A DNA stretch of 32,236 nt from a virus. A model generated the notes under the pieces. That model saw only the letters and a list, made by a program, of their open reading frames with translations. It ran no database searches and was not told the origin of the DNA. Within the stretch, counting starts at the first letter, position 1. Every line of letters starts with the position of its first letter. Where the stretch lies: positions 1 to 32,236 of the IMG/VR virus record IMGVR_UViG_3300021379_000365. One strand, 5' to 3'. Positions 1 to 32,236 of this stretch are shown here, one piece after another. The position numbers and the translations under genes were made by a program.

Positions 1-126
1 GCTTCTGCAATCTGCGGCATGAGCTGAGTGATTTCAGCGCGCACGGTCTGTGAGACGCCGGTCGATATGTTGACAGTTTGATTGACGGTCACACCGCCGC
101 CGCCCATGTTCTTATTAGGAACGATG
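1..126. repeat. Direct terminal repeat, left copy
   Basis: Bases 1-126 are identical to 32105-32230. The tape measure frame continues correctly from base 1 to base 32104, which supports a circular genome or a circularly permuted or cohesive-ended genome assembled as a circle. A repeat of this length is typical of a k-mer overlap left by an assembler. A biological terminal repeat inside a coding sequence is less likely. Confidence 0.93.
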
Positions 127-1433
127 GTGCCGGCAGAATTAGGAACGAACAGCTCAGGGCCGCGCTCGCCGACTACATATGAGCCACCAGCCTGAACAGG
201 CCCGCCGATAGCTTTGAAAAACGGTAAATCGCCCAATGCGGCACCAAGCGGGCCGGTGATTGATTTTTGAATTTGCATGCGAATGATGTCATTGATGATT
301 GACTGCGCCATGCTCTTGAATGCATCTTTCGCTGACATTGTGCCGTTTATGACGCCAATCAGACTATCTTCGAGCTTCTTCAGCCCCTTCAGCGCAATGT
401 TAGCCATCGCAGCTTGCGTTTCTTGCGCCGCCACGGTGTATTTTTTCAAAGCGTCAAGCGCCTTCTCTGTCGCTGTTCCGGTGCGGTCAAAACCTTCCGG
501 CAGCGTGCTTGTTAGGTTTTCAAGAGGCGCTGTTGCGACATCTATACCTTGCGCCGCGACGACGATTTGTCTGATTTGGTCTTGAAACTTTTCACCGAAT
601 GAAAACTTTTCAAGGTCGCCAATCTTCGGCCCGCTTAACAGATTGAAGAGGCTGACAAATGAATTCATCAAGCCACGAACAGCGCTGATGCTGAGGTCGA
701 TAGCGGCAATCACTACGGTCGTCAATGTTGTCGCAATAGCAGCCAATGCGGGCAGCACTGTCGCTGTCACCTGTTGGCCGATTGAGTTGAATATCCGTCG
801 CAGCAAATCAAAGCGGTCATTCGCGTCCTCGACGGCCTTTGCTTGGTCGCCGGTCAATTCAATCGTCAGATTATTGAATTGGTCGCGCATTTCTTGCAAT
901 CTGCCAGAGCCGCCTTGCAGCATATTGACCATGCCGGCGCCGGCTTTACCAAACAAGTCAAACGCAATGCGAACCTTGTCGGCAGGGTTTTGCATGTTTG
1001 CTAGGCCATCGGAGACGTCATTAAGTATTTCCTCAGTGCCGCGCAGTGTGCCGTCGGTGTTTGTGATTTGCACGCCAAGCGCTTCAAACGCACGCAATGG
1101 CGTTGATAGGCCGGTGCTTGCCTCTGAGATTGACTTTGTGAAGCGTTGAAAGCCGGTCGTCAGGTGCGTTGCCTCGGTGCCGGTCTGCGCTGCGGCAAAT
1201 CTCAATTCCTGCAATGATTGAATTGGAACATCGAGACGAGCTGACAGCTTGGCCAAATCGTCAATGTCTTGCGCAAACTGCCTCAGTGCAAGTGCGCCAC
1301 CAAGTGCGACGACGGCATTGCGAACGTTGAAAACGCTTCTCTGAACGCGCTGCAATCCACCCCGCACCGATGCAAATGCTTGCCTCGTTTTGTCAATCGC
1401 GACAATGCGGAAATTAAGATTTTCTTGCGCCAT
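1..1433 (-). CDS. Tail tape measure protein, N-terminal 477 residues
   Basis: This is the start of the tape measure protein, which sets tail length and is ejected with DNA. The ATG at 1433 begins M-A-Q-E-N-L-N-F. The frame is open to base 1 and, after the repeat is collapsed, runs from 32104 to the stop at 32044-32046, giving 497 residues in all. Helical, Gln- and Ala-rich sequence comes first, then a hydrophobic stretch near residues 222-245 (ATVLPALAAIATTLTT). The C-terminal motif GGPVQAG...VGERGPELFVP lies near residues 413-432 and is shared with many lambda-type tape measure proteins. The gene follows the frameshifted chaperone pair, the canonical position. At 497 residues it is short, so a short tail is expected (inference). 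Confidence 0.9.
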   Translation of the reverse strand, partial: MAQENLNFRIVAIDKTRQAFASVRGGLQRVQRSVFNVRNAVVALGGALALRQFAQDIDDLAKLSARLDVPIQSLQELRFAAAQTGTEATHLTTGFQRFTKSISEASTGLSTPLRAFEALGVQITNTDGTLRGTEEILNDVSDGLANMQNPADKVRIAFDLFGKAGAGMVNMLQGGSGRLQEMRDQFNNLTIELTGDQAKAVEDANDRFDLLRRIFNSIGQQVTATVLPALAAIATTLTTVVIAAIDLSISAVRGLMNSFVSLFNLLSGPKIGDLEKFSFGEKFQDQIRQIVVAAQGIDVATAPLENLTSTLPEGFDRTGTATEKALDALKKYTVAAQETQAAMANIALKGLKKLEDSLIGVINGTMSAKDAFKSMAQSIINDIIRMQIQKSITGPLGAALGDLPFFKAIGGPVQAGGSYVVGERGPELFVPNSAGTIVPNKNMGGGGVTVNQTVNISTGVSQTVRAEITQLMPQIAE

Positions 1434-1563
1434 CGTTTACTATCCCAAGATATGCAGCCCATTCAACCAGCTCAGTATAGGGCAAATCTTCAATCTCCGC
1501 GACAGTCTTATTCAAGCGGTCAGCAAGCGCGAACATAAAGAAGCGCTCGTGACCGCCCTTTAG
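1414..1563 (-). CDS. T-type extension of the tail assembly chaperone, made by -1 frameshift
   Basis: This frame has no start codon of its own. It is entered by a -1 shift at the slippery heptamer 1569-1563 and adds 49 residues (L-K-G-G-H-E-R-F-F-M-F-A-L-A-D-R...) to the 115-codon upstream frame as drawn, about 163-164 residues in total. The segment ends by overlapping the first 20 bases of the tape measure gene. The acidic helical pattern with LPYTELVEWAAYLGI resembles the T domain of lambda-type GT chaperones, which bind the tape measure protein during tail assembly. The placement between G and the tape measure gene matches lambda exactly. Function is inferred from family and context. Confidence 0.82.
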   Translation of the reverse strand, partial: LKGGHERFFMFALADRLNKTVAEIEDLPYTELVEWAAYLGIVNDGARKS

Positions 1564-1904
1564 TTTTTTTCCGCGTCCTCGATTGAGGTCAATTCACCCA
1601 TCAGAGCCGCTGCCACATTACTGACCACGCTGACCGGCTGACGCATCAGCACCGGCTTATCCTCGAGGTCAAAGCATTTCTCGCCGTCTGCATCCTGAGC
1701 CTTCATCACGATAAGGTCGACCAGACCTTCCATCGTCATGTTGTTGAGAAAGTCAGGATGCTTCTTTTGCAGACGATTAAACTCGCCGGCCAGAAGCGGC
1801 GTGCTGTAAAGCACCATCGGCTCGTCGTCGCCCCACTCAGGAACCTCAACGCGGTTCCTTTGTGAGACGGTTTTCGAGCGTATTTGTTCACCAAGTTTCG
1901 ACAT
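1560..1904 (-). CDS. Tail assembly chaperone, G-type
   Basis: A 114-residue protein between the tail tube gene and the tape measure gene, the position of lambda gene G. It probably coats the tape measure protein during tail assembly with its frameshifted GT form, then leaves the virion. Two adjacent ATG codons lie at 1907 and 1904. The Shine-Dalgarno AGGTGG sits only one base before the first, so the second (M-S-K-L-G) has better spacing. The sequence is charged and soluble with no membrane segment. It ends EDAEKN directly on the slippery heptamer. Sequence similarity alone would give a weak call; the frameshift architecture makes it fairly secure. Confidence 0.82.
   Translation of the reverse strand: MSKLGEQIRSKTVSQRNRVEVPEWGDDEPMVLYSTPLLAGEFNRLQKKHPDFLNNMTMEGLVDLIVMKAQDADGEKCFDLEDKPVLMRQPVSVVSNVAAALMGELTSIEDAEKN
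1563..1569 (-). promoter_or_regulatory. Programmed -1 ribosomal frameshift site A-AAA-AAC
   Basis: On the minus strand the codons GAA AAA AAC TAA end the upstream frame. The heptamer A AAA AAC is in the X-XXY-YYZ register, one codon before the stop. Slipping back one base opens a 49-codon frame that ends just inside the tape measure gene. This is the expected design for the G/GT pair of siphovirus tails. Confidence 0.85.
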
Positions 1905-1926
1905 CATGCCACCTATTCAGTCGAGA

Positions 1927-2316
1927 TTAGACAGTTGTTTCGGTCAGAGCGCCTGTGCCTTGCAATTCAAAGCTGGCTTCGACCATACCATCAAAAGAAC
2001 CTGTGACAGTTTTGCCCGTGACGATTGATGTGCCGCTGTAATATGTGTCACCAGAGGCGTCACCTTCAGGGTAAACATTGAGCGTCACTTCAGAGCCGAC
2101 ATCAAGAGCGCCTTGCCCTGTTGTGTCAGTCTCATCCCAGAACACCTCGACGCTGGCCGTGAAAGTTTTCAGGCCGGCCTTAAAGGTGCGAGATGTGTCA
2201 CCCATGCTGGTGTCCTCAATCGTCTCGCCTGTTTCATTGATGGTATAAGAACGAATTTCTGCGACGGCATTGCTGCCGACTTTCAGCGTTCCTTCAGAAC
2301 CGGTATGCGTTGCCAT
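1927..2316 (-). CDS. Major tail (tube) protein
   Basis: A 129-residue beta-rich, Thr/Gly/Ser-rich protein starting M-A-T-H-T-G-S-E-G. The pattern S-Y-T-I-N-E-T-G-E-T followed by T-S-M-G-D-T-S-R-T-F-K-A-G-L is typical of short tail tube proteins of the lambda V / phage_tail_2 kind, which stack as hexameric rings around the tape measure protein. It sits between the tail terminator-like gene and the chaperone pair, as in related siphoviruses. It starts 2 bases after the preceding small gene stops. Confidence 0.85.
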   Translation of the reverse strand: MATHTGSEGTLKVGSNAVAEIRSYTINETGETIEDTSMGDTSRTFKAGLKTFTASVEVFWDETDTTGQGALDVGSEVTLNVYPEGDASGDTYYSGTSIVTGKTVTGSFDGMVEASFELQGTGALTETTV

Positions 2317-2318
2317 TG

Positions 2319-2480
2319 CTAGTCATCCTTTTCGGTTTTGGTTTCAATTTTGACGGCCTTCTTTTTGGTCGTCGTTTTTTTTGGCTCGTCTGTCGACCAG
2401 CCGGCAGAAATCATTTTCGGCGCCTTATCTTCGTGCACCTCAATGATGTCATTCCCATTATATAGCTTGATGCGCTTCAT
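2319..2480 (-). CDS. Small lysine-rich head-tail region protein, 53 residues
   Basis: A short gene missed by longer-ORF filters, filling the gap between the tail terminator and tail tube genes. It starts M-K-R-I-K-L-Y-N-G after a strong site AAGGTGATGAA and stops 2 bases before the tail tube ATG. The N-terminal half is a compact beta-like segment with KAPKMISAGW. The C-terminal half is a Lys/Thr-rich tail beginning DEPKKTTTKKK. The gene at 3249-3449 has the same plan and the same DEPKK junction. Function unknown; a role in tail or connector assembly is only suggested by position. Confidence 0.72.
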   Translation of the reverse strand: MKRIKLYNGNDIIEVHEDKAPKMISAGWSTDEPKKTTTKKKAVKIETKTEKDD

Positions 2481-2491
2481 TTCATCACCTT

Positions 2492-2935
2492 TTAGACAGC
2501 AGCTTCAATGTCGTTCTCGACCGTAGCATAATCAACCGCGACTGTGAACCTAGCCACCGCCACCGATTGCTCGGCGTCTCCATTAAACTCAATGTCGACC
2601 GATGTGATGCGTGTGTCTTTCGCATTACCGCCGCGGGTCACGTCTGTTGCCAGCGCTTCCTCGACCTCAACAGCAATCGTGTCGATGGTGTTGTCCAGAT
2701 TTGCAGTGCCTTTGACATACGCCTCGACCATAACCTCAAGCGCTCGCATCTGCGTGCGCGGTGTCGTCAGCGTCGCATATTCGCTTTCCTCAGACTTTGT
2801 GTAAATGCACAGCGCCGGAACCTTGCTTTCCTCAATCGGAAACAGGCGCGTCTGAAACACATTGCTGCCGGTCGTTGTCAGGCCGGTCAAGGTCGTCGTG
2901 ATGTTATCACGAATGCTTTTTCTGACGTGTGCCAT
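2492..2935 (-). CDS. Tail terminator / minor tail protein U-like
   Basis: A 147-residue protein in the position of lambda gpU, between the head-tail joining protein and the tail tube. Features fitting the family are the N-terminal helix (RKSIRDNITTTLTGL), the segment RLFPIEESKVPALCIYT, and repeated beta strands such as RALEVMVEAYVKG and SVAVARFTVAVDY. gpU-type proteins form the ring that stops tail polymerisation and docks to the head. The start overlaps the end of the upstream gene by one base. Confidence 0.72.
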   Translation of the reverse strand: MAHVRKSIRDNITTTLTGLTTTGSNVFQTRLFPIEESKVPALCIYTKSEESEYATLTTPRTQMRALEVMVEAYVKGTANLDNTIDTIAVEVEEALATDVTRGGNAKDTRITSVDIEFNGDAEQSVAVARFTVAVDYATVENDIEAAV

Positions 2936-3246
2936 CAGTTTTCTTCCAAAATCAGCATGGTCATGCCGGTGCCATCAGGGCGCACATTGCGCACGGTATA
3001 TGCGACAGCGTTGATGGTGATTGCGTCGCCCTCAGCGGCGCTTGATACGTCAGCCGTGCGGCAATGAAACATCGGTTGCTGTAGTGCAAACGCCACCTCA
3101 CCGCCGGCGTCTGTCTCGAAATATTCGTTGTCAAAGATGCCTTTCACGTTTGAGGCGCTGCCACCGGTCGGCGTATAAGACGCCGTCACGCCGAAATCAT
3201 CGGCGCTGACAAAGATTGCACGGTCGGCGGCGCTCTCAACAGCCAT
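2935..3246 (-). CDS. Head-tail joining protein, FII-like
   Basis: A 103-residue beta-rich protein. Motifs include FGVTASYTPTGGSASNVKGIFDNEY and a C-terminal block around YTVRNVRPDGTGMTMLIL. These match the pattern of the small head-tail attachment family of Gifsy-2/lambda FII type (PF13856-like), which closes the head connector and receives the tail. It lies between the capsid gene and the tail terminator gene, as expected. It begins 2 bases after the preceding gene ends. Confidence 0.7.
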   Translation of the reverse strand: MAVESAADRAIFVSADDFGVTASYTPTGGSASNVKGIFDNEYFETDAGGEVAFALQQPMFHCRTADVSSAAEGDAITINAVAYTVRNVRPDGTGMTMLILEEN

Positions 3247-3248
3247 GA

Positions 3249-3449
3249 TTATTCACCCTCTGGTGTTTCCAAATCCTTGACGACACGAGTTGTGCGCTTT
3301 GGCGCAGCTTTCTTTTTCGGCTCATCGACCACGACAACGCGGCCCATGTTCAACAGGGCGCGGCCCTCATCATCACCAAGCTCGACCACATCGCCTGTCT
3401 TGACAGGCTGGCCGGCGGCGACGGTATTTTTCAAAACTTTATAAAACAT
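3249..3449 (-). CDS. Small head-region protein with lysine-rich tail (FluMu N-terminal-like)
   Basis: A 66-residue protein. The ATG at 3449 (M-F-Y-K-V-L) follows a strong site GAGGTGG at good spacing; a TTG four codons upstream overlaps that site and is rejected. Residues 1-43 form an SH3-like pattern (KTGDVVELGDDEGRALLNMG) seen in small proteins such as the Mu-like FluMu N-terminal domain. The rest is charged, with DEPKKKAAPKRTTR. It lies directly after the capsid terminator. The exact role is unknown; homologues are often head decoration or connector-region proteins. Confidence 0.65.
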   Translation of the reverse strand: MFYKVLKNTVAAGQPVKTGDVVELGDDEGRALLNMGRVVVVDEPKKKAAPKRTTRVVKDLETPEGE

Positions 3450-3459
3450 TTTCCACCTC

Positions 3460-3494
3460 AAAAAAGATTTGGGGAGCGACCAAAGCCGCCCCCC
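3460..3494 (-). terminator. Rho-independent terminator after the capsid gene
   Basis: Minus-strand RNA pairs 3494-3485 with 3480-3471 in a 10-bp GC-rich stem (two G-U pairs) around the tetraloop UUUG. After AAAUC comes a run of six U at 3465-3460. It starts 12 bases after the capsid stop codon and ends at the next gene's ribosome-binding site. It probably lowers, rather than abolishes, expression of downstream tail genes relative to capsid. Confidence 0.8.
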
Positions 3495-3506
3495 GCATCA
3501 TTTGGC

Positions 3507-5855
3507 TTATGCGCCGTCGTTGTTGACTGCGAACGAAACGGCATGGCGAACAGCCACGTCCATCGTTTGCAAGGCAATAACGCGGATGCCACCAGAGGTG
3601 GCAAGAGCAGCCGTGTCGACAGTCAAGTCGAGGCCACCATAGAAGCCGACAAGCAAATCAGCAAAGTTGCCGAAATACAAGTCGCCAGCGGTGACTTGGT
3701 TAGACACGATTGCGCGATAACCGTTGATGTTGCCATCAGGCTCGACGACAAACTGGCCCGAGCCGCTGTCTTTCGTTGCCGTTTTGAGGGCACCATACAT
3801 GCTGGCCGGCAGGATGTATGCCAGCGAACCGGTCAGAGCGTTGTCCTCAGCGACGGCAGTTTCCATCGCGACGACTTCAGCAAAGGTCGGATTTGCAGCA
3901 GCAAAATCAGTCGGGTTGTTAATGCCCGACGTGTTTTTAATGCCGGTCGGCTGACCAGATGAGCCAGAGCCTTCCAAAGCACCGGCGTCGATTGACGTTG
4001 CAATGCCAGCAGCCAAGTCAGCACGAACCAGATTTTCAACATCCAAAGATGATTGCTGAAGCATGATGCGTGTCATGTCGGTGAATGCGCCAAGCACTTT
4101 CGGAGCCATTGTGACCGAACCGAATGTTGCTTCGCTTTCCGATGCGGCACCACCTTCGGTGGCAATCCAACCGGCAGCCGATGCAGCGGTTTTCTTCGGA
4201 ATGACAACATTGCCTTGCAGACCTTGCAGGGTGGTCGCGCCGGCTTGCATAACGCTTGAAGCGTTGCGCAGAACGTCGATGAAATCACCACCGCGATAAT
4301 CCTCTGCAATCAGAGTGCTATCGTCGGAGCTGTTCAGGTCACGCTGGTTCCAACCGCGCAGAACGTCGGCGGGCAGCATAATGCCGCGAGCTGACATGCC
4401 GGTCGCACGCTGTGCAGCGTCAGAGGCTTCCATCTCGAAACGAGCTTCAGCTTGTGCTTTAGCGTCGGCAGGGTTTGCCAATGCGCGGATTGCTTTCATA
4501 ACGCTGAATTGGCGAACTTCTTTTTCGTTCAGACCGATTTCAGTGTTTTCCAAAGGCTTGTTGCCGATGACTTCCAACAGCTCGCCGCGGAATTCATCAA
4601 GTGATTTGCCGTCGTTGACGGCTTTAGAAGCAAGCTCGCTTTGCTGGTGACGTGCACCAAGCTCATAAATGCGAGCGACTTCTTTTGCAGTGTTTTCGCG
4701 AACTTCTTTGGCGGTTGCCTCACGAACTTCGGCTTTTACTGCATCAATATCGAATTTTTCTTCAGACATATCGTCTTTCCTTTCTTCGATTTGAGTTTCA
4801 GTTTCAGGGGTTTCTGATTGAGATTTTGAGCGCCCCATTCCGACGGTGGTATCCGCTGGAATTGAAACGACCGATACCTCACGCGGTGCCCAATCGACGA
4901 CGCGATAATTCTCGTCACCTTCATGCACCATTCGGCTTACTTCGTAGCCGACTGAGATGTTGGCCTTGATACCATCGACCACATCCTCAAAAACCTCTTT
5001 ACCCAGTCCGTTTCGACTAAAACGCACCACTGCCCGCAGACGACGGTCGGTGTCGAGGCTTACGTTCTCCACCACACCGATTTGCCGGTTGGGGTCATGC
5101 CCGTCCAGCAATGGCGCACGACCGCTGTTCAAGAACGACAGGTCGATGCTTTTTTCGCTATGGTCAAGAATTTCATTGCCAAACGAACGGCGAACCGGCT
5201 CCTCAGAGCTGACTGCAATCCGCACGCGGCGTGTATCTTCATCGATTGCTTTCTCTTCAATGGCAATCGCGCGGAGCTGAATTTTCTCATCGAACATTCG
5301 CTCCATCTCTTCCTCATCGACTTCTTCGCCGTCATATCCGCGAGGCTCTTCCGCCTCTTCTTCGTGTTTTTCAAACGTAACGGTGACGGTGTCGTCGGTT
5401 TCTTCGACAGCAACAATGTGACGCTCTGCCATTTCTTCTTCCGGCAGCTCGACCACTTCTTCTGGTGTCTCTCTTAAATCTGTCATGTCTTTTGCCTCAT
5501 CCTTTGGCTGACTGTTTGCAATGTTACGCTCTTCGTCTTCCTTTTTCAAGCGCTCGACGATAGTGCGCGACCATGTGAATGCTCCGCTGCCGCCCCACAA
5601 ATCCCACGCAATTCTCCAAGCTGTAGGCCCGCCGTCACTTTCTTTTGATGCGTAGTGCTTTGCTTTGTTTGTTTCGTGCCGGCTGAAAAACGAAAACATG
5701 CGCTTGACTGTGTCCTCAGACAAGCTCTTGCCGTTGACAATATCGCGCGCTCTGGCAACACCGACAGCGGTGCCACCTCGACCATATTCGCGGCGCCATT
5801 CTAGAGCGCGCTTGGCGGCAGTTTTCATGCCGTCGGTCGGTTTATACGTCGCCAT
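3507..5855 (-). CDS. Fused N-terminal domain, HK97-type prohead protease and major capsid protein
   Basis: A 782-residue open frame with three parts. Residues 1 to about 110 carry RMFSFFSRHE and AWRIAWDLWGG, an N-terminal domain often found on phage head maturation proteins. An acidic Glu-rich linker follows. Residues about 190-345 are a prohead protease of the U35/HK97 kind, with His253 in LLDGHD, Ser301 in ANISVGYEVS and then VSVVSIPAD. Residues 363-782 are an HK97-fold major capsid protein: a helical N-terminal scaffold-like delta region, then RGIMLPADVLRGW, QGNVVIPKKT and a C-terminal shell domain. The protease would free itself and trim the delta region. Internal ribosome-binding sites at codons 124 and 363 suggest separate products as well. 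The start overlaps the portal gene by 14 bases. Confidence 0.9.
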   Translation of the reverse strand: MATYKPTDGMKTAAKRALEWRREYGRGGTAVGVARARDIVNGKSLSEDTVKRMFSFFSRHETNKAKHYASKESDGGPTAWRIAWDLWGGSGAFTWSRTIVERLKKEDEERNIANSQPKDEAKDMTDLRETPEEVVELPEEEMAERHIVAVEETDDTVTVTFEKHEEEAEEPRGYDGEEVDEEEMERMFDEKIQLRAIAIEEKAIDEDTRRVRIAVSSEEPVRRSFGNEILDHSEKSIDLSFLNSGRAPLLDGHDPNRQIGVVENVSLDTDRRLRAVVRFSRNGLGKEVFEDVVDGIKANISVGYEVSRMVHEGDENYRVVDWAPREVSVVSIPADTTVGMGRSKSQSETPETETQIEERKDDMSEEKFDIDAVKAEVREATAKEVRENTAKEVARIYELGARHQQSELASKAVNDGKSLDEFRGELLEVIGNKPLENTEIGLNEKEVRQFSVMKAIRALANPADAKAQAEARFEMEASDAAQRATGMSARGIMLPADVLRGWNQRDLNSSDDSTLIAEDYRGGDFIDVLRNASSVMQAGATTLQGLQGNVVIPKKTAASAAGWIATEGGAASESEATFGSVTMAPKVLGAFTDMTRIMLQQSSLDVENLVRADLAAGIATSIDAGALEGSGSSGQPTGIKNTSGINNPTDFAAANPTFAEVVAMETAVAEDNALTGSLAYILPASMYGALKTATKDSGSGQFVVEPDGNINGYRAIVSNQVTAGDLYFGNFADLLVGFYGGLDLTVDTAALATSGGIRVIALQTMDVAVRHAVSFAVNNDGA
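4767..4783 (-). promoter_or_regulatory. Internal ribosome-binding site and start for free capsid protein
   Basis: Inside the fused frame the minus strand reads AAAGGAAAGACGAT then ATG at 4769, codon 363 (M-S-E-E-K-F-D-I-D). The ATG falls exactly at the boundary between the protease and capsid domains, giving a 420-residue capsid protein. Making most capsid from this start would solve the one-to-one stoichiometry imposed by the fusion. Use of this start is inferred. Confidence 0.55.
5484..5503 (-). promoter_or_regulatory. Internal ribosome-binding site and start for free protease-capsid
   Basis: The minus strand reads TGAGGCAAAAGAC then ATG at 5486, codon 124 of the fused frame (M-T-D-L-R-E-T-P). 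The ATG lies at the border between the N-terminal RMFSFF...LWGG domain and the acidic linker before the protease. Spacing from GAGG is acceptable but the site is weaker than the one at codon 363. Confidence 0.35.
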
Positions 5856-7341
5856 CGTCGCCGCCCTCTATATCAGGCTGCGCTGGTGCTTTAGTGCCAA
5901 ACGGTTCAAACGCCATTTTCAGACCATAGCGCTCTGCCATTTCTTTGTCTGATTGTATCTGTGCGAACAGCTCTTCAACGTCGCGACCATAGTTTGCCGC
6001 CACGTCGTTCATGCTGATAAGGCCATTTGAAATGCCGATGACCGCAGCTTGAATTTCACGCTGCGGGTCAACCCATGCGAAACCGCGACCGCGCCAGTTT
6101 GAGTTGTCGGCGAATTTGTCAAACTTGTTCTCAGTGATAGGAACGCTGCCAAAATCCAGAGCGCTGCGAAGCCACAGGCGATAGACCTTTTCGCAGAAAT
6201 GCTGAATGAGAAACTTTTGCAGCATGCGATAATGGTCACGCTCTTCGATGGTTCCTTGCCTGATTGACGAGTATGACACGCCACTCAGGTCATTCGACAG
6301 GCTGGTGTAAGACACATTTAAGCCTGATGCGATGCCGCGCAGAACTGCTTTCTCAAAGTCGCTGAACGCGCTGGTCGGGTGCGTCGGGTCAATGAGTTTC
6401 AAATCCATGTTTGCCGGCAGCTCGTAAACTGACGCCGGCTCCATGTCGATGATAGGTGTCTCATCCATCATATCGTCGCCGACAAAGTCGTCGCCTGATT
6501 GCGTCGTCAGCACGGCAAATTTCGATGCGGCTGCACGAGCTGCGGTCAGCTCTGCCTCGCGATAGCCATGCAGCATCTTCATTGCAGACATCGCCGGCGC
6601 CATAAATGGCTCGCCGCGGTTTTGATGCGTGCGGCTTGGCATGAATATGTGCAGCATTTCGCTGGCCGGAACGCGCTCATGGCGCTGCGTGTTGTTCGAG
6701 TAATAGCTCGAATATGTGTCGTTCGGGTGCTTTTGAAACACATGATACGCGACCGGTCGGTGGTATTCGTCAAGCTCAACGCCCATGCGCACTTTGTTGC
6801 CGTTCTTTTCTGTGCTGTTTTTCTTCTCGTCAATCAGGTCGCTCTCGACAAACTGAAACGCAATGCCGTCAGACAGCGACTTGCCGCGCAGCACGCGAAT
6901 AAAAACCTCGCCATCACGCACCAGCGTCTCGGCGACAAAGCGCTGCATATCGAGCCATGACATGCGACCGCTGATTTCAGGATTGCCGGCACGGCCCCAT
7001 GAGGCAAATGCGTTCTCGATAATCTTGTTGCCGGCTGCATCGAGCGACCGGTCAGCATTGCGCGCACGCACTTGCAGCGAGAAGCCGTTCTCACCGACGA
7101 CGTTTGTCTTAATCAAGTTAAGATAACGTTTGGCGTATTCGTTGTTTCTGGCAAGGTCGCGACTGCGTGACCGCAATATCGCAAGGGCATTTTTCAGCTC
7201 GTCGTCAGCCGATGTTTCTGAGATGCGAAAATCTGCAAATAAACGGCTCTGGTCTGCCGCTGCATATTTGCGCTTCGACAGTTGCTTGCTGCGACGCACT
7301 TTCTGGTTTGCGTTTCTGCGCAGAAAATCAAACACGCCCAT
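5842..7341 (-). CDS. Portal protein, lambda family
   Basis: A 499-residue portal that forms the dodecameric DNA entry channel at one capsid vertex. Recognisable segments are the basic N-terminus (MGVFDFLRRN), then SRDLARNNEYAKRYLNLIKT, VVGENGFSLQVR, WLDMQRFVAETLVRDGEVFIR and SGLNVSYTSLSNDLSGVSYS, all typical of lambda gpB-like portals. Length is normal for the family. It follows a connector-like gene and overlaps the capsid frame by 14 bases, a usual terminase-connector-portal-protease-capsid order. Confidence 0.92.
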   Translation of the reverse strand: MGVFDFLRRNANQKVRRSKQLSKRKYAAADQSRLFADFRISETSADDELKNALAILRSRSRDLARNNEYAKRYLNLIKTNVVGENGFSLQVRARNADRSLDAAGNKIIENAFASWGRAGNPEISGRMSWLDMQRFVAETLVRDGEVFIRVLRGKSLSDGIAFQFVESDLIDEKKNSTEKNGNKVRMGVELDEYHRPVAYHVFQKHPNDTYSSYYSNNTQRHERVPASEMLHIFMPSRTHQNRGEPFMAPAMSAMKMLHGYREAELTAARAAASKFAVLTTQSGDDFVGDDMMDETPIIDMEPASVYELPANMDLKLIDPTHPTSAFSDFEKAVLRGIASGLNVSYTSLSNDLSGVSYSSIRQGTIEERDHYRMLQKFLIQHFCEKVYRLWLRSALDFGSVPITENKFDKFADNSNWRGRGFAWVDPQREIQAAVIGISNGLISMNDVAANYGRDVEELFAQIQSDKEMAERYGLKMAFEPFGTKAPAQPDIEGGDDGDV

Positions 7342-7343
7342 GA

Positions 7344-7925
7344 TTAAAACCTTCCGAGAATTGTAAAGCCGGCACCCTTACCGTGCTTGATGCGTTGCTT
7401 GCGTCGCTCTGCGGCGACCTCAGCCTTGTAATAGTCGCGCCATTTAACCAGCTCGTCGGGTGAAAACTTGTTCAGGCTGCGACCGTTGATGCTGTAAGAG
7501 CTGACGTCGGCGTCGGCTTTACCTTCGAGAATGGCTTCAATTTTTTGCAGCATGATTTCTGCATGCGTGCGAGCGTCGACGTTGTTGTCAAAATCTGTGA
7601 GAACATCAAACTCACCACGGTCGACGACGATGCGCTCATTGTCGCTGTTGCGCTCGATTTCGATTTGATAGTGATAATGCCCGACAGTATATGCACCCGA
7701 TGTCGCGCTGGTGATTGTGAAAAGATAATCGCTGTCACTTGCTGTTGCCGTGACGGTAAATTCAGTGCTGCCGCCTGTTGAGATGCGGGCAATCAGACGC
7801 ATCGTGTGTAGACTGTTTGAATAGTCTGCCGAAAACTGCGTCTGCTTAAATTGAACAAAATCACCGACGACGAATTCATCGGGCACTGATGTTGGGGCAT
7901 TTGCTGCGTCGAAAAGATTTGCCAT
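7344..7925 (-). CDS. Head completion / connector protein with gpW-like C-terminus
   Basis: A 193-residue protein between the TerL region and the portal gene. Residues 1 to about 115 are beta-rich, with TEFTVTATASDSDYLFTIT, and resemble an immunoglobulin-like fold. The C-terminal part (YSINGRSLNKFSPDELVKW, then RDYYKAEVAAERRKQR) has the GRSL...S..EL...RD.Y..EV pattern of gpW-like head-tail adaptors. In related phages such proteins sit in this position and help close the connector after packaging. The domain fusion is inferred from pattern only. It ends two bases before the portal start. Confidence 0.6.
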   Translation of the reverse strand: MANLFDAANAPTSVPDEFVVGDFVQFKQTQFSADYSNSLHTMRLIARISTGGSTEFTVTATASDSDYLFTITSATSGAYTVGHYHYQIEIERNSDNERIVVDRGEFDVLTDFDNNVDARTHAEIMLQKIEAILEGKADADVSSYSINGRSLNKFSPDELVKWRDYYKAEVAAERRKQRIKHGKGAGFTILGRF

Positions 7926-7928
7926 GTT

Positions 7929-8057
7929 CTACCTGTTCACCCCCGACGGGAAAAAAGTTTGCTTCTTGTCGCGACGCTTTGCATTTTTCGCATGTCTGCC
8001 TTTGCGTCTGATTTTAATCTTTTCACGCGGCCCTGTGAAACTTACCTTGCGCGCCAT
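7929..8057 (-). CDS. Small basic protein, 42 residues
   Basis: A tiny gene fitting exactly between TerL and the connector gene. Its ATG overlaps the TerL stop (TAATG) and its TAG lies three bases before the next ATG. The product is very basic (REKIKIRRKGRHAKNAKRR), about half Lys/Arg/His in the middle. Small basic proteins at this position occur in other lambda-like packaging modules. A role in DNA or RNA contact during packaging is possible but not shown. Confidence 0.62.
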   Translation of the reverse strand: MARKVSFTGPREKIKIRRKGRHAKNAKRRDKKQTFFPSGVNR

Positions 8058-9901
8058 TATCGCCACCCATTAACAAAACCGCCGCCGCGTCTTGGCTGTT
8101 GAACCCGACGACGCCGTTGTTTCGGCTCTTCGGTTTCAGCCTTTTGCGCCCGCTGAATAGACCTTTGTGCAATTAGATTAACCGAAACACCGAGACAATT
8201 CAATGCAGCGTATGCATAAACGAAAGTGTCAAGCGCTTCATTGCGTCGGCGTGTCTTTACCCATTCGCGCTTATAAAAGCCCTTGTGGTATTTCTTGACG
8301 ACCTTTTCCGCTGTGAGCTGCTTGAAATATTCCTCGTCAAGCGTGTCAGGAAAATGAATATATCCGGCGCCGGCCTCGCGTATTTGCAGCCGCGAATAAA
8401 TTGTCTCTTTCGCAGTGTCGACACCAATCGGAAACAGCGGGCATTTGATGTGATTGTTTTTTGATGGCCGACCGACGATTGCCTTGCCCTCACCGCCGAC
8501 ACCTTTGATGGCAAAGATGCGCCGGCCATATCGAGGCTTGCAGAATTTATACACGGCTTGCGTGTGATGACCGCCACTGTCGACGCACGCTGCGCGGATA
8601 GGTAATTCGCGACCATCTTCGGTTTCCCATGTGTTTGCCAGATATGCATCGAGGTCACTCCAAACACCGGCAGATGACGGGTCGCCAATAAACGTCTGCA
8701 CGTCGACGACGTGCGCCTCTTCATCGCGCGACCACATGATGACCTGACTTTCAAGCCTGTCATCCTGCACGTCGACGCCGGCTGTCATCAAGACGCCGGC
8801 CTCTGGTAATTTCTGCCATGCCGGCTCGATGTTGGCCATGATGTCGAGCTGGTCAACACCTTCACCTGTTTCCTCGTAGACTTCCCCGAAAAACGTGTTC
8901 ACGAATACGCGGAGCTGCGCGGGGTCGCGCTTGGCGACGAGGAATTGTCGAACGGCACTCTCAAGCGACGTCCACGGGCTATAAAGCCCATTAAGTCGAA
9001 ACCCCGCCGTCTCGACGAATGGCGCGGTGGCTCGCCACTCTCCCCGCCTTACTGCTCGAAAGCGGTCGGCGTCAGACCACAGCCCGCCACATTCCTCACA
9101 TGCATAAGATGCCGTCTCCGGCTTGTCGGTTTCCCAATGAACATTTGACCACCGTAATGTTTGCATGTGACCACAATGAGGGCACGGCACATGATACTCG
9201 CGCTTGTCGCTTTTTTCAAATTCTGCCTCGATGCGACTTGCGCCGGCCACGGTCGGCGTCGACACCATGACAAATTTGCGATTGTGATACGTCGCGGCAC
9301 GACGCTTTGCCAGCTCAACAGGGTCGCCCTCTGTGCCGGCTGATAGCGGAAAGCGGTCAACCTCATCGCACAACACGACACGACACGGCCTCGATGCAAG
9401 TGATGACGGGCTGTTTGCACCGCACATCGTGACGTGACCGCCGGCGAAATTCTTTTTCAATGTCGTGTTGCCGCTGTCACGAGCGCGCGCATCCTTCACC
9501 TTGCCCTTTAGATTTGGCGTGTCACGCAGCATAGGCGCCAGCCTATCTTTTGAAAACGTCTGTGCCATGTCGAGCGTCGGCTGCACCACCAGCATCGGTG
9601 CCGGCTCTTGGTCGATATGATAACCGACGAGATTGAGTATCATCTCAGTCTTGCCAACCTGAGCGCATGACATGATGACAACACTCTCGACGCTGTCGTC
9701 AGATATGGCGTCCATGATGCCGCGCTGGTATTCAGCCGCCGACGTATTCCAAACGCCAGCCTCGCTCGATGCCTCTGGTGATAGGCGCCGGAACCGGTCG
9801 GCCCACTGTGACACAGAAAGCTCAGGCGGCGGCGCAATCAGATTGAGAACTCTCTCAGTCGCCGCTTTCGCTGCCGGCAAATTCGGTATCGTCAGTTTCA
9901 T
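8057..9901 (-). CDS. terL: Terminase large subunit, GpA family
   Basis: A 614-residue packaging ATPase and nuclease. The N-terminal ATPase has a Walker A-like AQVGKT near residues 80-86 and a Walker B-like VVLCDEVDRF near 175-182. A zinc-ribbon-like insertion follows, CPHC then CEEC near residues 235-275. The C-terminal nuclease half shows AGVDVQDDRLESQV, then AACVDSGGHHTQAVY and ALDTFVYAYAALNCLG. Length and order fit lambda gpA-type terminases, which usually cut at cos sites. The start overlaps TerS by 47 bases and has GGTGG upstream. The C-terminus is Arg/Gln-rich. Confidence 0.95.
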   Translation of the reverse strand: MKLTIPNLPAAKAATERVLNLIAPPPELSVSQWADRFRRLSPEASSEAGVWNTSAAEYQRGIMDAISDDSVESVVIMSCAQVGKTEMILNLVGYHIDQEPAPMLVVQPTLDMAQTFSKDRLAPMLRDTPNLKGKVKDARARDSGNTTLKKNFAGGHVTMCGANSPSSLASRPCRVVLCDEVDRFPLSAGTEGDPVELAKRRAATYHNRKFVMVSTPTVAGASRIEAEFEKSDKREYHVPCPHCGHMQTLRWSNVHWETDKPETASYACEECGGLWSDADRFRAVRRGEWRATAPFVETAGFRLNGLYSPWTSLESAVRQFLVAKRDPAQLRVFVNTFFGEVYEETGEGVDQLDIMANIEPAWQKLPEAGVLMTAGVDVQDDRLESQVIMWSRDEEAHVVDVQTFIGDPSSAGVWSDLDAYLANTWETEDGRELPIRAACVDSGGHHTQAVYKFCKPRYGRRIFAIKGVGGEGKAIVGRPSKNNHIKCPLFPIGVDTAKETIYSRLQIREAGAGYIHFPDTLDEEYFKQLTAEKVVKKYHKGFYKREWVKTRRRNEALDTFVYAYAALNCLGVSVNLIAQRSIQRAQKAETEEPKQRRRRVQQPRRGGGFVNGWR

Positions 9902-10364
9902 ATGTTTCCACCATCATGTCAGAAAGCTCTTGCAGAGCCTCATTGATGTGCCGGCGCAAAACAGCTTTGGCCTCTTTCACATCAGCGGCAGCGAATATAT
10001 CCGGCGCTGCCTTTGCCGGAACGGCCATCATGCGTGACCTGAAATTGCCATATATCTCATCATTGACTGCGTTGACGACGTCAAGCGGCAATACCTCGCC
10101 GCGTTCTTTCTTCAATTCAATCTCAGCCATCTCAGCTTCGGCTGCAATCTTGCGCGCCCGCGCCTCGTCATAACTGAGCACGCCTTCCGCCGTCGGTATC
10201 TTGCCCAGCAAGGCTTTGGCTGCATCTTCCATGCGGTAACGCTTCGAGTTTCCCTTGCTTTCTGCGGGCTTCACGCCGGCAAGCCGTGCTGCCACGGTGC
10301 GTCTGTCCATTTTGAACTCTACCGCCAGCGCTGAGACCGTCCATGTTTGTGCTGTCATACCCAT
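9855..10364 (-). CDS. terS: Terminase small subunit, Nu1-like
   Basis: A 169-residue protein just upstream of TerL. The N-terminus is a winged helix-turn-helix (VSALAVEFKMDRRTVAARLAG) of the Nu1 type, which recognises the packaging site. A long charged helix follows (YDEARARKIAAEAEMAEIE), then an acidic C-terminus (YETDDTEFAGSESGD) likely to bind TerL. Start choice is uncertain between ATG codons 1 and 3. The 47-base overlap with TerL suggests coupled translation. Confidence 0.85.
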   Translation of the reverse strand: MGMTAQTWTVSALAVEFKMDRRTVAARLAGVKPAESKGNSKRYRMEDAAKALLGKIPTAEGVLSYDEARARKIAAEAEMAEIELKKERGEVLPLDVVNAVNDEIYGNFRSRMMAVPAKAAPDIFAAADVKEAKAVLRRHINEALQELSDMMVETYETDDTEFAGSESGD

Positions 10365-10482
10365 GATTTTCTTACCTTTTCGCGCAATAATATTTCAAAT
10401 TCTGTGGTGTTTTATAAATTTTCTGTCGCTAGATTTTTTTCGGGGTGCAGCGATACCCGCAGGGAGACGCCGTCAGAAGAAC
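10365..10482. other. Intergenic region before terS; candidate cos site
   Basis: A 118-bp non-coding gap, one of the longest in the genome. The part next to terS is A/T-rich with several TATAAA/TATTAT-like stretches but no convincing -35 box. The part next to the upstream gene is G/C-rich, with a partial dyad CGGGT...ACCCCG on the minus strand at about 10443-10459. A lambda-type terminase usually cuts next to its small-subunit gene, so this is the best cos candidate. The evidence is position and symmetry only. Confidence 0.35.
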
Positions 10483-11208
10483 CTAGCGCCGCAAACGCGC
10501 TGCCTTTCTCTGTGATTTACTGAATGCTGATTTGCGAGCTTTCGCAAGAAACTCCGGCAGCTTCTTGTCAAAGGCTTTCTGTGCCGATTGCTGTGCCACG
10601 GTGTAAAACGCAAAGCGCGGCTTAATCTTGACGTCTGGTTCCATGACGTAGAGCACCCTCAGCGGATAGCGCTTCTTCGTCCGGCGCTCCATGATAACGT
10701 CCTGACCTGAGCGAGACTTTTGCCGGAATGCTTTCTTGCCACCTGACAACAATGCGCGCGGTCGTCTGCCCTTGTTGACGCCACGGCCTGTCAGTCTGAT
10801 GTTGTCGGTCGGCACGGCAATCGTGCTGCCTGATGGCTTCTTGGTGCCGCCGCTTTCCTGCATCGACAGGAAATCTTTCTTAAGGCTGTCGTATACACGC
10901 GCACGCAAACGCTTCTTCTTGGCCTTCTCAACCTTGAACGCACGACCGGCCAAACCTTTGTTGCGCACGTTAAACGCTCGCGGATATTCATCAAAAACCA
11001 CAGTGTTGCGCACAATGAAAGCCGTTGCGGTCAATGCACCGGCTGTGGCGAATGGGAGCTGGTCTTTGCCAAACACATCCATCGCTTTTGTGAATGCGCT
11101 GAGATTGCTTTCCATGTTCATCGTCATGCCAGATAGCGACGCACGCGGGTCAGGCTTTCTGCTCGCGGCTCCTGCCGCTGCTGCACGGGCCAATAACGGT
11201 ATCGGCAT
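10483..11208 (-). CDS. Basic protein of unknown function before the terminase genes
   Basis: About 241 residues, strongly basic. The ATG at 11208 is preferred to the GTG one codon upstream because GAGG is then seven bases away. Ala-rich sequence comes first, followed by SNLSAFTKAMDVFGKDQLPF and TATAFIVRNTVV, then FNVRNKGLAGRAFKVEKAKK and KSRSGQDVIMERRTKKRYP, and an Arg/Lys tail (KSQRKAARLRR). The middle loosely resembles minor tail or neck proteins of the gpZ kind. That would be an unusual place for a tail gene, so this is only a suggestion. Confidence 0.6.
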   Translation of the reverse strand: MPIPLLARAAAAGAASRKPDPRASLSGMTMNMESNLSAFTKAMDVFGKDQLPFATAGALTATAFIVRNTVVFDEYPRAFNVRNKGLAGRAFKVEKAKKKRLRARVYDSLKKDFLSMQESGGTKKPSGSTIAVPTDNIRLTGRGVNKGRRPRALLSGGKKAFRQKSRSGQDVIMERRTKKRYPLRVLYVMEPDVKIKPRFAFYTVAQQSAQKAFDKKLPEFLAKARKSAFSKSQRKAARLRR

Positions 11209-11217
11209 CACATCACC

Positions 11218-11808
11218 TCAGAATGGTAATTCATCATCAAACACCTCATCGCCGTCAACCCTGACGACCTCAGCTTGCGGCCAGTGTTGCTTGACTGCAT
11301 GAGCGTCAAACGCTGACCGCCATGCACGCACGATGCGTGCAATCTCTTCGACAGTATACACGGGCAGCGTCGTCTGCGCCAATGTCGCGTCAGAGTTATC
11401 ACGCGCAATGACAAACTCAATGGCCGGCTTGCCATCCTCGTCCGGTGCGTGTGCGTGCCATATCTCTGGTGGCGCCGGCTTATGTCCTGCCTCAATGGCT
11501 TCTTTCTCCAATGCCAGCCAGCCAGCGTTCAACACCTTTGCCCGCCGGATGACCAGCTCAACATCGTTGTCTTGCAGTGCGACGTCGAGCTTTGCCTTTG
11601 CCGCCTGAAACTTTGCAGCCGTGTCAGGGCTGACCAGCTCTTGCAGACGTCCGACGCCGAACGATTGCTCAAGCCGACGTGCTGTTGCATCAAGCGGTTT
11701 CAGTGCCCCGTCGATTGCATCCTGCTCAAACTTCAGGCGCGGCACATAATCATCCTTGCCAATCGCATCGACATCGTATCGGCTTTTTCTTTCTGTTGTG
11801 TTTGCCAT
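11218..11808 (-). CDS. Replication-region protein with SSB-like C-terminal tail
   Basis: A 196-residue protein. ATG 11808 follows GGAG at good spacing; the GTG nine codons upstream lacks a site. No catalytic motif is recognised. The body is helical and charged (ATARRLEQSFGVGRLQEL, RAKVLNAGWLALEKEAIEAG). It ends DGDEVFDDELPF, very like the acidic, hydrophobic-terminated tip of bacterial single-stranded DNA-binding protein (DDDIPF type), which recruits replication and repair partners. It may be a ssDNA-binding or partner-recruiting factor acting with the upstream helicase. Function is inferred from the tail alone. Confidence 0.6.
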   Translation of the reverse strand: MANTTERKSRYDVDAIGKDDYVPRLKFEQDAIDGALKPLDATARRLEQSFGVGRLQELVSPDTAAKFQAAKAKLDVALQDNDVELVIRRAKVLNAGWLALEKEAIEAGHKPAPPEIWHAHAPDEDGKPAIEFVIARDNSDATLAQTTLPVYTVEEIARIVRAWRSAFDAHAVKQHWPQAEVVRVDGDEVFDDELPF

Positions 11809-11845
11809 TTGCTTTCTCCATTCAGTTGCGTTCACCGTTCAGGTA

Positions 11846-11874
11846 AAGATAACCCCTTTTAAGGGGGTTATCTT
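11846..11874. terminator. Strong hairpin after the primase-helicase gene
   Basis: A perfect 11-bp inverted repeat AAGATAACCCC / GGGGTTATCTT (11846-11856 and 11864-11874) with a 7-base loop. On the minus strand it is followed by only a few U (UCUUUACC), so it is at best a partial terminator. It could also protect the 3' end of the upstream message. The next start is about 40 bases downstream. Confidence 0.5.
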
Positions 11875-11882
11875 AACTTAAC

Positions 11883-11902
11883 TGAACACGGCACCATGTT
11901 CA
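11883..11902. promoter_or_regulatory. 20-bp dyad, operator or origin element
   Basis: The sequence TGAACACGGCACCATGTTCA is an interrupted palindrome: TGAACA-n-GG / CC-n-TGTTCA matches in 8 of 10 positions per arm. It lies in the gap after the primase-helicase gene, beside three 11-bp repeats. A dimeric DNA-binding protein could recognise it. Confidence 0.45.
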
Positions 11903-11934
11903 GATTTGGTTAAGATTTGGTTCAGATTTGTTCA
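11902..11934. repeat. Three 11-bp tandem repeats (iteron-like)
   Basis: On the plus strand AGATTTGGTTA (11902-11912), AGATTTGGTTC (11913-11923) and AGATTTGTTCA (11924-11934) follow each other without gaps. They span the stop and last codons of the primase-helicase gene. Iteron arrays in or beside replication genes often mark origins, so this is an origin candidate. A simple A/T-rich repeat is the alternative. Confidence 0.5.
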
Positions 11935-13802
11935 GAGAAATTCACTAACCCATTGAATTCAACTAACCATTGCCAATCTGAACGGCGACCGTGCCAAGCC
12001 TGTGCCGACTTAGGCTCGCCAGTTGCATCATCGACCGCCCTTTGCCATACGTCGACCGGTATACCACGCGAGCCATCAGCGTCATGCTCAACCATATTCG
12101 GGTCGGTGAGCAATCTTTCCAACACCTCAATCGCAGTGTTTTGCAGCTTCGACCGCTTGCGTCCGGTGCCGGCATCGCTGCCATCCGGTGCGTCGACCAC
12201 GTCGAGCACCAGCGACGTGCGTTCCGGCGCCAGACCGTGCGACACATATGTCACCTCACGCGCCTTCAGGTGCATTGGCTCTGCCTCTTCGATGTCTTTC
12301 TGCTTTGTCACGAGCAGCTTGACGACGCCCTGACCGCCCGCCTCACGCTTCAGCTCAAGCTCGGTATCGACCGCGCCTTGCAGCACTGACGAGCCACGAG
12401 CACCCTGACCGGCCTTGCCGGTATGGTGCACGACCAGCACAGCGCACTCAAACGCCTCTTGTATCTGCTGGCAATGCCTGACAAACGCCGACATTGACGT
12501 CTGAGTGTTCTCGTCGCCGTCCATGACGCGCGATAGGGTGTCGATGCATATCAGTGCCGGCGGCTCGCTCATACCGCCCCTGATGGCCTCTATGAGCGCC
12601 TCAGTATCGGCCTGACCGTTATCGGCCATCATCAGCGACGTTGTCACCGCTGCGAACGGCACGTCTTTGGCCGGCAGCTTCCGGTCATGATGCCATGCCA
12701 ATGCACGGTTTATAAGGCCGGTCTGACCTTCCATCGCCAGATAAACGACCGGCGCTTGCCTTGTCGGTCGCCCTGCCCAGTCGGCGCCGTGTGCCACCGA
12801 GAGCGCCCAATCCATCACCAGAAACGATTTATACGACGCTGGCGGGGCATAGAGGCATATGAATGAGTTTTCGATAATATAGTCGCCGACCAGAAATTGC
12901 GGCGGCGGTGCCATCTCAAGCTCTTCCATAAACCGCAAACGAATTTCTCGCATCGGCGTTATAACATTTGTTATAATATCCGATTGCTTTTCTTTCGGCT
13001 GCGGTCGCACCTCAATGTCGTCAATCGCCTTTGCCCTGACGCGCTTGATGGTGCTCTCACACTTCTTGACAAACTCTGTCAGCCCTCGGCCTTCACGTTC
13101 GAGGTCGCCGGTGCGGCTCAACACGCGCGCCTTGTAAATCGGCCACGCTTGCTCGATGAGATAATCGACCGTCGGCGGCACGCCATGCGACCTGACATAT
13201 TCGGCGACCGTCGCCATGATTAGACTGGCCATGTATTTCTCGCGACCGTCAGAGATGCGGGATAGGCCATCTTCGACGACCTGTTGTGCAAAGCTGGTCG
13301 ACATCTCGCCTTCATAGAATGACAGCTTTAATCGCATCTGCGGCGGGAACGGTGCAATGTCTTCGTCATTCAAAAACCGATATTGCTCGCCGTCAGGGTA
13401 TATAACATACCCGCCCTCTGCGCGAATATCTGTGTTGCCATCTATGCCGGCGCTATTTCTCAGCCCATCCTCGTGCTGATAGTAGAAATGCCAGCCGCCT
13501 GACATCGTCTGCACCTTGCGGGTGCCGCCTAGCATCTCAGCGTTCTTCTCCACCCATTCCTTGCCGGCCTTGCCGTCTCTGACGTCGACGTCAATGACTG
13601 CCAGCCCTGATGCCTTACCGGTCGGCACGCCTATCAATGCCGCTGCCGGCAGTGAAAACATTCGCTCGACCTCGTCAGGGTCTTGTGTCGCGGCCTTAAA
13701 TCCACCGGCCACAATAGGTGCCTTATTTTCGCCACATGGGAAGACCGGATATTCTTCGGCCACTTCCAGTGCTTTATCAATCAAACTCGCTTTGTCGCTC
13801 AT
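11922..13802 (-). CDS. Primase-polymerase fused to RepA-type helicase
   Basis: A 626-residue replication protein. ATG 13802 (M-S-D-K-A-S-L) follows AGAGG; an upstream in-frame start is rejected. The N-terminal half is an AEP-type bifunctional primase/polymerase: EYPVFPCGENKAP, catalytic-type acids Asp71 and Asp73 in VIDVDV, then MSGGWHFYYQH and GNTDIRAEGGYVIYP. The C-terminal half is a RecA-like helicase of the RepA kind: Walker A APPASYKS near 318-325, PVVYLAMEG, Walker B ALICIDTLSR and VLVVHHTGK. It would unwind the origin and prime synthesis. Its 3' end carries the iteron-like repeats. It overlaps the upstream gene by 26 bases. Confidence 0.88.
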   Translation of the reverse strand: MSDKASLIDKALEVAEEYPVFPCGENKAPIVAGGFKAATQDPDEVERMFSLPAAALIGVPTGKASGLAVIDVDVRDGKAGKEWVEKNAEMLGGTRKVQTMSGGWHFYYQHEDGLRNSAGIDGNTDIRAEGGYVIYPDGEQYRFLNDEDIAPFPPQMRLKLSFYEGEMSTSFAQQVVEDGLSRISDGREKYMASLIMATVAEYVRSHGVPPTVDYLIEQAWPIYKARVLSRTGDLEREGRGLTEFVKKCESTIKRVRAKAIDDIEVRPQPKEKQSDIITNVITPMREIRLRFMEELEMAPPPQFLVGDYIIENSFICLYAPPASYKSFLVMDWALSVAHGADWAGRPTRQAPVVYLAMEGQTGLINRALAWHHDRKLPAKDVPFAAVTTSLMMADNGQADTEALIEAIRGGMSEPPALICIDTLSRVMDGDENTQTSMSAFVRHCQQIQEAFECAVLVVHHTGKAGQGARGSSVLQGAVDTELELKREAGGQGVVKLLVTKQKDIEEAEPMHLKAREVTYVSHGLAPERTSLVLDVVDAPDGSDAGTGRKRSKLQNTAIEVLERLLTDPNMVEHDADGSRGIPVDVWQRAVDDATGEPKSAQAWHGRRSDWQWLVEFNGLVNFSEQI

Positions 13803-14259
13803 CGTTCCTCTGCCCCTCTGTTTCCCATAGCATGTCAAACTCACTCAGCGGCACATGCACTATAGGCTCTACATCTGCGCTGTCTCTCAAATCATTCCGG
13901 CCCGTCCAATCGACCTCAAACGGCGGGTGCAGCTCTGCCACACCGACCATGTCCTGCCACGCGACGACAAAATAAAACGGCAAATCGGTGACGCGCATCA
14001 GCTCTGCCACATAACTGACCTTTTGCACGCTGATAAAAACCGATGGATATGTGTCGTGCGTGTGATTGCGGCACCGTATCTCTACCCACGCCCGACCGAC
14101 GCTCTGGTTCGTTCTGAACGGGTGCTGACCGGTGGCCAGATAGTCTGCCTTATAACTTATCGGCAGCTTGCGCATTTCCCACTGCCAGAGCTTTGACAGT
14201 CGGTCTGCGACTTGCTTCTCCCGCGCCAAGTCGGCGTCGGTCTCATATAACGGTCTCAT
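13777..14259 (-). CDS. Unknown protein, possible PD-(D/E)XK-like nuclease
   Basis: A 160-residue soluble protein starting M-R-P-L-Y-E-T after GAGAGGTGG. The N-terminal helix carries VADRLSKLWQWEMRKLP. The core GRAWVEIRCRNHTHDTYPS, then VFISVQKVSYVAELM and PFYFVVAWQD, has the beta-alpha-beta rhythm of restriction-endonuclease-like folds. The usual (D/E)xK appears as EIR and the later QK could contribute, so catalytic activity is uncertain. It sits between the SSB-like gene and the primase-helicase. Confidence 0.5.
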   Translation of the reverse strand: MRPLYETDADLAREKQVADRLSKLWQWEMRKLPISYKADYLATGQHPFRTNQSVGRAWVEIRCRNHTHDTYPSVFISVQKVSYVAELMRVTDLPFYFVVAWQDMVGVAELHPPFEVDWTGRNDLRDSADVEPIVHVPLSEFDMLWETEGQRNDERQSEFD

Positions 14260-14271
14260 CTTCCACCTCTC

Positions 14272-14355
14272 CGTGATTTATTTGAACGGCGACGAGCTGT
14301 GCAGCGAACAGAGGGATTTGTGCAATCTCGCCCGCCGCCGTTCCGGTAAATCACG
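14272..14355 (-). ncRNA. Long intercistronic hairpin after the SSB-like gene
   Basis: Bases 14355-14333 pair with 14294-14272 in the minus-strand RNA: 9 bp, a 3x3 internal loop, then 11 bp with one G-U, around a 38-base loop. It begins 2 bases after the SSB-like stop codon and ends just before the GGAGAGGTGG site of the next gene. There is no U-run, so it is not a normal terminator. It may stabilise the upstream message or control the downstream start. Confidence 0.5.
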
Positions 14356-14357
14356 AA

Positions 14358-14921
14358 TTAGATGGCAAATTCATCTTCATCGTCATCCACCGATGGCGCA
14401 GCGGGGGGAGGTGTGTCCACTGCGTCCAATTCATTGGGCCGGCCAATGAGCTTGATAATCTCAAATTGCGGCACCGTTGTCGAGCCTCGACCGACCTTTG
14501 TCGGTGTCGCCCCATTAAACTGCACGACAGCGACCTTGCTATCGTCAGCCTGTTTCTCCCATTCGGCATATACTTGCTGAATGGCCATCGTGCCGCCGGC
14601 ACTGTTTGTTGCCCATTCACGCACCGGCTCATCGCCAAACATATCTTTTGAGAACAGTTTGATTTTGAAACCGCGCTTCCAGTTTTCACCTTCAGGTCGC
14701 GCAGCCGGCTTTGTGAGGCTTTCATCCATCACCCATTGCGGGCCTTGCCCCTCTTCAAACGCGCACCATCCGGTTTGGATGTTGGCGAAATCAAAAGCGG
14801 CTTTTGTGAATGTGAATGGCTGCTTGCCACCTTCCGCTGACATTTCCCACGACGATGTCGAGGCCATATATCGAACGAAACCTGACGAGCTGCCGCCACC
14901 GTTATTAAGCATTAAAGGCAT
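14358..14921 (-). CDS. Single-stranded DNA-binding-like protein
   Basis: A 187-residue protein in the replication block. ATG 14921 has AAAGGAG upstream. The body (FDFANIQTGWCAFEEG, RGFKIKLFSKDMFGDEP, TTVPQFEIIKLIGRP) is compatible with a phage OB-fold SSB. The C-terminus is disordered and acidic, PSVDDDEDEFAI, as in SSB proteins whose tips recruit partners. It lies between the RecB/Cas4-like nuclease and a possible nuclease. The family call rests on the acidic tail, length and context rather than a clear signature. Confidence 0.5.
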   Translation of the reverse strand: MPLMLNNGGGSSSGFVRYMASTSSWEMSAEGGKQPFTFTKAAFDFANIQTGWCAFEEGQGPQWVMDESLTKPAARPEGENWKRGFKIKLFSKDMFGDEPVREWATNSAGGTMAIQQVYAEWEKQADDSKVAVVQFNGATPTKVGRGSTTVPQFEIIKLIGRPNELDAVDTPPPAAPSVDDDEDEFAI

Positions 14922-14944
14922 TTTTGCTTTCTCCTTTGGCCCTA

Positions 14945-15721
14945 TTACTGAGCAAATATCTGGCGGGCCTGTGACCGGAAATTTGCATCGCCGAAATAAA
15001 ACGACGAATAATCAGGCGTCAAACATGACGCCGCGTGTTCTGCGCTGTCGAATGTCAGCAAAAAGCGGTTCATCTTTTTAAGAATGTTTCTAAACTCGTC
15101 GAATTCCGCTTCGCACTCTTCATCGGTCAGCCAATAGGTTGCATGCTTCTTAGGCGTGACATAGGTGACGCCACAGCGATAATCGCCGCCCTTCAGGTGG
15201 TGGTATACCGCAATTTGACGACGGTGCTGTGCGCGCATCTCTGACGGGCACGCTTTGGTCGTCTTGAGGTCGATGACGACCTTGTCAGGCGTCTCCCAAA
15301 CGAAATCGTCATATCCGAGCACGTCGACCTTACCATCACCAAAATCAACCTCACCGACGAGCTTGTTCTGCGTGCTGTGCGGTCGGCCATATTCTTTCAG
15401 TGCTTCGACCGTTTGCTCGACAAATCCGGCCATCAGTGCCGCCTCTTTCTCGCGCAGCTCCGGTGCCACGACCAGTGCCGTTTGCCGGTTAAAGTCATCA
15501 AGCGCTGCCTGTTGGCCGCGGGCAAGGTCGAATTCACTAAACTCATCGCCCCATGCGCGTTCAAAGCCGACCTCTGTCGCGCTTCCGCGCGCCGTGTTCT
15601 GATTGCCGGCGCTGCGCAGCTTGAACATATACTGCATGACGTATGCCGCCGGTGCCGCCTCAAATGTATTCCCCATGCTGACGCTTGCCGCGTCAATGCC
15701 GTGTTTTGCAAACCCTGTCAT
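14945..15721 (-). CDS. RecB/Cas4-like PD-(D/E)XK exonuclease
   Basis: A 258-residue nuclease. Catalytic-type residues are seen in GEVDFGDGKVDVLGYDDF and, after a short spacer, VVIDLKTTK (the D-x-K element), followed by the QxxxY-type motif QIAVYHHL. This order matches the RecB-like nuclease domain of Cas4 and phage recombination exonucleases. No Fe-S cysteine cluster of the Cas4 kind is seen. A role in end processing with the SSB-like protein and RusA is likely. Its ATG overlaps the HNH stop (ATGA). Confidence 0.82.
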   Translation of the reverse strand: MTGFAKHGIDAASVSMGNTFEAAPAAYVMQYMFKLRSAGNQNTARGSATEVGFERAWGDEFSEFDLARGQQAALDDFNRQTALVVAPELREKEAALMAGFVEQTVEALKEYGRPHSTQNKLVGEVDFGDGKVDVLGYDDFVWETPDKVVIDLKTTKACPSEMRAQHRRQIAVYHHLKGGDYRCGVTYVTPKKHATYWLTDEECEAEFDEFRNILKKMNRFLLTFDSAEHAASCLTPDYSSFYFGDANFRSQARQIFAQ

Positions 15722-16212
15722 TGACTAATCTCCCCGTGATTTTCGTGAAATTTATAAACCACGTTTGCTTTTTGCCTCGCGGCGATTGCCTCGTCTTTTG
15801 TCTTAAACGAACCAACCCATTTTTTTTTGCCATTAACTTGGATTGCTGCTCGCCATTCTTGCCGTTTTTTGTGATAGCTCACGCCGTTAAAACCAGAAGT
15901 GTTATGGCGGTTTAACTTTTGATTGCGTGCGTTATCTGACCGCGACACTAACCTTAGGTTTTCAATGCGATTGTCACTGCGGTCGTGATTTATATGGTCA
16001 ATGAAGCCATCAGGCCATTTGCCATAATGTAAAAACCAAGCCACGCGATGTGCACCGGTCGACTTACCTTGTATCGAAACCCTGCGGTAACCTTCACTCA
16101 AACTACCCGCCACACGTTTGTTTGATTTATAACAAACATCTTTATCAATTAAGCAAAACAAGCTGCGAACCTTTTCGTCATCTAAATTAAGCCACCTATT
16201 ACCACCTGCCAT
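15718..16212 (-). CDS. HNH homing-type endonuclease with AP2 DNA-binding domain
   Basis: A 164-residue free-standing endonuclease. The HNH core is seen at HRVAWF (His55), IDHINHDRSDNRIENLR (His73, His76, Asn81 region). The AP2-like domain spans about residues 107-150: GFNGVSYHKKRQEWRAAI then KKWVGSFKTKDEAIAARQK. Such genes are selfish or help in replacing a neighbour's allele in mixed infection. ATG 16212 overlaps the RusA stop (TGATG), and the 3' end overlaps the next gene by 4 bases. The gene looks more A/T-rich than its neighbours, consistent with recent arrival. Confidence 0.9.
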   Translation of the reverse strand: MAGGNRWLNLDDEKVRSLFCLIDKDVCYKSNKRVAGSLSEGYRRVSIQGKSTGAHRVAWFLHYGKWPDGFIDHINHDRSDNRIENLRLVSRSDNARNQKLNRHNTSGFNGVSYHKKRQEWRAAIQVNGKKKWVGSFKTKDEAIAARQKANVVYKFHENHGEISQ

Positions 16213-16580
16213 CAATCCATCTCCCATACTCTGACCTGACAATAGTCAATGTCGTTTGACCACATCACCATCACTTGCCACGCATTTGCGTCGTCGACCA
16301 CGATACCGGCGTGCTGCAATAAGTCGAGCACCGGCTTAACGCGATTGTCGATGTCGACCTTGCGCGTCGATATTGAGCCATCTTTGCGACGCGGTCTGCC
16401 GACCGTGATTTCGCAAATGAACGGGCCGGCAATTTGTGGCCGCTGTTCCAGCTCAAGCATGAGCAAGCACTCTTCAAGCCAGTCAGTGTATTTCTTCGAC
16501 CGGTGCATGCGCCGCCCTGAGACACGCCAGAGGGCGTTGACGCTTGGCGGTATTGGCAATGCGTATTCATAGAGCCTCAC
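16212..16580 (-). CDS. rusA: RusA-type Holliday junction resolvase
   Basis: A 122-residue resolvase. The GTG at 16580 gives the family length (about 120) and has AGAGG eight bases upstream; the longer frame would run deep into the regulator gene. It begins VRLYEYALPIPPSVNALWR, typical of RusA. Acidic and basic active-site residues are seen as Asp76 and Asp78 in KVDIDNRVKP, Lys82, and Asp96/97 in GIVVDDANAW. It cuts four-way junctions made during replication or recombination, clearing DNA for packaging. It overlaps the upstream regulator by 14 bases. Confidence 0.9.
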   Translation of the reverse strand: MRLYEYALPIPPSVNALWRVSGRRMHRSKKYTDWLEECLLMLELEQRPQIAGPFICEITVGRPRRKDGSISTRKVDIDNRVKPVLDLLQHAGIVVDDANAWQVMVMWSNDIDYCQVRVWEMD

Positions 16581-16776
16581 GACGCAAGCCTCTGAGCTGG
16601 TCGCTGGCGTTGACCTTGCCATCGGTCACATCCTCAATGGCCAGCATGATAAGCGGGCGCGGGAACCGTGTGCCCTGACGATATTGCGTCACAGCGCTGC
16701 GGCTGGTGCCGATGCGCTTGGCAAATTTATCGTCGGTCATCTCCGGCGTTGTTTTGAAATATTCTTGCAGTGTCAT
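16567..16776 (-). CDS. Cro/YdaS-like helix-turn-helix regulator
   Basis: A 69-residue DNA-binding protein. It opens MTLQEYFKTTPEMTDDKFAKR, then IGTSRSAVTQYRQGTRFPRP, the helix-turn-helix of Cro/C1-type or YdaS-like regulators (helix 2 near 16-23, recognition helix near 27-36). ATG 16776 follows AAGGGA at good spacing. It lies at the border of the early and replication blocks and could act on the operator-like repeats at the early promoters, but nothing shows this directly. No C-terminal peptidase or dimer domain is present, so it is not a CI-type repressor. Confidence 0.8.
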   Translation of the reverse strand: MTLQEYFKTTPEMTDDKFAKRIGTSRSAVTQYRQGTRFPRPLIMLAIEDVTDGKVNASDQLRGLRREAL

Positions 16777-16915
16777 TTGGTTTTTCCCTTCTAAAGCTGC
16801 AAAATGCCCCTGATTGCGGAAACTTTCTGCGTCGCTGCGATGTGTCGCGATTAAGCCATCGCAAGCATGTTTCCTTCATATAGCATCGGTCGTTCGTGCA
16901 CCCATCAAACGTCAT
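16727..16915 (-). CDS. Small four-cysteine (zinc-binding-like) protein
   Basis: A 62-residue protein with Cys at 6, 11, 17 and 39 (GCTNDRCYMKETCLRW then GAFCSF), basic between. The pattern C-x4-C-x5-C-x21-C followed by an aromatic is common in small phage proteins of unknown role and suggests metal binding. ATG 16915 overlaps the upstream gene by 11 bases, and the 3' end overlaps the regulator gene by 50 bases. The long overlap makes the exact C-terminus less sure, but the cysteine pattern argues that the frame is real. Confidence 0.6.
   Translation of the reverse strand: MTFDGCTNDRCYMKETCLRWLNRDTSQRRRKFPQSGAFCSFRREKPNDTARIFQNNAGDDRR
16836..16863. promoter_or_regulatory. Inverted repeat upstream of the regulator gene
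   Basis: TGCGATG (16836-16842) and CATCGCA (16857-16863) form a perfect 7-bp inverted repeat with a 14-base spacer, 60-90 bases upstream of the helix-turn-helix gene and inside the Cys4 gene. It may be an operator used for autoregulation. A chance repeat in coding DNA is the alternative. Confidence 0.3.
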
Positions 16916-17165
16916 CGAGCGTCGTCTCGACCGGCGCCGTATAGCCGACCGCTTTCTCAAGTGCCCACGTCATACGCTCGACCAAATCCTCATCGGTCAC
17001 ATGACCGCGCTGCCGGTGCGACATATTCATGATGCTCACAACGTCATTGAAAAGCTGCGTGAATGCATCGCGGTCGGTCAGCCCCGCAAAGTTTGACAGC
17101 ATGGCCAGCGTTGTCGCCTCGTCATGCTCTTCGACCTGAATTGTTTCGATTGCCTCTGTCATCAT
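16905..17165 (-). CDS. Unknown acidic protein, 86 residues
   Basis: An acidic helical protein (EAIETIQVEEHDEATTLAML then AFTQLFNDVVSIMNM and LVERMTWALEKAVGY). No family is recognised. Two adjacent ATG codons lie at 17165 and 17162; GAGGTGG sits one base before the first, so the second may be the true start. It overlaps the previous gene by 4 bases and the next by 11, consistent with coupled translation in the early operon. Confidence 0.6.
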   Translation of the reverse strand: MMTEAIETIQVEEHDEATTLAMLSNFAGLTDRDAFTQLFNDVVSIMNMSHRQRGHVTDEDLVERMTWALEKAVGYTAPVETTLDDV

Positions 17166-17422
17166 TCCACCTCAACATCTTCTATAGGCTGCTTGTCGTG
17201 CTCACGCAATAGCTGTGTGCCCTTTGTCAGCAAATTCATTAACTGGTCGCGGTTTATCGCGACGCCGAAATGCGTGTCGCCATGCTTGACATATATCTCC
17301 GCTGGAAAGCGCCGCCACTCAGGGCATGGCCGCAAATAGGCCAGCGCCGCTGGTTGCACGGTCGGCTCGGTCTCTGTCGTCACCGCCGTCAGGTTGCCAT
17401 CATCGTCTCGAAATTCTTTCAT
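17162..17422 (-). CDS. Unknown early protein, 86 residues
   Basis: Starts M-K-E-F-R-D-D-D-G with GAGGTGA upstream; a GTG three codons earlier overlaps that site and is rejected. The middle (AYLRPCPEWRRFPAEIYVKH, then GDTHFGVAINRDQLMNLL) looks like a folded beta-alpha unit, and the C-terminus is acidic (KQPIEDVEVE). No family recognised. Part of the tightly spaced early operon. Confidence 0.6.
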   Translation of the reverse strand: MKEFRDDDGNLTAVTTETEPTVQPAALAYLRPCPEWRRFPAEIYVKHGDTHFGVAINRDQLMNLLTKGTQLLREHDKQPIEDVEVE

Positions 17423-17455
17423 CGTTCTCACCTCAATCTCGTCACATTCCGAACC

Positions 17456-17704
17456 CTAAACCAGTGCGGCATAGAAAAGCAAGCCCGTTCCAATCATCAG
17501 CAGCAGCGCCGCTGCCTCGAACACTTGCATCCACCATCGCGGCACCGGTCGTGCTTCGACAAATTTATTCTGGCCGTCCTCATCCGTAATGATGACCAGC
17601 CGATAGGCTTCAGGCACGCGCGGCGGCACGCCCAGCTCTCGCTCCATCATGCGCTCGCGTTTATCTTCCTCAAGCGTCTGACGATATTCCTTGCTCATTT
17701 CCAT
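17456..17704 (-). CDS. Small membrane protein, C-terminal anchor
   Basis: An 82-residue protein starting M-E-M-S-K-E-Y with GGAG upstream; the ATG four codons earlier overlaps that site. The N-terminal two thirds are charged and helical (YRQTLEEDKRERMMERELG). One transmembrane segment closes the chain (WWMQVFEAAALLLMIG then TGLLFYAALV). It probably sits in the inner membrane facing the cytoplasm. An early role, such as host takeover or exclusion, is possible but not shown. Confidence 0.62.
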   Translation of the reverse strand: MEMSKEYRQTLEEDKRERMMERELGVPPRVPEAYRLVIITDEDGQNKFVEARPVPRWWMQVFEAAALLLMIGTGLLFYAALV

Positions 17705-17722
17705 TTGCTTCTCCATTGGTTT

Positions 17723-17756
17723 GAGGCCGGCACGGGGAGTTTAACGCGCCGGCCTC
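17723..17756 (-). ncRNA. Intercistronic hairpin, 9-bp perfect stem
   Basis: GAGGCCGGC (17723-17731) and GCCGGCCTC (17748-17756) form a perfect stem with a 16-base loop, 8 bases after the stop codon of the winged-helix gene and before the next ribosome-binding site. No U-run follows on the minus strand, so it is not a typical terminator. Confidence 0.55.
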
Positions 17757-17764
17757 TGCCACCT

Positions 17765-18277
17765 TCACTGTGCGTATTGGCTCCGATATTCCTGAATTGC
17801 TTCAGTGTATCGCTCGACAAAATGCGCGTCGGTCAAACCAACACCGTTGCATTGATAGCTACGATAACGCTCTTTATCGGGCGTCGTCACCGCGATAAAG
17901 CCAGTGTGAACCAGCCTGTGAATAGCGGCATTGACAGACGCCTTGTTGACTTTGCGGCCTAGCTTGCCCTCAAGACACTTCCACACGCCGACCGATGTGC
18001 TGTTTTGCAAATCGAAGTCTCTAAACACGCGATAGACCTCGACCGTGCTGACGCCGTCCTTTTTAGGGCCGCGGCCATTCAGCTCGACCGGTTCGTCGCT
18101 TTTCCGCGTGACCGGTTGAAGAAGCGGTATTTGAGGCGTGCTTATCTGAGGCACCGGCTTGGCGTCCTCAATCTGCACCATCTCAATTTTACCACCATGA
18201 CCGGTCGCAGCATTCACGACGTCGCCCATCGCACTGATAGGGCCGGTCAATGTCATTTTGAATTTTTGGTTGCTCAT
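17765..18277 (-). CDS. Winged-helix-like early protein
   Basis: A 170-residue protein. Residues 1-70 are low-complexity and Pro-rich (PVPQISTPQIPLLQPV), suggesting a flexible arm. Residues about 75-145 (VSTVEVYRVFRDFDLQNST then KASVNAAIHRLVHTGFIAV and YRSYQC) fit a winged helix-turn-helix: three helices, then a beta hairpin. It may bind DNA as an early regulator. No named family is assigned. GGAAGGA precedes the ATG. Confidence 0.58.
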   Translation of the reverse strand: MSNQKFKMTLTGPISAMGDVVNAATGHGGKIEMVQIEDAKPVPQISTPQIPLLQPVTRKSDEPVELNGRGPKKDGVSTVEVYRVFRDFDLQNSTSVGVWKCLEGKLGRKVNKASVNAAIHRLVHTGFIAVTTPDKERYRSYQCNGVGLTDAHFVERYTEAIQEYRSQYAQ

Positions 18278-18369
18278 CGTTTCATTCCTTCCATTTAAGC
18301 ATTAACCATTTTGTGAGGACGGCAACACACTGCCGCCGCCCTCGTTCTTGTCGACCGCTTCACGCGGCT
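18278..18369 (-). ncRNA. Two tandem hairpins after the SprT-like gene
   Basis: In minus-strand RNA, 18368-18364 pairs with 18358-18354 (5 bp, one G-U), with the stop codon UGA inside the pentaloop. Further on, GAGGGCGGC (18343-18335) pairs with GCCGTCCTC (18323-18315) in a 9-bp stem with one G-U and an 11-base loop. No U-run follows. The rest of this 80-base gap holds only the next gene's ribosome-binding site. Confidence 0.5.
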
Positions 18370-18863
18370 TCTTTTAACGCGGCTGCGATTGCCGGATTGA
18401 CCAGCTCCCGTCGCAGCCAGCGATATATCATTCGCCACCCGTCACCGTGCGGCTTTTTCATTTTCTCTGCCCATGCGTCGCTCATTTTCCACGCATAGTC
18501 TGTCTGAACGTGATGCGCGACCTCGTGCGCCACAAGAGCGAACAGGACGTTGTCACGATGACCGGCCAGTGCCACGGCACCGATGACAGGGTCATTGGCG
18601 ATTGCTTTATACTCCCAGAGCCGGTCACAGCCGCGCATGTAATCTGAGACGTCAATCGTGATGCCGCCCGCGCCACCATATGAGGCTTGACCGCTTTTCT
18701 TTGTGATGACTGCAATGCTGCGCGTCAGCGGCGGCAGCTCATAGTCTTTCTTCGACAGCTCGCGCATGCAGCGCGCAGCCATCTTGACGACCAGCTTGTG
18801 CACGTCAGCCGGCACGTTATGACCGCGGCGGCTGATGATTTGATTTTGGTTGAATTTTTTCAT
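18360..18863 (-). CDS. SprT-like zinc metalloprotease
   Basis: A 167-residue protein with a clear gluzincin motif HEVAHHVQ (His113, Glu114, His117) and a likely third ligand His139 in KPHGDGWRMIYRWLRRELVN. The helix-HExxH-loop-H pattern resembles SprT-like domains, which in cells degrade proteins stuck to DNA. Here it may remove host DNA-binding proteins or aid replication; this is inference. ATG 18863 gives seven bases from GGGGAG, better than the ATG two codons upstream. Confidence 0.68.
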   Translation of the reverse strand: MKKFNQNQIISRRGHNVPADVHKLVVKMAARCMRELSKKDYELPPLTRSIAVITKKSGQASYGGAGGITIDVSDYMRGCDRLWEYKAIANDPVIGAVALAGHRDNVLFALVAHEVAHHVQTDYAWKMSDAWAEKMKKPHGDGWRMIYRWLRRELVNPAIAAALKEAA

Positions 18864-18875
18864 GGTCATTCTCCC

Positions 18876-19115
18876 CTATGCCAATTTGCCGGCCAGCATG
18901 ACCAGCAATTCTTTGCGAGTGTCGGCTGCGGCGATGCGCTTGAAAACCTTGCGGTGCCCAAGCATTGCAAATTCGCCAAAATCCAAAGCCACCCAGCGGT
19001 TTGAAAAATTGCGCACAACGATGTTCTCGTGACCGGCGACAGCCCACTCGGCTTTGTCATTGCCCATGCCGTTGCCGTTCCATTTGGCGTCTGCGGTTTT
19101 TTTCAGTTTCATCAT
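18876..19115 (-). CDS. Unknown early protein behind promoter P2
   Basis: A 79-residue protein starting M-M-K-L-K-K-T at ATG 19115, eight bases from AGAGGAG in the duplicated leader. Upstream in-frame codons lie inside that leader and are rejected. The core (AEWAVAGHENIVVRNFSNRW then VALDFGEFAMLGHRKVF) looks folded, and the C-terminus is helical (AADTRKELLVMLAGKLA). No family recognised. It is the first gene after the second early promoter. Confidence 0.6.
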   Translation of the reverse strand: MMKLKKTADAKWNGNGMGNDKAEWAVAGHENIVVRNFSNRWVALDFGEFAMLGHRKVFKRIAAADTRKELLVMLAGKLA

Positions 19116-19206
19116 CGGTTTCACTCCTCTGTTTGCGTTTCCGATAACCATTTTATTGCACGATTTGTGACATGCTGTCAAACACAATTTGTGACAAATG
19201 TGAAAA
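19112..19206 (-). promoter_or_regulatory. Early promoter P2 with operators and leader
   Basis: Minus strand: a consensus -35 box TTGACA (19181-19176) and an A/T-rich -10-like AATAAA (19157-19152) at 18 bases. Operator-like repeats CACGATTTGTGACA (19159-19172, between the boxes) and CACAATTTGTGACA (19183-19196, just upstream) are 24 bases apart, with a weaker ACAAATGTGAAAA beside them. A 36-bp leader with the ribosome-binding site (19112-19147) is identical to the one at promoter P1. A shared regulator is likely. Confidence 0.7.
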
Positions 19207-19217
19207 TAATTTCATGC

Positions 19218-19439
19218 CTATTTTTCCGGTTCCCCGCGCTCTTTGATATTGTCGCGCAGCTTCTCGTGCATCCACAGCGCCTCTGGCAAATTGGCGAACG
19301 TCACCACGAATATGTCATCGCCGTCCTTTGTGATACCCGCCAGAATGAATGCGTCGAGCTGGCCGTGCAGCTCTTGCAGCACGCGGTCAGGGTCAGTGTC
19401 CAACCGCGTGCCGCCATCGAATGAATAGATGCGTGCCAT
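19218..19439 (-). CDS. Unknown small early protein, 73 residues
   Basis: Starts M-A-R-I-Y-S-F-D-G-G one base after the upstream stop. The sequence (VLQELHGQLDAFILAGITKD then GDDIFVVTFANLPEALWMHE) suggests a small alpha/beta fold. The C-terminus is charged. No family recognised. It ends just before promoter P2, so it belongs to the P1 transcript. Confidence 0.55.
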   Translation of the reverse strand: MARIYSFDGGTRLDTDPDRVLQELHGQLDAFILAGITKDGDDIFVVTFANLPEALWMHEKLRDNIKERGEPEK

Positions 19440-19440
19440 G

Positions 19441-19647
19441 TCAGCAGCTCTGCCGGCGCCTGATGATACACGTCAGGCTTGTCTCCGAGCCGCGCTCGAC
19501 ACGCGCCTCGTGCCGGCTGAATTCGCGCAGATAGGCTGACCGGCCCGCCTGTAGACCGGCCAGCGTTTCGCCGACCACCCGAACGCGGATATAGTCGCCC
19601 TCTGGTGGCATGCGAAAAATTTCATAGTCACGAGTTTTGATTTTCAT
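19441..19647 (-). CDS. Unknown small basic early protein, 68 residues
   Basis: Starts M-K-I-K-T-R-D-Y after GGGAG. Beta-like N-terminus (YIRVRVVGETLAGLQAGRSA) and a basic C-terminus (FSRHEARVERGS then CIIRRRQSC). No family recognised. It sits two bases before the next start in the early operon. Confidence 0.55.
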   Translation of the reverse strand: MKIKTRDYEIFRMPPEGDYIRVRVVGETLAGLQAGRSAYLREFSRHEARVERGSETSLTCIIRRRQSC

Positions 19648-19658
19648 TTTGCTTCTCC

Positions 19659-20087
19659 CTATTCAGCCGCGAGCGAGACTTGGCCCTCGACGGGTTGACC
19701 GACACGGTCGCGATATAAAAGCATGAGTAGGTCGGCTCGGTCGCTCCAGAGCTCGACCATGCGATGCCTTTGGTTGTCCAGCATCCTGTCGTTGCCCGAC
19801 ATTTCAAGCGCCGTCGTTTTCGCGAGATATGCCCTCTCGACTAGCTCGTGGTCACTCATGCTGAGCATCCGGTCGACATATTCGTCCATCTGCTGAAGCG
19901 TCCGCGCGCGAGGTGGCCCCAGCCCCAGCGCACCGGTCGCCTTGCAAGCCCAGAGCAAGTCGACGCGCTTGACGGTTAGCTCCCAGCTCTCATAACGCTT
20001 CCTCACGCAAGCGTCGCGCAATTCAGGAACCGACCAGCTTGTATAGCCGCCGTCGACAGTTTTTTTGATGTGTTTCAATTTTGGCAT
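19659..20087 (-). CDS. Unknown early protein, 142 residues
   Basis: ATG 20087 (M-P-K-L-K-H) lies seven bases after GGAG; an ATG two codons upstream is too close. The protein is mostly helical and charged: SWSVPELRDACVRKRYESWE, then LLWACKATGALG and RTLQQMDEYVDRMLSMSDHE. No catalytic motif or membrane segment is seen and no family is recognised. Confidence 0.57.
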   Translation of the reverse strand: MPKLKHIKKTVDGGYTSWSVPELRDACVRKRYESWELTVKRVDLLWACKATGALGLGPPRARTLQQMDEYVDRMLSMSDHELVERAYLAKTTALEMSGNDRMLDNQRHRMVELWSDRADLLMLLYRDRVGQPVEGQVSLAAE

Positions 20088-20107
20088 TTTCATTCTCCTC
20101 TGATGGC

Positions 20108-20133
20108 GAGGTGCCGGCCTAAGCCAGCACCTC
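20108..20133 (-). ncRNA. Intercistronic hairpin with the stop codon in its loop
   Basis: Minus-strand RNA GAGGUGCUGGC (20133-20123) pairs with GCCGGCACCUC (20118-20108): 11 bp with one G-U. The tetraloop UUAG (20122-20119) contains the UAG stop codon of the upstream gene. No U-run follows. The next gene's ribosome-binding site begins a few bases downstream. Confidence 0.6.
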
Positions 20134-20451
20134 TGGTTTCATGCGCTCATAATCGGCGCGCTTCATTTTGAACCGGACGGTGCCCCGTGCGGTCGACAGG
20201 TGCACCCACTTGTGGCCGACGAATGCCCACATGCAATGCACGCCACTGAGCTGCGAATGCTCATTGTTGAAATGCATGCGAACGAATTGCGATTTCTTGA
20301 ACCGCGCGTCCCACGTCTTGCCGAGCTGCTTCGGCGGCACGACTTTGAATTTCGTGCGGCGCTTGCGACGGGCCGGTGTCAGTTTGACCGGCGCGACGCT
20401 GCCCTTGCGGATAAGAAAATCAGGATGATTGATGGTTTCATGATTTTTCAT
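20119..20451 (-). CDS. Unknown basic early protein, 110 residues
   Basis: ATG 20451 (M-K-N-H-E-T-I-N) lies seven bases after GGAG. The protein is basic (VKLTPARRKRRTKFKVVPP, WDARFKKSQFVRMHFNNE) with a C-terminal beta segment (HKWVHLSTARGTVRFKMKRA). It may bind nucleic acid, but no family is recognised. Its last codons and stop form the hairpin at 20108-20133, and its ribosome-binding site lies in a small CCCCAATGGGG stem. Confidence 0.57.
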   Translation of the reverse strand: MKNHETINHPDFLIRKGSVAPVKLTPARRKRRTKFKVVPPKQLGKTWDARFKKSQFVRMHFNNEHSQLSGVHCMWAFVGHKWVHLSTARGTVRFKMKRADYERMKPEVLA

Positions 20452-20469
20452 GATGATGCTCCCCATTGG

Positions 20470-20493
20470 GGTGCGGGCCGTTAGGCCCACACC
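20470..20493 (-). ncRNA. Intercistronic hairpin with the stop codon in its loop
   Basis: Minus-strand RNA GGUGUGGGCC (20493-20484) pairs with GGCCCGCACC (20479-20470): 10 bp with one G-U. The tetraloop UAAC holds the UAA stop codon of the upstream gene. It is followed at once by the CCCCAAUGGGG mini-stem over the next ribosome-binding site. Confidence 0.6.
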
Positions 20494-20831
20494 TTTCTGT
20501 TTTCGTCATACTGACGATATTGATGGATGACATCGAGGCTGCGCTTGCGGAGAGGCGTGCGAACCTTGCGGCTCACCATCTCTGTGCGCATCTCTTCATA
20601 TAGATTTTCCATACGCACAATGCCTTTCATGTATTCATCGACCTGTTCGGTGATGTCCTCGATAAATTCACCAATGCGTCGACCATGAGGCAGCTCATGT
20701 GGTTGGCTCATTGCAGCGGCAAGGCGAATGCCAAGCTCCCCTGCCTTGCGCAAGTGCAAATTGATGTGATACTCAAGGCGCTCAATTCTGTGCAACATTT
20801 GCTTGTCGCTGTATTCTTCATATTCACTCAT
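20481..20831 (-). CDS. Unknown helical early protein, first gene of promoter P1
   Basis: A 116-residue protein starting M-S-E-Y-E-E-Y-S-D-K at ATG 20831, eight bases from AGAGGAG in the duplicated leader. It is helical and likely coiled coil (MLHRIERLEYHINLHLRKAG, EFIEDITEQVDEYMKGIVRM), ending in a basic region (RKVRTPLRKRSLDVIHQYRQ). No family recognised. As the first gene of the early transcript it is a candidate host-takeover protein, by position only. Confidence 0.6.
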   Translation of the reverse strand: MSEYEEYSDKQMLHRIERLEYHINLHLRKAGELGIRLAAAMSQPHELPHGRRIGEFIEDITEQVDEYMKGIVRMENLYEEMRTEMVSRKVRTPLRKRSLDVIHQYRQYDENRKVWA

Positions 20832-20919
20832 CGGTTTCACTCCTCTGTTTGCGTTTCCGATAATTTGATTATACACGTTTCGTGACCGCGTGCAACACTT
20901 CGTGACACAAAATGTGAAA
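20828..20919 (-). promoter_or_regulatory. Early promoter P1 with operators and leader
   Basis: Minus strand: a perfect -10 box TATAAT (20873-20868) with a -35-like TTGCAC (20895-20890) at 16 bases. Operator-like repeats CACGTTTCGTGACC (20874-20887, between the boxes), AACACTTCGTGACA (20894-20907) and CACAAAATGTGAAA (20906-20919) share the TTYGTGAC core with P2. The 36-bp leader 20828-20863 is identical to 19112-19147. Confidence 0.75.
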
Positions 20920-20924
20920 TTTTT

Positions 20925-21143
20925 TTATGCCCAAAAAGCTAGGAAAGCTGCGGCTCCGGCGAGCATGCCGCAAAAAAAATATCGTGAACCGCTGTCAGTG
21001 ATGAGAGATGACAGCAAAATCAGCGGCAAAAAGGCCAGCATGAGCAATGCCATCCAAACGAAAAAAATGACCGTGTCTACTTTCTCAGCCATTGCTTTCG
21101 CCACAGCCAATCTTGCAGCTTTGTCAGCCGGCGCTGAAACCAT
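20925..21143 (-). CDS. Small two-helix membrane protein
   Basis: A 72-residue protein with a short charged N-terminus (PADKAARLAVAKAMAEKVD) and two membrane segments (VIFFVWMALLMLAFLPLILL and YFFCGMLAGAAAFLAFW). An in-frame stop lies just upstream, so ATG 21143 is the only usual start, with a weak ribosome-binding site. It follows the holin gene and precedes the early promoter, so it is probably the last late gene. It could be a second holin or antiholin; no family recognised. Confidence 0.6.
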   Translation of the reverse strand: MVSAPADKAARLAVAKAMAEKVDTVIFFVWMALLMLAFLPLILLSSLITDSGSRYFFCGMLAGAAAFLAFWA

Positions 21144-21167
21144 CGCACCGGACGCGACCGCCAGATG

Positions 21168-21605
21168 TTAATCTTTTGCTTTGCCATTGAACCTCTGCAT
21201 CGCACCACCGACGACCTTGTCGAGATGTGGCGCTGCAAAATAGAAACCCAGCACGAGCATCATGGCGCCGGTCACGCTATCGCCACCGTCTCTGATGCTG
21301 TCAGCCGATGATGAGAAGCGCTTGTCGGTCGACCAGATGGCCACCACGTCAAGCGCCATCGCGGCGACGTATTGAATGGCCCAGATGCCGGTCACGACCA
21401 GAGCAATAAATCGGCGCGCCAGATTTTGCCCTTGCGTGCGTTCCATCCAACCGACGACCATCTGACGTGCCGCTGTGCGCTCTTCGGCTGCGGCCTGTGC
21501 CTTTTCCTCGTCGGTATATACCAGCGCATCAAGCCCCTTTGTCACGCCGCTGATTGTGGCGCTCAGTGCTTTCTCGCTTCCGAATATTCGTGACATCAAT
21601 CCCAT
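21168..21605 (-). CDS. Holin of the 3TM gene-transfer-agent type
   Basis: A 145-residue membrane protein close to the endolysin. The N-terminus (MGLMSRIFGSEKALSATISG) and helix with AQAAAEERTAARQ are followed by membrane segments near residues 62-90 (FIALVVTGIWAIQYVAAMAL) and 110-130 (VTGAMMLVLGFYFAAPH), then a basic end. This matches the Phage_holin/3TM_GTA type (PF11351-like). It would form inner membrane holes that release the endolysin. GGAG precedes ATG 21605 by eight bases. Confidence 0.75.
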   Translation of the reverse strand: MGLMSRIFGSEKALSATISGVTKGLDALVYTDEEKAQAAAEERTAARQMVVGWMERTQGQNLARRFIALVVTGIWAIQYVAAMALDVVAIWSTDKRFSSSADSIRDGGDSVTGAMMLVLGFYFAAPHLDKVVGGAMQRFNGKAKD

Positions 21606-21607
21606 CG

Positions 21608-21832
21608 TCAGTGCTCCGTCTTATCAAATTTCGCCCCGCCAGCCACCGCGGCTGTGTTGCATAAATTTACCACCTTTTGCAGCGTAAACTCAAATCGCTT
21701 TTGCGATAGCTCGCCGGTCGTGTGCGACGCTGCCAGCTCGCCGGTCAGCTCATCGTGAATAACGCCCAGCCAATACATGCGCGCCTCATCGCCTTGAATG
21801 CTGTCATCCTGCGGCGATGGCGGAAAAACCAT
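21608..21832 (-). CDS. Unknown small lysis-block protein, 74 residues
   Basis: Starts M-V-F-P-P-S-P-Q-D-D one base after the endolysin stop (TGATATG). A helical core (EARMYWLGVIHDELTGELAA then KRFEFTLQKVVNLCNTAAV) follows. No membrane segment is present with this start. The frame is open farther upstream inside the endolysin gene, where it encodes a hydrophobic, lipobox-like segment; that longer form is treated as a finding. No family recognised. Confidence 0.55.
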   Translation of the reverse strand: MVFPPSPQDDSIQGDEARMYWLGVIHDELTGELAASHTTGELSQKRFEFTLQKVVNLCNTAAVAGGAKFDKTEH

Positions 21833-21833
21833 A

Positions 21834-22238
21834 TCAATATGACCATATCGTCGGTCTCGGCCCGACCGTCTCATCATTGCGCAAATCGTCAATGTGCAGG
21901 AACCTACCAGAGCCGCGCTGCGCAAAACCAAAACCAGAAAAGCCACCCATTGCCATCGCAATCTTGAGCACCTGATACGCCTCGCCGCGGCTCACCGCTA
22001 GGTCAACAGCACGACCTGTCGTGTGCGGCCCGTCATGGCCGGTCGAGCTGACCGCTGCGTTGTGCTCAGGGCACCGATAACCAGACGTGATGCGCAGAGG
22101 CATGCCATACTTGCGACGCAGCTCGTCAATGCGCATGACGAATGTCTCGTCGACCTCGCACCGTCCGCAATGCTGACAGGCCCATTCCGACCTCGAAAAA
22201 AATTCGATTTCTTCCCATGATACCGGCTCAATAATCAT
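21834..22238 (-). CDS. Endolysin, peptidase M15A family
   Basis: A 134-residue metallopeptidase that cuts peptidoglycan peptide bonds during lysis. The family pattern is clear: FFSRSEWACQHCGRCEVDET, then RIDELRRKYGMPLRITSGYR, then the zinc ligands His72 and Asp79 in PHTTGRAVDL and His115 in GRFLHIDD. Cys at 21, 24, 27 and 56 are also seen in relatives. No signal peptide, so it needs the holin for access. It overlaps the nuclease gene upstream by 11 bases. Confidence 0.88.
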   Translation of the reverse strand: MIIEPVSWEEIEFFSRSEWACQHCGRCEVDETFVMRIDELRRKYGMPLRITSGYRCPEHNAAVSSTGHDGPHTTGRAVDLAVSRGEAYQVLKIAMAMGGFSGFGFAQRGSGRFLHIDDLRNDETVGPRPTIWSY

Positions 22239-22659
22239 TTAAGCGTCTCCGTGCCTTGCTTATTGCAAGTCTAATCTGTTTCTGTTCCGGTTCCAAGAAA
22301 TCTTCGCGATATAACGTCGTGCGCTTTGACGTGACCGTCGATGTGCACCTGATGCATATGCGACGCAAATCGAGCGCGACATAGCAAATCAGGTCGGCGT
22401 CGTCTGTCGTGATTTGCCGCTTTGTCTTGCTGCCTTTGCTGGTCATAAATGCCCACGACTTGCCGGTGTCGCTGCGCGGGCCGGTGGCGGTCTTTACCTC
22501 GCATTTTAACGGTCTGCCGTCGTCGTCCCAGATGACGATGTCACAGCCTTCAAGATTTGCCAGCGCGCACTTATACTCCAACATCTTAAACGCCGACATG
22601 GCGAGATGCTCGCCCGCTGCCCCGATTGAAACTGCCCCTCTGACTGTTTTCCAAGTCAT
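22228..22659 (-). CDS. PD-(D/E)XK nuclease, resolvase-like
   Basis: A 143-residue protein. GAAGEHLAMSAFKML near the N-terminus, then Asp in GCDIVIWDD and the E-x-K element in PLKCEVKTAT, give the G-x-x-G-E...D...ExK pattern of small Holliday-junction resolvase-like or VSR-like nucleases. It sits just upstream of the endolysin in the late region, so it may help in debranching DNA before packaging or in degrading host DNA. The start overlaps the upstream stop (TAATG). Confidence 0.72.
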   Translation of the reverse strand: MTWKTVRGAVSIGAAGEHLAMSAFKMLEYKCALANLEGCDIVIWDDDGRPLKCEVKTATGPRSDTGKSWAFMTSKGSKTKRQITTDDADLICYVALDLRRICIRCTSTVTSKRTTLYREDFLEPEQKQIRLAISKARRRLNDY

Positions 22660-23066
22660 TATTTCAGCGGATTACTTGCAGCGTCTAAACCGCGCCACAA
22701 GTCGTCAATCTCCCGATTAATCTTGCTAAACCGACTGTCGATTGATTTGACCTTTTCGTCAAACTGTTTGACCAGCAAATCATTCTCGACCGACGTCTTT
22801 TCGACCTCAGCAATCCGGTCGCGCATGTCGAGCAATTCTTTTTGATTTTCCATGATGGTTTCAAGATTAGTGTGAAGCACGGTCAATTTTTCTGCCGTCG
22901 CACCATTGCCGGCAACAGCTTTTTCATTTGCTTCGATACGGCCCATTAATTCTGCCGCACCGTATATGAAACCGCCAATGGTCGAGGCGAGAGAAACGAC
23001 GATAGCTATCCACACGCCGCGCAGCTTTGTGCCGCCGATTGTCAGCTCTGTATCTTCGAGGCTCAT
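22659..23066 (-). CDS. Membrane-anchored coiled-coil protein
   Basis: A 135-residue protein. Residues about 15-40 are one membrane segment (LRGVWIAIVVSLASTIGGFI). The rest is a long coiled coil (KLTVLHTNLETIMENQKELL, DRIAEVEKTSVENDLL, SIDSRFSKINREIDDLW). Such proteins occur near lysis genes of marine phages; a spanin-like or holin-accessory role is possible but not shown. The ATGA overlap links it to the upstream secreted protein. Confidence 0.65.
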   Translation of the reverse strand: MSLEDTELTIGGTKLRGVWIAIVVSLASTIGGFIYGAAELMGRIEANEKAVAGNGATAEKLTVLHTNLETIMENQKELLDMRDRIAEVEKTSVENDLLVKQFDEKVKSIDSRFSKINREIDDLWRGLDAASNPLK

Positions 23067-23869
23067 TGCATGTAGGCTTGCTGCTGGTCAAGATAGATGG
23101 TTTCGCCGGTCGACAGCACGTCTGCGGCGCTCACATAATCGCTGGTCAAGAAATCGTGAAAAGATATGCCGCCGATGTTTGTTGCCCACTGCACGCTCAA
23201 AATGTCGTTGGTGGCGCTGTAAGAAATCGACGCCTCTGCCATTGACTGCCCATAGTCTTGCGCATGCTGGTCGGAGATGCTCGTCAGGCTTTCATTCTTC
23301 GACGCTGCAAGAAACGCGCCGGCATCACGCGCATTCACCGCAATTTCGGTCAGCGAATTATTATAGTCTGCGACCGTTTCTTGCTTAATGCTGACGTCGT
23401 GCGTCTCTAAAAATTGCTGGACTTCGAGCTGCTCTTCGACGTCGTTTGTCTCTTGCGCGACGGTGGCCTTTTCCTCGACCTCTGACGCGATGCTGAGTTG
23501 CACACTGGCCACAATTAGCGTGTCGACCGCGTCCGAAACTTTGACCATCGACTGCGCTGCCTTTTCCTCAAGCGCCATTTGCGTCGTGTAAAAAAGCGCG
23601 TCCTGAACCGCGGCGACCGCTTCACTATAAGCTGCGACGTCTGCGTCTGTGATGAGATACTCTTCAGGAATGACTGAGCTATAATCAATCACGCCGCCGG
23701 TCGATGCATAGTGCTCTGCACCGAATGCTGCATATCGGCCCTGCTCAAGTTTGACCGCGATGGTGCGGCTGGCCTCGACCAGATTGTCAATCGTCGTTTC
23801 TGATTGAGCTGCGGAAACGCTCAGAAATAGAGCCGCCAGCGTTGTCGCCATTTTCTTCATCGGTGTCAT
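23063..23869 (-). CDS. Secreted or virion-associated protein of unknown function
   Basis: A 268-residue protein with a signal peptide (MKKMATTLAALFLSVSAAQS, cleavage near AAQS-E). The mature part is long, helical and acidic (AYSEAVAAVQDALFYTTQMA, ASEVEEKATVAQETNDVEEQ). No family recognised. The start may be ATG 23869 or 23860. The signal peptide is encoded inside the 3' end of the upstream gene, an 83-base overlap. It is likely periplasmic. Confidence 0.65.
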   Translation of the reverse strand: MTPMKKMATTLAALFLSVSAAQSETTIDNLVEASRTIAVKLEQGRYAAFGAEHYASTGGVIDYSSVIPEEYLITDADVAAYSEAVAAVQDALFYTTQMALEEKAAQSMVKVSDAVDTLIVASVQLSIASEVEEKATVAQETNDVEEQLEVQQFLETHDVSIKQETVADYNNSLTEIAVNARDAGAFLAASKNESLTSISDQHAQDYGQSMAEASISYSATNDILSVQWATNIGGISFHDFLTSDYVSAADVLSTGETIYLDQQQAYMQ

Positions 23870-24422
23870 CCTTTCCTATCCGTAAAATCATATCATAGAA
23901 ATTTTTGCGCGCCAGATAATCCGGTATAAAAATCTCAGGGTCTCGACGCATGAGCAATGTTGCGGCTCTGCCGACCACGAGCTTGCCATTGACAGCGATA
24001 GGGCATGGCGTTGCCGATTGAAACATTGCGCGCCACGTCTCAACAGACTGGCAAAGCCTTGCCACCGCAGCAATAGTCATGCCCTGTTCTTTCAGCGCTT
24101 TGGCGTCTCTGCGACGCTCGCAGTTTCCGTCGGAGCGATAACCGCCCATGCTGAGACCAAGCACATTGACCTGAATGCCCCCTGAGATGCCCACAAGACA
24201 GCTCTCAGAGCCGCCTGATGGCGTGCTAGGTGCCACGGCGGTCGGTGGTGGCGTGACGTTAGAGGCCGCACCAGCGCCATTATAATTGTTTGTCGTTGAG
24301 GTCGACGGGTTATTGCTTGAGACCGTGCTGTTCACGTTGCTGGTATTCAGGTCGCCGGTCTGCTCATTCTGAGCGTGCGCTGCGGTGAGACACAGCAACA
24401 TGATAACACCGGCGCGCCACAT
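23787..24422 (-). CDS. Secreted cysteine-containing protein of marine phage type
   Basis: A 211-residue protein with a signal peptide (MWRAGVIMLLCLTAAHA then QNEQ). A Ser/Thr/Asn/Pro-rich linker (residues about 18-70) leads to a conserved-looking core (ESCLVGISGGIQVNVLGLSM, GGYRSDGNCERRRDAKAL) with four cysteines that may form disulfides. The C-terminus is charged and disordered. Similar proteins are common in marine phage contigs, always without known function. It may act in the periplasm or on the virion. Confidence 0.62.
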   Translation of the reverse strand: MWRAGVIMLLCLTAAHAQNEQTGDLNTSNVNSTVSSNNPSTSTTNNYNGAGAASNVTPPPTAVAPSTPSGGSESCLVGISGGIQVNVLGLSMGGYRSDGNCERRRDAKALKEQGMTIAAVARLCQSVETWRAMFQSATPCPIAVNGKLVVGRAATLLMRRDPEIFIPDYLARKNFYDMILRIGKDDTDEENGDNAGGSISERFRSSIRNDD

Positions 24423-24428
24423 GACGCC

Positions 24429-24602
24429 TCACAGCTTTTGCAGGATTATGCCGCCAAGCGTAAACAGGCCAATCACAGCCATAAAGGCAAGCGCCTCGAT
24501 GCGCCACATGCGCCGGTCAAGCGTGTTTAATTTATCATCAACCATTTGACGAAACACCTTGCACTCGCGCTCATGCGCTTCCAACTGCGCTTGGGTTGAC
24601 AT
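24429..24602 (-). CDS. XhlA-like membrane protein
   Basis: A 57-residue protein starting M-S-T-Q-A-Q-L-E at ATG 24602, just after the upstream stop (TAAGATG). A charged coiled-coil half (HERECKVFRQMVDDKLNTLD) is followed by one C-terminal membrane segment (IEALAFMAVIGLFTLGGIIL). This plan matches the XhlA/haemolysin-type holin accessory proteins. It probably works with the holin; no test is possible from sequence. Confidence 0.68.
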   Translation of the reverse strand: MSTQAQLEAHERECKVFRQMVDDKLNTLDRRMWRIEALAFMAVIGLFTLGGIILQKL

Positions 24603-24603
24603 C

Positions 24604-24759
24604 TTATTTGTCCTTCGCCTTGCCGATATTAACGGCCAAGAGGTCAATGATGCGATAAAGCTTGCCGATAAAGTTATCGTCTTTCTGGGTCGGTGTTACC
24701 GCCGCAATAATAGAACAGGCTGAAATAATTGCTGTCGCATAGCTGATAATGGTTTCCAT
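24604..24759 (-). CDS. Small membrane-associated protein, 51 residues
   Basis: A short gene in the gap before the XhlA-like gene. ATG 24759 follows AAGGAGATTAAA, one of the best ribosome-binding sites in the genome. The N-terminal half is one hydrophobic segment (IISYATAIISACSIIAAVTP). The rest is amphipathic (DNFIGKLYRIIDLLAVNIG) ending KAKDK. A holin-like or holin-accessory role fits its place, but the family is only known as small phage proteins. Confidence 0.68.
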   Translation of the reverse strand: METIISYATAIISACSIIAAVTPTQKDDNFIGKLYRIIDLLAVNIGKAKDK

Positions 24760-24769
24760 TTTAATCTCC

Positions 24770-25213
24770 TTAAAGTTGAGGTTCAGCCCAAGATGGGATG
24801 GTTGGGAAAATTACAGATGTGGGGAATGTCTCTTGTTCTGTGACATTCAATAAGGCGGTGCGATAAGTTTGCATTTCTGTCTGCTGCTCTGATGTCAACC
24901 CATCCCACCGCAGTGGGTTTGACACAATAGGGTCAACAATGCTGGCAAGCATAGCATTGCGGCGCATCCTAATTTTCTCAGCATTGGAAGCGTCGATTTC
25001 CTCTTGCGTAGGAGCGACATAAGCTGCAACGTCATCATTCTCTTGCATCTGCGTTGTCAAATAAGAGTTGCTGACTGTCTCGTCCGTGTCGTTTGGGTCG
25101 ATGGTATATTCAATCCAGCCATAATCAGGGTGGTTTATCTCGCAGTCGATTACGCCTGACAAGCCGTCTGCTGATTTGAAAACTGCGTTTCTATATTCAA
25201 GTTCTAGTGACAT
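24770..25213 (-). CDS. Tail fibre assembly chaperone-like protein
   Basis: A 147-residue protein right after the fibre gene. The C-terminal part (KIRMRRNAMLASIVDPIVSN, then LRWDGLTSEQQTEMQTYRTA and FPTIPSWAEPQ) has the R..R...L...D......W..L...Q......YR..L......P....P..P pattern of phage tail assembly chaperones (PF16778-like). It may assist fibre folding or stay on the virion. Starts two bases after the upstream stop codon begins. Confidence 0.68.
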   Translation of the reverse strand: MSLELEYRNAVFKSADGLSGVIDCEINHPDYGWIEYTIDPNDTDETVSNSYLTTQMQENDDVAAYVAPTQEEIDASNAEKIRMRRNAMLASIVDPIVSNPLRWDGLTSEQQTEMQTYRTALLNVTEQETFPTSVIFPTIPSWAEPQL

Positions 25214-26851
25214 TTAAGCATACCTCACAAAAAGTGTTGCAGGGCGCAAACTCGTTGGCGCACTATTGTCTCGTGCCTCGCCCATTGCACGCCAGCTTCC
25301 ACTTAACGCTGTTGCATCTTCTTCGGGATAATAAGCGTTGGTCGAATTAACCCCAAGCAGATGATAAAAACCAACAGCGCGTAAACTGCTTCCACCAATA
25401 TTTGCATTTGCACTTATCGATGCGTTTGACGTTGTGTGGTGAGCCAAGACGTAAGACCCAACAGTGTTAAATTGCGTGGTTGCGACAGGATTACCCGCAA
25501 CATTAACGCCACTGTTGTTTACTTCAAGACGCTCCGTGCCGCCCGTAACAACCCTAAACTGGTCTGACGCATGGAACTGAATATAAGTGTTTGTGTCGCC
25601 TTCGTGAAATATCTGGTCAACGCCATAAATGTCATAGTTGTTCATGTCTAAGACATTACTCATCTCAATTCTGGCGTTACAATTTACAGTCGTTCCGTTC
25701 AAATTAGTTGTAGTGCCACGGATGTAATTTACGCCTGTGCCTTGATAGTTGAAATGGGTGTTGTTATCACCCTGACCAGTAACGCCATCATTTTGAAGTA
25801 AAAGTGTGCCATCAAGAGTAAGAGTGCCAGCAAAAGTGTCATTAGCATCACTCCGCAAGAATTGGCTGCTGTCAATGCCATCAAGCGTTTGCGCGTCAGT
25901 TGCCGATACATCAGAGAACGTAAAAGTTCCAGAGCCATTTGTTGTCAAGACCTGACCATTAGTGCCGTCACTAATACTGAGGTCGGTTAGGGATGAGACA
26001 TTGGTTGCACCAGTGGCGATGCCGTCCAGCTTCGTATGGTCTGCATCGGTGAAAACATTACTATCAGTTGCGCTCTCAACCAACGTCCGTATTTCTGCGG
26101 CGGTCTGGTCAGCCGTGGCTGATGTCTCAATACCATTGAGTTTGGTAAGCAATGCATCCGTGAAGGCGTTTGTGTCAGATTGACCCTCATATGCCGCTTT
26201 TATTTCTGCGCCTGTCTGGTCTGCCGTAGCGCCTGTTTCGATGCCATCCAGCTTAGTGCCGTCAGCCGCAACATCTCGGCCATCGACTGTGCCAGAAACA
26301 ATGATATTGCCTGTAACATCAATCGGCTTGTTAAACGTCCACTTGTCGCCACTGCTGGCATAATTAAAGGTTGCACTCGCACCGTCAATCGTGATGCCAG
26401 CACCATTGGCTGCGGCAGCATCAGCCGCGCCAGATGCCAATTCGATGTTCTTGTCATCGACTGTCAATGTCGTGCTGTTGATGGTGGTCGTTGTGCCATT
26501 GACTGTCAGGTCGCCACCAACAACGACTGCTCCAGTTGCGTCAAGCGTAGTAAACGTGCCAGCCGCAGGAGTTGACCCGCCGATAGTCGTCCCATCAATA
26601 GTGCCGCCATCAATATCTGCTGTGGTAAAAGACCCAGCCGCAGGAGTTGACCCGCCGATAGTCGTGCCGTCGATTGTGCCGCCGTTGATGTCAACAGTCG
26701 ATAAAACGTCCTGCTCGATGGCGTTGTTCAATTCTTCGCGTGTGATTTTTTTAGTGACGCCGGTGCTAGTGTCTACCACAACAAACGCATCATCTGACGC
26801 GGTGTTGGCGCCGGTTATTGCGTCAAGCTGCGATATTTTTTTGTCAGTCAT
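25214..26851 (-). CDS. Tail fibre protein with repeats
   Basis: A 545-residue fibre. ATG 26851 overlaps the upstream stop (TAATG); an earlier GTG is rejected. The N-terminus (KKISQLDAITGANTASDDAF) is a virion-attachment type seen in marine phages. Then come two 25-residue repeats (residues 54-103), a block of DLTVNGTTTTINSTTLTVDD type, and three TKL(D/N)GI(E/A)T repeats 37 residues apart near 199, 236 and 273. The C-terminal half is beta-rich with HEGDTNTYIQFHASDQFRV and may bind the host surface. No chaperone peptidase domain is seen. Confidence 0.82.
   Translation of the reverse strand: MTDKKISQLDAITGANTASDDAFVVVDTSTGVTKKITREELNNAIEQDVLSTVDINGGTIDGTTIGGSTPAAGSFTTADIDGGTIDGTTIGGSTPAAGTFTTLDATGAVVVGGDLTVNGTTTTINSTTLTVDDKNIELASGAADAAAANGAGITIDGASATFNYASSGDKWTFNKPIDVTGNIIVSGTVDGRDVAADGTKLDGIETGATADQTGAEIKAAYEGQSDTNAFTDALLTKLNGIETSATADQTAAEIRTLVESATDSNVFTDADHTKLDGIATGATNVSSLTDLSISDGTNGQVLTTNGSGTFTFSDVSATDAQTLDGIDSSQFLRSDANDTFAGTLTLDGTLLLQNDGVTGQGDNNTHFNYQGTGVNYIRGTTTNLNGTTVNCNARIEMSNVLDMNNYDIYGVDQIFHEGDTNTYIQFHASDQFRVVTGGTERLEVNNSGVNVAGNPVATTQFNTVGSYVLAHHTTSNASISANANIGGSSLRAVGFYHLLGVNSTNAYYPEEDATALSGSWRAMGEARDNSAPTSLRPATLFVRYA
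26543..26692 (-). repeat. Two 75-bp tandem repeats in the fibre gene
   Basis: Two adjacent 75-bp units encode D-I-(N/D)-G-G-T-I-D-G-T-T-I-G-G-S-T-P-A-A-G, then (S/T)-F-T-T. The stretch AGCCGCAGGAGTTGACCCGC recurs exactly 75 bases apart on the plus strand. In-frame repeats like this can change fibre length by recombination. Confidence 0.85.
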
Positions 26852-27774
26852 TATATGCCCCACACTGTGACGAATGAACTATTGCTGCCGCGGAAAGCGC
26901 CAGACGTTGTGAACTGCACGAATGACCACGCTTCGCTGCGAGTGGAGATTGCGCTTCTATAGTATTGCGGTTGTTCGCTTTCAAAAGGGCCTCCGATGAC
27001 TTCGCCACCAGCCTCAGTATTGCTTCCAACTTCATCTTCTCTGCTTGAGTGAACCATTGATACTGGTTTGCCGATGCCGCTTTGACCGTTGTTGAAATTC
27101 ATAATCTCAACAGTGCCAAAATAGGAACGCGCATAATCGGCAACGTCGCCGCCCGGCCCCGCTTGGTCTAATTTATCCTGCAACGTAATCAAACTGCGTG
27201 TGCTTGCGCCGCCAGCTTTGAACGTTGGCTGGTAAGAAGCGTTTTCAGAGGTGATATTAAGCAAGAAACCAACCTTGACATAGCTGTAGTTGCCAAGACC
27301 TGACACCGTGATTGTGCCGGTGTTTGATGATGGCTCAGTCGTGCCAACGTGCTTTAGGCCAGTGTCGGCTAAAGCTGCAATGGCTTGTGATGTGCGAAGC
27401 GGTGTCATTATCTGGTCGTTGTTCGTGCCAGCTTCCGCGGTGGCTTGAGATGCCACCGACAGGTCAATGATGGTCGTGCCGCTGCTATTTTTTACAACAG
27501 TGCCAGAGCCAGACGCGGCTTGAATGACATCGGTGCGGACTTCGAACTTTGAGCCTGATTGGTCAAGATAGCCGACGATAATCCATCCTGCGTCAGCCTC
27601 ATCCCTCATGCGGAGCAAGTTATTTGCCGTATCATACCAGAGCATGTTGGCCGCTGTGACGCTTGGCGCTGTCGCGCTGCTGTTGTTTGTTAATATCGCT
27701 TGCAGAACATTGTTGATGTCACCGCGCGCACTAGCGCTTGTCTGATTGTCGATTACATAATCATGTGTTGCCAT
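26851..27774 (-). CDS. Fibre-like tail protein
   Basis: A 307-residue protein between the tail tip and fibre genes. The N-terminus (ARGDINNVLQAILTNNSSAT, NMLWYDTANNLLRMRDEADA then GWIIVGYLDQ) is a repeatable module seen in marine phage tail proteins. A short helix with EAGTNNDQIMTPLRTSQAIA follows, then a beta-rich C-terminal domain (TITVSGLGNYSYVKVGFLLN, ending GSNSSFVTVWGI). It probably forms a side fibre or adaptor. It overlaps both neighbours by TAATG junctions. Confidence 0.72.
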   Translation of the reverse strand: MATHDYVIDNQTSASARGDINNVLQAILTNNSSATAPSVTAANMLWYDTANNLLRMRDEADAGWIIVGYLDQSGSKFEVRTDVIQAASGSGTVVKNSSGTTIIDLSVASQATAEAGTNNDQIMTPLRTSQAIAALADTGLKHVGTTEPSSNTGTITVSGLGNYSYVKVGFLLNITSENASYQPTFKAGGASTRSLITLQDKLDQAGPGGDVADYARSYFGTVEIMNFNNGQSGIGKPVSMVHSSREDEVGSNTEAGGEVIGGPFESEQPQYYRSAISTRSEAWSFVQFTTSGAFRGSNSSFVTVWGI

Positions 27775-30362
27775 TAGTTATACTCCACCACGGCTGTCAG
27801 CTCAGATATGCTTGGCGATATGTTTTCGGCCTCGCTGACCAATACTACACGAAAACGAAACGCCCTGCCACTAAAGTCACCCGCCTTAAATAGTTTATAA
27901 TCCGACCACGTCGGCGAGCCAGATGGGTCATCGTCAGTTGTTGAAATATAGAACAAGACATTGTGGTCTGCAAATTGCGGGTCAGACCAGCTATCCCACA
28001 AGCCAGACCATGTGTCCCAATTCCCCGCGATGTCATCCCACAGGCCGGCGCCCGAATTAAACCGCACCAGCTTGCAGTCTATTCTCGCCCTGACACGCCG
28101 AACGCTGCTCGTGTCGATGTAGTTGCTGAAATCATAGGCGCCTGTTGCGGGTGATGACGGTGTGGCGTTGGTCGTCGTGACCAGCCTTAACTTGCTTGAT
28201 GTGACGGCGACGTTGGTTTTTGAGCCAGAAAACGAGGAATGCTCTGCCTGTGAGTTTGTGTTTGTGAAATCTTCCAAATCCTCAGCGGGCACGACGATTG
28301 ACGTATATGCCACGCTGTTATTGCCGAGTTTGTCATAGGCTCGGATTGTGTAGGTGCCAGAGCGTGCCGGAACGGTCACACTGTTGGCCGGTCGTGCCAC
28401 CTTATTGACGGCTGTTGTTGCGCTTGCCCATGAGCCGCCGCTTGTCTCCACTGCGTGTCGTATGCGGTAAAAGCTCAAATCAAGGTCGCCAACCGGCGAC
28501 CATTCCAAATTCAGCAGCGCACCGCCGACCGTTGCGTTGAAGTCGGTGACATTTTCTGGTGCATCGGCAAAGGCATTGACCGTGAAATTTTGGCGCAGCT
28601 CATATTCGGAGCGCACACCAAATGTGTTTATTGAGCGCGCCCTGATGTCATAGTTGGTGTTTTCAACATCTATGGCCTCAAACACGCCAAGCTCGCCGAC
28701 GCCAAGTTGCGTGAATGTCGTGTCCGATGACTTCTTAAATTCAACCTCGACAAAGTCAACACGCTCCGCAAGGTCTGCCGTGACTGTTGCTTTTAGCACT
28801 GTGACGACGTGCTCATTAATGACGCGAGGCTCAACCGCAATAGACAGCCCCACAGGTGCCGGCAGAAATGCATCGGCCAGAGCTGTGTTGTTATCCTCGA
28901 ATGATGTTTCCTCAGCGCTCCAGTCGTAAACAGCCGAGCTAATTTCTCCGAGCGTCAAATTTATTTGAGGCGCGACGTCTTGAGAGGGCTGAAACTGCCA
29001 CGCCAAGACCTCAAATGTTTTTGCGCTCCAACCGGCGCGGGTGTTTGTCAGTGAAACAACGTCGCCGACTTGCACTTGCATCGCGCGCAAACCCATAACA
29101 GTCGAAACGACAAGCTGCTCGCGGTTGCGATAAAGCATAATTTTGGCAATCCTCTGCGCCATTGTGCTGGTTGATGTGAATGGCAAGTCAAGATTTGTTT
29201 TTTGCTCTTCCCCGCCATCAACATTTATAAACGTCGTTGAGCGAATTTCAGGATAATCGGTCAGCTTCCAATTCGCTTCCTCGCCTTTGAATTTACCGTT
29301 TACGACGTTGAAATTTTCCTGTCGACTGCGACGTGTTTGAATTTGCAGATTGCCTCGCAAGTCATCCTCGGTAAAGGTAAACGATGGCGTCGTATAGGCG
29401 CCGGCCTTGCATCGAAACTTGCCTTGCGCATACCACATCGAGCCGGCCATAGCTTTGACCATTTCCTCAAGAATGCCGTTTGGTGCTGTGCCTGTGGTGA
29501 ATGCGCCATTCGTCTCATACCGCTTCTCTGTGCCGCCAGCGGCCAGCGTGACGTCCTCATCGCATATATTGGCGGCGGTGATGAGAGCCGTGTCGTCAAT
29601 CTCGTCGGCGTCTGCGTTAATACCGTAGTCAGACGTGAGATAGTCGCGCAAAACCAATGCAGAGTTTGCCGACCATGCCGTCGTTTGCGTGTTTGGATTA
29701 TATAGCTTTTTGCCCTTAATGACGGCGCTGATTTGCGGCTCACCTTGCGGAAACGCATCAGTGTCAAACTCCAATCTCAAATAAACATATGCGATGCCCC
29801 GCAATCTGTGGTCGTTTGTCCAGAGGCCGTCAGAAACCGTGACAAGCTCGCTTGCGGCTGTTTGCGTATCAGTGCCAAGAAATGCTGCGCAATACACCTT
29901 GCCGTCAAATTTATCCGGTGCCGTCGATGTCTGCAATGTGGTCGTCAGTGTCGATGCAAATGTCAGTTTCTCATCGTTGAGATAGACCTCTTCGACACTC
30001 TCAATCTCATGGCCGGCAAGCGCCATGATGATGTGCAAACGGCTGTCACCATTTGTTGTTTCCTTGTAAATTACCGGCCCGCCGACCTTTGTCTTGCCGT
30101 AAACAATGGCATGGTCGGCTGCGGCTGATAGCCCTGAAACATCATAACCGGTCTTGCCGGCGTTAGGGGCATCGGGCGTCTCTGGTGCAAACAGCATGCG
30201 TGACGCGATTGTGAGGCCGACAGTGTTGACGAATGCTGCGAAAAGACCGCCCGCTGCGGCTGATGCGGTATAGGTGCTGGCAATCCAAGACACTGCGGCA
30301 GCGACCGGCCCTGCCTCAGCGGCAGTCGGTAAAAGCAAAAGAAAAGGTAAAACTTGCCACAT
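27774..30362 (-). CDS. Tail tip / central hub protein, gpJ-like
   Basis: An 862-residue protein at the end of the tail block. The N-terminus is hydrophobic and signal-like (MWQVLPFLLLLPTAAEAG, then AAVSWIASTYTASAAAGGLF). The next 450 residues match tip attachment proteins of the J type: DHAIVYGKTKVGGPVIYKET, LMALAGHEIESVEEVYLN-like hub strands, LRDYLTSDYGINADADEID and QVQVGDVVSLTNTRAGW. A fibronectin type III domain lies near 596-690 (APENVTDFNATVGGALLNLE). A beta C-terminal domain follows. It would form the tail tip and start host contact. Confidence 0.82.
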   Translation of the reverse strand: MWQVLPFLLLLPTAAEAGPVAAAVSWIASTYTASAAAGGLFAAFVNTVGLTIASRMLFAPETPDAPNAGKTGYDVSGLSAAADHAIVYGKTKVGGPVIYKETTNGDSRLHIIMALAGHEIESVEEVYLNDEKLTFASTLTTTLQTSTAPDKFDGKVYCAAFLGTDTQTAASELVTVSDGLWTNDHRLRGIAYVYLRLEFDTDAFPQGEPQISAVIKGKKLYNPNTQTTAWSANSALVLRDYLTSDYGINADADEIDDTALITAANICDEDVTLAAGGTEKRYETNGAFTTGTAPNGILEEMVKAMAGSMWYAQGKFRCKAGAYTTPSFTFTEDDLRGNLQIQTRRSRQENFNVVNGKFKGEEANWKLTDYPEIRSTTFINVDGGEEQKTNLDLPFTSTSTMAQRIAKIMLYRNREQLVVSTVMGLRAMQVQVGDVVSLTNTRAGWSAKTFEVLAWQFQPSQDVAPQINLTLGEISSAVYDWSAEETSFEDNNTALADAFLPAPVGLSIAVEPRVINEHVVTVLKATVTADLAERVDFVEVEFKKSSDTTFTQLGVGELGVFEAIDVENTNYDIRARSINTFGVRSEYELRQNFTVNAFADAPENVTDFNATVGGALLNLEWSPVGDLDLSFYRIRHAVETSGGSWASATTAVNKVARPANSVTVPARSGTYTIRAYDKLGNNSVAYTSIVVPAEDLEDFTNTNSQAEHSSFSGSKTNVAVTSSKLRLVTTTNATPSSPATGAYDFSNYIDTSSVRRVRARIDCKLVRFNSGAGLWDDIAGNWDTWSGLWDSWSDPQFADHNVLFYISTTDDDPSGSPTWSDYKLFKAGDFSGRAFRFRVVLVSEAENISPSISELTAVVEYN

Positions 30363-30363
30363 A

Positions 30364-30789
30364 TCAAATCTTCCAAAAAATATCGCGGGCCTGTGGGTGT
30401 AAGAATATCACACCTTCATCGGATATAAAGGCAATATGCTCTCCGGTGCATATGCCAAGCACTAACCCCGTCACCGTGCCGGTTATTTCTTGCCGACCGA
30501 CCAGAGAACCGCGCGGTGGTATGGCAACATCAATTCGCTCAAGGCGCTTATCTATAGCGGCCACAATGCTGTCAGCATCGTTTTCTTTCAGTGTTTTCAG
30601 ATAATGCCGTTTCGCTGATAATGCTGTTGCATATTCACCGAGCCAATCGTCGGCAAATGACCGTCCTGTCATTGCTTTGACGGCCTGATTTGAGAACGTC
30701 ATGCAGTCATTGCTGCCCCACGCAAAAGGCTTGTCGCGTATGCTGTCGATAAAGTCGTCGAGATTATGTGACCATTCCGCAAGGCGCAT
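30364..30789 (-). CDS. DUF6950 / NlpC-P60-like tail protein
   Basis: A 141-residue protein starting M-R-L-A-E-W at the TGATG junction with the upstream gene. The motif PFAWGSNDCMTFSNQAVKAM carries Cys29 in the place of the NlpC/P60 catalytic cysteine. GEHIAFISDEGVIFLHPQAR may supply histidine. Related proteins in phages and gene transfer agents sit between the hub and tip genes and may cut peptidoglycan at entry. Whether this copy is active cannot be told. Confidence 0.75.
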   Translation of the reverse strand: MRLAEWSHNLDDFIDSIRDKPFAWGSNDCMTFSNQAVKAMTGRSFADDWLGEYATALSAKRHYLKTLKENDADSIVAAIDKRLERIDVAIPPRGSLVGRQEITGTVTGLVLGICTGEHIAFISDEGVIFLHPQARDIFWKI

Positions 30790-31412
30790 CACCGCCCCCA
30801 TGCGAATTTTTTGTCCTGTAGACTGTTGACAAACTCAAAGCCGCGGTCGCTTGCAAACCGTGCTTTCTGACTTTGGTCGGTATACCGACGCACACGCGCA
30901 CGCTCCAAATCAATCAACCGGCTTTCAACACCGACGGCGATTGTGCATGTCTCCGGCCCCTCGTCGATAGTCATCTGGTCAATGTAGCCAGAAAACACTT
31001 GCGTCATCACTTGCTGCGCCGGCGGCGACGTGTCCAAGCGACCACCAGCCTCGTTCAATACATAGGAACCATCTTCCTGCAAGAGAAAATCACCGCCGCC
31101 AAGAACGCCAAAAAAGATTTTGCATTTGCGCCCCTGATACGGCTCCGACAGCGCAAGGCTTATCATCTCGCTAGGTATGCCACTCAATGTGAGGGCTGCG
31201 CCCTTTGCTGATATGTCTGCGCTTTCGTCAATGCTCGATATTTGCAGCATATTGCCTGAGCCGACATATGTGTCGCCATCAAGCTCAACCTCACCTAAAC
31301 CCGACCAAAACCGCAAAGTCTGCGTGTCAAAAAATAATTCGGTCGCAAAAAAAAGCGTGATTTCATCACGCGCAATTTGCTGCGACAGGCCGGTTGTTAG
31401 CTCGCGGCTCAC
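30789..31412 (-). CDS. DUF2163-like baseplate hub protein
   Basis: A 207-residue protein. It starts at GTG (31412) overlapping the upstream stop (GTGA), with GAGG upstream. Segments such as ITLFFATELFFDTQTLRFWS, GDTYVGSGNMLQISSIDESA and EPYQGRKCKIFFGVL are typical of the DUF2163 / phiJL001 Gp84 family of alphaproteobacterial phages and gene transfer agents, part of the hub that joins distal tail to tip. The C-terminus (KFAWGR) touches the next gene. Confidence 0.78.
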   Translation of the reverse strand: MSRELTTGLSQQIARDEITLFFATELFFDTQTLRFWSGLGEVELDGDTYVGSGNMLQISSIDESADISAKGAALTLSGIPSEMISLALSEPYQGRKCKIFFGVLGGGDFLLQEDGSYVLNEAGGRLDTSPPAQQVMTQVFSGYIDQMTIDEGPETCTIAVGVESRLIDLERARVRRYTDQSQKARFASDRGFEFVNSLQDKKFAWGR

Positions 31413-32041
31413 GATATGGCCTCAACGCATGAAAAGCTCAAGCCAAAATGCACGACCTCATCGACCGTCCAGTTGACGTCGCTGGTCGCCAAGCGAAAAA
31501 CACCTTTGGCGTTAGACACCGTGACCGCCGCATCATCAGCCGGTGATGTGCGGAGTGATGGGAAAATATCAATATTTGCCTCGCCCGATGAGTTAGTGTC
31601 GGTGTCTGTCAGCACCTTGTGAAGCGTCGCACCTGAGCCTGTGCCGAGCTGAATATAATCGCCGGCTTTTAGATAACCCGAAACACTTGTCGGCAAGCCA
31701 TCAATCGCCAAATTGTCGCCGGTCTGACTTGCACCATTCACCAAAGGCGTGCCGGCGGTTGTTGATGCAGAACCGCGGGCAGTCGCACCGGACGGGTCGC
31801 CCATCAAAAATGTGCCCTTTTGCCCCTTCAGGCTTATGAGGAATGACAGCCATTCCTCAGCCTGTGCTCTGGTCAATGGCGGCAGTGTTATGTCAGCCGA
31901 CCAGCACTGGCCTGTGTGAGAAACGACTTGCTGCTTTAGTGTGAATGGCGACTGCGAAATCGCGACCACGTTTTTTGCTTGCAGCCGGATTGACTTCAGC
32001 GTTTTGACGGTCGGCATTGATAAGGGATAGATAATGGCCAT
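31409..32041 (-). CDS. Distal tail protein-like
   Basis: A 210-residue protein immediately after the tape measure gene, as for distal tail proteins. It opens MAIIYPLSMPTVKTLKSIRL, with SWSADITLPPLTRAQAEEWL-like core (here WSADITLPPLTRAQAEEWLS) and LKGQKGTFLMGDPSG. A Thr/Ser/Gly-rich insert (about residues 85-160) resembles an attached beta domain (TSVSGYLKAGDYIQLGTGSG). It ends HFGLSFSCVEAIS. It caps the tail tube and carries the hub proteins. Confidence 0.75.
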   Translation of the reverse strand: MAIIYPLSMPTVKTLKSIRLQAKNVVAISQSPFTLKQQVVSHTGQCWSADITLPPLTRAQAEEWLSFLISLKGQKGTFLMGDPSGATARGSASTTAGTPLVNGASQTGDNLAIDGLPTSVSGYLKAGDYIQLGTGSGATLHKVLTDTDTNSSGEANIDIFPSLRTSPADDAAVTVSNAKGVFRLATSDVNWTVDEVVHFGLSFSCVEAIS

Positions 32042-32043
32042 GA

Positions 32044-32236
32044 TTAAAACGCCTTGCTATAAGCGCCGCCGCGTTTGCGTGCATCGAGCACAGCGGCTTT
32101 CGACGCTTCTGCAATCTGCGGCATGAGCTGAGTGATTTCAGCGCGCACGGTCTGTGAGACGCCGGTCGATATGTTGACAGTTTGATTGACGGTCACACCG
32201 CCGCCGCCCATGTTCTTATTAGGAACGATGCTGCAC
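32044..32236 (-). CDS. Tail tape measure protein, C-terminal part at the contig end
   Basis: The 3' end of the gene that starts at 1433. Unique to this end are bases 32044-32104, coding for the last residues (ASKAAVLDARKRGGAYSKAF) and the TAA stop. The next gene's ATG follows two bases after the stop. Bases 32105-32230 repeat the other end, and the last six bases do not match it. Confidence 0.88.
   Translation of the reverse strand, partial: CSIVPNKNMGGGGVTVNQTVNISTGVSQTVRAEITQLMPQIAEASKAAVLDARKRGGAYSKAF
32105..32230. repeat. Direct terminal repeat, right copy
   Basis: Exact copy of bases 1-126. The following six bases (CTGCAC) differ from bases 127-132 (GTGCCG), so the contig tip holds an error or comes from a variant molecule. 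Confidence 0.93.

Follow-up and report, generated by a model that had tools for sequence, protein, structure and literature searches.

Duplicated promoter-operator-leader cassettes in a marine tailed phage: a putative control unit in front of variable genes

Two copies of a promoter-operator-leader cassette, each oriented to drive genes leftward, are the best reading of a region in one phage genome. The duplication of the cassette is shown by comparison of sequences. The cassette looks like a reusable control unit for early genes, in which the design is kept and the gene behind it is swapped.

Cassette layout and conservation of the operators

The source is a marine tailed phage, and the window, i.e. 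the whole stretch of DNA analysed, is a virus record of 32,236 bases. The first and last 132 bases of the window are identical except at 3 positions. Nearly all genes are on the minus strand, and these include terminase, portal, capsid-protease, tail, endolysin, primase-helicase, RusA and HNH nuclease genes. Megablast of the window against named phages gave no match, the best match of the cassette to named phages is a 21-nt chance match, and an Rfam search of the window found no known RNA.

A 36-bp sequence at 19112-19147 is repeated exactly at 20828-20863, as had been claimed in the initial annotation and as comparison of both copies confirms. The window has these two copies only, even when 3 mismatches are allowed, and shuffled sequences have none. 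On the minus strand the repeat reads TT-ATCGGAAACGCAAACAGAGGAGTGAAACCG-ATG-A; it consists of a 5′ leader, an SD sequence (AGAGGAG) and the ATG, which is the start of a 116-aa gene at 20831 and of a 79-aa gene at 19115. Each copy is directly preceded, on the minus strand, by a promoter of sigma70 type (P1 and P2) that has two operator-like sites. The proposed layout of promoter, operators and leader is present at both loci, with the correction that all elements are read on the minus strand and that the repeat includes the SD and ATG. The elements are as follows.

20906-20916, minus strand: possible third site upstream of P2, CACATTTTGTG, tentative (TTTCACATTT is found upstream of O2 in six of seven cassettes)
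20894-20906, minus strand: operator O2 of P2, GTCACGAAGTGTT, overlapping the -35 (from sequence; GTCAC-R-N3-T-GT kept in 7/7 cassettes)
20890-20895, minus strand: P2 -35 hexamer, TTGCAC (from sequence; the homologous position in relatives is TTGACA/TTGACC)
20874-20886, minus strand: operator O1 of P2, GTCACGAAACGTG, between -35 and -10 (from sequence and cassette comparison)
20868-20873, minus strand: P2 -10 hexamer, TATAAT, spacer 16 (from sequence)
20829-20861, minus strand: P2 leader, from the predicted +1 (A, 20861) to the ATG, AUCGG AAACGCAAACAGAGGAGUGAAA CCGAUG (exact repeat, fold analysis)
19183-19195, minus strand: operator O2 of P1, GTCACAAATTGTG (from sequence and cassette comparison)
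19176-19181, minus strand: P1 -35 hexamer, TTGACA (from sequence)
19159-19171, minus strand: operator O1 of P1, GTCACAAATCGTG, between -35 and -10 (from sequence and cassette comparison)
19152-19157, minus strand: probable P1 -10, AATAAA after TGC (extended -10), an uncertain assignment (from sequence; 6 nt before the invariant leader, as in other cassettes)
19113-19145, minus strand: P1 leader, identical to that of P2, with the same stem and SD loop (exact repeat, fold analysis)

Neither P1 nor P2 was listed by a generic promoter scan of the window, because the P2 -35 (TTGCAC) and the P1 -10 (AATAAA or nearby) are poor. The cassette promoters of relatives have the form TTGACA/TTGACC-17-TATAAC, and this supports the promoter reading of P1 and P2. 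Transcription would start at 20861 and 19145 on the minus strand, and the P1 and P2 genes are presumed to be expressed early.

Relatives were found by exact-pattern and protein searches, and three phages have the same cassette: G002 (IMG/VR contig 3300048828_000417; L084), G025 (IMG/VR 3300017914_001921; L107) and G003, which consists of two contigs (L085 and L106) of the bin Phyllobacteriaceae bacterium Water_Bin73. G025 carries two cassettes, placed as in the window, and G003 has one on each contig, at the P1 and P2 positions. In G002 the cassette is at the P2 position, and the contig ends before the P1 position. With the window included, this makes seven cassettes in four phages, two of which are fragments. 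The relaxed operator pattern, when searched over IMG/VR, retrieved L084 plus 16 contigs that were set aside as unrelated; in 15 of the 16 the sites are inside replisome-organiser-like open reading frames, and those of L093 were not placed in such a frame.

Four TTYGTGAC cores are found at 19164-19171, 19188-19195, 20879-20886 and 20899-20906, where the minus strand reads GTCACRAA. By itself the octamer shows no enrichment in the window (5 found, against 2.8 expected); the clustering, i.e. two same-strand pairs within 30 bp, was found in 0 of 300 dinucleotide shuffles. The CAC-n5-GTG symmetry ascribed to these sites is exact in three of the four, and the fourth (20894-20906, AACACTTCGTGAC) is one letter short. 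Spacings had been put at about 20-24 bases and measure 24 bp at P1 and 20 bp at P2. The initial annotation had staked its reading on conservation of the 14-mers in related phages, and two operators are kept in all seven homologous cassettes of the four phages.

The operators have the form GTCACRnnnYGT, i.e. GTCAC-R-N3-Y-GTG/T/A, with exactly two in each of the seven cassettes. O2 overlaps or abuts the -35, and O1 fills the spacer between -35 and -10. Positions 1-5 (GTCAC) and 11-12 (GT) are invariant in 14/14 sites, position 6 is R in all 14, and position 10 is always Y (C in every O1 and T in every O2), while the middle varies (AAA, TTT, AAG, ATT and others). Fixed arms with a variable middle are as expected of a dimer site; the half-sites are unequal, and O2 frequently ends in GTT. 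Each operator is held close to its own hexamer (O2 to the -35 and O1 to the -10) with an O2-O1 distance of 20-26 bp across cassettes, and this tie to the hexamers is a signature of operators inside a promoter; a cooperative geometry is not evident from this spacing. Apart from the cassette pairs, the coding strand in contigs of the close relatives has no match to GTCAC-N4-Y-GT. The MAFFT promoter alignment was misleading in places, and the counts were therefore taken from operator-anchored sequences.

The GTCAC repeats could in principle be replication iterons and not operators, as GTCACRAAnYGTGAC occurs closely spaced inside replisome-organiser-like open reading frames of unrelated phages. 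We regard this as highly improbable: there are two sites per promoter only, these are locked to the -35 and -10 with none near the primase/helicase gene, and they are located at two separate promoters and not at one origin.

A similar design is found in two more distant phages. G026 (IMG/VR 3300031839_000368) has the gene order of the window over most of its contig and a helix-turn-helix (HTH) protein 52% identical to that of the window. Its two promoters read TTGACG-17-TATAGA, carry CGTGAC between -35 and -10 and are followed by one common leader that is particular to this phage (CAAATTGAAACGAGGGTTTT). G009 (IMG/VR 3300025151_000217; HTH protein 47% identical) has two promoters TTGACGAAYAGTCACAAWT..., with a second GTCAC downstream of each and near-identical leaders. 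Paired early-region promoters with a GTCAC/GTGAC half-site in the -35/-10 spacer and a common leader are found independently in both, and the searches that retrieved these two phages used the HTH protein or TerL, not the operator. Within a genome the leaders resemble each other, but from one distant genome to another they differ; this pattern suggests that they are homogenised in each genome. The operator pair was found neither in 21 other TerL-related records (one of which is a 5-kb fragment) nor elsewhere in the bacterial bin G003.

The leader and its start-codon stem

The predicted leader fold has a 5-bp stem with the SD in the loop and the AUG in the stem, or 7 pairs if the RNA begins 2 nt earlier. 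Over the seven cassettes, 21 of 22 positions of the leader ATCGGRAACGCAAACAGAGGAG counted from the predicted +1 are invariant, versus 1 of the 22 positions that precede it, and the promoter parts of the cassettes are 44-78% identical. Behind the SD the linker differs (TGAAA, TTAAC, TTAAA, ATTTT, ACGAA) and C/T-C-G before the ATG is kept, so that AUCGG can pair with CCGAU in all cassettes (with one G-U in the P2 cassette of G025).

For the five distinct leaders the mean fold energy is -5.1 kcal/mol, compared with -1.7 when the linker and preceding bases are shuffled, and 0 of 2000 shuffles were as low. Extra pairs inside the loop are no better than those of shuffled linkers (18.7% of linker-only shuffles are as good). 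The full shuffle abolishes the fold and the linker-only shuffle does not, which identifies the outer stem as the constrained part. The five pairs by themselves make a short stem of about -3 kcal/mol at 37 C; z-scores of individual leader folds are -1.05 to -2.35, and the stems of the P1 cassettes of G025 and G003 compete with other folds when 40 nt of coding sequence are added.

The strongest evidence for the leader stem comes from a distant phage, G008 (TerL 65% and HTH protein 42% identical), in which TTGACA-17-CATATT is followed by TCATCGGAACTAACTAAGGAGGTGAGCCGATGA. This phage retains a TCATCGG...CCGATGA stem around a wholly different loop. The base after the ATG is A in 8/8 genes and would lengthen the stem where the base two before +1 is T (7/8); general codon preference is an equally good explanation. 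A conserved stem that pairs the RNA 5′ end with the start codon lends support to the common translation control suggested earlier for the P1 and P2 genes, and the hairpin may have a translational effect.

There is another way to look at the identical leaders. They may stem from recent duplication or gene conversion, or mark a DNA-level recombination joint, with the RNA stem being functionless. The promoter subtypes CAATAAAATGG, TATAATCAAAT and TATAACA are found at either position: G002 has a P1-type promoter at the P2 position, and G003 has a P2-type promoter at the P1 position. Such exchange and the change of gene after the leader fit this reading, in which the identical leader would be a natural crossover point. 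However, conservation begins sharply at the predicted +1 in phages whose promoters have diverged, (Y)CG, the partner in the stem, persists although the linkers diverge, and G008 has the entire stem around an unrelated loop. We consider this explanation possible but doubtful; use of the leader in recombination could be true as a side effect of a functional leader.

Variable gene slots and the candidate repressor

The genes of interest are given below.

20481-20831, minus strand: 116-aa gene that comes first behind P2, without a known family, in a variable slot (G025 and G002 have another gene here)
18876-19115, minus strand: 79-aa gene that comes first behind P1, likewise without a known family and in a variable slot (missing from G003, another gene in G025)
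18360-18869, minus strand: conserved gene downstream of P1, with an HEVAHH metalloprotease-like motif found by eye (directly behind the leader in G003)
16567-16776, minus strand: 69-aa Cro/YdaS-like HTH protein, proposed repressor of P1 and P2 (from PHROG, PDB sequence matches, model and conservation)

The P2 slot contains the 116-aa gene in the window, a 48%-identical homologue in G003, and unrelated genes of 94 aa in G025 and 91 aa in G002. The P1 slot has the 79-aa gene in the window, a 61-aa gene in G025 and none in G003, where the conserved gene begins at the leader. By comparison, the next gene after the slot is 84-96% identical and flanking genes are 68-96% identical in most comparisons. 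Slot variability is shown by these comparisons and is not absolute, as G003 keeps the 48% homologue of the 116-aa protein. A search for relatives by means of the 116-aa protein found none, which is consistent with a variable slot. The slot proteins have no convincing Pfam family match, and the gene at 18360-18869 has no Pfam or PHROG match.

The 69-aa HTH protein matches the PHROG 35 transcriptional repressor (E=1e-5), and its nearest PDB sequences are YdaS/Cro of CP-933P, 8co2 (E=3.3e-4) and 8c7k; matches to Pfam HTH_3 and YdaS are below the curated cut-offs. The predicted fold, a single-sequence model of modest confidence, has five helices with a pLDDT of 72, and SRSAVTQYR is taken as the recognition helix. 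In a Foldseek search with this model, 434 Cro, HipB and YdaS rank high, but each has E > 0.1. The protein is filed here as Cro/YdaS-like and not as Aca. Its gene is downstream in the same gene run, with P1 the nearest upstream promoter; co-transcription is assumed.

Two regulators had been suggested, the HTH protein and a winged-helix-like protein of 170 aa (17765-18277). In G003 and G025, which share the operators, the HTH protein is 86-87% identical and the 170-aa protein 38-39%, and for this reason the former is favoured and the latter disfavoured. Co-conservation with the operators suggests that the HTH protein is the repressor of P1 and P2. It can be asked whether the operators are bound by something else, e.g. 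the 170-aa protein, another phage protein or a host regulator, with the HTH protein acting elsewhere. The 170-aa gene belongs to the same gene run, and homologues exist in G003 and G025. In addition, G008 has GTCATCA instead of GTCAC in its promoter spacer despite a member of the HTH family; this is the main irritant, and the link between protein and operator would not be universal. Against another binder are the low identity of the 170-aa protein where the operators are nearly unchanged, and its lack of any Pfam or PHROG family match. The recurrence of promoter pairs with GTCAC/GTGAC in the spacer of G026 and G009, and the restriction of the operator pair described above, with none in the 21 other TerL-related records or elsewhere in bin G003, also speak against it, and another binder seems unlikely. 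The HTH family was in none of the loci fetched from the relaxed operator search. The HTH protein is thus kept as the candidate in what follows.

Proposed circuit and known systems

The model that we consider probable is a repressible twin cassette with HTH-bound operators, feedback repression, a hairpin leader and a plug-in slot. The 69-aa Cro/YdaS-like protein, made from the P1/P2 gene run, would bind the operators as a dimer, and with its accumulation both promoters would be shut off, such that a burst of early transcription is followed by feedback repression. P1 and P2 RNAs would begin with the same leader, in which AUCGG pairs with CCGAU and thereby with the AU of the start codon; the 5′ hairpin would expose the SD in an A-rich loop and hold the AUG in the stem. 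This may standardise, and perhaps regulate, translation of whichever gene stands first. The cassette would serve as a plug-in slot, with promoter subtypes at either position, a first gene that is usually different and conserved neighbours. We infer HTH binding, timing, transcription starts and the translational effect from sequence comparison. The overall interpretation of the initial annotation finds support in the conservation of operators, paired promoters and leader stem in relatives. A bolder version, in which one Cro-like protein controls both cassettes via DNA operators and the RNA start-codon hairpin, and the unit is a mobile cassette that loads interchangeable, perhaps anti-defence, genes, is rather improbable.

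The circuit would work like phage Cro/Aca autorepression of an early operon. In acr-aca operons the core promoter contains an inverted repeat, and a second, similar repeat is often close by (PMC9410906). The phages described here have O1 inside the core promoter (-35 to -10) in 7/7 cassettes, and P1 is upstream of the HTH gene; there is also likeness in the small HTH protein in the same gene run, the variable small genes at the front and the putative burst-then-repression logic (PMC9410906). Unlike acr-aca, there are two separate promoters with a common operator family and leader. No anti-CRISPR match is known for the slot genes.

YdaS of CP-933P acts like Cro (PMC8630535). The lambdoid Cro/YdaS systems are resembled in the small HTH protein with YdaS sequence similarity and a possibly Cro-like predicted fold, and in the several operator copies that overlap promoters. 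Here, by contrast, both promoters have the same direction and the operator sequence is unlike that of CP-933P. No CI-like repressor or integrase family was found among the 30 proteins scanned, and no divergent promoter was seen.

The SAS and ESAS elements of cluster K mycobacteriophages consist of a conserved SD/start sequence before several non-structural genes of different families, some with operator-like repeats upstream (PMC3203893). SAS has complementary ends around the SD (GGG-N7-CCC), and ESAS half-sites are 17-bp inverted repeats (PMC3203893). The cassette likewise is a repeated SD-containing element with operator-like repeats upstream, a resemblance in kind and not homology (PMC3203893). 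It differs in having two copies per genome, a 22-nt leader from the predicted +1, a stem that pairs with the start codon, and an unrelated sequence; a +1-to-AUG stem is not known for SAS/ESAS. The 13-bp SAS sequence GGGATAGGAGCCC is not found at many gene starts here, where the leader is ATCGGAAACGCAAACAGAGGAG in two copies. The cassette is a variant of a repressible early promoter and is filed as neither Aca nor SAS.

Translational operators of phages, such as the MS2 replicase hairpin and the T4 gp43 operator, have a hairpin that unites SD and start codon at the ribosome-binding site. In contrast to these, the putative stem is at the very 5′ end with the SD in a 19-22-nt loop, and it has no known binding protein. 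Dual DNA and RNA control is found with Aca2, which acts on acrIF8-aca2. By analogy, promoter operators plus a leader stem could allow one HTH protein to act at both levels; here, the operator and the stem of the leader are dissimilar.

For a group of uncultured marine phages, the cassette offers a specific model of early control that can be tested. A leader that is conserved between +1 and SD, with the stem between 5′ end and start codon retained in G008, would be an unusual design for translation start. The leader may also serve as a sequence tag that marks swapped-in early genes, and such slots are places to seek anti-defence proteins.

Genome ends

In many of the contigs related to the window through TerL, one end lies some 400-560 bp upstream of that gene, and in several of them the first bases are exactly GGT..., about 26 nt ahead of a conserved TAGCGACAGAA box. 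Contig starts at this end are:

L005, L006, L013, L018, L036, L049, L052, L060 and L066

This common end looks like the physical (cos) genome end. By analogy, the corresponding cut in the window would fall near 10457 on the minus strand. The window's own termini, 1-132 and 32105-32236, are 132-base copies of one another that differ at 3 positions, a pattern expected when an assembly runs round a circular or permuted genome.

Other repeated elements

In the distant relative IMG/VR 3300025151_000217 (loci L134/L135), a hairpin of the type GAGGCGGC-GTAA-GCCGCCTC precedes several early-region genes, and in three cases the SD sequence GAGAGGAGA lies directly 3′ of it. Copies of this further repeated start-associated element are at:

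near 19763, 20037, 21846 and 22090, reverse strand, hairpin

Palindromes of the form GTCACRAAnYGTGAC also occur in unrelated, mostly GC-rich phages (L086-L092 and L094-L101), where they lie within replisome-organiser-like open reading frames (e.g. L086:7255-7400), their reading frame not being always the same (VTKRD, SRNVT). Extra GTCAC half-sites often accompany them, about every 10 bp. The palindromes in these phages look like replication iterons inside an initiator gene.

A close relative and the HNH endonuclease gene

FZLQ01000022.1 (L085) and contig C34 (L106/L112) belong to the same 'Phyllobacteriaceae bacterium' genome bin. Both look like fragments of a phage closely related to the window's, and therefore may come from a phage that was grouped into the bacterial bin rather than from a prophage. 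One window gene is missing from L085:

15718-16242, HNH endonuclease gene

In L085 the DNA on either side of the gene's position is continuous, 15721 being joined to 16205 with about 7 bp between, and this suggests that the window's phage gained the gene recently by a homing-type insertion.
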